A stretch of 64,000 bases of DNA from Cyanodermella asteris (Eukaryota; Ascomycota; Lecanoromycetes; Ostropales; Stictidaceae): NCBI GenBank assembly GCA_900618795.1, contig UYJD01000011.1:452751-516750 (forward strand), written 5' to 3'. The position numbers were made by a program, and so were the translations under genes. Below are positions 1-64,000 of the stretch, piece by piece; position 1 is the first letter of the stretch, and the number at the start of each line of letters is the position of its first letter. Below the pieces are notes generated by a model that did no database searches, was not told the origin of the DNA, and saw nothing but the letters and a program-made list of their open reading frames with translations.

Positions 1-1458
1 AGAGTGAAGAGTACAAGAAAATCAACCCCTTCGCTACTGTCCCGGCTCTGGTCGATGGCGATCTCGTCCTGACCGAGTCGAATGCCATATTGCAGTATGC
101 TGCTGACACGACTGGTGGAAAGCTCTACTACCCTGGCGACCTCAAGAAGCGTGCGGGTGTGAACCGCTGGCTCCTTTGGGAAGCTTCGGCATGGTTCCCT
201 AGGTAGGTTCACCTCGACTTCACTGCCCGGACCACTGCCCGTCACAATCCCTGCCCCGGCTGCGTCTCGCTCACGTGTCTCACTAACTCCCTCCTTCTGC
301 AGCACATACATCTATCTCGTCGAATACGTTGTCAAGCCGCTCCTCAAGGCCGAACCTGACCAAGCCACCATCGACGCCCAAGCGCCCCGTTTCCACCAAC
401 TTGCCGCCGGTCTCGAGGCAGCTCTCTCAAAACACAAATGGATCGTCGGGGACGAAATGTCAATTGCAGACATCTCCGTCGCCGCCCCAATGCACCTCTG
501 GCGCGCCCAGCGTCTGCCACTTCAGACCTACCCAAACATTCTCCGCTGGTACTCGGAAATCGAGAAGCTGCCTATTTGGCAACAGACAATGGTGCCCGTC
601 GAGAAGGCTCTGCTGCCAAACGGCTACCCAGCAGAGGCCACTCAGGTGCGTACCCGGGTGAATTACTCTCAAGACATTCCCGAAAAGCCTACCGAGCTCT
701 ACTTTTACGAGGTCGAGCACGCCCAAGACGTGCACGGCCCCGGCGACGACAACAAAGAGATTGTGGTATCTGACGGCTGGTCACGTGCTGAAACCTTCAC
801 AGTAGACAGAGAGGGCTTCTCACTGCACGACTTCAAGACCTCGTACGATGCATGGGAGGACGAGGAAGGGGTTCGGAACACATTTTACCCCGAGGTGGTG
901 GAGTTTATCAAGAAAACGACGGGTGCGAAGAGGGTGTTGGTGTTCGATCACACGATCAGGACGAAGGCGAACGAGAGCAAGAAGTTGACGGACGAGAAGA
1001 GTACCAGTCAGAGATCCCCCGTGAAACTGGTCCACTGCGACTACACAGCTGAATCAGGTCCCGTCCGAGTCAAACAGCTCCTCCCCGACGAAGCCGACGA
1101 CCTCCTGACCCGTCGCGTCGCGTTCCTGAACGTCTGGAAGCCCGTCCACAACCGCGTCGAAGAAAACCCGCTGGCCATGTGCGACGTCACTTCGAGTCCG
1201 CCGGGCGATTTCTTCAAGCTGTACCTGCGATATCGGGAGCGGACGGGCGAGAATTATGTTATGAGGTACTCGCCGCAGCACAAGTGGTATTACTTCCCAC
1301 TGATGGAGACGGATAAGGTTATTTTGTTGAAGACGTATGATTCGGAGACGGATGGGAGGGCTCGGTTTGTGGGGCATACGGCTTTTGATGATCCGAGTAG
1401 TCGGCCGGATGCAAAGACGAGGGAGAGTGTGGAGATTCGGACTATTGCTTTCTTTTGA
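1..1458 (+). CDS. GST fused to CmcJ/AsaB-like oxidoreductase (5' partial)
   Basis: Two exons are visible: <1..202 and 303..1458. The join is phase 2 (ag|gtaggt to ctgcag) and restores a Ser codon. The gene begins before the window. The first ~200 codons are a glutathione S-transferase: the end of the thioredoxin-like N-domain (ATVPALVDGD, LTESNAILQY) and the helical C-domain (EMSIADISVAAPM). Without a stop or intron the frame continues after EKALLPNGYP into about 270 residues of the CmcJ/NvfI/AsaB family. That part shows an HCDYT metal-site-like motif, FLNVWKPV, and the family tail YDSETDGRA followed by HTAFDDP. Family knowledge: GSTs conjugate or isomerise with glutathione; AsaB/CmcJ proteins are Fe/2-oxoglutarate-type hydroxylases or desaturases. 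I infer a bifunctional secondary-metabolism or detoxification enzyme. Domain calls are firm; substrate is unknown. Confidence 0.88.
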
Positions 1459-1679
1459 TTGAGCGTCGAATGAAGTCGCTGTTCAACAGCGATCACGAGA
1501 TTGCGAGAAGGCAAGAAGATTAAGTGTTGTTGTTCGCTCAATATTTCATCATCTGCAAGGATTGTAGATTGGGTCCCTGAAAGGCATTGGCCACTTGGTT
1601 TCCTACGCTCTGTCCTTGGTATACAGCGAAATACACTCATTTGTTCATTCTTCCTTTCTTATTTCGGTCTATTCCCACA

Positions 1680-2723
1680 CTACTTTGACCTGGATTCTAT
1701 AAACTCCACCACATGCTCCAAACACTCCTTCGCCGCCGGACACTTATCCCACGGAAACCCCACAAATCCATGCGGCTGTCCTGGATAAACCTTCACAACC
1801 GTCTCCGTCCCCGTAAGCATCCACTTGGTCCCCATGAAGATCGTATCATCAAAAAGCGGATCCATCGTCCCCACCGTAAACAAGGCCGGCGGCAAACTGG
1901 ACCCAAACCGTTTCAAATCCGCGTAAAAGGGACTCACTTCCGGTCGTTTCAAGAACCCGGGATCCATCTGATGTTGCGGCACAAACACGTCAATGTACTT
2001 TTTCATCACATCCCGAGGGAGAATGATCTCTTGTCCGAAATTCTTCCACGCGGGCAGTCCACTGAGGTCGTACGCTCCAAAATGCAGGATTACGCCTCTG
2101 ATCCCGAGGTAGGGTTGTGGGAGGGAGAGAAGGTGGAGGGCGGCGAGTACGGAGAGGTGACCTCCCGCGCTCTCTCCGGCGATGAATCGTAACGGTGCTC
2201 CGAAACGTTCTTCGGCATGTTGGGCTAGGTAATCCGCGACATCGTAGACGTCGTTTGGCCCCGCGGGAAACGGATGCTCCGGCGCGAGCCGGTACCCGAC
2301 GCTCACGACCGTGACCCCCGCTGTCTCGGATAGGAATTTCAGTAACGGATCGAAATCGAGTTCGGACTGGAGAACCCATCCGCCGCCGTGGACGTGCATG
2401 AACGTGCCGGCCGGCTTCTTTCCCCCTCCGTTCCCTGATGCGTCTTCCGATGTTGGCGGTGTGAATACTCGACATGGGATTTGACGATCGCTGTCCCGGG
2501 AGGGGATTTCGATGTTGGTTCCTTGCGGGAGGACGGTCCGTCCCGGAAGAGAGGTCTCGCCGTTTGCTCGCATTTCGCGGTATCTAGGAGCGCCGATCTC
2601 GTACCAGCGGGCGCCGGATTGGGTTAGGGAGGTGAGTTGAGCATTGAAGGCGTGTGTTTCGGGCGTGATGGATGAGTCGGAGACGCGAGAGAGGTCGATT
2701 TGGATGTCGCTGGTGAGAACCAT
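1680..2723 (-). CDS. HSL-type alpha/beta hydrolase (esterase/lipase)
   Basis: Intronless, 347 residues. It belongs to the hormone-sensitive-lipase-like alpha/beta hydrolase fold-3 family. HGGGW at residues 112-116 forms the oxyanion hole and GESAGG at 183-188 carries the nucleophile Ser185. Asp288 (GTMDPL) and His318 (QPHGF) complete a full catalytic triad. There is no signal peptide, so a cytosolic carboxylester hydrolase is likely; the substrate cannot be told. The ATG at 2723 is the first in frame and lies about 130 nt downstream of a TATA-like box on the same strand. The gene is divergent from the LDAH-like gene. Confidence 0.92.
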   Translation of the reverse strand: MVLTSDIQIDLSRVSDSSITPETHAFNAQLTSLTQSGARWYEIGAPRYREMRANGETSLPGRTVLPQGTNIEIPSRDSDRQIPCRVFTPPTSEDASGNGGGKKPAGTFMHVHGGGWVLQSELDFDPLLKFLSETAGVTVVSVGYRLAPEHPFPAGPNDVYDVADYLAQHAEERFGAPLRFIAGESAGGHLSVLAALHLLSLPQPYLGIRGVILHFGAYDLSGLPAWKNFGQEIILPRDVMKKYIDVFVPQHQMDPGFLKRPEVSPFYADLKRFGSSLPPALFTVGTMDPLFDDTIFMGTKWMLTGTETVVKVYPGQPHGFVGFPWDKCPAAKECLEHVVEFIESRSK

Positions 2724-3417
2724 GGTGGGCGATTGGTGGAGGGGTGGATGTCAAAGGCGATTGTACAGATATGATGATACAGATGTGTTGGATATGATAC
2801 AACAGCAGTCAAGATGATACAGTAGCTCGGTGTTTCTGGGAAGCTGAAGCTTTTATACAAGAAGGGAAGATTGCCCTCCTAATGGAAGCAGAGAGAGGAT
2901 GGGGGTTTGTTGAGACGGGGTGAGACAACACAGGTGGGGCGAGACGCCGGTGCAGGTGCGTGTTCTTTGCTCTCAACTATACCTGCTGGTCAACATGGTG
3001 GGGCGTCCAGAGCCATTTATACGCATGCGAGTTAGCAGAGCATCGCGAGGTTCGTCTTCAATTGGCATGTCGTTGTCGTCTACCTGGCCGAGGTTGAGTA
3101 TTATGTAAGTGTTGAGCTGGTCCTCTTGACCGAAGCATAACCACGAACCATGAACCAAGGCAAGCCAACATCGGAGACTGCCCGGCACCGTCCTGGAGAC
3201 TTCTTTGGCAGGCATTGAAGAGCAATTGACTTTAGCGTGAGGTTCTCTGACTCTCACATAGATATAGACTGTTGGCGTTCTGCATTGCATCGGTGTTCAA
3301 GCCCAGGATTGGGCACCTCGGACTTTAATTGAGCGCTTCGACCAGACTGAGATCCATACGAAACAATCATCAAGGCAAGAAAGGATAGATCTAGCAATTG
3401 TATCGAGCGAGCACACG
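2724..3417. other. divergent intergenic region (esterase / LDAH-like)
   Basis: This is a 694-nt spacer between two outward-facing genes. Apart from the TATA-like box it holds three short GATACA-containing copies at about 2769-2825. No RNA gene or supported ORF was seen. Confidence 0.6.
2851..2858 (-). promoter_or_regulatory. TATA-like box of the esterase gene
   Basis: On the minus strand the sequence reads TTGTATAAAA just here, about 130 nt upstream of the esterase ATG at 2723. It is the best core-promoter match in the 694-nt divergent spacer. Assignment is by position and motif only. Confidence 0.4.
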
Positions 3418-4629
3418 ATGCCGGCGGTCGACCTGACCCCACGCGCCAATGCTCAAAGCACCTACCTTCCAGGCCGCACGGGAGCTCCCCAGAATAGCCA
3501 CTACCATCTATTCTATCTTACCGGCAACCCGGGCTGCATCGCCTACTATCATTCGTTCCTAACACTCCTTCAAGAAAAGCTACTCTCAGCCAAGGAAGAC
3601 GTCTCACTCTCAATCTACGGCGAATCCTTTCCCAATTTCACCGACGAAAACCCAGCTTCGAGATCCGTCTTGAGTCTACGACAAGTGATCTCTCACGCTC
3701 AAGACCGACTCCTAAAGTACGCGCAGGCACAGCAGATAGCACTAGAACAGACGGCACCGACCAAGATCATCATTTCAGGACACAGCCTCGGCACGTATAT
3801 TGGACTGGAGATTATCCGTTGGTGGCAGGAACAGGGTCCCGACAGCCCGGCAGCGAAGTCTATTGATATTGTAGGCTATCTAGGTCTCTGGTGTACCGTC
3901 ACCTGGCTCAGAAAAAGCCCAAGCGGACGTATTGCAAATGTAATTGTTTGCAATCTCCTAATGTGAGAATAGAAGCTTACCATTCGCAGCCTCTGGTGAA
4001 CTTTCCAGGATATTTACAGGTCTTCTGTACGGCAGCGGAATATCTTGTCTGTTCGTTACCCAGAAACGTGCTTCTTCCAATTGTCAAGTGGTTTACCAAA
4101 TTCCCGGATGATTCTGCGCAGATAACCTGTGATTTTTTGAGGTCGAGACGAGGCATTCGCCAGGCATTGTTCGTCTCGCTGCCGATGCGCATTTGGTATT
4201 GACAGCTAATCATTTCAGGTATCTCGCACGAGACGAGCTGAATGAGATTGCTGAAGATCGATGGTCGGACGACATTTGGGGTACAGCAAACTCGTCCGCT
4301 AAGACACCAAAGATGGTCTTCCACTTCGGTGCAACCGATCACTGGGTGAGGCCACCGATAGTTCCCTATAGGACAACTTGCTGACTCTTTCGAGGTTGCG
4401 AACGAGGTCAGAGATGAACTGATCGGTCTGCGCGGCCGCAAAGGCACAAGCGATTCCTGGAAACCAATCATGGAAGTCGATCAGCATGGCATTCCTCATG
4501 CCTTCTGCATAAGTGGGTGGTTTTGGTAATGCATTCATGCCTGTGATCGCTGATGTGTGAATAGATCACAGTTCCCTTTCGGCATCCATTGCAACCGACC
4601 ACCTATTGGCCATACTCGAAAGCGTGTAG
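3418..4629 (+). CDS. LDAH-like lipid-droplet-associated hydrolase
   Basis: Five exons: 3418..3939, 3990..4168, 4219..4345, 4395..4512, 4565..4629. All junctions are GT-AG and frame-consistent, giving 336 aa. It matches the LDAH/C2orf43 (DUF2305) alpha/beta hydrolase family. The N-terminal LTGNPG with IAYYHSFL is the family signature (usually PGNPG...Y..F), and GHSLG at 121-125 is the nucleophile elbow (Ser123). A KSPSGR stretch matches the family's conserved middle. The last exons hold DHW and the C-terminal IPHAFCI with the catalytic His. Family members act on lipid droplets in sterol or neutral-lipid turnover, although their activity is debated. The stop codon lies only 22 nt from the stop of the convergent DCP1 gene. 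Confidence 0.85.
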
Positions 4630-4651
4630 TTGCCGTCCGACGTCGGCCACC

Positions 4652-5611
4652 TCAAAACGGGGACTGCTGGTTGGTCTTTGCATTCTGGAACAGGCCGAGA
4701 AGATGCTGTTGCTGACCGCCCAGTGCGGCGGCAGCGGGTTGGGGGTGAGCCTGTTGCAGAAATTGCTGCGGAAAAGAGTGCTGTTGGAGAGCTGCTTGAT
4801 GAGGCAGTTGCTGCTGTGCTTGGGATGGTTGGGATGGGTTGTGAAGGACGCTGGACGGCATTCCAGCCATGGCGAAGGCGTTACCGGGCGACTGGACGTA
4901 GAGCGGGTTGGGCATGTGAGCGTAGCTGTGAGGTGATTGGATGCTACCGCCTGGCGCGTTGAAGCTCGCGAGCCTCGAAGTGCCATCCTGTTGTTGCTGT
5001 TGCCCGAAAGATTGGTTAACTGGCGGTGACTGGTCGAAGGCGCCATCATGATTCTGCCCGAAGTGGTGTTGCTGGCCTTCAATCTGCCATAGCAGCCTGG
5101 CTTTCTGAGCCGTGTCCATGGCTTCCTTCAACTTCTGCGTGAACTCTTTTGGCTGATGTGCCGTGGACGAAGGTTCGGGTTCGGAGAAGATCCAGATCCC
5201 ATACACCTGTGGCTCTCCCTGCGCGTCGTCCTTCTGGAAGATGATTAGCTCGTCGGTGAACTCGACCTCGTCGTTGTGGCCCAGCTCGAAATTGAAGTTC
5301 TCCAGCCCTCGCCGATTCAGACACACAACCTTGTAGCGTGCGATCGACTCGTGATTGCCGGCCAACTGGCATATGAATATAGACCCTTCAATCCCACTCT
5401 TCTCCCATTGCTGCGATTCCGAGGCAAAAAGGTAGACGACGGAATAGTGCGCGCGGTAGACGATATTGACAACCTCGTTGTCATACCTATACAGGACGTT
5501 CAGGTTGAGGTTGCGAGTCAACGCATCTTCCTCGTCAGCAGCCGCGGCAGCTTCGAAAGCTGACGCGTTCAACGAGCCGGTGTGCTGGTGTTTGGCTTTG
5601 CGCGGTGCCAT
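4652..5611 (-). CDS. DCP1: mRNA-decapping enzyme subunit DCP1
   Basis: 319 aa from the ATG at 5611 (MAPRKAKHQ). The open frame extends further upstream to 5881, but that part is low-complexity, leader-like sequence, so this Met is preferred. Residues about 35-165 form a DCP1 EVH1-like domain (NLNVLYRYD, VYLFASES, GIEGSIFIC, FQLNRRGL-like LNRRGLENF, VYGIWIFSE). DCP1 activates the Dcp2 pyrophosphatase that removes the mRNA cap in P-bodies. The C-terminal third is Gln/Pro/Ser-rich (QQQQQD, QAQQQLPHQ), as expected for a disordered P-body protein. It is convergent with, and almost abuts, the LDAH-like gene. Confidence 0.92.
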   Translation of the reverse strand: MAPRKAKHQHTGSLNASAFEAAAAADEEDALTRNLNLNVLYRYDNEVVNIVYRAHYSVVYLFASESQQWEKSGIEGSIFICQLAGNHESIARYKVVCLNRRGLENFNFELGHNDEVEFTDELIIFQKDDAQGEPQVYGIWIFSEPEPSSTAHQPKEFTQKLKEAMDTAQKARLLWQIEGQQHHFGQNHDGAFDQSPPVNQSFGQQQQQDGTSRLASFNAPGGSIQSPHSYAHMPNPLYVQSPGNAFAMAGMPSSVLHNPSQPSQAQQQLPHQAALQQHSFPQQFLQQAHPQPAAAALGGQQQHLLGLFQNAKTNQQSPF

Positions 5612-6368
5612 GTTGGCATGTCGAGTCCAATGCGAGAGGCGGCGGTCGTGAAGTTTGTGCGAGGTGTGACAAGACAGACGACGACCTCGACGGAGCGACA
5701 GCCGACGTATGCAGCAGGAGGTGATGAGGATAAGTGTCCAACTGCGACGCCGACGGCACGAGGCTATACAGAGTGTCGATTGCTCCCAGTTGAGGAAAGA
5801 CTCGGAGCTCACTAAGTACACTACACCACATGTCGTCACCGCACGCTGAGCTTCGCGCTGCTGCAAATTCGAGAAACTCATTCGCTAGCAGATACCTGCA
5901 ACTTGTCTCCTCTACTCCCCCGTCTTCTCCAGCCCCGTACTCTACGCGTTCCTTGTGCGTGTGTCCGTTCAATGCAATCGCTTTCCTTGCCCCATCCACT
6001 GCATATTCGTGCCCCGCAGCACTGCGCCTCTCTTCGTCTAGAACCCTGTGAGCCTGGTCTCCTGCGCCGGGATACCTTGGCCACATTCCCTCGAGACCCT
6101 TGGACACTGAGTCTCTCAGTTGCTTGCGAGCGTGACCGCTGTCTCAAGCTCACGTGCCTTGAAGAATTTGGCTCCTTCTTGCTATCTGAGCTATCTCCTG
6201 CCACGTCTACGCCTTGCAGCTGTCCGTCTACTCCTGGACCAAGGGTTGTGCCTGCAAATTGCCCATTCGCTCTTACCTTCAAGCGGCGTGGTCTCTTCTT
6301 TAAATCATGCTGCCGTCCGCGGAACTTCTTCCCAGCTATCAGCGATAGCATCACCAGGTTAGCAGGAT
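5612..6368. other. divergent promoter region (DCP1 / 5-phosphatase)
   Basis: A 757-nt spacer between divergently transcribed housekeeping genes. It is pyrimidine-rich on the plus strand near the 5-phosphatase start (5900-6350), typical of a fungal leader. Several overlapping open frames lack coding character. No RNA gene was seen. Confidence 0.55.
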
Positions 6369-9283
6369 ATGGATAACTCCGAGACATCCGCCAAGCCCTC
6401 CGTGGCAGGAAGTACCTCTTCCTTGGGAATCCCCGGTGGATATCCCGACACTCTTATCGAGACGCAGACTTCGCTCAATCGGGCCGTCTGGGATCGACGG
6501 GCTGAGTACTGCCATGCCAAAACTATACGGGTCAAGGTCGGCACTTGGAATGTTGCGGCAAGCCCAGGCGTGGAGAAGGATCTGGGCGGTTGGTTCGTCC
6601 ACGGCAAAGGCGTCTCCGAAGCTCTATCGGGGCTGAACATTGAGGAAAACCAGAGTATCGAAGGCATACACGACCAGGAGTCGCGCAGCACGCCAACTCA
6701 GTCGACTTTGCCCATGAACGACCCAGGAATGCTGCCAAAAGACAAAGACATCAGCCTATATGTACTGGGACTTCAAGAAATAGTAGACGTGTCGTCCCCA
6801 GTCGAAGCAATGCGGCCCTATCACGACCGGGCTCCGTCGGAGCGGTGGAAGAGTGCTTTGTTGAACGCTTTGCCCAAGGGGTACTCCCTGATTGCAGAAC
6901 AGCAATTGGTGGGCATGTACATACTCATCTACGCCGCCCATGACGTCGCTTCGACCATATCAAATGTCAGCTGCAGATCGGTTGGCACTGGGCTGATGGG
7001 CTACATGGGCAACAAGGGAGCGACGGTGGTGAGACTTGTCATCGGCGAGACGACCAGGGTTGTCTTCATCAACAGTCATCTTTCCGCTGGTGCAGAAAAG
7101 GCCAATATGGAGCGACGCAATTGGGATGCAGCACAGGTGGTCGAACGAACACGATTTGACGCACTGGATCATGGGCACGGAGTTGTTGATGAGGTCGAGG
7201 AGACGATCGGTGATGAGGATTTCTGCTTTTGGTTCGGCGACTTGAATTACAGGCTTGCGGACCTTCCCGGGAACGATATCCGTCGTCTGCTGATGTTGCA
7301 TACCAAAGAGCAATATGAAAGGGACAAGCAAAAGGGCCAAGTTCCACAAACGGACGAGGGCAAGACAGAAACGACCGAGTCTGGAGAGACGACGACGCAG
7401 ACGCAGAATGGTGAGGTTTACGAGATCGACCCCGACCAGGACCCTTCCTCTGTACAAACTACAATCGCTTCGTTGCTTCCGCATGACGAGCTACACGACC
7501 AAATTCGAAAGAAGGCTGTGTTCAGTGACGGCTGGCAAGAGGGTAAGATCCGGTTCATGCCCACCTACAAGTACGACGTTGGCAGCGTTGGCATGTTCGA
7601 CAGCAGCGAGAAGAGAAGGGCGCCGAGTTGGTGTGATCGGATTTTGTACCGCACACGCAAACACTATGAGGAATACCAAGCCTCCAAGTCAGCAATCCAG
7701 GAGGTGAAAGCCAAGACCGACGACTCTGCAACAGAAACGCTCCCTGCGCCGGCGAGCTACGAATACGACCCGGACGAGGATGCCGAGGATCCAGTGACTG
7801 ACGAACCAGGTCATGGGCAGGATGTGACCACAAAGTCTGGATTTACCGACAGCATTGAACTGGAGTACTACACCTCACACCAACGAGTACTTTCCTCCGA
7901 CCACAAGCCTTTGAATGCTGTATTTCAGTTGACGTACCAGGCCGTCGATCCCAAGAAGAAGGCCGCAGTATATGCAGAGGTCGCTAAAGAGTTCGATCGC
8001 ATGGAGAACGAGTCCCGACCATCTTTGACAGTGGCTGTCGACACGGCCGAGGGCAAGTCCACCGACGAACTGATTGATTTTGGCGCTATCCGTTTTGACG
8101 ACGCTGCGTCCCGAACGGTCACCATTGCCAATACTGGCCGTAACTCGGCGACATTTGCCTTTACCAACGATACGCCATGGCTCCACGTTTCTTGCGACGT
8201 GGCACCAGAACAGAGCACCTCCTCGCAGGTGTCCCAGTCTGAATATCGAATCGAACCGGGCGATGCCCTCACCGCCACCGTGACGGCTCATGTCCGTAGC
8301 CCGGCAGATGTTCGTGCACTCAACGGCCAGTCCTCAACAGCGCTGGAGGATGTCCTTGTCCTACGCGTTTCTGGAGGCCGCGATCATTTCCTTACAATCC
8401 GAGCCAAGTGGCTAAAGTCCTGCTTCGGAATGTCGATGGCTCAGCTGATTCGCACGCCTGATGGAGGGATCCGTAATGCTGAGGACGTCTCAAACACGGC
8501 TCCTGTCAAGTGTTCTGCCCCGCGTGAGCTCTTCAAACTTACAGAAGCACTCGAGGCGAACTTGGAACGTGCGGTAGCAGAATGGGTAAAGATCTCCAAG
8601 TGAGTCGGAAGATGAGATGCTGACGCTTTCAGGGTATGACCGGCTATCTAAGCAAGAAGACCGCACCCTGGGACACGAACGGCTGGCCACTGGATTCGAC
8701 GACATGGATTTGGCGGGAAAGGCTCAGACATCAGGCAATTCAAAATATCCACGACGCCCTAGACAACGGACAGCAACTCGATGCCGAGATGCAACTAGAT
8801 TGCGCGCAGAAGGTCGAAATCTTCGCTGAAGTGCTGGTTCATTTCCTGGACAGTCTGGACGACGGCATCGTGACCGAGGGAGCCTGGGCGCAGATACGCA
8901 ATCTCATCGTCGACTGGGAGAAGGCTAAGAAGAAGCTCGATGACGACGCGAAAAGAGTGCAAATCCTCGAAATCATATCGGCAAGCACACCCCACAATGT
9001 TTCGTTCACGCTAATCACCGTCATGGTGAAGCGAATCGTAGCAGAAATCTCCGCAACCGCAGGACACGCAGCAGCATCCAAAGGAGACGGAGTCGGGGTC
9101 AGCGCAGATCCCAAGCACGAATCAGAAAAGAGAAAGGGCCTGCACGCGGCATACATTCAAGTCCTACAACAGGTAATGTTCCGACCGCACGAGAACAAGG
9201 TCCTCGATAAGGAGGGGAAGAAGGATGCAGCGCGCAAGGCATTGGTTTTGGAGCTCTTTATTGAAGAGGGAACGACCAACTAG
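6369..9283 (+). CDS. OCRL/INPP5B-type inositol polyphosphate 5-phosphatase
   Basis: Two exons, 6369..8585 and 8633..9283, with a 47-nt intron (tgg|gtaaag to ctttcag). A donor 14 nt downstream looks stronger (aa|gtgagt) but would create an immediate stop, so gtaaag is used. The product is 955 aa. Residues about 55-510 are the 5-phosphatase domain with every key motif: GLQEI, NKGA, FWFGDLNYR, PTYKYD, KRRAPSWCDRI, SDHKPL. An ASH domain follows (LIDFGAIRF, VTIANTGR) and then an OCRL-type RhoGAP-like domain (ELFKLTEALE, WPLDSTTWIW). Such enzymes dephosphorylate PI(4,5)P2 on endosomal or Golgi membranes. An acidic Thr/Glu-rich insert interrupts the catalytic domain near residue 330. Confidence 0.92.
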
Positions 9284-9718
9284 ACGTCCTTAAGGTTGGC
9301 TTCCTGATATTGGATCCTTAATGTTGTTGGGTATGCCTTTTGATTGAGGGAAAGGAGTCTCGCAAACGGGTCGGAGAAAAGACTGGGATACACTGCCCTC
9401 CACAGGGTTCGTCGCTGTTACCACTGTACCGTTGTATTCGGCTGTCGGCGTAGCTGCTGCAGCTTTAATCGAGCTCACACGTCACAAGACAAGCTCTTGT
9501 CATGGTAGCAGGGCCCGGACCGGGTGGACTTGTTGAAATCGTGATTGCCTGTGAGACTGTAGTGGAGCTTTGCAGCACCGAGGTCAAATTTCCTCCTCGC
9601 ATGAAGTCAGCTCGAGGCGAAACAAGCAAAAGCTGAAAGCCAGGGTCCCACGCTGTGTGTGACTTTCGTGCTGACAGATAGGGTGGCCTTGTGGTGGGCT
9701 CGTGAGAGACAAGATCGT
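9284..9718. other. convergent 3' intergenic region
   Basis: A 435-nt spacer between the 3' ends of the 5-phosphatase and cyclin H genes. It presumably holds both 3' UTRs. No other feature was seen. Confidence 0.6.
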
Positions 9719-10795
9719 TCACTTGCCTGGCTTTTGCAGTGCAGGGCCGAACGGATCCTCTACCTGGCCATTCTCGGTCTTCAATTTCTTGGAAGGATGG
9801 CCGTTTGCACCATTGGGATCAGGATCTCGCTTTTGCGCAGCGTTCAGCTCCACAAGATCGCTAGTCTCCGGGTTCGTACATAGCTTGAGTTTCTGGTTAA
9901 GCCGTTTAATTTCGGCATCTGCGGCCTGGTTGAGTTCGGCATCTTTCGCCAGCAACTTGGCGCAGCCTTTTATTTCGGCCTTGATGTCACTCTGCTGGTC
10001 ATCGGAGAGGCTCGAAAGTACACAGCGTAGGTACAAAACTGCCAGTCGCTCGTCAACGTTGAACAGAGCGCCCAGCCAGATCTGCGGCGGCGTGTAGAGG
10101 AGAAATGCGTCACTAAGCAAGGCAGACGTCTTCAGGATGTCCCTGACCTGCTGGATCGCTGCCGCGACCTTCTCTTGCCATCTCTGGCCATGTATACCCA
10201 GCATCTCGTTTTGCAGCTCTGTAGCATTGGTTACCGGAGCTTGGCCAAGGCCAATCTCCAAGAGCATCATGTAGCCTCCCTCACAAGCACGAACCGGAGT
10301 ACGAACGTCAAAGGCAAACCTATTACCCTGAGCCAATTTGAACTCCGGCGCCACAATAGCCTGCTCCTGCTTGCCCGACTTTTGTGCAAAATGCCCAAGA
10401 TCCAAGACAAGCCCGTTCGCCTTGGCCGCCAGAAACACCGCAGAAGCAACCATCTTCGACGGCGGGTACTCCATGCACGACGCCGTGATGTAGAACCGCT
10501 TCAGGAACTGCACCGCAGACGTCTTGACCGGCGTGGCGAGCGTAATCTTCAGGAAATCGATCAGGTCGATTGCCCGCTGGCAGTTCTTACGGACCAGCAG
10601 CAACTCCTCCGCGGCCGTCAGCGGCTCGATGGGGTGTTTGAGGACTGCCTCGACTCGCTTGGCAGCGGCGGAGACGTTGGCTTGCCGTGCTGCGGCGAGT
10701 GAGGCTGGGCTGAAGGACCATAGTCGATATTGGGAGGAGCTGCGGTAGACATCGTCTTCGCTCAGGAAGGTTGGGGCGGCAGTTGAGGAGCCCAT
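9719..10795 (-). CDS. cyclin H (TFIIH/CAK subunit, Ccl1-like)
   Basis: Intronless. About 358 aa from MGSSTAAPTF at 10795; an in-frame Met five codons upstream (10810) is possible. The N-terminus FLSEDDVYRSSSQYRLWSFS matches the conserved start of cyclin H/Ccl1. The cyclin box follows (LDFLKITLATPVKTSA as IDLIDFLKIT, then QFLKRFYITASCMEYPP, and FLAAKANGL). A second cyclin fold ends near DERLAVLYLRC. Cyclin H pairs with Cdk7/Kin28 in TFIIH and phosphorylates the RNA polymerase II CTD. The Lys-rich C-terminal tail (HPSKKLKTE) looks like a nuclear-localisation signal. Confidence 0.88.
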   Translation of the reverse strand: MGSSTAAPTFLSEDDVYRSSSQYRLWSFSPASLAAARQANVSAAAKRVEAVLKHPIEPLTAAEELLLVRKNCQRAIDLIDFLKITLATPVKTSAVQFLKRFYITASCMEYPPSKMVASAVFLAAKANGLVLDLGHFAQKSGKQEQAIVAPEFKLAQGNRFAFDVRTPVRACEGGYMMLLEIGLGQAPVTNATELQNEMLGIHGQRWQEKVAAAIQQVRDILKTSALLSDAFLLYTPPQIWLGALFNVDERLAVLYLRCVLSSLSDDQQSDIKAEIKGCAKLLAKDAELNQAADAEIKRLNQKLKLCTNPETSDLVELNAAQKRDPDPNGANGHPSKKLKTENGQVEDPFGPALQKPGK

Positions 10796-12372
10796 CGTGG
10801 TGATTCTCAAGGACGGCGGGCGTGCTGGAGATCGGGCGGCGCACGGTGCGACGCGAGAGGGAGCTTGCCGGACTGCATAAAGTGGTTCTCGTTCTCAGGA
10901 CTGCGTCTGCAGGTCGATGTCTCGTAGTTGGAGCACTCAGAGGTGGACTTCCAGGATGGAGGCAGCGGAGTGCGCGGAGCTCGATTCCGGGGTTGAAGTG
11001 AGCTCCGGATTCTCGGCGAGTTGGGACCATCTTGACCCCAAACAAAATCGCAAACGAAGCACGAGCATCCTGTTCTGTAATCTCCCCCGAGGATCGTGAA
11101 GATTCGAGCGTCGCGACATGCAGCTGAGATCGCCTCTGTATGTCTGTGGGCCGTGGGGACCGCCAGTCCTGTAATCTCGCAAAACTTGGTATGCGGGCCT
11201 CTGATGCCAACCATCCAAACGTCTTCTGACTGCGATCCAAAGCTTCAAACTCAAGTCCGATGCTTTTCGGGCGCTTCTCGGCCGAGTGCCTGATTTTCCA
11301 GGGATAATTCAGGTTCCGATACGAGATATACGCCGTCTACAAAGGATCATTGCTTCAGAACGGCGAGAACTGTGCCTTGTGCTCCCTACTTTTTGTGCAC
11401 AGCGAATCTGACAAGCTCGATGCTGCAACTCCAGAAATATTCCAACAACCAAGGACGCAAATTCAGAGCTCCCCAGCTGCAGTCTCACCTAGCAATTTCG
11501 GTCCGGCGAAGCTGCGTCCGAGACGTCTCTCGTCTCTCGTCACCCAACCGCAAGGCAGCTTCGACAGCTCACCAGCCCGGAAGATCGGTGCAGGTCGACA
11601 GCTACCAGCTGGCATCGCCTCACTGCGAAACTCCGCTTTATGCAGGGGCGACAGCGGGAGAGTCTTGCTTGCATTCGTGTTCTTCGTGTTGACTGGTGAA
11701 GTTCAAGTCTTGTAGGCATGTCTCGGACGATCATTACTCCATGAGACGTGCCAAACTGACCTCCTGTACGTCCAGCTTAACTGCCACCAGCGTGCTGTCT
11801 TCGTGATGTGTTGTTGAAACCTCGTTCTTCAGCTCTTGTAGTGTCCAGCACTGCTACAAATCGTCATGAGCTGTGTCCTGAGCTGTTTGACGCCAGTTGT
11901 GTTGTCAAGTCGCTTTACTGGCTACCTCAGCGTGGAAGTCTGTTCGTAACTTTGTTGTGCCAGCCTGACGAATCCTTTACTCAACCAGGTTTCGCTTGCA
12001 GCAGCTCTCCTGAACTCTGCGTTGGTGAGCTCTGTGGGCCTGTATCGTCTTCCTCGCCACCTGCAACTCAACCTGCACGCAGTCAACGTGCAGAAAAGAA
12101 AGACATACCGCCAGCGTTCCAGCATCTTCGACATGACGTTGAGCAGTGCAACGCTTTGCGAGCCTGTCGAGTCCAAAAGTCCTTTCTCCAAAGCTTGGTC
12201 TTGCAGTTGAGAATTTAGCTATAAGTATTCCCTCATTCCCCTATTTTTTACTTCCATCATCAGCACAACAATCACTCAAACAATCAGCACTTGCTTCAGT
12301 CTTCAGACTTGCATCTCAAAGCCCCTCGCTTCACAACAATTCCAGACCTCAAACCTCTTCTTCCAATTCAGA
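10796..12372. other. long intergenic / hydrophobin upstream region
   Basis: A 1.58-kb spacer between the divergent cyclin H and hydrophobin genes. Open frames at 11350-11715 and 11808-12218 show no recognisable motif or homology-like pattern and are not called. The last 150 nt carry a TATA-like site and a CAA/CT-rich leader typical of strongly expressed fungal genes. Confidence 0.5.
12220..12227 (+). promoter_or_regulatory. TATA-like box of the hydrophobin gene
   Basis: TATAAGTA lies 146 nt upstream of the hydrophobin ATG. It is followed by a CT-rich stretch and a CAA/CAAC-rich leader. The assignment rests on motif and spacing. Confidence 0.45.
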
Positions 12373-13022
12373 ATGCATTGCTCAATCTTCATCACCGCCC
12401 TCGCGGCCCTCCCGGCCATCATGGCCCTCCCCGCTCCCGCGGCCGAGCTTGATATCCGTGAGTGCCCAGCTCCTGCAGCGGCGGTGACTCCCGTGGTGTA
12501 CTCCGTGGAGACCCCCGTGGAGACCCTCGTGGAGACTCCCGTGGTGTCTCCCGTGGTGACGGCCGCGGTGGTGACGGCCGTGGATACAACCGCCGCTCCG
12601 GCGACTACCATCCCCCTTTACGTCGCAACTCCTGCTTACCCAACCGAAGCCACGGCCGCCCAGACCACCAACATCCAGAACAACAACGACTGGGAGCCCG
12701 ACTTCACCGACAACAGCAAGCACTACAACCAGTACTGCCCGGCCGGCGGCGTCATCTCCTGCTGCAACCAGGGTAGCCAGGGTGATGGCCTTCTCGGCGG
12801 TCTGCTCGGCAATCTCCTCGGCGGTAGCTGCGACGGGATCAACGTGAACTTGTTGGCCAGCCAGAGTATTCACGAGACTTGTGGCCAGCAGCAGGCTGCT
12901 TGCTGCCAGGGCGACGGTAATGGCGTGAGTCTTGCTGATGATGATTTTGAGAGGTGCTTTTGCTAACTGCTGGATAGAACATCGACAGCAACGGAGAGTG
13001 CAACGCTATCCAGCGGTCTTAG
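12373..13022 (+). CDS. class I-type hydrophobin with long N-terminal extension
   Basis: Exons 12373..12924 and 12978..13022 (ggc|gtgagt to ggatag) give 198 aa. A signal peptide (MHCSIFITALAALPAIMALP) is followed by a Val/Thr/Pro/Glu-rich repeat segment (VETPVET type) of about 35 residues and an Asn-rich linker. The C-terminal half has the eight-cysteine hydrophobin pattern: C-x7-CC-x21-C-x16-C-x6-CC-x13-C. These spacings fit class I, not class II. The last Cys (GECNAIQRS) comes from exon 2, which supports the splice. The loop after the first CC pair is Gly/Leu-rich (GLLGGLLGNLLGG). Hydrophobins are secreted and self-assemble at the cell-air interface to coat spores and hyphae. Confidence 0.88.
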
Positions 13023-13392
13023 AGCGGGCCAGTCGGATAATTGCTTTTTGGTCGCCCAACTCGGCGAAAAGGCATAGCATACGAGGATTCATATCGAGTG
13101 GTAGCAGCGTTGTCAACAGGTTTTTGGTAGTTCAGGGAGATTGGTCTGGTTGTCTGAAATATACGAATCACGAAGGGCTGAACTTAATGTCGCTAGAATG
13201 GATGGTCAATGCATCACGTTTCATCTATACCTCATCTCGCCAAGAGATACATGACGTTTTAACCTGCGAAAGTCTTTGGCTAGCTCTCAACTGGGACACG
13301 AGTGCCATGTTAATGTGCGGATTTGCCTCTATGCATACTCGGCAGTCTAGTTCTATTCATGTAACATGTGATCTCCAGCCGAAGCATATATT
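13023..13392. other. convergent 3' intergenic region (hydrophobin / ARMT1-like)
   Basis: A 370-nt AT-richer spacer between the 3' ends of two convergent genes. It presumably contains both 3' UTRs; nothing else was recognised. Confidence 0.6.
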
Positions 13393-15098
13393 TTACGCTT
13401 TGCCGTCAGAGAACTGTATGACGGCCCATTTACCACTCCAAGCCCATTTCCTACTTCCAGAGTCTCCCCCTCCGCCTTCCATAGCCCTCAATTTTTCATC
13501 CTCACCGGGTGGTAGTCCGACTACCACATCCGCCTTACACGTCCGCAATGCAAGAACTCTGATACCTGACTTTGGTCCCATAGGCCCAATCGCCTCAACG
13601 AATGGCGTCGTAGGGTTCCAATAGCCATCGCCCGTCAGCTTCCTGTAGTTCAGATCGCCCTTGAAGATGGCCAGCTCTGATGTCTTGAGATCTTCCGCTA
13701 GTGATGGCGCAACTGTCGGTAGCCTCCAGTAACTCCCCGAGTGTGTCCAGAATGCGTTCGGTCGAATGAGCAGTTTCCCTTCCACGTACAGATTCTGCCA
13801 GTGCTGGAACAGGAACTGCACCTCCTCGGTCTCGTTCGCTTTCAGCGGCTCCGGAGTCCTGTTCGCATGCTTGTCCTCGTCGGACGGCGTGCTGTAGAAT
13901 CTCTGCGGATCCGAGACGGCGGTGAAGAGGTCCGCAAAGTCCTTGGGCATAACATCTGACACGAACCAGGGTATGTCCTTGGGGTGGAGGACAATCTGTG
14001 TAGCAAGCCCGGTCTCGAGAAGGTACCCCGCAAGCACGAGGTCGACAAAGAGCTCGAATCCGGCGTTATCGAGGACAATATCGACTCGTCGGTCACCTTT
14101 CGGGTTCTCAATCTTCGCCTTTCGCAAGATCTTGAACGCCTGCTCCAGGTCATTCGCAATGATGTTCTTCTCACTTGCCTTCCTCGCCGCCGCCCCCTGC
14201 AGCTTCTGAATATCCTCATACGACAGACTCGTCAACAGCGACAAATCGGTCGCGTTACCCCACAGGCAAATCTCCATCATCTCGAAGAAGATGATGCGCT
14301 CAGCTTGCTCCGTTTCGTCTGCAGATTGGTCCTTCGTGACGCCGGCCTGTATTTTCGTGATAAGCTCCTTGTACTTTGCTGCGAGCTCGAGGACGGCGGG
14401 GCGAGATGATTTGAAGGTGGACATTTTCTGTCGGGCGAAGACATCATGGCGCGTCCAGTGCGTGGAAAGGGCGAAGAAGGTCGCGATGCGTCGGTAGAGG
14501 TAGCATTCTGCGAAGAGCCAGCTGACGGAGTACCAGTTTGGGTCTCCTCGGGCGGCGAGTTCGTCATTGTAGAGCTTGATGTCCGCTTTCCCATCGTCTT
14601 CGAGCGGTCTGCGGTTCTGTCAGAGAGCCGTTCGGCGTGTTGAGGGGAAAGCTCAAGAGAACCGAGACTCGAATGACGAATGCTGTGAGCGTCGACGCGC
14701 AAGCATTGAGCCGGTAAAAGAATTGTGTGACGAGTTTTGAGAAAATGGCATATACTCTTCGACGTGATTTGACTTACGTTAATTTTCTGTCATGCTGCAA
14801 CTCATACTTGAGCTTGGCGAGGTTCTCGACAATTGCTTTGCCCTCTTTGGCCTTTTCTGGCTCTTCATCGTGCTTCAGTTCCGAAACAGCTCGCGAGACA
14901 TCATCAATGGCGCCCGTGAGTATGACAGGCCATCGATCTTTTACAGACGTGTAGCCGAATGAGGTCTTGTCGCTGGTTGTCGACGAAGCTGTGGTTTTCG
15001 CATTAGCCAAGGCGCGCATTAAAATATAATCAAGCTGGGATTATTTGGACCCTTGAAATTTAGCCTGAGCACTTACCGACCTTAGGATCGAGCTCCAT
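13393..15098 (-). CDS. ARMT1-like damage-control phosphatase (DUF89)
   Basis: Three exons in minus order: 15098..15077, 14988..14778, 14608..13393. The frame closes perfectly, giving 482 aa. The tiny first exon encodes MELDPKV plus one base and joins to a TSFGYTSVKDRWPVILTGAID start typical of the family. DUF89 signatures are present: DNAGFELFVDLVLAGYLL (metal-site Asp/Asn), WFVSDVMPKDF and FKGDLNYRKLTGD. The family (human ARMT1, yeast YMR027W) consists of metal-dependent phosphatases acting on damaged or excess sugar phosphates; carboxyl-methyltransferase activity has also been proposed. The exon 3 join uses the second of two nearby AGs, since the first shifts the frame. Confidence 0.9.
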
Positions 15099-15473
15099 CT
15101 TACCCGACTGGGCTTGGTTATCTCAGATCCCGGATTACTGGACTTGTGAAGATTCTACCTAAGATGTCCGGTCGCGTCGTTACTGGTATCTACAATGTGA
15201 AGTGGGATGATGAGCTCGAAGCTTGGACAGACCCCACCATGTTTTGTTTGCTGCAATCCCATGACGCAAATCGTCTACACCTTCTCAACACGTTGGTGCC
15301 CATTCTCTTATTTGTCATTCGCTGCGTACTTTGCGCTGGCTCATCTGAACATCTTAAGACTACCCTTTGACATTGATTGCGGAAGACGAACTTGTTTCAT
15401 TGCGGCAGCTAAAAGCCCTTGATGTTCACAGATCACGTGCAACGATATTCACATGTGATATCTGCCTTGACAT
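15099..15473. other. intergenic region upstream of ARMT1-like gene
   Basis: A 375-nt spacer between the ARMT1-like start and the 3' end of the broken PTH11-like gene. No supported feature was seen. Confidence 0.5.
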
Positions 15474-16555
15474 TCAACAAACATTATCCTCGTCCAGACG
15501 CAATCTCCACCCGGAAACCGCAAGATGCGAAGCTCCTGCGCTAGAGTTCTCTTTGAGACTAACTCGACTCTTCGAGCGTGTCTCGCTACCAGCTCTATGT
15601 GTAGCCAACGTCCGCTCACACAAAGGATACCTGTACGAACGGGATGATCTATATCCATTCCTCTTCCAAAGGCTCAGTGCGGAAAAGGTACGAACGCACG
15701 AGACTAGCAAACGAAACGCTGCCTCGATTAGGACCCAGAGTGCGTTATTATTGCTTCTGGAGTGCCCAATGGACTCGCCAAAGCGAAGGCTTTCAAAAGC
15801 GATGATAACCAGCGCGAAGCAGAAAACCGTGGCGATGCTAATCTTCTTTCGGCGCGTGAGCTGCAGGGTTGACAGATAGATGAGTGGAACCATCATGACT
15901 CATTTCATGTCAGCAATCAAGGAAGTCACGGCGATGGATGTGACATACTCGCGAGATCGGAAGCAATGTTCAAGGAATAACTGATGATGATTGCCTTATG
16001 CTGGTAGCTTAGCGCAGTCCTCGAGGTACAGTTATCTTTTATGCGATGTCAGCGAACGCCACTAGGACTGGAGCGCTGCGCCATACGAAGGTTTAGCAGG
16101 TTTGAAGCCCGTCCATCGCACTGGGTCAAGCTGCCTGCAATCACGACCCAGTAGCTGAGAACAGTGAAAACAAGCACAGACCACTAAGCATGCAAAAACC
16201 CTCGATTATTGCGGAACAAAAGCCTGTAAAAGAAGAGAAATGCAAGCTTTATCGTCCAAAAGGTGGTAAACCCAATAACAGTGAACGCAATGTTCAACTG
16301 CTGCTCCTTCCTGAAGCTCTAGGCCAGAGAGTCGTGGTTTTCTGGGTCTGAAACAGCCTCGATGATAGGTATGCCGGCGGTAAACGCTGCGAGCAGGGCG
16401 ACCAACATTATAGTCGCAATACCGCGAAGAAGATCATCCCAGTACCAATTCCGAAGAACGAACCGATGCAGGGAATAACGGATACCTGTACAGACAATTG
16501 CTAGCGTCCCTAGGGTCCACGAAACGATGAGGGTGGTGTGATTTGATACAGACAT
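15474..16555 (-). pseudogene. PTH11-like rhodopsin-domain receptor with two in-frame TAG stops
   Basis: The minus strand encodes an almost complete fungal rhodopsin-domain (PTH11-like) membrane protein. It runs from ATG 16555 (MSVSNHTTLIV) through RNWYWDDLLRG, FTTFWTIKLAFLFFYR, FTVLSYWVVIAG, SLTQC, the CTSRTAL/SYQ block, IMMVPLIYLSTLQLTRRKK and WVLIEAAFR. Two plausible introns fix the downstream frame: one with donor gtatgg inside the LNL/NCTS stretch, and one gtatgtcaca..gaaatgag restoring DLA-I-MMVPL. Yet two TAG codons remain in frame, at 16319-16321 and 16185-16187. The second stands where relatives usually have Trp (AWW-type), as G-to-A change would produce. I infer a decaying receptor gene; an unrecognised 36-nt intron could remove only the first stop. 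Confidence 0.6.
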
Positions 16556-17147
16556 GTTGGCAATGAGGAAGCGATACAAATGATGTATGAGCGCGTACAG
16601 AAGATATGGGAAAGCAGACAAGCATGCAAAGAAACTGCTGTTAAATCTTCATTGCGATGGCCCCAAGCGATGCGCTCAGCTGAACGGCATATGCCTCAGC
16701 ACATCAGTCTGAGGCTGAGCAACTTTGGCAGCGGCCAGGAGCACAGCCAAGGAGCATGTCAGGCATGGTGATTAAGTTCCCCGCGGCAACCAGAACGCCG
16801 CGGTAAAACGTCCTTGCCATTCGCGTGTGAAAGAGACTTTGGCATCATTGGGCGGTCTTGAAACTGGCCAAGGGGTCTCAGCTGAGGTCGACTTTATCCA
16901 ATCACCTCGTTTCCAACCAACTTGGTCCTGCGGGAAGATGTGGAATTCGTGCATGCGCTGGCCTTGCATTCTATACTACGTGGCTGGTAGCTATCGATCG
17001 TCGTGTCGTGCTTGCTCAGTGGTGACAGGGTCCTGCGTGAGCTGGAAAATCACTGAATAGCGTGGGCTGAGGACGAGCATCGTTCGATCACTCGACTGCA
17101 CACTTCACCCTGCCGTCCTCACGACTTGAGGCCACAGAGTCGCCGAA
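16556..17147. other. intergenic region
   Basis: A 592-nt spacer between the divergent receptor pseudogene and the S9 peptidase gene. Short open frames here have no coding character. No repeats or RNA genes were recognised. Confidence 0.5.
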
Positions 17148-19358
17148 ATGACTTCCATATTGCAGTAAGTTATCGGCGTGGAAGTGCACCACGAACGCGT
17201 TCGAGCACTTGACGTGAGAAATGTTGTGATGCAACGATGGAGAGCTGATTCATGGATCCTCAGACACATAATCGAGGCACCAGCTTGCTCTGCGGCGGTT
17301 TTGTGTGGTTCAGGCGAATATGCACTGTACAACGAGAGCGTTCATTCGCTTTCAGAGCATAGAACAACCAAAAGGACTATACGAGTGAATGTTGCCACGG
17401 GCAAAACCGCGAAAGTGCCCCTGCAAGAGCAAGACAGCAGTCTCAAATGGATAGAGCCGACCACGAAAATGATCTGGCAACGTCGAAATGGCAGTATCAA
17501 CGAACTCTGGGTAGATGAGAGTGACCAGAAGTATTGCATTGGTTCCACTCCCAATACAATGGTCTTGTTCCAGGCTGTGATTGTCGGGGAGGAAGAAATT
17601 GGGATCTTGCTTTGCTCGACAGACGTTGTGAGCGACTCCAGGTCACCACATTCAAGCGGCAAGCTGTTCGAGAGCCTACATAGTCTCACGTTCGACCAAG
17701 GTGTAGGCTGAACCCAGAGCAAAATGTTCTTCGCGAGAGCGGAACGCACTGGTTCTGGCCACGGGGCAGTCGTCGCAAAGTATGCGTTGAGTAACTCTGG
17801 TGCAGTGGACGTCCTTGAAAACACCGCTCTCGAATGGTTCCCATACTCTGGAGCCATGCCAAATATCAGTCCGCCAAATTGTGGCATATCGAGATCGGGG
17901 ATCGCATTTTCGGCCACCCGGCGGGGCGAGCCACAGCCTGGAAGATTTTCGTCCGATCCATACTTCGTTGCGATATCAGATTCGCCTGTACGTCTCGGAC
18001 TCTCGACGGAACCAGTCATAATCCCGACGCCCGGTTGTGATGGTTGGACCGGTCCTCCGAGTTTCTCTGCAGACGGTCAGAGCCTGGCGATCCTGAGGGA
18101 AGTGTCTAGTCGAAAGGCGTGCGTTGACCGCTCCATTTTCATCATCCGCGACTTGAGCAGTGGTGTGAAGTGTGAGAATTTGCGTCTTGTGGATGAGGCC
18201 GAACAAACTTCGTCGTTATTTCCGGAATCATTGCTATGGACCAAAAGCAAGGAATATCTGTTACTCAAAGCGGTTGAGCTCGGCCATCAGAAGCTCTTCA
18301 AGGTCGATGCCAAGTCCAACAGAGCGACACCGATTCAAATTGCACCTCTCCCCGGTGAGCGCGGTTCGATTGTTGCTGCACACATAGCCAAAGAAAAGGA
18401 TATTTGCATACTCACCTCTTCATCGTTCACCTCTTTCAACTCGTTTTCACTTCAAGACCTAGCTCACGCCATGCCGACTACGATACCAGACCAAGCAGAT
18501 CAAAAGTTCAGCGACGCTCACGTATGCGAAGCGTGGTTTGAGAGCGAAGGGAGCCAGATTCGCACCCACATTTTACGTCCCTCTGAGTTTGACCCATCCA
18601 AGAAATATCCGGTCGCTCTGTTCGTTCATGGAGGCCCGTTCTCAACTTGGGCCGATGCTTACGTGTCTCGATGGAGCATGGCTGTGTTTGCGGAACAGGG
18701 CTACATTGTCCTGACGCCCGACTTCTCAGGTATGTATTGTTCGCGTGAAGGCTGTACGTGAAATTTGCTAAAGTCTTTAGGCTCAATGGGCCATAGCCTT
18801 GAGTTCCGTAACGCCATATGGGGTGACATGGGCGGAAAGCCATACCGAGACTTGGAAGCTTGTATGGACTTTGCTGAAAGGGAGCTCCCTTATGCAGCTG
18901 TCGAGAGGGCTGTGTGTCTGGGGGGAAGCTTTGGTGGTTACATGACGCTCTGGATTGCCGGAAAACCACTTAGCAAGCGGTTCAAAGCACTGATGAGTCA
19001 TGCACCATCCATGTTTGGAGCAGCCAGCTTGTATGCCACCGACATTCCTGATCTTTGGCAATTGCTTGCTACGGGTGGCGAAGAAAACAATGATCAGTTG
19101 TGGAACAAACTTGGGCATTGGGATCCTTCCCGATATGCAAAATACTGGACGACGCCTATTCTCTTGACCCACGGCGAAAGGGACAATCGTTGCCCTGTGT
19201 CAGTTTCCTTGGCAGCATTCACGCACTGCCAGATGCAAGGCGTCGAAAGCAAATTACTCGTCTTTCCTGACGAGTCGCACTTCATCCTGAAGCCTGACAA
19301 TGCTTATCATTGGTACAGGGAGGTCATTGCCTGGATGGACAAGTTCACAAAAGTTTGA
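17148..19358 (+). CDS. prolyl oligopeptidase-family (S9) peptidase, DPP V-like
   Basis: Four exons: 17148..17164, 17264..17700, 17770..18729, 18781..19358. The phases match and give 663 aa. The 17-nt first exon encodes MTSILQ and joins to HIIEAPACSAA, matching the usual start of dipeptidyl-peptidase V-like proteins. The N-terminal part is a seven-bladed beta-propeller-like region. The C-terminal part is the alpha/beta hydrolase domain: VALFVHGGPFSTW, nucleophile in GGSFGGYM, Asp in HGERDN, His in DESHF. No signal peptide is seen, so an intracellular aminoacyl/dipeptidyl peptidase is likely. An in-frame TGA at 17709 falls inside the 69-nt second intron (gtgtag to ggcag), which explains it. That intron has a weak donor and is the least certain join. 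Confidence 0.82.
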
Positions 19359-19881
19359 AGGTATTGCGTGAGGTGGAAGAATCGGTCGTATCAAGGGTTT
19401 CATTGCCAATCCAGCTTCAACAACATTCAATGAGCGATCAGATTAGCTGTCCCTCGAGCGATCCTCTTGAACAGTCCTTGGAGCAATTTTCTTGAGCAGT
19501 AATAACTTATGTCACTTAAACAGAATCACAATGGATCTTTGACATGATGAAACCAGCAGACAAGATCATAATCACAGCACAGCACGAGGGGAGGTTTCTG
19601 GCAATCAAGCCTCACAGTCCGCATCCACGAAACTGCTCAGCGACACCTGGTTCGGCAAAAATGGCATGCCTTGAATTCATGTCGTGTGCATGGGAGAGGG
19701 AACAAGAGAGCACAAAAATACCGTACACGCCTGGCCGAAGTATGACAACCCCATTCGTTTCACATGGCAAAACCCAGATCTCTCCCACACACGGGGTATC
19801 AACCCTCGTCGGTTCGTAGCTCTCAACTCATTTTGAAGTTCGCACCGTTCATGATTCTGTCGTTGTCTTGTTGCGAGCCGA
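19359..19881. other. convergent 3' intergenic region
   Basis: A 523-nt spacer between the stop of the S9 peptidase and the stop of eS17. Presumably it holds 3' UTRs; nothing else was recognised. Confidence 0.55.
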
Positions 19882-20516
19882 TTAGCTCTGGCCGGGGCGG
19901 CGGTCCTGGAATCGTCTCGGGCGCTCGACGACTTGCTGCTGGGCGACCGGGACGACGTTGACGGGGATGGAGTCGAACTGTAAGATGGCACGTTAGGTGT
20001 GTGAATGGAGACTGTGGCTTGCAATGTACGTACGCCGAGGCTCTTGAGCAGGTCCTTGGTCTCAGTGTCGACGTCGAGCTGGCCGCTCTCGCTGTTCTGG
20101 GTGAAGTCGAGAGCGGAGATTTCGGGAACGTATTGATCCTTGCGCTCACGCTCCTCTTCTTGGAGCTTGAAGGAGATACCGCGGACGGGACCACGCTGGA
20201 TACGCTTCATCAAGTGGGTGGTGAAACCGGCGATCTAAATAAAAGTTCTCTCGTGAGCCAAATTGTCCTCCTTCGAGCAAAAATTGTTCCGCCTCAAGCA
20301 TTCCGCCACATAGTGCCAACGCCTGCGTGAGTTGGAATGGGGAATTTGGTGTGCGGAAATATCTCGTACCTTGTTCCTCAATCTCTTGCTGGCAATGATG
20401 GCAATCTCATCGCAAATGCGCTTGTTGGTCTCAAAGTCGAGGGTGAGCTTGGGGTAGTAGCGCTCGATGATGACCTTGGCGGACTTCTTGACGGTCTTCG
20501 TCCTGACGCGACCCAT
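19882..20516 (-). CDS. RPS17: 40S ribosomal protein eS17
   Basis: Three exons in minus order: 20516..20370, 20234..20034, 19977..19882. All joins are phase 0 and the product is 147 aa, the normal length for eS17. It begins [20 protein letters not shown] and continues [16 protein letters not shown], then [21 protein letters not shown] and [13 protein letters not shown], all diagnostic. eS17 is part of the small-subunit head/beak region and is required for rRNA maturation and translation. The intron-rich structure with short first exons is usual for fungal ribosomal protein genes. Confidence 0.97.
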
Positions 20517-21445
20517 GTTGGCGGTTTTGTGAGGGAATGGATCGAAATGGGAGGGACTGGGTTGCTGAACGTGGTCGTCGCGGCGTCTAGCAAACGTTTG
20601 ATGCCTTTCGCAGGCGGGATAGGGCTCGGCTCAGAGCGAATGTGTGTGATTGATTACATAAGCGCCAAGATGAGTCTGTGCACTGAGCGACTGACGGAAG
20701 TAGAGACCGACTCACTCACGCAGGTGTCTGAACGCTCTGGTTTGTATTTGGCGAAGGACATGGTACACATCTGCTAGCTAGACAGGCAAGCACCTGGGTC
20801 TATGCTGCGTTAGGGAGTGCCTAATGCAGGTGAGCAAACGTCGTATCGCCTGTACAGATGGCGTGCCACAAATACAAGGAACATCGCGCATACCACCGAG
20901 CATCGGTCAAGCAAATTCAGGGACCATCTCTGTTGTAGTCATATGGGCATCGTATTACCTGCTCAACGCACTGCATGATTGGTATATGTAAGATCATCCG
21001 GTATCCTAGCCAAAAGTCCCCCATGTTCGCCTCCTTCGCCTCGGCGTGGTCCTCCTCCAATCTGCTTGCAGTCAATGCAGCGCCGAATCACGAATCCATT
21101 CCAGTTCATGGCACAACACACATCTGTCTGTACCGTGCTCAGCAGCGCGACGACCGTGGTCGCCAATCGCCTATCTGTGCTCTGCCCTGAATCAGATTCT
21201 TGTGAAATGGGAACATGAGTTCCCGGCACGGAGCTGACGGCCCTGCTGGTTTCAGTACAACTACCCAAGCAGCACAGCCTTCGAATTCATATTCCACCAT
21301 ACGTCTTGGGCATGACCACGGTCGTCCTCTTTTCGGCCTCTTCGATGACTTTCAGATCCCAGTATCCTTCCAGTATTCCTGGCGGCAATTGGCTCTTCCT
21401 GACTGCTCCGGCGTCCGGATTACCAGCGAAAGCTTCATCGTCTAG
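20517..21445. other. intergenic region upstream of RPS17
   Basis: A 929-nt spacer between the start of eS17 and the 3' end of the GH76 gene. It includes the eS17 promoter. Several overlapping frames at 20975-21237 are open, but no motif supports a gene. Confidence 0.5.
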
Positions 21446-22981
21446 TCAATCTCCAGTGACCATGAAGAAAAGACCACCTGCAACGATTGCAATAGAGAGA
21501 AGAGTCATAATGGCAGCACCAGCCTTGTCGCCGGTTGTGATTGTTCGGGTTAAGATAGGGTCTTTGCCAAGATCGCTGCCATCGCCCTCGTTCTGACCAG
21601 CGTCAGGGTGAGACTCGGATGTACCGCCAGTCTTTTGTGTGATTGGTGGTGGAACTGTGCTGCCGTCCATGGTGATCAAATTGTTTTGAAACACGCTGAA
21701 AGCGCTCATCTGTTCACCGTAGCCATTGTAGCCATCCCACTTTGTCTGGTACCAGCGACGGCCACACCAGGTGGTGCCTCCAGCAACTGCATAGCTGCTG
21801 CCAGGGGGGACAATAGTGCTGCCTCCTGTGGGCGACTGACCGGTGCACTGAGCAGCAGCACCTTGGGCGGAAGCTGCAAGAATGGTAGACATATTGGTGC
21901 GAATAGAGGGGACCAGCTGAGAGGCGACGGCCATCCATCGAATCGTGTAGCCTTTGAAGGCAGGGTCATCGTTATCGGAATTTTGAGGTGTTTGCATCTC
22001 GTCAGCAGACTCAAGGAAGATGTCACCACCCTTGCCAAGGTCGGGGTAGGCGCTGGCGTCGTTGGAACCGAGAGAAGATACAAGATAGATGTGATCGAAC
22101 AGGCCGTTCATTATTCCAGTAACTCGATCAGTCCAGGTAGAGTTGCCGTTCGTGCCGTTGGCCATGAAAGCCGCACCCATGAGTGCGACACCGAAGTTGT
22201 AGCTGAACTGGACAGTGTTGACGCCCTTCTCGCAGGTGTCAACGCCGAAACCGTCGTACACGTGCAAGGCAGTCTTGCTATCATTGCCCGGGGCGATCAG
22301 TCCTTTCGACTCGCTCCAGGACCAGGTCTTCTCTGCCCAGTCGCCGTAAGTTTGGTTGCCAGTGAAGCGGAAAAGTCGTGCAGACAGTGACATTAGCCCA
22401 ACGTTCACAATCGAGTTCTTGTAGTTGTAACCGTTGTTGTACTGAAAGATCTGCCATCGAAGACCGCCGCCGCAGGTCTTGTCGTCCCAACGAGCAATCT
22501 GGCGGTTGAACACTGCCTGAGCAAGACCTAGCCACGACACACCGGTCGATGAGTCTGGGGCAGGAAAATTGTACTCGGCAGCGTCCATAGCGGCAAAGGC
22601 CCAGAACAGCTGGTCATCATTACCAAGATCTTTGCTCTGGTTCTGCGGCTCGAAGTTCTTGTCTTCTCCAATCTGGTTGATGATGCCTTTCATAACGACA
22701 TCGTTGTAGGAATCGTTGCCAGTAATGTTCCAGTGATGGATCAGCTGACCCATCAATCCTCCGGCTTGCCACCAGTAGTATACGTCGGGTCGCAGCATGT
22801 ATCCGGGGATGTCTGGTCCGTGTGAGCCTCCGTAGAATGTCATCATGTTCTCTTTCGCAATGTTCGCCGCCGAGATGTAATCGTTCTTCGCTGGCGTTGT
22901 CGGAAGTGTTATGGCTTGTGTGGAAGGTAATAGGGTCGCCAGCATGGCTGCCGCATTCGCGGCTGTCCTCGAGAAAAGCAT
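21446..22981 (-). CDS. GPI-anchored GH76 cell-wall protein (DCW1/DFG5-like)
   Basis: Intronless, 511 aa. A signal peptide (MLFSRTAANAAAMLATLLPSTQA) precedes a glycoside hydrolase family 76 domain: YYWWQAGGLMG, HHWNITGND, and LGNDDQLFWAFAAMDAAEY with the catalytic-type Asp pair. GLRWQIFQYNNGYNYKN, WSWSESKGLI and YDGFGVDTC follow. The C-terminus has a Ser/Gly linker and a hydrophobic tail (AAIMTLLSIAIVAGG) ending in VTGD, as for GPI attachment. DCW1/DFG5 proteins act at the plasma membrane to cross-link GPI mannoproteins into the wall glucan. Confidence 0.93.
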   Translation of the reverse strand: MLFSRTAANAAAMLATLLPSTQAITLPTTPAKNDYISAANIAKENMMTFYGGSHGPDIPGYMLRPDVYYWWQAGGLMGQLIHHWNITGNDSYNDVVMKGIINQIGEDKNFEPQNQSKDLGNDDQLFWAFAAMDAAEYNFPAPDSSTGVSWLGLAQAVFNRQIARWDDKTCGGGLRWQIFQYNNGYNYKNSIVNVGLMSLSARLFRFTGNQTYGDWAEKTWSWSESKGLIAPGNDSKTALHVYDGFGVDTCEKGVNTVQFSYNFGVALMGAAFMANGTNGNSTWTDRVTGIMNGLFDHIYLVSSLGSNDASAYPDLGKGGDIFLESADEMQTPQNSDNDDPAFKGYTIRWMAVASQLVPSIRTNMSTILAASAQGAAAQCTGQSPTGGSTIVPPGSSYAVAGGTTWCGRRWYQTKWDGYNGYGEQMSAFSVFQNNLITMDGSTVPPPITQKTGGTSESHPDAGQNEGDGSDLGKDPILTRTITTGDKAGAAIMTLLSIAIVAGGLFFMVTGD

Positions 22982-25490
22982 CGTGGGGGTATATGTACTG
23001 TAGGGAATGAGAACTATACTTGGCGACCAGGTTCAGTCGCGCAGCGTCTTCGTGAGAGCCAGATACCCAAGACAACCAGTATTGTGCGCAATGTCAGTAG
23101 GTTTGTGTCCAGATGTTCGTAAAGGTTTGCTGCGCGCGAGAAGCGATTGTAGCCAAGCGATTGAGTGCAAAGAAGCTCAGGACAGCCCGTCGTATGGCCC
23201 AGCCTCCGACGAGAGCGTGTTGGTCGTACTGACGATAGATATCGTGTCGTAGATGGGGTAAAAGCACACTCCACGAAAGAAAACAAGGGCCGTGACGAGT
23301 TATCGGTCGCAGCTGAAGGTCTGAGACAGACGCGGTATGAGCCCTGCTGGGAAAGCCGGTCGGTCGCCTAGGGTATCGCGGCCGGCGATGGTCGAAACGG
23401 GAGCAAAGGCGGCTGACGAAGTGAAACAAAGAAACGGTCGTGATTGTGGAATAGTCGTGAACAGTAGTGGTCAAGAGAGTGTGGCGACGGGTCAATGGCA
23501 AATGGGTCAAAGACCAAATCGAAGCGAGTGGGCGGGTTGTAGAGATCAAAGGAAGGACACGGCAAAGCAGAAGGAGCGAAGACGATGCACAGGGCCCCGG
23601 TCTATGCGAAGGTACGCAGAAGGGGTAGTTGTTACTTGGGGTCGAGGTGGTGCTCAAGTGATGGACGAAGAGGGACGAGCAAGACGGAGTGGACTCGTCT
23701 TCAGGCGCCGGGAACGCAACCAGCCAACCAACCATTGCGCACACCAGCGCCTCGTCCACGTTCCAACGGCGCAACGATGCTTGTTCTTACTGTAGATACT
23801 TCCATGCTACGCCCTACACTCGGTCTCAGATTGGCTGGAGAGATCCTCCTGGCTCGCATGCCGCGCTATAACCCTCTGCCACCAGCCTTCACGACGACGA
23901 TGATGATGATGATGAAGGTCACTTTTACGCGTACGCCCTCTCCTCCATAGTAGCAAAAGCAAGAAAGCGTACGACCCCTTGAAGGCACAGACAGCAACAA
24001 TCAAACCGGCATTGCGGCCGCGTCTATCCGGGGCTCAGCCTCAGTGGTCCACGCATTTGCCTTTTCTGCCCCTGACTGTTCCCTTTCCGTGCAGCAAACC
24101 CATAACCAATAACCTCACGCGCCGTATCGTCCGTACTGGCCGACGATCAGATCCTGCATGCAGGAGCATTATTGCTGTCCTGGTGTTTCTCTCTCAATGA
24201 TCTCCCATCCAGTCGTTCTACACTATTCATGCCTGCTTTCACCATCGTCATAGCACTGCGATTCGAGACTCCGCTTTTTATGCGATTTGATGCATCGCCA
24301 ACGTGTCCTGGAAGTGCATTCCAAGGACAGCACGTCTACGCGTCTCGCAACCATGCTGATCATTGCGATGCTCTGCTGCGCCCGACCTGCAAGACAAGCA
24401 TCTACTGTACAGCGTACAGGGCAGCTGACGACGACTCTTGCTCGCTTTGCTCGCTCAGTCGCTGATCGTAACCGCTCGGGGCTGACCCACAACGCAATGC
24501 GACCGGCGGCATATGACATGATGGCATCTGCAGTTCTGTTCCTGTGTCAGCGCACATCTTAGCTTGTCGCAAGATGCCCTGAGCGTGCATCGTCCTCCAT
24601 GCACTTTTGCGACACTCTTCAAGACTTCCGAGCTTCTGAACATGATCAACTGGCGCCTGCAAAATCTGAAAAGGCTGGGTTCGTCACAAAGGTTCATTAT
24701 TGGTAACACGACCAAAGGTCAAGCATTCGCCAAGCCGGATGAGCGATGACAGCTTACGCTGGGCTGGTGATCCTCGTGAGCGGGCGTGAGCTACCGTGAG
24801 ATGCTGTGAGCTTGGCCAGGTATTCCAGCCGGGTGTGACGCTTCGGTGCGACTTGTGAATTCTGCATGTTGCGTACTGCAATGTGCTAGCGATACTCTGT
24901 CACTGGCCGCCCTTGGATGTTATAGACATTCTCTTACTTGAATCTACTCACCCGTAGATGAGTTACTTGTCTCATAGTGCCTTGCGTTTGAGAAAGAAAT
25001 ATCAAATTTCTCCTGCACAGAAAAGAGAGCCCAGTGAGCAGTGGGCTTCAACATTTTGTCAGCGTCTCGAGATCGCTTGACAAGAACGAGCGCAGCCTTC
25101 AGGAATCAAGTAGCTTGACCGAGGACGCGTACTCTGTCACTGGAGGCCAATCACTCGCACAGTGAACGAACCCCTGAAACAGGAACTCCATGTTAGTGAG
25201 GGTTCATTAAAAAATTAAAAAAAGCGATTGTGCAAGCCAGCAGTTGGCGGTTGGAAGTATTGATTGAGGTCTTTCTTTTGGTCCTCTATCATATTACACG
25301 TCCGATCTGCATTCAGACCAGGACCAGGCATCTTGTCTACCTGCACCATAACGCCAGATACCTAAGCAACAGGTTCCACCTCTTGTTGATTCAATACTAT
25401 CATTGTCAGCTTATGCTTCGAACAATCTCCTCTCATTTGTAATCATCACGTTCCTCCTCTTCACATTCTCCATTGCTCATCGCTCATACA
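22982..25490. other. 2.5-kb intergenic region
   Basis: Long spacer upstream of the GH76 gene and downstream of the aminotransferase gene. The first ~800 nt are CT-rich on the minus strand, as in a fungal promoter/leader. A small GAT microsatellite lies near 23896-23914. A 226-aa minus-strand frame at 23094-23774 is Ser/Thr/Pro/His low-complexity and is not called. An A-rich tract (ttaaaaaattaaaaaaa) near 25207 is probably 3' flank. No RNA gene was recognised. Confidence 0.45.
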
Positions 25491-27003
25491 TCATGCTTCC
25501 TTGACCGCCTTGTCAATGGCTTGCGCCACGTACTCGACGTTATGTGTGTTCAGCCCGGCCATGCTGATACGGCCATTCTTGGTCATGTACACGTGAGCGT
25601 TCTCACGGATGTGCAGCACTTGCTTCTCCGTCAAGCCCGTGAAACTGAACATGCCAATCTGGTCCGTGATGTGGTTCCACGTGCCGGGGGTCTTCAAAGA
25701 TTCCAAGTTCTCTCTCAACGCCTTGCGCATGGTGATGATGCGGCCGCTCATCTCACGCAGGTTCTCCTCCCACTCTGCGAATAGAGCCGGGTCGTTCAGC
25801 ACCGCCGACGCCACACGCGCGCCGTACGCTGGCGGGTTGCTGATTTCCGAACGCTGGAGAATCGCGAGCTGAGATGCGATGCGGATGGTGGCGTCCTGGG
25901 CGTCTGTATGTGAGGCTTTGCCGGCGACAAAGTGGAAGCAGCCGGCTCGCTCGCCGTAGAGGCCGAAGTTCTTTGCAAAGGACTGTGCGATGCAAAGCTC
26001 GAAGCCCTGCTCGACAAAGTACCGGATGGCCCAGCCGTCCTGGGCAAGGTTACCGGAAGCAAAACCCTGGTATGCGCAGTCGAAGAAGGGGAAGTGGTTC
26101 TTTGAGCGCATGACCTTTGCAATCTCGACCCACTGATCTCGAGTCGGGTCAACTCCAGTTGGATTGTGTGCGCAAGCATGCAGCAGGATGATACTGCCCG
26201 AGGGAGCCTCCTGCAGGGTGTGAATCATGTTGACAAAGTCGAGTCCGCGGGTCTTTGCGTTAAAGTATGGGTATGTGGCGATGGGCATCTTGACATTGCT
26301 GAAGATCTGATTGTGGTTGGCCCATGTCGGATTACTGAAGTACACCGGCTGGCCCAGTGATCGCGTGTAGAACTTTGCCAGGAACGCTGCTCCCAGATGC
26401 ACCGCTCCGGTGCCTGAGATGGTCTGGAGCGAGCAGATGCGCTTCTCCGCGATCGCCGGGCTGTCGGCGCCGACGATGAGTTTCTGTGCTGCGGAGGTGA
26501 AGTCGACGAGACCGGCAATGGGCAGGTATTCGTGGTTGAGCTCCGGGTTTTCGTGAAGTCGCTGCTCGGCCTATAAAACCCATCGTATCAGCAGCCGCTC
26601 AAAGAACTTTGTAGATCGGGGAGCTTGTCAAACTCTGAATTCGACGCTAAGCAGATCGAGGGAACCCTACCTTTTTCACGACGGGAAGCACCCACGGCTT
26701 CGCATTGTTATCTCTGTACGCGCCAATGCCCAAGTCCACCTTCTTCTCGAAAGTATCCGCATGGTAAGCGGCCATCAGACCAAAGAGCGGGTCCTCGGGC
26801 GCCTTGGGCACGACCGCGGCGTTGAACGGCGACGGCTGCACGCCGGGCAGACTCGAGGATGTAGACGCCATGCTGATGTGATTGACGACCTGGCCGAGTC
26901 GCAAGGAAGCAGTGGTAGCGAGCTGGGCTGCATTTGAAGCTTGCGAGGAAGCTTGCGGGGCTGCGGAGAGTCGCAATGTGGAGGACGGCTGCTGGGGAGA
27001 CAT
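25491..27003 (-). CDS. aspartate aminotransferase
   Basis: Two exons in minus order, 27003..26671 and 26570..25491 (aag|gtaggg to ttatag), phase 0, 470 aa. It is a fold-type I PLP enzyme that interconverts aspartate/2-oxoglutarate with oxaloacetate/glutamate. Diagnostic blocks: FEKKVDLGIGAYRDN, GTGAVHLGAAFLAKF, SNPTWANHNQIF, LLHACAHNPTGVDPT and the PLP-lysine loop QSFAKNFGLYGERAG. The C-terminus MFSFTGLTEKQV...RISMAGLN is intact. The Ala/Ser/Arg-rich, acid-poor N-terminal ~44 residues resemble a mitochondrial presequence. An internal ATG at 26871 (MASTSSSLPG) would give a cytosolic form. Confidence 0.95.
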
Positions 27004-28155
27004 GATGACTGCGACGGCGGTACGGATAAGATCAGACAACGATCAGCCAAGGTAAGGCAGGGAGGTGCGGAGGCTTTGCGCTGCAGGACGAGGACCCTCT
27101 TGCCAGCCAACGACCTATAACTGCAAGCGGGATTGCAAGGATAGATCCCACTTCTGACGAAGTTGGTGGTGTGCGCTTCCTGTCGTGCTACTTGGATGCT
27201 GGGCAAGCGGATCAAAGAGCAGGAACACGAAGCTATACAGAACAAGAACAGCACAGTACGGAAACAGGAACGAGAACAGCTTCACGAATCCGGGGCAGGT
27301 CGCGTGCGAGGCATATAAGTAAGGTCATCGGAGCTTGTCTCTACGGCCGTTCGAGCTGGTCATTGGCCTTGGGTTATCGTCACCATCCAGAAATACCGAG
27401 GCTGAGCCGAGGGAGAACAAACCAGCATGAGACCGAAATCGAACACGGACGGGAGTTTATTCTCTGCTTCTCCCTCTTTGCCTCTAGCCAACATTTCTAT
27501 TTCAAAGAATGTGAATAATGATTCCCCTTTGCCCTGACCGGCGAGCATCTCCAGTTCGTCGTTAATTCGCCGCTCGGTTCCTGGTCGACACGAGACTCCA
27601 CTCTGCCGACGCTCCGCCCACACGTGCGAATCAAGTTACAGACGTAAAAGCCTCACCTGCATGCAGCTTTGCCGCGCATGTGAGTGGCTGCGAATTGGTG
27701 TTCCGACATATCATCGTTCGCGACAAGTTGGTGGCGACCACACAAAGTCGTTCTGTACAGCCGGATTCTTTGGCCGACTCTGGACCTTTTATCCGTTATC
27801 GATACGATTGCAAAGATAAAAGCCGCCGAATGCGCACTGCGACCTTGATCTTGCGCTGCCAAGGGGCTGCCCAGAACGCCGGGCCCTGGCAAGTGGGCCG
27901 ATTTTACTCAATTCTCACACCATGAGAGATAATCCTGCATTGAATGGGTCATTGTGAGATAGCATTGCGTCGTATTCCCTCTGCCCGACGGGCTTGTGGA
28001 TAACTGATGTAGAAACTGCTCCGACGAAGAATGTTGTATATGCACGAGCAAGACCGTGAGATCTTGCTTCGACAGGTTACCCGAGCACCCGCGTTTATGT
28101 GAGTGAATCTAACTTCCAGATTTACACATGCGCGGTTCTCATGCCACAAACGGTC
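27004..28155. other. intergenic region upstream of aminotransferase
   Basis: A 1.15-kb spacer holding the aminotransferase promoter and the 3' flank of the R3H gene. Two partial frames were inspected and show no motif. No RNA gene or repeat was recognised. Confidence 0.45.
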
Positions 28156-29503
28156 TTAGACCAAGCCCCAGAGCGGACGAGGGAGTTCTCTGGTCGGCTC
28201 ACCAGCCTTCCTACCGCTCCGCAACGAACCGATGCCAACATACGCCTCGCGTCTCGCCGGGTTGCCCACCGTGACGCTCCACGTACGAAGTCCATAGTAG
28301 TCACCGATGGAGTGAACGATCCAGCGCGCAAAGCTAGCACCCTGATCGTCCGCCAAGCCGCCAAACACCAGCTTCTCCGTAGCCAGCACTCCCAACGCTT
28401 CACCAGGCGTCTCAAGCTCCAAGATGTCGCTGTCACTGCTGTAAGCCATCGAATCCGCAGTTCCCGGCCTGGCATTCGCATCATCGGCAGTGTTCACCGT
28501 CTTGCGCTCTTTGGTCTTCGGGCTCGGGGGAACGTCTCTCATCTGCCCGTTTCTCCCCACGAAAACGACCTCTTCCTCACTGTCTTCCTCGATCACGTTT
28601 TCCAATTCCCTCTCCTCAAGCTGTACCAGTCTCTTGTTCCACTGCTCGACGAAGCCGCGCACTTCTGTCTCCAGATCCATAAGCAGCCCCCTGGCGCTCT
28701 TCGCCTTCTTGAGCTTCTGGCGCAGTTCGCGGGGCAGGACCGTTGAGCGGGAGGAGACAGTCGAGGCAGCTTTGGCTTTCTGTTGCTTGCTAAGGCGACG
28801 AGCGCGAGGGCTGGCATCGGCTTCCCATAGCGGGGCGAGGAAGTAGGGGACTACGGTGCGCGGATACGTTGGCTGGACTTCCCAGTCGGAGGGCAGAGGT
28901 GGAACGGCCCATGGGTTGGAGAGTAAGCGATCTAGAAAGAATGTGTTAGGAAGAGTATATGACGGTGTGGGTTATGCAAGCAGTTGAATAGGAGGCAGGG
29001 CAGATTTGAAGCCAGCGCTGTCGTCGAGAGCAGTGTTCGTCGGCAGTCGATGCCTGACTGCTCGAGACGAAGGAAGCAGAGCGGTACATGTGCATCTCAT
29101 CGCTTCACTCACCATTCTCCCAACGTTGTCTGCGCCTGGAGCCCTCTTTGCCCTTCAGGAGCGCCTCCCTCCTCTCAAGACTATCCCGTCTCAACACCTT
29201 TCTCCTCGGTGCCACAGCTGGCTTCCCATCTGCGCCTAGTACAGGTTCAGTCCGGCGCACCGATTTTGATGGAGAGGCCTCATCGAGTGGGATTGAGATG
29301 GTGACCGAGGTACCACGAATGCCATCGGCGCGGGCAGACACGGGGCGCAGGGGTAGCGTCTTAGTAGGCGTAGCATTGACAGACACAGGGCCGTCGGAGG
29401 CCTTCTCTTCGATTTCGAGCTCAAGAGACGCGACAGCGGCATCTTCGGCCCATTCCTGGACACGTTGGGCGTCCTGGCCAGAGTTGCGACGTGGTGAAGT
29501 CAT
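28156..29503 (-). CDS. R3H-domain protein with R3H-associated N-terminal domain
   Basis: Exons in minus order: 29503..29113 and 28931..28156 (aatg|gtgagt to tttctag), giving 388 aa. The splice lies inside the conserved block RRRQRWEN-DRLLSNPWAVPPLPSDWEV followed by PYFLAPLWE. That block is the R3H-associated N-terminal domain found in fungal relatives of SPAG7-like proteins. The C-terminal FARWIVHSIGDYYGLRTWSV and RREAYVGI segment fits an R3H single-stranded nucleic-acid-binding fold (Arg...His spacing). In between lie Ser/Arg-rich and acidic (IEEDSEEEV) linkers. A nuclear or cytoplasmic RNA-binding role is inferred. Confidence 0.78.
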
Positions 29504-30203
29504 GATGTGGCGATTCCGAGACTGGATGATCGATATGCGCAGATGCTATGTAGATACAAGGTAACGAGAAGCGAGCTTGAAGAATCCTCCTAGATGATAA
29601 TCTAATCAATGCAGTAGTGCAACGCTTGAAAGGACTGGAAAAGTGAGCAAAGGTAGCCGGGGCGATGATGGTGAGATACGAGTAGGCTCACGGCAGGGAC
29701 GAAGCAGCTCGGGCGGGATGTCCCAGATTCCGACGAGCGGGAACGTGATTCATGATTGCTCGACCGCGGAGTCATTTAGATAAGCCAATCACTTGCCCCT
29801 GTTTGCTCACGTCGTGGTTTGTGAGGCTACGCGTGTTGTAGCCTGCCGGATGCATTTGATCCACGCTTTGTGGATGACTTACTGTTTCTCGAGGCATTGT
29901 TCTGTCTGACGGTCAGGTGCTCTTGCTTCCACGCTGTGGGCGGCTGGCTTGGAAGCTCCAGCCGTGTGTCGAATGCCCGCCAGGTTCGCCGCTCAAGTCT
30001 ACTGGGCGTTCAAAGACTCTCCAATTCGCCTTCAACCTCTGTCTGTTCTATGACTGGTGTGTGGTTCCACAAAATCCGTGATTCAGACCCTCAAGATTGT
30101 CCAAGATGATGGTTGACACGGGGTATCATTTCGAAATCTATTGCCAGCATTACGCCGCACGCCAATAGCTTGCATATCACAAAACACCTCAACCTGCCTG
30201 GTT
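29504..30203. other. intergenic region (R3H gene upstream / CDC73 downstream)
   Basis: A 700-nt spacer. It contains the R3H gene promoter and the CDC73 3' flank. Open frames at 29870-30109 lack support. Confidence 0.5.
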
Positions 30204-31433
30204 TCAGCGTGGACCTGTATCTCTTCCCCAACCTCTCCTCCTCATGTGCTCCTGAATTTCACCCCACAGCTTCTCAACCACCTCCCTATCCCTCCATCTC
30301 CCCTGCTCCGCGCCCGTCCACTTGTCGAGTTCGACATTCCTCACACCCCGGCCCCAGCCCCTAACCGAAGCCGGTGGTGCGTCTCCCTTCCACCCGACGT
30401 ATATGCCCAGCACATGCGCAAACAGGTCAGTCGGCTCCGTCCATCGATATCCCTTGAACTGCCATGCCTGGCCGGTTGTGAACACAGCAACCACGTGATT
30501 CCAATCGTCAGGCTTGAATCTATCTGGGCCTTCCACGAGAATGAATCGGAGCGGTCTGTTGGCGTCAATGGCGGGCAGCACGCGTGTGATGTGGTTGAGG
30601 GAGCCCACACCGGAGTTGCTGTCGGGAGGTGTGTAGGCGCCGTCGGCGAGGAATGTCTTGACGTTGGACATGCGGAGGAGAGAGGAGGCGGACGGGGAGA
30701 GGAGGATGATCGGGTCGGGTCTTCGGTTGGGCTTCTTGGGGTGACTGGGGAGGGAGCCTGCTGGTGCCGCAGCGTTTGGTTTGGACGTTGAGCCTGGCTT
30801 GGGCTTTTCTCTGCGCAGTAATATCTCGGCGGTCTTTTTGACGTGTGAGAAGTCCTATAAAATAGTCAGTCTCTCGTGCTTCTACAAGGGCGGAATTCGA
30901 GCACCCACCGTAGGCTTAATTCCTCGAAGTATTGAGTTCCGGTCTCCCAACCGTCTCTCATGCTTGTATATGCCTTCTAACCTGTCTCCTTTGGGAATCG
31001 TGACCGGCGCCCCTGTCGCAGCAACAGCCGCACCCTCTGCTGCCTGCGCATCCCCAGCCAAAGGCTTGATGTATTCACTATCCGCACTTCCCTCCAACCA
31101 CGCAATCAAATCCAATCGCTCGACGAAAGGCAAATTGCTCAATCCCTTGACCTGGGCTTGTGTGATGTAGTCCGGCAGCGCATCGTCCTTTGTCTGGTAC
31201 GCGAAGAGAATCGAACGTAAATCGACAGGTACATCTTTGGAAATGAATCGCGTCGGCGCCGAGAGCGCGAATGGTTGTGAATTGAAGAGCACTTCGGTCG
31301 CGGTGGCAATGTCTGACGTCGGCTGAGCTGAATCGGAGTCGCCGGTCTTGATCTGGAGCTGGGTTGCAGTGTCGAGGGTGCCGGAGGAGACGGCTTGACG
31401 CAACGCGGTCAGAGAATCGACTGTCGCTGCCAT
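30204..31433 (-). CDS. CDC73: Paf1 complex subunit CDC73 (parafibromin-like)
   Basis: Exons in minus order: 31433..30909 and 30854..30204 (acg|gtgggt to tttatag), phase 0, 391 aa. The N-terminal region (DSLTALRQAV, DVPVDLRSILFAYQTKD, ALPDYITQAQ) matches the CDC73 N-domain. The C-domain has the signature PIILLSPSASSLLRMSNVK, then LRFILVEGPDRFKPDDWNHVV and FKGYRWTEPTDLF. CDC73 links the Paf1 complex to elongating RNA polymerase II and histone modification. The Lys/Pro-rich centre (KKPNRRPDP) is a likely nuclear-localisation signal. Confidence 0.94.
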
Positions 31434-32059
31434 GGTGGTGGTATTCGAAGAGATTTCTGGGACTTCCAGTTGAGTTTGCCGGAGATTGACGCGCGCTCGA
31501 AGGCGTGCCGCGCCGGGTGGGGTGCTGAAAGCTGTGAATTGATGTGGTGGATGAACTTGTGCAAGGGAGTTGGAGCTCTGAATCTTGAGAACGAAAGCGG
31601 CGAGCGACGGCTGCGGAGGAGACCCCGATCGACTTTCAACCTGCCGATCCTGACGAGCTTCGCAGCTGTGACCCAGGGACGCCAGTTTATGACGAGGTTT
31701 AGACCAGATTTGAGATGGCTTACTGATAGTGAATTAACACTCCCAAATTGAACTGCTGCAATTACTGTTGTGGCGAGTTTCGCATTCAAAAGTCGTTTCG
31801 CAGTTCCGATTGAATTTCGTCGGTATAGAAATATCCTGAAAGACTTGATACGGAATAATAAGATCACACTCTGGCGAAGCGGGTGAGAAGACACGCCAGC
31901 CAGGCTACAACTTCAAGGCATACTGAGAGCACCCTCCATGTAACTACTGTAGAGTCGAGGTTGCTACTTGTCCAGATACCTGCTTTGGTACATCGTATGG
32001 TGTTTGGCTCGACACTGAGCTAGATACTCAGTGTTCCACTCGGGCGGGGGCCCAGCAAG
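31434..32059. other. intergenic region between CDC73 and the 12-nt repeat array
   Basis: Upstream of CDC73. The first ~450 nt are unremarkable promoter-type sequence. From about 31960 onward the sequence becomes rich in degenerate GATACYTG/ACTGAGC words that grade into the repeat array at 32060. Confidence 0.45.
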
Positions 32060-32131
32060 ATACTTGGCTGGGTACCTGACTGAATACTTAATTAAAGACT
32101 TGACTGGATACTCGGCTGGGAACTTGCCTGG
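32060..32131 (+). repeat. degenerate 12-nt tandem repeat array, left of DUF3433 gene
   Basis: Six consecutive 12-nt units can be aligned with no gap: ATACTTGGCTGG, GTACCTGACTGA, ATACTTAATTAA, AGACTTGACTGG, ATACTCGGCTGG, GAACTTGCCTGG. The consensus is RTACTTGGCTGG. Further diverged copies appear on both sides (about 31960-32210). The array ends about 90 nt from the stop codon of the DUF3433 gene and has an inverted counterpart on the other side of that gene. Confidence 0.7.
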
Positions 32132-32224
32132 CTCCTTATAGAGGTTTCTACCCTAGGTGGATCATCCAGTCGGGAACTCGGCTTGGTATCTACTTAGGTA
32201 CCTAATTACACAGCTCATACACAT

Positions 32225-35200
32225 CTACTTCCGCCAGAATTGCCACCACGGTATCGGAGCATTGATATCTAGAGCCTGCACAAACGGCACCCGCTCAATA
32301 CCAATCCGAGGTTTCCCATCCGCGCCGACAAAACGACCATATCCATACCTCCATTCCGGCTGCCAGTCCCGATCCTCGATCAAGGTGCTTCCCTCAAAGA
32401 ATCCCAGCTGACTTGCAAGCGTTGTCGGAAGGCTGCTCAGAATGTGTCTCGGAACAGTGGTGTAGTAGATGACTGCTGCAAAGACGTGAATATAGAGCAG
32501 CACCAGCGTGACTTTATACATGAGTGGATCCAAGATGACGCGGTCTTCGGAGATCTCGTATGAAGCCATGCCGCCTGGGATGATGGTTGCGTTCTGTGTT
32601 CCGTTGTTGGGGTTCTCGAACGGAAAAAGCAAGTGCTGATTCAGTGACAGCATGATTGAGCCGAGAAGCGAACTCATGTTCGAGACCATTGGGATGAGCT
32701 CGTTTGCAGAGGGCGCCGGTTTCAAGGGATCCATGGTAGAATCTGATCCTGCCGCCATCATCATCAGGTATGGGAACCATGTCCGTGCTACCGTATTGTT
32801 GTGCAGCACAGCGCGGAAGATTGGATAGCCGCTCTCAAAGTCGCCTTCCAGCGGATCCAATATCGCCATATTATTCAGCTGCAAGACAAGCTGTCTAAGG
32901 TGAGTGGCGTTGCTAAAGTGAACAGCAGTGTCACGGGTCGGAGCAGTGACGTTCTCGTAACTGAGAACCGACCCAAAGCCATTGACTGTGACAGAAAACA
33001 TCGCCGTCTCTAGGTACGTCTGGCACATCAAATGTGTTTGACTGGTCAAATTTAAAGGCGGTGGATGGTATTCGTCCCGCTTTCGTTCGTTTCGACATGA
33101 TGAATCGTGACTAGATGACGTTAGGAATTGAGATACGCTCGTTCGGCATTTTTCGCAACATGGTACTTACCAGGGAACATTGAACGCCGGATTTGGGTTG
33201 TTCTGCGGCGGCTTTACCCATCCAGCAGCCATAGCTGTGGCATCAGTTGATGCCGTAGCATTGTTGGTGCGGAAATAGGACACTGTGAACAGGTCCGAAC
33301 ACGGAGAAATCCCCTCCGCTGATGATACATAGACGAGCGAGTTGTTTTGGCCGGCAGAGCTAACGAGCGGATTGAACATCTCAAATGCAGCATTCCCTGT
33401 CACAAGAGAATAGACCACATCCGATATAACTGATGGCGTTTCGCAGGTGGTCGGTCCGTTCGCGGTATCTATCGATATGGACAAACGGAAGTTAGTGGTA
33501 CGATCGGTGTTTAGATCGGCAGTATACAAGGACAAGTTGGCGGTCTTTTGTTCCAGATCGCTGACGAGGTCTTTGCAGACACTGCGCACTCCAAATCCTC
33601 TGGTCTCCACCAGGTATTCGCTGGAAGGGCCGGTCTCAAAAGAGAGCGGCATGAAGAAGAAGTCCTGGGTAGTCCAGGGTGGGAGCTGGGTTCCTTGAGT
33701 GATGTTCGTTTGAGCAACGTAAAAATGCTGCTGGAAGTCCAACATCGATGGTCCCGCATATGAGTCTTCAGAGTGTAAGCTTCTAAGACCAATGGAAGAG
33801 GTGTTGTTAGAAAACAACGATTGCTGTCTTGCTATGGTCGGAACCTGGAGGGCTACTTTGGCCGGCACAATACTGAAAAGCGCACCAAAGGAAACGGCCA
33901 GTATATTGGAGGATAGCCCAATCAGGCAGATACCCGCCAATCGAATGTGTTTGTTCCTGAGCGCTCGAATGATAATTAACTGTGGAGGAAGAGAGTGCAG
34001 TCGAGAGCCCACGGATTCCTTCTCAACAGCACTAAGACCTTTAAGCTCAATTATAGGCTGTAAGAGGCATAGCGACCGGGTCAGTAGGGTCCACAAGGGC
34101 TCGATGAATGTAGCAAAGAGGATGGGCACGTAATTCAGAAGAATTTGCTGCACAACCACACTCGACGAGGGCAAGGGGAGGCCTCCATTGCGGACACTAT
34201 GGTCTTGGAGCCGCGTCAGTAAAGCGATGCGGCAGCAGAGACATGTAATGAAAAATACCGCGCAGTACATGCTCAGGTGAAAAGGAAATCTTGGTGGACG
34301 TGAAAGCTTCGGAACGGACGATACATCAGCTGCTTTATCCTGCCAAAGATCGTGGTCTCCAGTCGTCAATATTTCTGGATTTCTGTTCGGACCTGGGGCT
34401 GCTAGTTCAAATCGTGCATTCTCCGAAATTCCAACGAGTGTCTTAGACTGGTTGTGTATCGAGTTGAGCACAAGCGCGGTCGACGTGTCAGGCTCAAAAA
34501 GCGTCGACACCCGAGAGAGGGAGTCTGGATCCGAGGCCAAGTTGGTTGGCCGTCGATAGGACGCAAGTAGAAGGCATAGAACCAAGAGTGCCATCGCGCC
34601 AAGGATACCCTGCACAATCCAGGCAAGTGGATCGACGAGAACGACAGCCATGCTTTGGACCACAATGCTAGCAGGCGTGGTGGTGTGATCGTCTATGCTT
34701 GCCATGGTTTCAGCCATGGCTATGGCGAACAGATATTGATGTGCTCGCTCAAAGGCTGCCACCATGAAATTCGGCTCCAGGAAGTTTGAGAAATCGATAT
34801 CGCTAATCCGACTGGCAGGTAGTAACCCATAAACGAAGCCGAATATAGGGACCTTGACAAACGTTTCTGAGTCGTCCGCATCCCAAATGCGAGACCATTG
34901 TTCAAGACGGTTAACTGACGTCGCGTTCCCTGTCCCATCACTCGGAGGTGGCATTGACCCGTATCTGAAACCATACCTAGTCCGCCCTGTGGCAATAATG
35001 TCCTCAAATTCGGTAGTGTTGAGCACGTCCGAGCTGAGTTGCGATGGCTCACCATATGGCTGGAATCCCCGCACCTGGCCACTATCGGACATGACGGTGA
35101 GACTACCATGTTGGATCCAGTATTGTATTTTACAGAACCGAGCGGTGAGGAATTCGTCGGAAGTGTCATTCCAGTTAGCCCATCCGAGTAACAACTGGTG

Positions 35201-36479
35201 ATCCTGCCTGCTGCAATTCGTCCCGTAATTCATAAAGGAACAGAGTGTTGTCTGGTATGTTTGCACAGAGTCAACCGCAGATGTGTTGCCACAGTAAAGG
35301 CCGGAGGTATTAGCTGATGTGGTAAAGCTGGTTTGTGCGGCCCCTTTTTTGAAAGTGCTTAACAATGGGTCTGGGTTGAGTTGACAGCCATTTCCTTCGT
35401 AAAGGGTCAAATTATCGGCACGTGATTGGTAGAAGCTCGAGTTAGGACCATATTGAGTGACTGGGTACCAATTATGGGTGACCTGCGAAGGTGGCTTGCA
35501 GTCAAATGATGTCCAGAGCCGCGAAGAATCTGCCGTGAGGGTCGTGACAGGAGCCGTTTCCAGCGGAAGTCCCTTTGGGGCGCGAAAAGGGGTGTACGAG
35601 TAGGTGTTGGTGGTGAACGGCGGCAGGGTTTCATTATACCACATCGTGCTCCAAGCGTTTTGTAAGAAGCCAAGATCCAGATTGTTAACGAAGCGTGAAT
35701 TGATGGTATCGAGGTCGTTTTGTGTAGATGCCGTTGTAGTCAAATTGCGAGACACAAGTCGAGTGCTGATCATTGAGTTTTGAAGCGGCGTCATCGCCCA
35801 GAATATCAAGACCGCGACAGAGCCAGACCATGTCACTGACCAGTGCCTGCAGCCAAGGTTAGTTTGCAACTTGGGGGCATCCTTACTTGCATTGCCGACA
35901 ATCTACTTACTTTCTCCGAGCGGCTTGTATTGGCACAAGCGCAACATAATCGAACGGATATTGCAGGAGTAATGAGTTCCGAAGCGTTGCACCTCCAGAC
36001 GTCGCCATCTGGTAGAACGGCTCTAGCCGCTTCACGTCAAGGTCGATCCAGGTCCAGATGATACTAAATGTCACAGAAATTATCGTTGGTAGATAGAGAT
36101 AGCCAAAGGTGGCAAAGGCCGTGAAATCGGGGTCAGTGCCTGGGCTGAATGCAAGCCCGCCATCGGTAGACGTGTAGTGACGAAGCAGCGAAATAACGGC
36201 CACGATTAGCAGGAGAAACAGTCCCACAGTCAACAGTATCGCTGGCTGAAGCATAGTTGGGCGCCATTGTCGTCGTCCCGGGAAGTGCTTGGCCCGAACA
36301 AACCACGTCCGCCATGCTCTCGGCCTGCTTGAGTGCGGTGTGTTTTCCGACTGCTTCGGACAGACATCGATCTCTCCGTGATGATGCGTCGACCAAGAGA
36401 ACGGGAATTTGAGCATGATTGAATAGCAAATAATAACGAAGGCAGATAAAAGAGGGATATACGTGTCGAAGAAACACAA
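32225..36479 (-). CDS. DUF3433-family multipass membrane protein
   Basis: Three exons in minus order: 36479..35911, 35846..33171, 33110..32225, giving 1376 aa. Splice 1 (aaa|gtaagt to gctgcag) restores QAARRK-HWSVTW. Splice 2 uses a CTAAC branch site and a ctag acceptor; a later acceptor (gaccag) is also in frame, so the exon 3 start is uncertain by 20 codons. Hydrophobic segments occur at the N-terminus (LLSAFVIICYSIML), near 75-100, after exon 1 (VAVLIFWAMTPLQ), mid-protein (GILGAMALLVLCLLLASY) and at the end (VLLYIHVFAAVIYYT). Between them are large Asn-glycosylation-rich outer loops. The arrangement repeats twice, as in the DUF3433 family. Function is unknown; it is usually fungal-specific and expanded. 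Confidence 0.85.
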
Positions 36480-36532
36480 GCGGCCGGCGCTGATGACACA
36501 AGAAGAGATACAGACACGGTCAAAGCAGCGTG

Positions 36533-36541
36533 TTTATATAC
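36533..36541 (-). promoter_or_regulatory. TATA-like box of the DUF3433 gene
   Basis: On the minus strand the sequence reads TATATAAACA about 55 nt upstream of the ATG at 36479. Position and motif suit a core promoter and support the chosen start. Confidence 0.45.
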
Positions 36542-36765
36542 GGGGGCTCCGCCAACTAGGTTGAACTCGAAACGAGGTTCTCCACCTCGCAAGGCTGGAG
36601 TGGTTGATAGCACGCTGTAAGCGCCCTATTCAGTTGTGGTTGACCGGGTGGCCGCAGACGCCTCAAACGCACTATCTTTAGTGATCTGCTCCAAGGATGA
36701 ATGGCGCTATGCATAGCCAAATATCCAATCAGACACCCACCAAAGCAGGATACCCACCGAAGTTT

Positions 36766-36827
36766 TTAGCTGAGTACATCCAATTAAGTATCTAGCTAAA
36801 TACCCAGCTGATCACCTAGCCGAGTAC
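36766..36827 (-). repeat. degenerate 12-nt tandem repeat array, right of DUF3433 gene (inverted)
   Basis: Five units: TTAGCTGAGTAC, then after a 2-nt slip CCAATTAAGTAT, CTAGCTAAATAC, CCAGCTGATCAC, CTAGCCGAGTAC. The consensus CYAGCTRAGTAC is the reverse complement of a variant of the left-array unit (RTACTTGGCTGG). The two arrays therefore face opposite ways across the DUF3433 gene. Weaker copies extend left to about 36720. Confidence 0.65.
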
Positions 36828-37257
36828 TTACTCAAGGAGGTTCAAGGAGGGCGTCGGCAGAGACTTATTTCCACGGCCCTGTGACGCTGATGCCGATTAA
36901 CGCGGGAAGGAAGACATCCAGTCCGCAAGGCCAGACTGGGAGAAGGCGCACGACAGTAGCGGAGCTTTCGATGTCGGCGTCTCGCGTGTTGAGGTTCGAA
37001 AGCGTGCTATCACATTGAAGCGATCCAATTGCGGTCAGTGTCAAGCGCCGTCGGTTGGGGAGACTTCTGAACTGGAGGCGCCGGCGCTTGCGCGAGCGAG
37101 CTGCCAGGGCACGTAAGCCCCGCAATCTCCGAACGCTCCACAACCCACTGCAGCCCTTGGCAGCGTTTTGCGAGCATCGATTCGAGTTTTGAAAGACCTC
37201 TTCACCAGCGATACTAACCACACAGCACCGTCGAGCGTCCATCTCAAGTTGCTCAAA
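36828..37257. other. RPL4 upstream region
   Basis: A 430-nt spacer upstream of the uL4 gene. It is pyrimidine/CACA-rich just before the ATG, as usual for ribosomal protein leaders. No gene was supported. Confidence 0.5.
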
Positions 37258-38485
37258 ATGGCGACACGTCCGACCGTCACCGTTGCCTCTGCCGAGGGCA
37301 AGCCCTCTGGCAGCACCATCCCTCTGCCCGCCGTCTTCAAAGTCCCGCTGAGAACCGATGTCGTCCAGAGCGTCCACAAGGGCATGGCAAAGAACAAGAG
37401 GCAGCCGTACGCGGTCAGCGAGAAGGCCGGTCACCAGACCAGTGCTGAGTCCTGGGGAACCGGTATGGGGCGACAAACAGCATCGAAGTGGTAGCAAATG
37501 GCTAATACAAAATCCCAGGTCGTGCCGTCGCACGTATCCCTCGTGTCTCTGGATCTGGTACTCACCGCGCTGGTCAGGGTGCTTTCGGCAACATGTGCAG
37601 ATCTGGTCGTATGTTCGCGCCTACAAAAATCTGGAGAAGATGGCACACCAAGATCAACCTGAACCAGAAGTAAGCAATCGCGAACCGGAGATGGCTTGGG
37701 CCCGAAAGCTAACAACAAATTCCAGGCGATTCGCTACCGCTTCAGCTGTTGCTGCTTCTTCCGTGCCCTCCCTCCTCCTCGCGCGTGGCCATAAGATCTC
37801 GACTGTTCCTGAGGTTCCTCTCGTCATCGACTCCAAGGCTTTCGAGGGTGCAGCGATCGCCAGGACTTCCGCAGCAGTCAAGCTGTTGAACGCTGTTGGT
37901 GCTGGTCAGGACGTCGCAAAGGTTAAGAAGTCAAAGAAGACCCGTGCCGGCAAGGGCAAGATGAGAGGCCGTCGTTTCCGCCAGCGCCGTGGACCTCTCA
38001 TCATCTACAACCCCGAGACTGACGGCAAGGAGCTTGTCCGTGCTTTCCGCAACGTTCCCGGTGTCGAGACTTCCTCAGTGTTCGCACTCAACCTTCTCCA
38101 GCTTGCTCCGGGTGGACATGTTGGACGATTCATCATCTGGACTTCGTCGGCTTTCCAGGCTTTGGACAAGGTCTACGGCAGCACTACTTCGCCGTCCGAT
38201 CTCAAGAAGGACTACCTTTTACCCTCCAATATCATTGCCCAGGCCGACGTTTCGCGTCTGATCAACTCATCAGAGGTCCAGTCAGTCCTGCGTGGTGTCA
38301 AGGGTGGCAAGGTCACAAAGCGCGGCACCGTCCAGAAGAAGAACCCTCTGACCAACAAGTTTGTCATGCTCAGACTCAACCCGTATGCCAAGGCCTTCAG
38401 CGAGAAGAAGCTTGGCCAGGCCAAGGTCGAGCACACCAAGGAGCGCGCCGGCGAGCAGTTCCTCCAGACTGTCAAGGAGGACTAG
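37258..38485 (+). CDS. RPL4: 60S ribosomal protein uL4
   Basis: Three exons, 37258..37462, 37519..37669, 37726..38485, with matching phases, give 371 aa. The start is the ATG preceded by the strong context CTCAAAATGGCG; an upstream in-frame ATG is leader. Diagnostic blocks: [54 protein letters not shown], then [26 protein letters not shown] and FRNVPGVET. uL4 sits at the exit tunnel of the large subunit and is essential. The C-terminal extension is Lys-rich, as in eukaryotes. Confidence 0.97.
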
Positions 38486-40281
38486 AGCATTTATTCTCTG
38501 GAGTTGATGGGGGTTTGAGCTGGTTACGATGTCAGGAAGCAATCGGATGCCAGGAAAACGGCAGATACCTCTTGAATGAATTTCAAACTACATTTCACGA
38601 CATTTCATGCAATTGACGATGAGCGGTGCCGACATCTCAAAGGTCTGTTCCGAGTAGACACAAGGCATGCCTGTAGTATACGCGCTGTGTGCAGTCAGAC
38701 GCTCATACTCATTGCGTGTTGATTGCGCTGTTGTTGAAAGTATGCGTTGTCTCCATCGCATTAGGAGTTTCCACAACCTGTGCCTTGCCTTTAGATCTTG
38801 CACATCTCTGTTGCGCTGACAGTACCTAGCATTGACTGCCCGTTAGAGTTCCATTCCAAAGGTGGTAGTTTTGGATTGATGCACGTCTGTCTCAGCATTC
38901 CTGCGGGCGTGGCTGCAGCTCAGCCATCGGAATCGGGCAGAGTAGTACCACATCAGACCCGTCGACAAGTTGAATGCCCAGAACTGGTTCATGTTCAATT
39001 TCCAAAGTTCTGAAAATGGTAAAGCACGGAAACAGTATTGAGGCAGGGCTAAGAGAAATCTACATTTTTTGAGCAGTCATGGCGCCGTATGACTGGAAGC
39101 ATGGATATTGCTTCGGATGTTGCGCTGCAGCCCGAATTGTTGGCTCAAATATTTCTCTCAGTTTGCAAAGGATGTAATCACTTGACTCTCTCTCGTTGGA
39201 CTGTCCGAAGCCAGGCGATGCTCATATTCACTCATCAACGGGTCATCAAGACACGAATTTTCGTCTCTCACACAAGGTACCGGGTACCTTGGGCAATATT
39301 GACACCGCGCTGTGGTCTTTCGCAATCTGGGCTTCCTCACACAGTCGCGGCTGTCGGCAGATGGATGAACCAAATTCGTTACCGCACAAACTTAGATTTC
39401 ACTGGGCAAGTTTGGCCGTCAGCGTCATTATTAGGTATTATCGCTGTTTTCACCGCTGCTGCGCCTCGCTCGTTTGGGCTCGGTACGATTGCAAATCGGG
39501 TTGTGCTTCCCTGTTTGCACCTTCTATCCTTCTCTCGCAGTCATGCGTCTGCCTGCAGTACTAAGTGTCTCAACTGTTTCAGCGTCAGGCAGGACAATTT
39601 CTGAGACCGGGCGGCTGCTCATGCGCCTCTGGCGTTATTTGTATTGAATTTCCTTACTTGCTGGCAACGCGTCAGGCCGCTGCGCCGCGACGAAGCGAGG
39701 TTGCAGAGTTTGAGAGCCAAATCAAGGAAACCCAAGGCGTAGAAACGTCAGCATGGCGTCGACGGAAGCCCGGGAACAGCTGGTCGGCCTTGTTGTTTGT
39801 GGCCAGTGGCGGACATTCCACGCGGTGCGGGCCAGCTGGCCAACCCTCCACGGCTGAAGATCGGGGCCTTCAATTCGTCAGATCTGAAGACTCCACGGCG
39901 CTGCTTCCTCCCATTCGCCGACCTGTCTCGTTCTTGACATGGTGAAAAGGCTTAATGTGGCAGTCTCCGGGCTCGCCCAAGCGTCGCATTGCTTGGGGCC
40001 CCTGAGGAACGTGACTGTACCGTGTTTCCACCTTGTGCTGCTTGTCTTCTGCAATTCCTCAGAGAAGTTTTGCTCTTTTTCCACACTCCTTCACAACCTA
40101 TAATCAGTGCACTTGTGATTTCGACTCTTGCACATCATTCAGACACTCCTTCTTTGTCAATTTTGTGACTTTGCTCTACAGCACCACACTCGCTCTCTGC
40201 TGAAATCGCAAGCCGATCAGTAGAATCATCAAACCAGCTACTCCACACCAGTTTCAACTCGAATAACGATCTCATTTCAAA
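38486..40281. other. 1.8-kb intergenic region
   Basis: Spacer between RPL4 and the GH17 gene, transcribed in the same direction. Frames at 39089-39945 are open but show no domain, signal peptide or consistent splice pattern. A CTATAATC word at about 40097 and a CT-rich leader precede the GH17 ATG. No repeats or RNA genes were recognised. Confidence 0.45.
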
Positions 40282-41583
40282 ATGTTCACCAAGGCCACTC
40301 TCCTCGCCCTCGCGGCTGCCGCTGCCGCTGCCGTCCAGGCTGCATCTCCCCAGGGCTTCAACTACGCTGCCCAGGGCAGGGGTTATGAGCAATTCAAGAA
40401 GGATTTTGAGAACGCTCAGAAGCTTACCGGTGCCGGCACGTTCAACGCAGCCCGTCTCTACACCATGATTCAAGACCAGGGCGACTGGGCTACTAAGGGC
40501 ACCACCTACATCGAAGCTTTGCAGGCCGCTGTTGACACCAAGACATACCTCTTGCTCGGTATGTGGGCTTCGAGCACACCTGGCGCAAACGCAGACGAGG
40601 CCTTTCAGCCTGAGCTGTGGGCGCTCGGCAATGCCACTCAAAAGGTGCAAGGTCTCGCTCAGCACGTCCTCGGCATCTCCGTTGGCAGCGAGGACTTGTA
40701 CCGTGCCTCCCCCGTTGGCATTCAGTCCTCGCCAGACGCAGGTCCAGGACAGGATCCTACGAAGCTCGTCGAGTTTATCCAGAAGACGCGCAATGTCTTG
40801 AAGGGTGCGGATGGCTATGGCAACGTTCCCGTTGGTCACGTTGACACATGGACTGCCTGGGTCAACGGCAGCAACAGTGCCGTCATTGAGGCTGCCGATT
40901 TCCTCGGCGTCGATGCCTACCCGTATTTCCAGAACACCGAAGCCAACGGCATCGACCAGGGCAAGGATCTGTTCAACGAGGCTATGGACAAGACCAAGGG
41001 TGTTGCCAACGGCAAGGATGTCTGGATCACTGAGACGGGCTGGCCCATCACCGGAAAGCAGGAGAACCAGGCCACTGCCGGCACTGACAACGCCAAGACT
41101 TACTGGCAGCAGGTTGGCTGCCCCAACTTCGGCAACGTCCCCACTTTCTGGTACACTTACCACGACGACGTTCAGCCGACCGCCGACAAGCCCAGCTTCA
41201 GCATTACCGACTCCAGCTTCAAGCCCCTGTTCGACCTGTCCTGCGACAACGTTGCTCGTGACAACACCACCAGCTCATCTGCCAGCTCAACTGCCTCTGC
41301 TACTGGCACCGGAAGCTCGACCGGTACCGCCGCTAAGAGCACTGGTACCGGCTCGTCTGGATCTGGCGCATCTAACGGCACCTACACCGGCTCTTCCAAC
41401 ACGCCCTCTGGCACCAGCTCAGGCTCTTCCGGCTCTGGCTCCGGCTCCGCCGCTGGTACTGGAAGCGGTACAAACGGCGCCGCTGCCTCCGGTACTGCCC
41501 CGGCCACTGGCTCTGCTTCCACTCTGAGCTTCTCGCTCGGCTCCATGGCTGCTCTCGCCGCTGCTGTCGTTGCTTTGTTGTAA
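40282..41583 (+). CDS. GPI-anchored GH17 glucan endo-1,3-beta-glucosidase (EglC-like)
   Basis: Intronless, 433 aa. A signal peptide (MFTKATLLALAAAAAAAVQA) precedes a GH17 catalytic domain: GFNYAAQGR, ARLYTM, the acid/base Glu in GISVGSEDLYR, DFLGVDAYPYF and the nucleophile Glu in WITETGWP. CPNFGNVPTFWYTYHDD follows. After residue about 330 comes a Ser/Thr/Gly-rich spacer (GTGSSTGT, SGSGSGS) and a hydrophobic Ala/Leu tail for GPI attachment. The enzyme trims or remodels beta-1,3-glucan in the wall. GC-rich, strongly biased codon use suggests high expression. Confidence 0.95.
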   Translation: MFTKATLLALAAAAAAAVQAASPQGFNYAAQGRGYEQFKKDFENAQKLTGAGTFNAARLYTMIQDQGDWATKGTTYIEALQAAVDTKTYLLLGMWASSTPGANADEAFQPELWALGNATQKVQGLAQHVLGISVGSEDLYRASPVGIQSSPDAGPGQDPTKLVEFIQKTRNVLKGADGYGNVPVGHVDTWTAWVNGSNSAVIEAADFLGVDAYPYFQNTEANGIDQGKDLFNEAMDKTKGVANGKDVWITETGWPITGKQENQATAGTDNAKTYWQQVGCPNFGNVPTFWYTYHDDVQPTADKPSFSITDSSFKPLFDLSCDNVARDNTTSSSASSTASATGTGSSTGTAAKSTGTGSSGSGASNGTYTGSSNTPSGTSSGSSGSGSGSAAGTGSGTNGAAASGTAPATGSASTLSFSLGSMAALAAAVVALL

Positions 41584-42145
41584 GCGCGGCGCGGTTCTTG
41601 TATTTGAAATTGTGAGAGCGATGGGTTTACATGCATCAGGATAGAACGGAATAAACTGGGAACTTTTGGGCGTACATGGTCTTTCAATAATTCTGCAATT
41701 GAAAAATATTCACCTAAACTCGCTGTGCTGATCTGTGCTTTGCATCAGCATGAACCCCTCCCATCTCGTGAGGTCGCTCAAATGATACACCATTGTGGAC
41801 CCAAGCCAGACTCGAGATTAGCCTGAAGTTAGTAGGAACGAACAGGACAAGACCTTTGTCAACCTCAGTTCAGGAGCGGTAGCTGTGAGCTGGTTGAATA
41901 TGATAGTGGTAGCCAAGTTCATGCGGCCGGCCGACCTGGCCATCAGGAATCATCCGCGTAGTGAGATTGGCGGATACGAGACGAAATTATTTCCCACCCG
42001 CGACTTGGTTCTCATCTTCTGCGAGTCGCAAAACATGGAGCACAGCAGCACCCCTAGTTCGGCGACATAGAACGTTTCCTTGTCGTCCCACGTACGCGAC
42101 TGCAGCTTCGTTCACTCCGCCGATCTCACCGGCGCAACCGTCATT
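41584..42145. other. intergenic region
   Basis: A 562-nt spacer between the GH17 3' end and the PQ-loop gene start. No supported feature was seen. Confidence 0.5.
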
Positions 42146-43221
42146 ATGGGCCTCATCTCGTACCTGATCCAATATCTGACGCCTATCTTGTGAGCACGCT
42201 CCTCAGTCCCTCCCCCCCACGATTCCTCTCAATTCCCCTCCATGTTCACCAGTCCCGATTCGCGTCAACATGTTCTAACAATCTCTGCAGTCTCACAACC
42301 TCCCCCCTCACCTCATATGCCGACCAAATCCTCTCCATCCACCGCACCCGCACCTCCGCCGGCTTCTCCCTCGACATCCCACTCATCATGCTAACGGCTA
42401 GCATCCTGAAAGTCTTCTACTGGCCTGGAACGCGCTTCGATACCCCGCTACTCATTCAGGCGGTCGTCATGATCGTGGTGCAGCTCGTTCTGCTAAAGGT
42501 CGCACTGGACAATCGGGCAAGCTGGAGAGATGGGTCGGCGGCGGGAAGGGGCTTGACGGTGGCCGAGAAGGGCTGGACAGGTGTAGAGAACACTACTGGG
42601 GCAGGATCGGACGTAACTTGGATGCCGGCCGGATTCTGGAGGTGGAGGGCTCAGAAGCCGTAGGTTGACTCCACACATGACTCGGTAGTGGGAGACAGGA
42701 TGGAAGCAGAACTTGGGAAGAGATGGAACACTCGTCACGCTCAGAACCAGATTCGCTGCCGTCTTGCCCTACAACACCTGCTTCCGGTTCAAAACTCAGC
42801 TAACCCTCCCAGATACTGGCAGTTCCTATCCATCTTCACCCTCACCCTCCTCACCCTCCACTTCTTCCTGCACCCCACACCCACCACCTCCCAATCATAT
42901 ACCACCCTTCTCGGCGCCGTGGGCCTCACAATCGAAGCCACCCTCCCTCTCCCCCAACTCTACTCCAACTGGGCCAGCCGCTCTTGCCGTGGCTTCCGCG
43001 TCAGCGTGCTAGCCAACTGGCTGATCGGCGATACGATGAAGATGAGCTACTTCTTCTTGCAAGGAAACGACAGCGTGACGTGGCCGTTCAAGGCGTGTGG
43101 TTGCTTTCAGGCGCTTTGCGATCTGGGCCTGGGGTTTCAGTATGCGGTTTATGGGGATGGTCCGGCGGCGAGTGAGGCGGAGCGGGAGAATGGGTTTGGG
43201 ATACGGATGGATGAGAGATGA
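42146..43221 (+). CDS. PQ-loop repeat membrane protein (SLC66A2/ANY1-like)
   Basis: Three exons, 42146..42189, 42291..42659, 42813..43221, frame-consistent, 273 aa. The short first exon encodes MGLISYLIQYLTPIF and joins to LTTSPLTSYADQI. The first PQ-loop is degenerate (ADQILSIHRTRTSAGFSLDIPLIML). The second is canonical (EATLPLPQLYSNW...SCRGFRVSVLANW). The motif FWRWRAQKP-YWQFL spans the second intron, which supports that join, and is typical of the PQLC1/ANY1 branch. These are seven-helix proteins of Golgi/endosome membranes linked to phospholipid asymmetry. Seven hydrophobic segments can be traced. Confidence 0.85.
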
Positions 43222-43627
43222 GGTTGGGAAGAGAAGGGATGAGAGATGATGTATATGAGACTTGGGTGCCGATGTAAGATGTATTAGACTACGGATGCAC
43301 TTCATGTGCGTGTGAAAAAGGGTCAAGAAATCATTGGGCGGACGATCGGTCAATCATGCATACGGGCGACGGATCTGGGCAAGAGATCAGAGGCATGGAT
43401 ACAACCTACGAGGACTTCGACTAGTCCGAAGCGACATTTGATGAGCGATAAGTGCGTCGCATATCAACGAGGAGCGTTACTTATATTGGTTATGCAAATG
43501 TTTCCGAACCCGAGGACACTTCTAAAGGCCGCTCTGATTTTCTTCATTCCAGAAAGGGGTATATGTACATGTCGAAATCAGCGATGAACAGCCGAGAAAT
43601 GGGTATCATACTCATCCACCGCATAGT
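43222..43627. other. convergent 3' intergenic region
   Basis: A 406-nt spacer between the PQ-loop gene and the convergent unrecognised gene. It is purine-rich just after the first stop (43205-43260). No gene was supported. Confidence 0.5.
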
Positions 43628-45178
43628 TCAGAATATCTCATCATCCATCTCGACCTCATACTGCGTACCCAGCGCCTCGCGGCCCTGTCGAATCATCTCC
43701 TCAAGCCTCCGATTCATGTTCGTCAGCTCCCGATCCTCCTCTCGCTCCCTTCTTCGCTGCTGCCGAACCAGCTTCTCACCTTCCTTCCCCAATGGACTGT
43801 CCACGCCATCTGTGCTCGTCCTCTTCTTTGCAACAGATGTTGGTTTCAGAAGATTATCGCGCGCTGGCGGACTGCGCAACGCGGCGTTGCTTGCAGTGCG
43901 AGCATCAAATCCACCCAGTGACCCTGACATTGACCCAGCAAAACGTCTCTTGTGCGTGCCCGGTTTCGAACGCTGCCGTAGGCCCGCCGGACTCGCTGTG
44001 CTGATGGTCGACATCCTGCGCGACGGTGTACCGTTCTGAGGCGTGGTGCATCTTGACTCGTCCTCTGCAGCGTCGACCATGATCCAGCTGCTCTTCAGCC
44101 CACCATCGTCATCGTGGCTCGCCTTCATCTTCTTCGCTGCACGCTGCGGACTCGGACTGGCAATGTAGTCGTCCTGAGCAAAGTCCGAGTCATGCCACGT
44201 CGAGTCGTGAATGTATTGTTAGGATATTGCTTCCGCGGCAACGGGTGCGCCATGTTCACTCATCGACCAGGCTTGTCCTCCGCCAGCTTGAAAACCTCGA
44301 AAGGCGCCCGCGGTGCAAAGATGGAAGACGAAGCCAGCCACGCCAGCTGCTGCACCGAGAAGGGCCTTGCCGACACCCCATGTCGCTGGACTCCCACCGG
44401 GGGTGTGAGTATAGACGCCATACTGACTCTGCTCGAAACTGCTGGCACGCGCACTCGAGGCAGCCCTGGATCTGAGACTTCCATTCTCATTCCGACCCAT
44501 TGCCAGCGGACCTGCCAGATCTTCCGCTGCGGAGCCCTCCAGACCCGCAGTGAATGCAAAAGCATGCCTCCCGACCCCTTCGTCTGCAAGTCGCTTGAAT
44601 CTGGAGTCGGCCCAGTAGGAAAAGTACGCTGCGTCCTCGTACGCATTTGCCTGTGCTGCCGTTGGCGTATCGTAGCCGGTCGCGAGATGATATCTCGAAT
44701 TCGCCAGTGGTGGAGGCGACACAGTCCCAGGTGACGCATAATCTCTTTCAAGCATCGAAGTCTCGGTCGTTGGGCTGGCTGGATCTTGCCGCGACTCTGT
44801 CGTCCTGATATTATAATAGTCTGATGTATGCTGTGTCTTGGTCCACCGCGGTGTATGAGAATGCGATGCATCTGCGTATGATAACCTCTTTCCTCCACTC
44901 GCCGCTATCTTGCTCCCATACCCAGATGTCCCTCTCGTCCTCTTCCTCCCTGAATTCCCAACATTTCCTCCACTCGCACGCGAAAACGCAAACGACGTCG
45001 CAGTACTACCAGTTGGGGTCGAAAAGCTCGGTGCCGCGGTATGCGCATAGCTAGTCGCCGTCGTAGCGGAAACCGCAATCGGCGTCTTCGAACCAGGCGG
45101 AGTCGCGTAAAAAGCACCGCGATGGATGTTGGAGAAATCGACGCCGCCGTGCCGAGGCCGCTGGGGCGTAGAGGTCAT
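43628..45178 (-). CDS. unrecognised conserved-looking fungal protein with hydrophobic patch and C-terminal coiled coil
   Basis: I do not recognise the family. The best model starts at 45178 (MTSTPQRPRHGG); the frame is open to an ATG at 45394. Exon 1 ends near 44243 and exon 2 is about 44173..43628. The donor (gttgcc) is non-consensus but phase-correct, with a CTAAC branch site, so the junction is uncertain. Total is about 493 aa. The N-terminal half is Ser/Thr/Ala-rich and disordered, with FSNIHRGAFYATPPGSKTP and a basic patch (GRKRTRGTSG). Next is a Gly/Ala/Phe hydrophobic patch (LLGAAAGVAGFVFHLCTAGAFRGF). The last ~90 residues contain basic stretches and a charged helix (RQQRRREREEDREL). 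It looks nuclear or nuclear-envelope associated, but this is inference. Confidence 0.6.
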
Positions 45179-45394
45179 TGCGACCGGACCCACCGACGGG
45201 GCGGGGCAGGATGTCCGACTCGTGTGTGAGACTGGAAATTGATTGGAATGTGTGGATGAGGAGATGAAGGCAGCAAGGGATGGCGGGTGGGAATGCAATT
45301 TTTGGTTGGAGAACGGAGGGTGTTGAGCTGGCACGGGTTTGGCCTCGTGAGCTGGTAGGCGGCAGGATTTGTTTGGGGAAGCGAGTGTAGTCAC

Positions 45395-45965
45395 GACAAC
45401 ACGCTCGCGCTTATCTTATCGCCGCGCCAAGCGAGAGCTCTGATCTGTATTCTCCCCGAGTTTGTTCTTTGGAACTGTAACTTCACGGACGAAGTATCTG
45501 CTTTAATACGTACGTTCCATCTTCGCGATGTGCAAAACCCAGAGACCCAATCTAGTTCGGGTCAACAATTCTGGCCTGCAGATACCGCGGCGTCAGAGTT
45601 TCCGAGATACAAGGCGCTTCGTGACATGAACCAAATGTGACGGAAACCTGGTCTCGAAAGGACACATAGGCGATAATCGATTCAAGCTTAGCTCGTATTG
45701 CAGACTACCTGTGGGCAACCAGTGGAAGCAAGAAGTCGACGACGGTTCGATGTTCCCTACCCGTGGATAGTGCATTCGTTGAGTCTCGAGGCTTGATTTG
45801 CTGCGCCAATCCACTCTATTCTCTCTTCCATGCCATGTCTCGAAACTTACTAGATCTCACCGCCCTCCAAGCCGGTATTGGTTGATTGAACTGAGCTTGA
45901 GTAGTGGTACGGACCGACCATTTGCAATCCCGGATTTTGATTCAATTCCCTGTCAAGATATTTGT
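45395..45965. other. intergenic region
   Basis: A 571-nt spacer between the unrecognised gene and the diterpene synthase 3' end. Nothing supported was seen. It marks the left border of the terpenoid pair. Confidence 0.5.
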
Positions 45966-48900
45966 CTATGCCTTGCCTTTGACTCGACTCGCGATGTCCT
46001 TCACAACATATATCTGCCCAAACAAGTCCGTAACGCTGACAAAGCACTGTAAGGCCTCAGCAGTCTCCGGCGTCGTCAGAGCCTGTAGCCGCCTTAGCGA
46101 CAACTGCATCTGCTCGCGCTCGAATTCCGCGAGCTGCATCAGATCTGCCTTTGCCTTTGTAGTTCGGTCAATGTCCGAACCTCCTCCTTCGAACGGAACA
46201 GCTCCCCACAGGTGGAATTCTGAGAAGTTGAGACTGTTCAAATTGCCCTCGGCCTGATCTCGTGATAGTGAGCCATAATCATTATACTGGCGACACATGG
46301 TCGCGAGGCTGCGCGCGAACACGTCGCTAAGATAGAGCTGTTGAACTCCGTCGAGGCAATGGCAGCCGGGCGAGCTTATAAGACAACAAAAGAAAGCGAA
46401 AGAGTAAGGGCATGAAGTGTCGTCGGCACCAATACTATGTACCCATTCGCAGTAAGTGTGCGGGCAGGTTTGAAAGATTTCTGGGGTACTTGCATTTATT
46501 AGGGAATTCGGGGCGGTGCTAGCGTCGGCGTAGCTTGCTGGACTTGTCCGGGATCTCTGCTTATATTCTGCTTGGAACATCAAATTAGAGCGCCCATGCG
46601 AAATTTGCGCTCTGAGATAGTTGTATAGCTCTCGAGCAACCCGCGCTTGAGCTTTGAGGGGGTTGTTAAGAATGCGCGGATGCTGCAAGACGTGACCAAT
46701 GAATCTGCGTAGGACTCCCTCGATTTCGCTAATCGATGGCACATTGTGAAGAGGCGACTCGGGAGAAGGGGAGGGGACTGCAGAATTGTACTGAGAAAGT
46801 AGGGCCGAAGGCATTACTGGTCTCGGGCGACTCGTCGACGTCAGGCTGTGATCTGTTGGCAAGACTGCTCCCGTATTTGCGAGACCACATTCGCCACGAA
46901 TAATCGTGTCAACAACCGCTAAGGCGTCGTCAGAGAGCTTGGTGACAATAGACTCGATATACTCATCTGCCTGGTAGTTCAGCATTGACAAGAACATCAT
47001 ATCCCACATCACATCAGTCGGCAGAGGACTCTTGGTTAGAGTATTGATGCTCGTCCAGGTAAATGGGATAAAAACTAGCCAGTCGTCCTTTGTCATAGTC
47101 GCGTCTCTATCGGAGAACACATCGAGTCTCATAGCCTGGAGCCGACGGCCAAAGAATGAAGCCTCAACTAACGCAATGCGGAGGAGAAGCGTAGATGAGT
47201 TCCTGAAGAGCGGGAGCTGTGAAAAGAGACCGATCGTTTTGATCGATCGTGTGCTAGGTATACTGAACATGGCTCCCAACTCTGACTCCCATTGCTCCTG
47301 TTGCCGAGTCGGTGCTTGAAGAGCAGCTAGACAGTACACCTCAGACAATAGAGGCGAGCCGTATGTGACTTTCTCCACCCAAATGTGTTTCGGCTCTCCC
47401 CATAGGCTTTCGTTGTCCAGAAGAAAGAGCCGAGCTCGGCTTATCGCGTCTTCGAGCTCTTGTCGTATCTCTACCGACCAAGGTAAGAAGAGGATCCTTG
47501 CCAGCGTAATAACGCTGTATGCAGTGGTCTCCACAGATCCTCGCCAAGAGCCTCCTGGCTCCTGAGACCGAATCAACCATGTCGAGAGCTGCGTTATGAT
47601 AGTGGGAAGCTGGACCAAGACCAGGTCCTCGTCCAACGACCGCAAGTCTCCCGAGTCCCATCTTCGTAAAAGCTCAACCAATGGCAAAGACAAAGACATA
47701 TACGAGTACTCAATGACGAGGCTCCACTTATCACGCACTGGTCCCTCGTTCCATCGATCGGTAAGGAACTTTGTAGCTTTCAAAATACTCCCTTCCACCG
47801 AGCTTGTTTCAGGTTGAATGAGTAAAGCAGCTAGAGCGTTACAATTGGCGCTAAAGCTTGGATTCTTCTCAAAAGCGTAAGTCCTGAAATGTGTACTGAC
47901 CTCAAAGGCCTCGATCATTGGCTGGATGCTAGCTTCTACACCAAGGTAGCGTAGAGCACAAATCGACTTTGCCGTATCGTCCACATCGGACGCGAAGCCA
48001 GCAGCAAATCCAGTGATGCCTTGATTACGTGCTAGCGACTGAAGGAGCACAGATCTAATAACCTCAATGTGGCTCTCGGACTCAGAAGCAATGTCAAAGC
48101 CGTTAGCAGCGAGCACCGTGACCGCCCAAGAGATCTCGAAGATATGTGTTGGGTAGGCACTGGGGACACCACCTGTGGCGCTTTGGTTGACGACTTTTCG
48201 CAAATAGCTTTCAGCGTCGTCACTCCACTCTGTGCTGTTCATTAAGAAGGCCGCAGTAGAAGAGGGAGATCCCATCATACCAGCCGAAGGCACGAGATAT
48301 TGCTTGACCCTGTCGAAGTCAATCAATCCAACGAGACCTTCGAGGGAATGAAGCACGGTAACTCTCTGACTTCCGTATATGAGCTCCGGTTTGAACATTC
48401 GCATCTTGTCGTCATAGTGCCGGAGAAGAATCTCTTGCTCAGGGAACTCGACTTGATATCCGTAATCCTTGAGATATTCTAGGAGCCGGGGGACGAGGAT
48501 CTCGTAGCCCACGTGGACGCAGCTGGAAACGCGCAGTGTTCGAAGTAGTCGCTGCAAAGCGCCCAGTCCCTTTGAAATAGGTTGGACAAGATGAGCATTC
48601 GATGTGCCTTGTGTTTCCAACCTCGCCGAGTGCTTCAAGAGGGCAAGCGAAGCAGCTGCTGTATTCAAGACACCATCAACTTCCGATGCGTAAATAGGCC
48701 AAGACCCATCTTCTGACTGTGTAGACAGTATGTATTCGAAGCATTCGGGAAACACAAGCTGTTGCTGGCCATCGACGTTTTTGGCTATCATTGCTACCCA
48801 CGCGGAATCGTAAACAGCGGGTGTGAATGTTCCGAAACCTGAATCGCTCTGATATTGCGTTACGATCCGGCTTAGGAGTCGGGTTACCTTGCCCTCAATG

Positions 48901-48968
48901 GCATGCGAGGAGCCTCTTGGGCAATGACGCTTTGTAGCTGTTGGCGAGTGCTCCATGGTGTCGTTCAA
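45966..48968 (-). CDS. bifunctional CPS/KS-type diterpene synthase
   Basis: Intronless, 1000 aa, the length of fungal copalyl diphosphate/kaurene-type synthases. The N-terminal gamma/beta domains carry AVYDSAWVAMI, SEDGSW at 85-90 and the class II protonation motif DVDD at 328-331 (FASDVDDTAKS). The alpha domain has a class I metal motif of DExxE form, DEYIE at 668-672, and an NSE-like motif NDYGSLSRDQAEGNLN beginning at Asn896. Both active sites look intact. I infer that GGPP is first protonated and cyclised to a copalyl-type diphosphate and then ionised to a polycyclic diterpene; the exact product is not predictable. It is divergent from the neighbouring P450 gene. No GGPP synthase is visible in the window. 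Confidence 0.92.
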   Translation of the reverse strand: MNDTMEHSPTATKRHCPRGSSHAIEGKVTRLLSRIVTQYQSDSGFGTFTPAVYDSAWVAMIAKNVDGQQQLVFPECFEYILSTQSEDGSWPIYASEVDGVLNTAAASLALLKHSARLETQGTSNAHLVQPISKGLGALQRLLRTLRVSSCVHVGYEILVPRLLEYLKDYGYQVEFPEQEILLRHYDDKMRMFKPELIYGSQRVTVLHSLEGLVGLIDFDRVKQYLVPSAGMMGSPSSTAAFLMNSTEWSDDAESYLRKVVNQSATGGVPSAYPTHIFEISWAVTVLAANGFDIASESESHIEVIRSVLLQSLARNQGITGFAAGFASDVDDTAKSICALRYLGVEASIQPMIEAFEVSTHFRTYAFEKNPSFSANCNALAALLIQPETSSVEGSILKATKFLTDRWNEGPVRDKWSLVIEYSYMSLSLPLVELLRRWDSGDLRSLDEDLVLVQLPTIITQLSTWLIRSQEPGGSWRGSVETTAYSVITLARILFLPWSVEIRQELEDAISRARLFLLDNESLWGEPKHIWVEKVTYGSPLLSEVYCLAALQAPTRQQEQWESELGAMFSIPSTRSIKTIGLFSQLPLFRNSSTLLLRIALVEASFFGRRLQAMRLDVFSDRDATMTKDDWLVFIPFTWTSINTLTKSPLPTDVMWDMMFLSMLNYQADEYIESIVTKLSDDALAVVDTIIRGECGLANTGAVLPTDHSLTSTSRPRPVMPSALLSQYNSAVPSPSPESPLHNVPSISEIEGVLRRFIGHVLQHPRILNNPLKAQARVARELYNYLRAQISHGRSNLMFQAEYKQRSRTSPASYADASTAPNSLINASTPEIFQTCPHTYCEWVHSIGADDTSCPYSFAFFCCLISSPGCHCLDGVQQLYLSDVFARSLATMCRQYNDYGSLSRDQAEGNLNSLNFSEFHLWGAVPFEGGGSDIDRTTKAKADLMQLAEFEREQMQLSLRRLQALTTPETAEALQCFVSVTDLFGQIYVVKDIASRVKGKA

Positions 48969-49794
48969 CGCTCTGGGTCGAGGCTGACAGGCAGTTACAC
49001 AAGACCCTTAACAGAAAGTAGGACTGCTCAAACCGAGATAAATGAGAGGGAGGGGGGTTTCCTGCTGCAGTCCAAAAAGTGACGGAAAACGGCGTTTCTA
49101 GCGAAGTAGTGAAGGTTTTCCCCAGGGCCAAATTCAGCAGCGAAGATATGAGGTCAAGAACATGTAAATCATCCATCCCGCCTAATGCTTGCCCGCGCTG
49201 TAGCCGAAGCTCAAGAGATGTGCTCAGCATGATAGCGTTCTACTAGCTGATAACGATGCTTTTTCGATGGCGTATGGAGGAGTCCCTTGGTCAGCCTCCA
49301 AGGTAGCTAGCTCAGCGAGGCGAAGCGGCGAAAGCCTGGTATGCTCCGGATACCACGGTAGGGAATTGCAAAATGGAAATGGACCTCTCATGATCACATG
49401 AACTCATTTTCAGCTCTGTTTCAGACAAAGCGGTGCATCTATCAAGAATACCGGCAGACGTGGACGTGTATCGGAAAGTAAAGACGAAAACGTGGGCCGG
49501 ACATTACTAAACTCGCGGCGGAAGCGCGGATTTCGGGCTTGGCACGCCAGCCCAGGAAGGCTTGTAAGCTCCGCCACGACGCACTCTTTGCAACCGAAGG
49601 CATTGGCTGTGAACAGACGACGACCTCACGAGGGAGACTGGCACAATGGTTGAGTCATCAAAGCTCGTCACGGTCCAGACCTTAGGGGGGTCCTCCTGGT
49701 GGACACCGGAAAAGTCTCCGTTTCGAACATTGAATAAGCCTTCTCCCTTCCCGTTGAACGAGCCTTTACTAGGGATTGGTACTACGCATTTACG
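48969..49794. promoter_or_regulatory. shared divergent promoter of diterpene synthase and P450
   Basis: An 826-nt spacer between two outward-reading biosynthetic genes. It is rich in CGG/CCG words (for example around 49265-49370 and 49505-49545) that could serve fungal zinc-cluster regulators, but no single site is certain. The layout suggests co-regulation. Confidence 0.45.
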
Positions 49795-51621
49795 ATGAAT
49801 ACTCTCTTGCTATTGTCGGTGACTCTTTCCTTATGCTACATGGTTCCTCAAGCATGGCAGTTTTGCAGGAATCTGGGCGCAGCGCGTCGGACTAACATCA
49901 GGTATTTTGTCGTGCCTGTCTTCATGCAAGATATCGGCTGGCTCTTCACACAAAGCCTGCTTGTTCCGTTGCTGGATAAGCTTCCTCCGCGATTTACAGA
50001 GCAATGGCTTCCACTTTTGATATTTCACCGTACTTGGATACAGAGCTACAATCCGTTTCGGCGCGCTGGCGCTGATACATTCATTGCCGTGTCGCCAAGC
50101 CGTAATGTTATCTGGACCTGCGATCCGGACATCATTACCCAGGTTCTCAGCGATGGGACTTCATTCGACAAACCTCTTGAGGCCTTTCAAGTATTGAACA
50201 TCTTCGGACCGACGATTGCGGGCACAGGCGGAGAACAATGGCAACGCCTCAAGAGGACCATCCAGCCCAGTCTCAACGAGAAAACCCACCGGGCTGTATG
50301 GGATACTTCACTTCACGTGGCGGACGAGATGGTTACTTCATGGGATACCGAGTCTGACGAGGGAAGAGTGCCGCAAATATATCTCCACACTTCGCGGCTA
50401 GCCTTACATGTACTCGTCTCGGTATGCTTTCATTATCACCTACCTTGGATAGGTAAAGCACAATCATACGGGCTCGCACCGTCAGGGCATAAGCTAGCAT
50501 TTGGCGAAGCGTTTCATGGAGTCTTGTCCCGGCTTCGAGAGATTTACCTTTCGCCGCGCTGGCTGCTGGAGCACTCGCCGCTACGAATTCACCGCAAAGC
50601 CAAAGAAGCATATGATGAATGGCTACAATACATGAACGAGATGATTGAGGACAAGAGAGCTACGATGAAGTCTGGCTCACCAGGAAAGGAGGGTAGTATT
50701 TTAGGTACGTTATAAGGCATTCTACCTTCCGGATCTACAACAGTTCTGATGACAACAGAAACGCTCATCGGCGCAAATCGCAAAGCAAATGAGCTTGGTA
50801 GACTCTCCGACGCCGAAATATTGGGCACCATCTTTGTCTTTATCCTAGCAGGACATGAGACAAGTGGTAACACAATGTCTTTCTGTATGCTATTACTCGC
50901 TTGCCGACCAGATATCCAGCGAAAGCTGCAAAAAGAGCTCGATGCAGTCTTCGGTACAACCGATACTGAATGGTCCTACACAGAGCACCTCCCTCGGCTT
51001 CTTAATGGTTACGTCGGCGCTGTTGTGCGCGAGACTCTGCGTCTGTACGGACCCGTACCTTTCCTCCTCCGCGAGACCAAGGGTCATCCTGCAGAGCTCC
51101 GAATGCAAGGCGAAACTGTTGTTATCCCACCGAAGACAACGGTCTTCATCAACGCCACCGCGGCGCAGCGCAATCCGAAGTATTGGGATGAGAGCAAGGC
51201 AGGGCGAGCGAGAGAAACAGCACGCAAGCACGAAATCCGCGAACAGGCACCGTTCCCCATTACCGCATTCGAGCCGGATCGGTGGCTGAAATCTGACTTT
51301 AAACAGACTAGCGGCGCATGGCTGCCCTTCTCCGATGGTCCACGCGTCTGCATTGGCCAGCGCTTTTCTATGGTGGAGATGGTGGCCGTCATAGCACGCG
51401 TCTTCAAAAAACACAGCGTGGAGTTTGATATCGATGACAAGGAGATCAGTGCTTGTAACAGTCAAGAGGAAAAGAGAGAGGTGTGGCAAGCGACAAGGAT
51501 GAGAGCTGAAAATGCACTTTCAGATGGAATCAAGTTTGTCATTACGCTCCGGATGACGGAGCCAGTGAGCCTGCGGTTCTCGACGAGAGGGACCGAGCGA
51601 TTCTTCGACGTTACAGGCTGA
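49795..51621 (+). CDS. cytochrome P450 monooxygenase
   Basis: Two exons, 49795..50704 and 50759..51621 (ttag|gtacgt to caacag), 590 aa. An N-terminal hydrophobic segment (LLLLSVTLSLCYMV) anchors it in the ER. P450 signatures are complete: I-helix AGHETSGNT at about 334-342, ExxR as ETLR at 395-398, the PITAFEPDRW stretch and the heme loop FSDGPRVCIG with Cys501. It is somewhat longer than typical because of an insertion before the heme region (SKAGRARETARKHE). Lying head-to-head with the diterpene synthase, it probably oxidises the diterpene hydrocarbon. Confidence 0.93.
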
Positions 51622-52781
51622 TATAGTGACAACAACATAATTGACTTGATCCATATCGATAACTGAACCTCCACCACCGACAGCTAGAAAACATGCCGAC
51701 TGCCAATCGAGAGCGTCTCATTTCCACGCCATCGCGAAACGGAGTGTCATCTGGTTCAGACGGGAGATGCAACCGACGAGTGCGCAGTACGCGGGCAGGG
51801 TGGATTTGGGCTCGGAGTCGCCGAACGAAGATTTTAGACTAGGACCCGTGCCCTGCTTCTTCCTGAGAGGGTTGAGCTACATGCCCCGTTCGAAGAAGCC
51901 AAAAGAGGTTGCATAAGTGGCGTTTCCGCCGTCGGTGCACTCTCAGCTGAAGGCCCTAGTGCTGACTCGGTTGTTAGCCTACAAGCCGGATGACTTTAGC
52001 AATCAAGCAGCATCAAGTGCTGCCCCCTGTGTTTGCAGCTTTACACGTACTGTATTTTACACGAATGACGTTCTATACCGCTCATAGTTGGGCATGATGC
52101 TGCGTCAGCTCGTGTCCGCTGATCGTCGACGACGTGGCAGAAACTACACCCCTACGAGATATTACAGCGAGCTACTGACGATAACTGTAGTACTATCGCA
52201 GGGATGTTTTTTGCACATCTCCCACTATGCGCTCCCGTATATCAAGTTTGACGCGTTGGCACTTTACCTAAAAGAGAAAGAGAGGTCACCAATCGTCAGA
52301 GACCGACAAACGTGCGGGAGCCAAAACAAGAACAATAACGCCAAGATGCTGAAGAGGGTGTGCAAAGTACTACCCTGCGATACTATAGAGCTGATCACTG
52401 GCACTCGAGCAGGTCTGAGGCGACCTAGGAGGCCCCCTCTAGCTCGCATTCGGGCTTCCACGATAAAGCAATCGAGTGAGCCGATGTGCTTCTTACTGAA
52501 TAGGCGCAGCAGGGACGGGGATGACCACACTTTGTTTCCCGACGGTTGCCTCCACTATTGCTGCGGCTACTGCTACTATTCATATATAGACCTTAAGGGC
52601 TGTGAGTGTTGACTCCGAGGCCTGCGCACCGCTACCAGACTCATCATGGACTTCGTCGGAGGTAACGTCTCCCACTCAGGTCCTGGGTCCCTCGTCCAAC
52701 TCGAAAAGTCTTTCACAGCCACGCGACAGGCCGCCGAGAGAGTAGTATCGAGATGGCCCCTACCTGCCTTACTAGCATCTT
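51622..52781. other. accessory intergenic region left of the gap
   Basis: A 1.16-kb stretch after the P450. An ORF at 52088-52612 and one from 52646 into the gap have no recognised motifs. Around 52570 the sequence is TATA-like (ttcatatatagacc). It may be degenerate repeat DNA, but I cannot assign a family. Confidence 0.35.
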
Positions 52782-52812
52782 GTCACGGACAAAGGAAGGA
52801 CCGATCAGACGT
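52782..52812 (+). repeat. retroelement-end-like repeat truncated by assembly gap
   Basis: Starting with the t at 52781, TGTCACGGACAAAGGAAGGA and the following CCGATCAGACGT match the minus strand of the palindrome at 62977-63046 at 27 of 32 positions. It stops exactly where the run of N begins. It is read as the end of a related transposable element, plus-oriented. Confidence 0.55.
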
Positions 52813-52837
52813 NNNNNNNNNNNNNNNNNNNNNNNNN
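52813..52837. other. assembly gap (25 N)
   Basis: Twenty-five consecutive N. The true length is unknown. Open frames running through it are not trustworthy. Confidence 0.99.
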
Positions 52838-53699
52838 GACTTGACGCCGTCCTTCACTGGTCGCCTACACAGTCAACCACCCCGTGCCCGCGTTACAGAC
52901 TGGCATTACACGCCTTACCTCGTACACTCGGCCCAACATCTGCTGCTCAGTGCTTGTCTGCGAGCGTTCCATATTTGCTATAATGTCGGAGGAAGATTTC
53001 GATCACGAGGAACTGCCAAAGATTTTTGTGGGATGTCGAATTTATGAGTCGTCACGCAGTTGGGATTCCAACAGCCGGAAGCAAGTAGAGTGGATTTGAA
53101 AATCTTCAAATCCGAAGAACCGCAGGCTTCCAAATACCCCTTCGGCACTCCTTCATTCACTTCTATTGTGACTGGTCATTGCTTGACAAACTCACTCTCG
53201 TTCTGCTGGCAGTGACGCATTTGAAGCCTTGTGCACAATGTTGGCTTGTCCTCCCCACGCTGTCGTTCTCGTATACGCAAGTCGAAATCTCTTGCATCAA
53301 AGAACTATAGCTATAGCGCAAAGATACTGCAGTTCCGGTCGAGAGAACTAGAAGTCATTCGCGAATTAGTGTCAGCCATGTTCCCGCTTGACAGAAGGCC
53401 TTCATGGTATCACTGACTCAAGGCGTCCAAGGTTAATCTCTTCTACCTAAAAGACAACGGACTCGGTTGTGCCAGCGCCAGGCGAGAACTGCGACCTCAT
53501 GTCATTTGAGGTCGAATATACGAGCGGCCGCGTGCATATCAATATTTCAAGGTTGCAATGCGGTTGAATGTCGCTTGACCTCGGTGCTTATGAGGCCCAC
53601 GGAGGCCGCGCAGACAGTCCAACCTTATCTTCAATTAGTATATCAGCAGCCCCCTGCCCATCTGGCTCAGATTGACCCCCACACTACCAATCTTTATAC
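52838..53699. other. intergenic region right of the gap
   Basis: About 860 nt with no supported gene. The first part continues short open frames from the gap, and the remainder is unremarkable. Confidence 0.4.
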
Positions 53700-54320
53700 A
53701 TGGCGACCAAGCAAAAACAACAGGCCTTCGTGGCTGCAGTCAGAGTCGAAGCCCGATCTTCCCCGTGGGCTAGTCTCGAGCAGGTGCAGAAGGTGTCTTT
53801 GAAAGAATGCCCACCACGAGGTCCTGTCTGGATTGACAGAAACATCGCACCATCACCTCCTGAAACCAGTCTGAGAGAAGTCTTGTACAAATCCATCACT
53901 CAACTAGAGCGACCAGACCACAAAATACCTGTATCTGAAGAGCTTCCACTTCGGGATGTGTTCATCGAGCTTCTCGCGCCTCGAGCCGCAGGCAGTGAGT
54001 ACCCCGATGCAGCGAAATTCACCAACGAAGTGAACCTGTCCAACCATCAGCGAGACTGCAGGGAGGCAATGACAATCTTTTATGTGCAAGAAGGCGGCAT
54101 GAAGTATGGAATGGCTGTCTTGAACAAACATCAAACCTCGCTGGCATCTCTTAGTGCTGGAAGCCCACGAGAGAACTGCGCCATCACGAAAAAGCTGGCA
54201 AAGCTCATCAAAGCCAGAATCGCCGCCGTCAGCTATCGGCTCAGTCCACAAAACCAGGTACCTGGGGCTCTGCTCGATGTCCTTAAAGCATATGCGAGCA
54301 TCCTCTACCCAAGGTATTGA
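53700..54320 (+). pseudogene. alpha/beta hydrolase (fold-3) N-terminal remnant
   Basis: A 206-aa open frame resembles the N-terminal half of fungal alpha/beta hydrolase-3 esterases: WIDRNIAP, EAMTIFYVQEGGMKYG, TSLASLSAG, then AAVSYRLSPQNQVPGALLDVLKAY. Where relatives have the oxyanion-hole HGGG, this copy reads QEGG. The frame stops at LYPRY before the GxSxG nucleophile elbow. The next 270 nt stay open in another frame (to 54594) but show no clear elbow. I infer a degraded esterase gene; a diverged, still-used protein is less likely. Confidence 0.5.
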
Positions 54321-54978
54321 TCACATCAATCAGGACGTGGACATTCGTAGGCCCAATGTACCGGGGGTACAGATGGGCGAAGATCAATCGCCGTCTTTGC
54401 TGATTGCCTGTTTCTCATCTCTTTTATTTCGGAGGAGGCAGCGGGGTCGGTTTCAGCTACGTCCCTTCTTGGTGCATCCTTTTGGGAATTCGGATTTTAC
54501 GAATGACATGCGGGTTGCGGGTCGCCTTGGTTCCGGTGAAGCAAGCAAGCTGACGAGACTGGAGTGGCTCATTGATCTGCTATGTGCATTGTGACCCAGA
54601 CACTAATCGGATATTCTAAGAATACAGCATCACGCGGAATCAGGTAGTGTTCAATGCTCATAATTAAATTTCACGCTGATCGAAAGTCATAGGTGTCTAT
54701 CAAATTGTCAAACTGCCTCCATTGAGTGTATAAAACTGCACGAATCGGTCCTCGAAACCCAGCAATCGAAACTACCACGCCTCGTCGGGGAATACCTCGC
54801 AAAGATGAAATTACGTACAAAACTCAAACTCGATGCATTAATCCTGGCTAAGAACCTCACCTTTTGCAAGTTCTTGCCCCTCGTGTGGTAGAATATAAAA
54901 CCTTGGCAGGTCCACATTTTCCTGTTGCCACCTATCCAGCCAATCCTCTGCAGAAATCAAATCCTGCCAGTTGAGGTA
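54321..54978. other. intergenic region
   Basis: A 658-nt spacer. The first ~270 nt may be the decayed C-terminal half of the esterase remnant. The rest, before the zinc-finger gene stop, is AT-richer and empty. Confidence 0.45.
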
Positions 54979-56868
54979 CTACCAGACAAAATTCATCTTC
55001 ATTGCGTCCTGATCACTCCCATCGGTAAACTGCGCAGGAGGCGGTCCTGGGGTTCTGCGTGACAACGACGTCGAAGAGCTCGTGGAATGGATGTTCATTG
55101 GTGTTGGTCGCGCTTGCAGTCTCGATGGCACGAATTCCTTTGCTTGCGCTGAAAAGCCAGACCAAGGCCGATTCTCCCGTCCAGGTTGGGATCCAACGGC
55201 CGGTCCTCTGGAAGATCCTTTCGAGGTTCGCTTTGAAGAGCTATTAGACTTGGTTGGTAGCTTCTTATGCTGCCATGGGACTTCAGGGGCGGTCGAATAG
55301 GAATTTGGAGATTGACTTTCTGGGGACGAAACGGCGCACATCAACGCGTCCGGGATCTGGTTAACAAAGGCATTGCGAAGGTCGGTCAAGTGCTCGTTCG
55401 GGTTTTGGCGCTGGTATACCTTGGGTTGGCTGCGTTGGGGTAGCTTGCGATCCGTGTCGTGTGAAGAAGCCCTCCCGATAGAGGAACTGCTGCTGCGGCC
55501 CACGCCATGCGCCTTCTCGAAATTGACCAAAACGACTGTGGTATTCTCGTTTCTATCATGTGCTTCCTGCTTTGCGACTTCCTTGCCTGGATTGACGCCC
55601 CACATCGGCCCCCAAGTCGCCGCCTCCCTGGCCCGCCACTCGTCCAGCTCTCTCTGAAACATCTCCCGAACCCCGATGTTAGCATTTTGATTCCACGAAT
55701 TGATCATTCCGTTCGTCGCTTCAAGAAACGCGTCCGACGCCATCTGATATACCTTTGCCGAGCCATGCTCATGAGGCGGCAGACCGCGTCGAACGCTGGC
55801 CACGAAGGCCTCGAAACTTTCTCGACATTGTGCCATGGCGGTTACCTTGGCTTGCTTCTTGTACCAGTCCGGCATGCAATGAACGTTATCGAGGTGCGTC
55901 TCCAAGTAGACGACATTGTCGAAGGTATAGTTGCAGCACGTGACGGGTATCTCCAACTCTTCTAGCGCGCACAAGGAATTAGCCTGGTGCTTGAAGAGCT
56001 TGCGCTTGATAGTGAGGTACATTCGGACTTCTTGTTTCCAGCGGAGTAAATTTTGGCGATGCGCTGCTCGCATGTGCTTTCGGAACTTATCCAAGCTTCC
56101 GAAACACCTGCCACAACACCGCACTTGGTTCCGGGTCAGGAAGCCTGTATGGTGATGATCTCGTCGCTTTGAGATGAGGTGAGCGCGGAATTCGGGTGTG
56201 TGCTGGTACCAAAGTGCATTACAGCAATGGATCAGATATTTGTTCTCTCCGATGAGGTCGTCTTCCTGGCTGGGGTCAGTGCATGCTTTTCCTCCGTCGG
56301 CGCAAACTTCGTCGCAGGACGTTGCAGAGCTTACCCAGAGATTCTCGGTGAACGGGTCGCTGTTAGAGGGTGACTGCGATTGAGTGTGGGTGTTCCAGCT
56401 GCTTGATGTTTCCGAAGCGCGTCGAAAGGCCGTTTCATAGCCATTGTAAGGATCGTGAGGAACTGGAGCTGACTTGGAGACGTTCCTGTTTTGCTTTCGA
56501 TATCCATGCTTTCGGCTTTTGTTGGGTGAAGACTTTCTATCTTCGAACTCGGGATCAGCATTTCCATCTGACAGATTCGCTTTGGGGGTGTCTTCTGGCT
56601 CACCAACTGCAGAGATTGTCGTGTGCTCATCGGAAGTGTCCGCTTGGTGGAACACCTCACGTTGCTTTCCCTTTGCCACGGAGCTTGGTGCTCTAAACTC
56701 AGCAGGTGTTGCCGGCTGCGATCGACTGTCTTGTGGACTAACTCCTATGTGCGTGTGTAGCGTCTCCTTCATCGTCGAGTTGATTGAAGTCTGCGGCGCA
56801 GACGAGCCTTCCACATCGCTCGCCATGCCAGGCTTGTGACCCAACTGCTTCTTTGACTTGGTCCTCAT
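54979..56868 (-). CDS. zinc-finger-like protein with a PAM2-type motif
   Basis: Intronless, 629 aa. Residues 1-180 are Ser/Pro-rich and disordered, with a basic patch (NKSRKHGYRKQNRNVSK). The centre has Cys/His clusters: CCGRCFGSLDKFRKHMRAAH and, about 50 residues on, TCCNYTFDNVVYLETHLDNVH. These resemble two diverged C2H2 fingers linked by a helical stretch. Near the C-terminus GFSAQAKEFVP fits the PAM2 consensus ((L/F)NxxAxxFxP-like), which binds the MLLE domain of poly(A)-binding protein. I infer an RNA-linked zinc-finger protein. No named family was recognised. Confidence 0.75.
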   Translation of the reverse strand: MRTKSKKQLGHKPGMASDVEGSSAPQTSINSTMKETLHTHIGVSPQDSRSQPATPAEFRAPSSVAKGKQREVFHQADTSDEHTTISAVGEPEDTPKANLSDGNADPEFEDRKSSPNKSRKHGYRKQNRNVSKSAPVPHDPYNGYETAFRRASETSSSWNTHTQSQSPSNSDPFTENLWVSSATSCDEVCADGGKACTDPSQEDDLIGENKYLIHCCNALWYQHTPEFRAHLISKRRDHHHTGFLTRNQVRCCGRCFGSLDKFRKHMRAAHRQNLLRWKQEVRMYLTIKRKLFKHQANSLCALEELEIPVTCCNYTFDNVVYLETHLDNVHCMPDWYKKQAKVTAMAQCRESFEAFVASVRRGLPPHEHGSAKVYQMASDAFLEATNGMINSWNQNANIGVREMFQRELDEWRAREAATWGPMWGVNPGKEVAKQEAHDRNENTTVVLVNFEKAHGVGRSSSSSIGRASSHDTDRKLPQRSQPKVYQRQNPNEHLTDLRNAFVNQIPDALMCAVSSPESQSPNSYSTAPEVPWQHKKLPTKSNSSSKRTSKGSSRGPAVGSQPGRENRPWSGFSAQAKEFVPSRLQARPTPMNIHSTSSSTSLSRRTPGPPPAQFTDGSDQDAMKMNFVW

Positions 56869-57938
56869 ATTTTTGCCTGTATCCTGCTGATTCGTCGTTG
56901 TCGAAGTGATCTACCAAGTCATAAGCTGAACAGTAAGAGTAGTGTTGTTTGTGGCCGAGGTGGTTAGGTTAAAGCAAGCAATCCGGCAATCGATCACACA
57001 AACAAGCGCGCTTTCGGCAAGCAACGTCGAAAAGAGCGATTAAAGAGAGCTGAGGAGAATACGCAAGAAGGCATAGATGCTGTTGATATAATTGCTGTCG
57101 ATGGAACCGTAGTATGGCTTTGTTGTGGCGAACAAATGTTTTGTGAGATGCGGGAGTGAACATGAGTGTGTTTATGTCTCGCGGCGTGAAGAACATTTGC
57201 ATTCACCTACGGTCGGCAGCACAAAGGCTGTGACTGAAATCAGTAGCAGCCCAAGCAATTTGCTTGCCATTTAAACGCGGCTTGAATGACAGGCAATCGC
57301 GGAGCACAACATCCGATCCGTGTGGAAGGAAGGAGTGAATATGGCTATGAGGGTAGCCGCATCAATAGCTTTCAGCTGAAATAAGTCATGGTTTTTCGAT
57401 CGTGTGAGAGCGCCACACGACGGCACCACTGCCCTGAACCTTCTCAAGGCGAGTCTGCGGGCTTGAGTGGCCGTCAGGGCGAACTTGTGTCTGAGATTTG
57501 TGCTTTACCTAGAGTGTGTTGGCTGGGACAAGGGTGGCGCGATGAAAGGCTGTGCTTCATCTCACATTCACCCGACGGACATACAGCTTAGTACACACAC
57601 ACTAAATAGCACAAGGCCCCTGCTTCGCAGCCTAGATGGGTCAGCGAAAAGGTCACCAGGTTGCAGGATGAATCACCGTGGAGGCCTATTCGGCATGTAG
57701 AGACCCCGGAAGTGTCTGGATGTGAGAATGACAACGAGGTCAGAAGGCAAAGTAGATGAGGTAGGAAATTGTTTTCAGGAGCAAGAAACTGCCAAGTGGT
57801 AACAAGCGCCGAAATCCAACCGAAATTCAAACCCCTATCCGCAAGCAAGCCCAGGAAGCAACAATTTCTGAGGCCGAGCTGCTTCAAATAACAGAAAATA
57901 ACCAGCATCATCGAATCATCCACCACCCAGTCTCAGCT
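56869..57938. other. intergenic region
   Basis: A 1.07-kb spacer between the zinc-finger gene start and the CE5 gene stop. Overlapping frames at 57388-57700 lack motifs. Nothing else was recognised. Confidence 0.45.
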
Positions 57939-58826
57939 TTATGAAGCGTTGTACTTGCTTACAACATAGCTGACTATCTGGCTAGCATACTTATCCACAT
58001 ACGATCCATGCACACTAAAATCGGTGCCGCTAGCACAGACCTGGTCATTGGCATCACAGTAAGATTGAATCACAGAGGAATAGCCTGAACACGCGGTGTT
58101 GTTCTGGCGCGGGAAGATCTTGAAGAAAGAAAGGTGGTTAGTTGCAATGTTCTCCTTTTGAAGTGGAAAAGCTGTACTCACGCCATTTTTGGTGGCTGTG
58201 CCGACGTCGTATGATTGGTTGATGACATGGCTGGGGTCTCCCATGCCGACGGCTGCGATGACTGGAGTTTGTTAGAGATGGGTTGCATCGTTGACTTCCT
58301 GCTTGCACGTACTGTTCTTTGTGTATGTTGATCCCAGGGCCGATGTGGTTGCCCATCCGGCCTCGCTCGTTCCACACAGCGTGTCGAGCATAGCTTGGGC
58401 ACCCTATGTTCCACCGTCAGCAAGTATTCCTCTTCATATATCCTCAACGTCATCATCCGATCGTCTCTATCTCCTCTGTGCTTCTGATTTCTGGTTTGTG
58501 CTCACCTGCGAATATCCCAGCAGCACGATCTTAGCACGCGGGCAGCTCGCCACGTAAGACGTGATATCCGCCGTCAACGCCGCGGTACCGATTTCCTCCG
58601 ACCAGGTATAGGGGAACAACAAGGCCGGGTAGTCGACCGATATATCGTCGGACCCGGCGATCTGGGATCTGATCGAGGTCACCACGGGGGCCAGGATGCC
58701 TTCATAGAACTCCAAGCTACCGCGGGTGACGATGATGTGGACGCCGGTGGCACATGCTCGGGGAGCCAAAGGTGCTGCGATGGCAAGAGAGAGCGCGGTA
58801 AGCGCAACGAAGAATGATGGGCCCAT
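57939..58826 (-). CDS. secreted cutinase / acetylxylan esterase-type (CE5) hydrolase
   Basis: Four exons in minus order: 58826..58506, 58403..58313, 58261..58182, 58118..57939. All phases agree, giving 223 aa. A signal peptide (MGPSFFVALTALSLAIAAP) is followed by VHIIVTRGSLE. The nucleophile motif GYSQG spans the first intron (Ser106), and QAMLDTLCG comes next. The catalytic Asp lies in YCDANDQVC and the His in FSVHGSYVDKY. Cys residues are placed for disulfides. Such enzymes cleave cutin or acetylxylan outside the cell and point to growth on plant material. The family usually has fewer introns, so four exons is slightly unusual. Confidence 0.92.
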
Positions 58827-60546
58827 GGTTGGAAGGTTGCTAATGAAGCAGCTAGATTGGTCCGGTGGATAGAAAAGAATGAAGTGAAGAGCGGACTGGT
58901 TGGCACGCAGGATTGATCGAAAATGAGGGCCATCTTCGCGTCTATATAGCTTCTGCTCGACATGTCTCGAGAACATTTCCCTCATACTCGCTCTGCTATG
59001 GATTACGAGGTTGTCAAGATAGTTTGAGAGGCTGCTTACCCCCTGCCAGGACGCGATCCTCCATCTTCGGCTAGACATTCCAGAAGGATACCTGAGACTA
59101 CGCTCTCCTCACTAGACAACTCCTCAGCCCCCACACAAGGCTTGGTGGCGCAAGGGTGAGGATTACGTTAGAGGTAGGTCAGGAGATGAGGTCAAAATCA
59201 GCGGCGGACCGATAGTATTCTTAACAGCGCGATGGAACAGATGCGGCGACTAGCGTTGATGCCTCGGTCTAAGAGAAAGCCCCTGTCTCGGTAGAATCTA
59301 GTCTATTAAAGTAGTCCTTAGAGAATTATAAGATAACGCTACCTTAAAGGCTAACGGACCGCTTACGGTAGTCGTTAATGATAGTAGTGAATTCGTAAGG
59401 TAAGCTTATACAGAAGAGAGTAACTATGTAAAAGGTGCTACGTAACATCTCTTACCGCACCTTCTAATAGCGTGCACATTGTTGACGCAAGCGCCGTCTC
59501 ATCCATGTCGCTGGCTTTGTGGAGGCGCATAAGATGTGAGAGTCGACGCCCGATTTTAGCCCCATAGGGAAGGTGAAGGAGTCTTCGAGCCTTTATAAGC
59601 AACACGCTTCGCGTGATATGTTGCTCGGCAGGCGAGGCTGCCCTGGCACGTTTAATATGGTCGAGATAGCACAATGTAGCAGATTCGTGAACAGCATGGG
59701 AAAACCTATCATCTCGTCCTCAAGATGCGCATGTTCGGTGTAGGACGTATTGCGGTGGCTTATACTTGCATACAATAAGAGGCTAACGGTAGTAAAGTCA
59801 CCCGCAATGTTGTGCAGAAGCGGCATGTTCTGCCGAAGCTCGAAGGATGCACTATCCGACTGTAAGAAATAGGTGCATGACTTGATTGAGTAAGGAAGAC
59901 TATGGACTACCGGTGAGGTATATGTACCTAGTATCAGGTGGCTGGGTAGGATCCAGCCACCTAATCCACTTGGTCACCTGGCTGGCTCGCTGGATTCCCA
60001 GCGTTCAACACCGACAGGCCGGGTACGAGCCTATCTCGTAGACAAGAGTCAGCACTACCAGTCTGCCTCGGGCTGCGGTGATCGCCTAAGACAATCGCCC
60101 GGATTCTGGGGACTACGAACTACATCGAACAGTTCCTGTGAGCTCCATACACCGGGAAGTGAGCGCCCGGAAGGTCCGTGAGCAGCCATGGCTGGGATTT
60201 CCGGCACCGGGCTTCGATGATACTTTCAGAGCGGTTCTAGAGAGTGATCTCGCCGCCGCCGAATTATAATTTCAAGGCATTGTGAAATTGTGTTGATTGC
60301 GAGATAGCTTCTGAGCCAAGATTGCAGGGTCTCCGTTGCTCGTGGAAGATACCACCACCAAGTCTGCCGTCCACTGTCATAAGCCATCTCAATCATGCCT
60401 GAGTGTCCGGACTTCGCCTTCGCAGTGACTGATGGAAGCTCCAGCGTCACTCGTGCCTGCTTTCGGCTTTTCGATACCTTCGACTAAGCTTCGAGTCCAC
60501 GCAAAGAGATCTGCAAAAGCCAGTCTTGTCTGAGCGAAGTCTCTTC
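58827..60546. other. 1.7-kb accessory intergenic region with RIP-like patch and small hairpin
   Basis: No gene is supported. About 59270-59460 is AT-rich with many TA dinucleotides (attataagataacgct, cttaaaggctaacgg), as in DNA altered by repeat-induced point mutation. A 10-bp perfect hairpin, AGGTGGCTGG and its complement with a 7-nt loop, lies at 59936-59962. GGTCACCTGGCTGG words near 59975 resemble the 12-nt repeat unit seen around the DUF3433 gene. Confidence 0.5.
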
Positions 60547-61964
60547 TCACAAGCTTCTGTTACATCTGATGTCCTGCTTAAAGTTTGTCCACATGTTATA
60601 TGCTTCTCCACCCTTCATCTCGAATCCCTCGGCCGATTCGAACTCAACGTTGATATCGATGGTTTTCTTGATGCCTCCCGTGCGAGTCCACGCTTCTGTC
60701 CACGTCAAGTCGCGAGGAGGCTCAATCCTGACAGGAAAGGGGCTTGCATGGCTCATCATCGGTATCATGACGATCCCCGACTCTGATCGTGCCGGGTCGC
60801 TGGCCGCCCCAATTGCCGCAAATTCGTTGTCGATGAAGATGGTGTCTGAATCGCTGGAACGCACCAGGCGACGCCGACTGACGTTGCCGTAACGGCGTGT
60901 CCGCGGTCGATTGTGCTCGGCCGGTCCTGGGGTGGAAGGTTCGCCATCGTGAAAGAATCTGCGTCCCAGGCGGAGTGCTGGCATGGAGCAACAGATGATG
61001 CCAGTACAGATGTCGGACTCACTATGATAGCATTAGCCTGGCTTTCAGTGTGTTCGTGTGGGCAACAACGGACATCCAGAGAGATATTTGAGGGCCGCTA
61101 CGTGTGAAATTGTCAGACTCCCACGTGAAGCGGAAGATGGCTCCAAGGACGCCAAAGAGAGGATAACATCTGTACTCGGTGTGTAAGCATGTCATCGGTT
61201 GTGCAAGAAATGGTACCTACAGAGCAGCCGCGGTGAATATCAGGATTATCCTCATCTTTTCCTTCCGCTTAAGGTGCAACTTGCTGATGAAAAGCCACGG
61301 CAATCCGACAATAGCAAAATCAGTCAAGGCATTCCAAACTGTGTTCACCATACGAAGCTGGCGATTCGAGGCTGGGCAGTGGCAATGCTCTTCGTAGAAA
61401 TTCCACTGACAGTCGATCGGGACGCACTCCAAGATTGTCGCCAACAAGGATGCCAAGTAAAATTGCACGTTGACAACCAGCGCCACTGTCATCATCCACC
61501 ACGTGCGCGTGAACTTCGTTGGTGCGAAAATGTTCAAGTACATGTGGAAGATCGTGACTTTGATCAGCATGGTAACCGCAGTGTAGCAAACGGCTGAACA
61601 CCATGTCCAGAACAAAACAGTTATTGCATCGTCATCGGAGATGTTCCAAGCGTCCAATCCACCTCCCTTGTTGATGCAGATGATGATAGTGACGATGTAC
61701 CAGGCGAATAAGAGTATCTGTGCAACACAAACGTTGTCCTCAAGCTCCCACACCTTAAGTATGCGCAAGCGGACATAGCAGCGAAGACTAAAGAAGAACA
61801 GGGAGAGAAACGACAAAGCCGCCGACGTTGCGCTGCAGCGGTCAGTCTCTTATCACTATTGAGAAATCAAGGAGGGTCTGTACGTACACGCCCGGGATGA
61901 AGAGAGGGTTTGGCACATCCAGTGTCACGTCCTGGCTTTGGGTGGGATCCTGCGTGTTGTTCAT
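60547..61964 (-). CDS. PTH11-like rhodopsin-domain receptor
   Basis: Four exons in minus order: 61964..61888, 61832..61221, 61169..61074, 61021..60547. Phases are consistent, giving 419 aa. The N-terminus MNNTQDPTQSQD is extracellular. Seven hydrophobic helices follow: AALSFLSLFFFSLRCYVR, LLFAWYIVTIIICI, WTWCSAVCYTAVTMLIK, WMMTVALVVNVQFYL, NALTDFAIVGLPWLF, LCYPLFGVLGAIFRF and the CTGIICCSMPALR block. IFHMYLNIF and CVPIDCQW are family-typical. The last splice uses a GTCCGT donor with a CTAAT branch point; it is weak but needed to restore LWIESDICTG. The C-tail is cytoplasmic. PTH11-like receptors sense surface or chemical cues in fungi. No CFEM domain is present. Confidence 0.85.
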
Positions 61965-62976
61965 GACGTCGGAAGCTGAACGGCGACTGTGCGCGGTTCA
62001 ACATCTATACTGAGGGGTGGTAGATCACCAGCGTGGAGAGTGGACAGACTCGAGAAGACGAGAGGCTCAAGCAAAATCGAATGACTCGGAACCTTGGCGC
62101 GAGTGTGTGTCCACGCAGCTAACATAAGCGAGGTGAGGGAAGCGGAGTGATTCATCTGAACCTCAATTCGAAACCAGCCTCGCGCTGTCATTTCAATAAT
62201 GACCTTCACAGCTGGCTTTCCATTGCCACGCTGGCATTGCAACCAACTTCCAGCCGCTGCAAACAAGGACACAAAGAGATTGACGTTCGAACTGGGGTCG
62301 GCATGCTCATATGTAGCCCTGTTGCGAACGGCTGTCAATGAATTTTAGCTCGTAACGCAGTGATTTAGCCCTGTCCCGGTAGGATCCCACAGCGAGGCAG
62401 CGATGACAAAACGGACTAAGGTTTTGGCAGATCACAATGGGCACTACATGACACTTTCCTGACAAACTGTTCCTGGGACGGGTTGCGACAGATGGCCAGC
62501 CCACGATTGGAGCAAACGTAGGCACGACTCACAGATAAACGGCAGTCGCGGTAGCGATTGAACTGAAAGCAGACAGTTGTTATTGAAGCAAGTCCACTGC
62601 ATGGTTGTCGGGGAAGAAAAACCATAGCGATCTTGAAGCCAAAGAGGCCTCTCAGATCAACACCATCAAGCTGTTCGCGAATGTGAAGCCGTGGAGCTGA
62701 TTATGTTTGGATCAAATCTGTCACTAAGAAGGTAGGCATGGTCTAGAAATCAAAGCACAAGAGAAGTCAGATACCAACCGTGTCGACCCCGTGCCGAATT
62801 GAGCCGACGCGCATTCGCGCATTGCACCGTCACATCAGCAACGAGCCGCATACGTATTCAGGAATCGTCTTGAGGGCAGCGCTTCTCCGTCGGCTTGCAG
62901 CGATGTGTAGTCAAGCTTCCTGAGTTTTGCCGCGGTGGTCGAAGGGCAGGAAGAGCACCGTCGACGGAGGAACATG
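61965..62976. other. intergenic region left of the retrotransposon end
   Basis: A 1.0-kb spacer upstream of the receptor gene. No coding region is supported. It is the probable host flank of the element that ends at the palindrome, unless the LTR is longer than the palindrome. Confidence 0.45.
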
Positions 62977-63046
62977 GTGTCACGGACAAAAGATACACCG
63001 ATCAGAGTCCCTGACATCTGATCGGTGTATCTTTTGTCCGTGACAC
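62977..63046 (-). repeat. long perfect palindrome at the retroelement 3' end (candidate LTR or its edge)
   Basis: Two 30-nt arms (62977-63006 and 63017-63046) are perfect reverse complements around a 10-nt loop. On the minus strand it begins (G)TGTCACGG and ends CCGTGACA(C), so it has the TG...CA ends of an LTR. Immediately upstream on that strand is a purine-rich tract (TGGAGGGGGAGC) like the polypurine tract that precedes a 3' LTR. Whether this 68-70 nt is the whole LTR or only its start cannot be decided without the other end. Confidence 0.7.
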
Positions 63047-63050
63047 TAGC

Positions 63051-63062
63051 TCCCCCTCCATA
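63051..63062 (-). other. polypurine tract-like sequence
   Basis: On the minus strand TATGGAGGGGGAGCTAG directly precedes the TGTCACGG start of the palindrome. Position and composition match a retrotransposon plus-strand primer. It fixes the orientation of the element as minus. Confidence 0.6.
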
Positions 63063-63169
63063 AGGTCCGCGTCCCGCGACCGTCCCATTTATGGTTGTCC
63101 GTTTCTTGTTTTGATTGCACATAAGTGTCGCCCTGCGTCCACTCTCTTTTGTTCTCTTGTAAGTGCATC

Positions 63170-63820
63170 ATGCCCCGTCCGAGAGTTACCCCCAAATCTA
63201 GGCTGAACGCTGAACAGCGCACCCTTCTTGCTAGCAACATTCTCCGACACGCCGAGCCCATGGCCCCTGCGTGCAAACAGTGTCGTTCGGCTGGTCGAGC
63301 TTCTTCTTGTCAGTGGGACCCTCGGGTTTCTGGTCACTGTTCCAATTGCGTGGAGCGCAACCTGAGTTGCCGCATTTTGGTGACTGAGTCTGATTTCGCT
63401 AAGTTGGAAAAAGAGCGTGAGAAGTTGGAGACTAAGGTCCGTGAGAACGAGGCCTTGTCCCTGCAACTTGAAAAGGAGGAGGCCGCGGCCTTCGCGCGTC
63501 TCCAGCAACAACATCAACAACACATTCAACGTCGTATCGATTCCTTGAATCGTCGGACGACTTTGGAAAAACAGTTGGAAGCGGTGGCCCAGCGTCGTCG
63601 AGCGCTTTTCAACCGCGGTCTTCAGGTGGCAGAGGAATTGGAGCAGCAAATGGCCTCGGAAGAGTCGGAGCAGCAAACGGAGCAGGGAGGGGGGCTGCCG
63701 CAACCCCTCGATGATCTTATCGAGTGGGGGGGCGGTCCCTCCATGCGCGAGCTGCCTGCCGACTGGATCGATGCATTCGGCGATACTCCTCCAATACCTG
63801 CGGCGAGTCCTGAAAACTAG
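63170..63820 (+). CDS. retroelement-borne antisense protein: Cys6 zinc-cluster-like, coiled coil, acidic-aromatic tail
   Basis: 216 aa from the first ATG in frame at 63170. A basic N-terminus (MPRPRVTPKSRL) is followed by six cysteines at 35, 38, 47, 57, 60 and 67, i.e. CX2CX8CX9CX2CX6C. This is close to the fungal Zn2Cys6 pattern (canonical CX2CX6CX5-12CX2CX6-8C), with the first loop two residues longer. Residues about 72-165 are a strongly predicted-looking coiled coil (LEKEREKLETK, LEKQLEAVAQRRR). The C-terminus is acidic with aromatic residues (DDLIEW, LPADWIDAFGD), like a transactivation domain. It lies opposite to and overlaps the last 104 nt of the chromovirus pol frame. I infer a small transcription-factor-like protein; DNA binding is unproven. 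Confidence 0.7.
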   Translation: MPRPRVTPKSRLNAEQRTLLASNILRHAEPMAPACKQCRSAGRASSCQWDPRVSGHCSNCVERNLSCRILVTESDFAKLEKEREKLETKVRENEALSLQLEKEEAAAFARLQQQHQQHIQRRIDSLNRRTTLEKQLEAVAQRRRALFNRGLQVAEELEQQMASEESEQQTEQGGGLPQPLDDLIEWGGGPSMRELPADWIDAFGDTPPIPAASPEN

Positions 63821-64000
63821 ACTCGATTTCCCAAGTATTTTCTGCATGTGAGTATCCTTCCCATTTCACGAGGAACTGTTGCTGTCCTCGGATCGTTCGG
63901 TGGCGAAGAATCTTTTCGACCTCGTATAGTTGGTCGTGGCTGACATCGAGTTCAGGTTCGACTGTCTGCGTTGGTGTTCTGGCGTTCGGTGACGCTTTTT
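63717..64000 (-). mobile_element. Ty3/gypsy chromovirus pol, C-terminal end (integrase tail and chromodomain; partial)
   Basis: The minus-strand frame enters from beyond the window and ends with TAA at 63717-63719. It encodes a chromodomain: LYEVEKILRHRTIRGQQQFLVKWEGY, given here by its key parts LYEVEKIL, FLVKWEGY and ENTWEIES, followed by a basic tail (MHRSSRQAARAW). A chromodomain at the very C-terminus of pol is the hallmark of chromoviral Ty3/gypsy elements, where it steers integration to modified chromatin. The rest of the element lies to the right of the window. No stop interrupts the visible part, so it may be young. Confidence 0.85.

Follow-up and report, generated by a model that had tools for sequence, protein, structure and literature searches.

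Antisense open reading frames have been described in the interval between pol and the 3′ LTR of the retrotransposons Grande, RIRE2, Retand and PvRetro13 and also of Boty of Botrytis cinerea, according to the available part of one article (PMC7264820). The same text states that the antisense product of Grande is nuclear and that its gene, gene23, has its own promoter, and it calls the functions of the antisense accessory reading frames unknown. The antisense TRP28 proteins of Retand are predicted to bind DNA and have been compared with the antisense genes of HTLV, among them HBZ of HTLV-1, which has a nuclear product (PMC11963269, in the portion accessible). For fungi, the excerpts at hand describe a Boty-like element that combines a CHROMO-containing gag-pol with the gene brtn (PMC4227169), report brtn as an additional open reading frame of BcGypsy1 that is absent from the latest gene annotation (PMC8365987), and mention a Monilinia transcript resembling Boty pol and BRTN (PMC5987419).

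As Boty-like CHROMO elements carry brtn in antisense orientation, the arrangement presented here was already known, fungal chromoviruses included. The original prediction had assumed that gypsy elements encode only gag-pol, which the published antisense reading frames, brtn of Boty among them, do not support. The brtn gene of the Boty-like chromoviruses of Botrytis cinerea is said to have been described by Zhao et al. in 2011.

We analysed a stretch of 64,000 nucleotides from Cyanodermella asteris (the window) which contains part of a Ty3/gypsy chromovirus with a reading frame on the opposite strand. We suggest that this reading frame is an antisense accessory gene (aORF-3R) of the fungal chromovirus and that its product may serve as a DNA-binding regulator of the element, a reading to which we assign a probability of about 0.5. 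It is based on the position within the element, the weak Leu3-type fold matches, the six-cysteine pattern, the difference in model confidence between the two strands and the antisense precedents. Whereas antisense accessory genes in LTR retrotransposons are known, the zinc-cluster-like domain in the product appears to be new.

The closest described case is brtn, which shares with our locus the fungal gypsy element, the CHROMO gag-pol and the extra antisense gene; the two are likened by arrangement and not by sequence. Grande gene23, RIRE2, Retand TRP28 and PvRetro13 share the antisense orientation and the interval between pol and the 3′ LTR, and some of the products are nuclear or predicted to bind DNA, but these genes have other protein features, belong to plant elements and have been described from the majority of copies in each family. 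With HBZ we draw a functional analogy only and claim no relationship, as HBZ belongs to an animal retrovirus. HBZ is expressed from the 3′ LTR and belongs to the bZIP regulators, not to the zinc-cluster proteins.

An antisense reading frame within a chromovirus

The features of the locus are as follows (window coordinates):

62978–63045, no strand assigned: 68-bp palindrome, a rearranged and truncated 3′ LTR; minus-strand reading: LTR bases 1–46, joined to an inverted copy of LTR bases 1–22
63046–63059, minus strand: polypurine tract GGAGGGGGAGCTAG, immediately preceding the LTR start
63060–63169, plus strand: stretch 5′ of the antisense reading frame with a pyrimidine-rich run ahead of the ATG; putative promoter site
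63170–63820, plus strand: antisense accessory reading frame, 216 aa and stop; a basic arm at the N-terminus precedes the six-cysteine cluster, the long helix and the acidic tail
63272–63370, plus strand: six-cysteine cluster (codons 35–67, C-x2-C-x8-C-x9-C-x2-C-x6-C), Zn2Cys6-like fold in the model
63386–63679, plus strand: long predicted helix (codons 73–170), coiled-coil candidate; heptad signal not significant
63680–63817, plus strand: acidic tail with aromatic residues (codons 171–216), net charge −8
63717–64000, minus strand: last part of the chromovirus pol, ending in a chromodomain (PF00385); its TAA stop codon occupies 63717–63719

The plus-strand reading frame is intact as originally predicted and comprises 216 aa followed by TAG (231 aa from stop to stop). 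On one side it is flanked by pol, in which the chromodomain (PF00385, E 1.7e-16) lies within the last 93 codons of the minus-strand frame; this C-terminal chromodomain agrees with a chromovirus. On the other side the minus strand reads GGAGGGGGAGCTAG, the polypurine tract, and at once TGTCACGGACAAAAGATACACC, the LTR start. As these flanking parts of the element have a single orientation, the reading frame lies inside the element and antisense to it, and this part of the prediction was borne out. Its proposed place between the end of the chromodomain and the palindrome was right as far as the interior of the element is concerned; the reading frame also overlaps pol tail-to-tail, covering the last 104 bp of pol, so that the codons for the end of the acidic tail lie across from those for the pol C-terminus. 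This is the aORF-3R position, antisense to gag-pol in the interval between pol and the 3′ LTR.

The LTR belongs to a family. Its first 20 bases have 49 genome matches with at most 3 mismatches, two of which come from the arms of the palindrome in the window, as compared to 2 matches for a reversed control, and its first 46 bases are found identically at two other places (L004 and L005). With the LTR end defined as GCCCGCGTTACA, taken from L043, 20 regions yielded 7 LTRs for which both ends could be located; four of the seven have an exact 5-bp target-site duplication. Five of the seven contain masked bases, and the other two are both 386 bp long.

The palindrome (29-bp arms with 10 bp between them) had been regarded as the terminus of the element, but it is not a regular terminus: 46 bp of the 386-bp LTR are fused to an inverted 22-bp LTR start. 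The flank past the palindrome is CCATG, and at the far end TCCAG precedes a TGT that could represent the first bases of the 5′ LTR. If the 5′ LTR starts there, a target-site duplication is apparently absent. Since CCATG and TCCAG differ and the 7-bp sequence TCTGATC is present in the LTR as well as in the inverted LTR, the palindrome would more likely have arisen by fusion of two inverted LTRs through this homology; for the same reasons a self-primed (snap-back) origin in reverse transcription was judged less likely. Without a complete 3′ LTR this copy is probably immobile. The antisense gene is intact although its copy has a damaged 3′ LTR.

Several other members of the LTR family were seen. 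A second LTR in the window (52781–52897) is reduced to 117 bp (25 bp masked), and its flanks CATCT and GACTG do not form an exact target-site duplication. The solo LTRs L035, L037 and L038 (117, 260 and 233 bp) have internal deletions of different size but still possess both termini as well as an exact target-site duplication. At L043:1123-3414 a masked stretch of 2261 bp lies between outward-pointing LTR ends, TGTAACGCGGGCAC ... GTGCCCGCGTTACA, which are inverted and not direct, representing another rearrangement. A 6.4-kb stretch (C11:440395-446823), masked over its whole length, starts within another LTR of the family. At L008:1501-2300 an unmasked 386-bp LTR lies near a candidate intron-containing tRNA gene recognised by eye; ARAGORN with the bacterial code found no tRNA gene in this region.

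In the unmasked genome the antisense reading frame and its pol chromodomain match only themselves. PF00385 has five matches in the genome, one of which is the chromovirus pol of the window; the others presumably belong to a single CHD-type remodeller (two matches), an EF3-like ABC protein and a further short frame (one match each). We do not conclude that the antisense gene is single-copy, as long stretches next to other LTRs are masked. No second copy was seen in the unmasked genome, which together with the loss of most of the 3′ LTR could mean that one element has transduced a fragment of a host regulator, which is now decaying and is no trait of a family. We consider this distinctly unlikely, as a search of the unmasked genome gave no host paralogue at E ≤ 1 (three candidates scored), the frame is intact and its tail extends over the end of pol, and transduced genes are mostly in sense orientation, as stated in the available part of the article cited above (PMC7264820).

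The coding strand

The minus strand is also open in this region, with a frame of 258 aa (63089–63865) and an ATG-initiated reading frame of 252 aa across the same stretch. The antisense reading frame might have arisen by chance or might be the shadow of this sense-strand frame of the element. When the 954-bp region was shuffled with its dinucleotides preserved, 4 of 1000 shuffles gave an ATG-initiated reading frame of at least 216 aa in any of the six frames, so that length alone is modest evidence. Codon usage was judged with a training set of 54 long reading frames taken as host genes. Against background the plus frame scores above 38 of 108 gene segments, and in a sense-versus-shadow comparison above only 1 of 108. 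When synonymous codon usage is compared, the plus frame exceeds 46 of 108 shadow segments, and the score of the minus frame is higher, exceeding 68 of 108. Together these tests favour neither strand, with the synonymous part leaning slightly to the minus strand.

Other observations point to the plus strand. Under host codon usage an open opposite frame is about seven times likelier if the plus strand codes (0.0074) than if the minus strand codes (0.00099). In addition, single-sequence AlphaFold models differ strongly, with a mean pLDDT of 74.3 for the plus product and 38.2 for the minus product, which has no residue at 70 or above. As the slightly longer opposite frame is modelled this poorly, the plus strand is probably the coding strand; the contrast is support and not proof, since helical and charged sequences easily score high. 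The cysteine pattern and the Zn2Cys6-type fold also sit on the plus strand, and of all the explanations discussed here we give the least weight to a chance or shadow frame.

The predicted protein and its resemblance to zinc-cluster proteins

All six cysteines of the product are found at residues 35, 38, 47, 57, 60 and 67. In random placements of six cysteines only 1 of 200,000 had a span of at most 33 together with both CxxC motifs, a criterion set post hoc. The Pfam Zn2Cys6 profile gives 11.9 bits (E 0.25), below its cut-off of 21 bits, and a Zn2Cys6 domain is not proven from the sequence alone. When the AlphaFold model was compared to the PDB with Foldseek, only two chains were returned at E ≤ 10 and both are Leu3 (2er8; E 1.7 and 2.9). 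With a second structure aligner, Hap1, Put3, Gal4, Leu3, Pho7 or Ppr1 account for 10 of the 11 matches listed, with an rmsd of 1.4–1.8 across 36–37 residues for Ppr1 and Leu3. A viral structure library gave four matches (E 2.8–9.0, every probability ≤ 0.10), which were discarded as noise.

The modelled product therefore weakly resembles Zn2Cys6 DNA-binding proteins in its fold. It has in common with Leu3, Gal4, Hap1, Put3 and Ppr1 six cysteines with two CxxC motifs, a weakly similar predicted fold across residues ∼29–71 and a helix after it; it differs from them in the x8 before the third cysteine, the score under the Pfam cut-off, the length of 216 aa and the coding by a retroelement. The third spacing departs from the consensus of the Zn2Cys6 family. 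The Zn2Cys6-like array of the original prediction scores below the Pfam cut-off but has weak support from the fold match to Leu3 and its kin.

The cluster is followed by a single predicted helix of 98 residues (73–170) with ten-residue pLDDT means of 96–99 between residues 81 and 160 and of 84 and 74 at the ends. The helix is a candidate for the coiled coil suggested before; the heptad pattern suggested with it is not significant, as 492 of 5000 permutations reach the moment at 3.5 residues. The acidic tail with aromatic residues is present as predicted (residues 171–216).

Database searches with the whole protein gave 586 candidates, none at E ≤ 0.01, and with residues 5–108 gave 54 candidates, none at E ≤ 10. 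The search requires shared words of five residues, so that diverged relatives would be missed. The database does contain fungi, since a GH17 gene of the window had 2919 matches at E ≤ 0.001 out of 7994 proteins scored, the best with 59% identity across 70% of the query. In viral contigs, 17 pattern matches to the antisense frame and 16 to the chromodomain included no relatives of either. None of the literature matches listed, which are mostly titles and beginnings of abstracts with few subscription journals, describes a fungal LTR element with an antisense gene for a zinc-cluster protein, nor is such a gene mentioned in the available parts of PMC3248453, PMC5408684 and PMC10799480.

Possible function and neighbouring genes

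The plus strand would probably be transcribed, driven by a promoter of the gene itself or by the reverse side of the 3′ LTR. The product would probably be a small nuclear protein which binds DNA via the Zn2Cys6-like cluster, presumably with zinc bound, and probably dimerises through the long helix, and the acidic, aromatic tail could contact the transcription machinery. The likeliest task would be to regulate the transcription of the element at its LTR, as proposed for other antisense-encoded retroelement proteins; host genes may be regulated as well.

A real antisense protein that binds nucleic acid could also act in cDNA packaging, nuclear import or integration instead of transcription. As alternatives, the accessible text of the article on antisense reading frames (PMC7264820) names import of the pre-integration complex into the nucleus and a part in retrotransposition, and the basic N-terminus and the helix would suit a structural nucleic-acid binder. 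On the contrary, the fold likeness is to sequence-specific fungal regulators and the acidic tail would be better suited to transcription, so that we regard these roles as unlikely. It has further been proposed for retrotransposon antisense transcripts that the RNA itself matters, pairing with the genomic RNA to give double-stranded RNA that feeds silencing (PMC7264820, available part). For the locus described here this appears very improbable, as the protein-like features and the quality of the model would then be needless.

We return to a regulator encoded by the element. The wider idea that some fungal chromoviruses encode a Zn2Cys6-type transcription factor in antisense at their 3′ end, which would control the LTR of the element and perhaps host genes too, is tentative and we would not bet on it. 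If true, such a factor would be a fungal counterpart, with a different protein fold, of the antisense regulator of HTLV, and retroelements would contribute members to a major class of transcription factors in fungi. Confirmation would tie retroelements to the zinc-cluster regulators of fungi. Reviews treat the function of antisense accessory genes as an open question, and a candidate with a recognisable DNA-binding domain would make it testable.

Past the window end (L002:5964-10000) the element lies beside or in a gene starting with LPHELLDLIDGF, which we take to be F-box-like. Two more similar minus-strand frames are found there, and the three possibly form a small tandem family. Within the window, the region 45966–51621 holds a long frame on the minus strand whose DVDDTAKS motif is presumably that of class II diterpene cyclases, and beside it further frames at 49795–51621 which we assume to be P450-like; this region is possibly a diterpene gene cluster.
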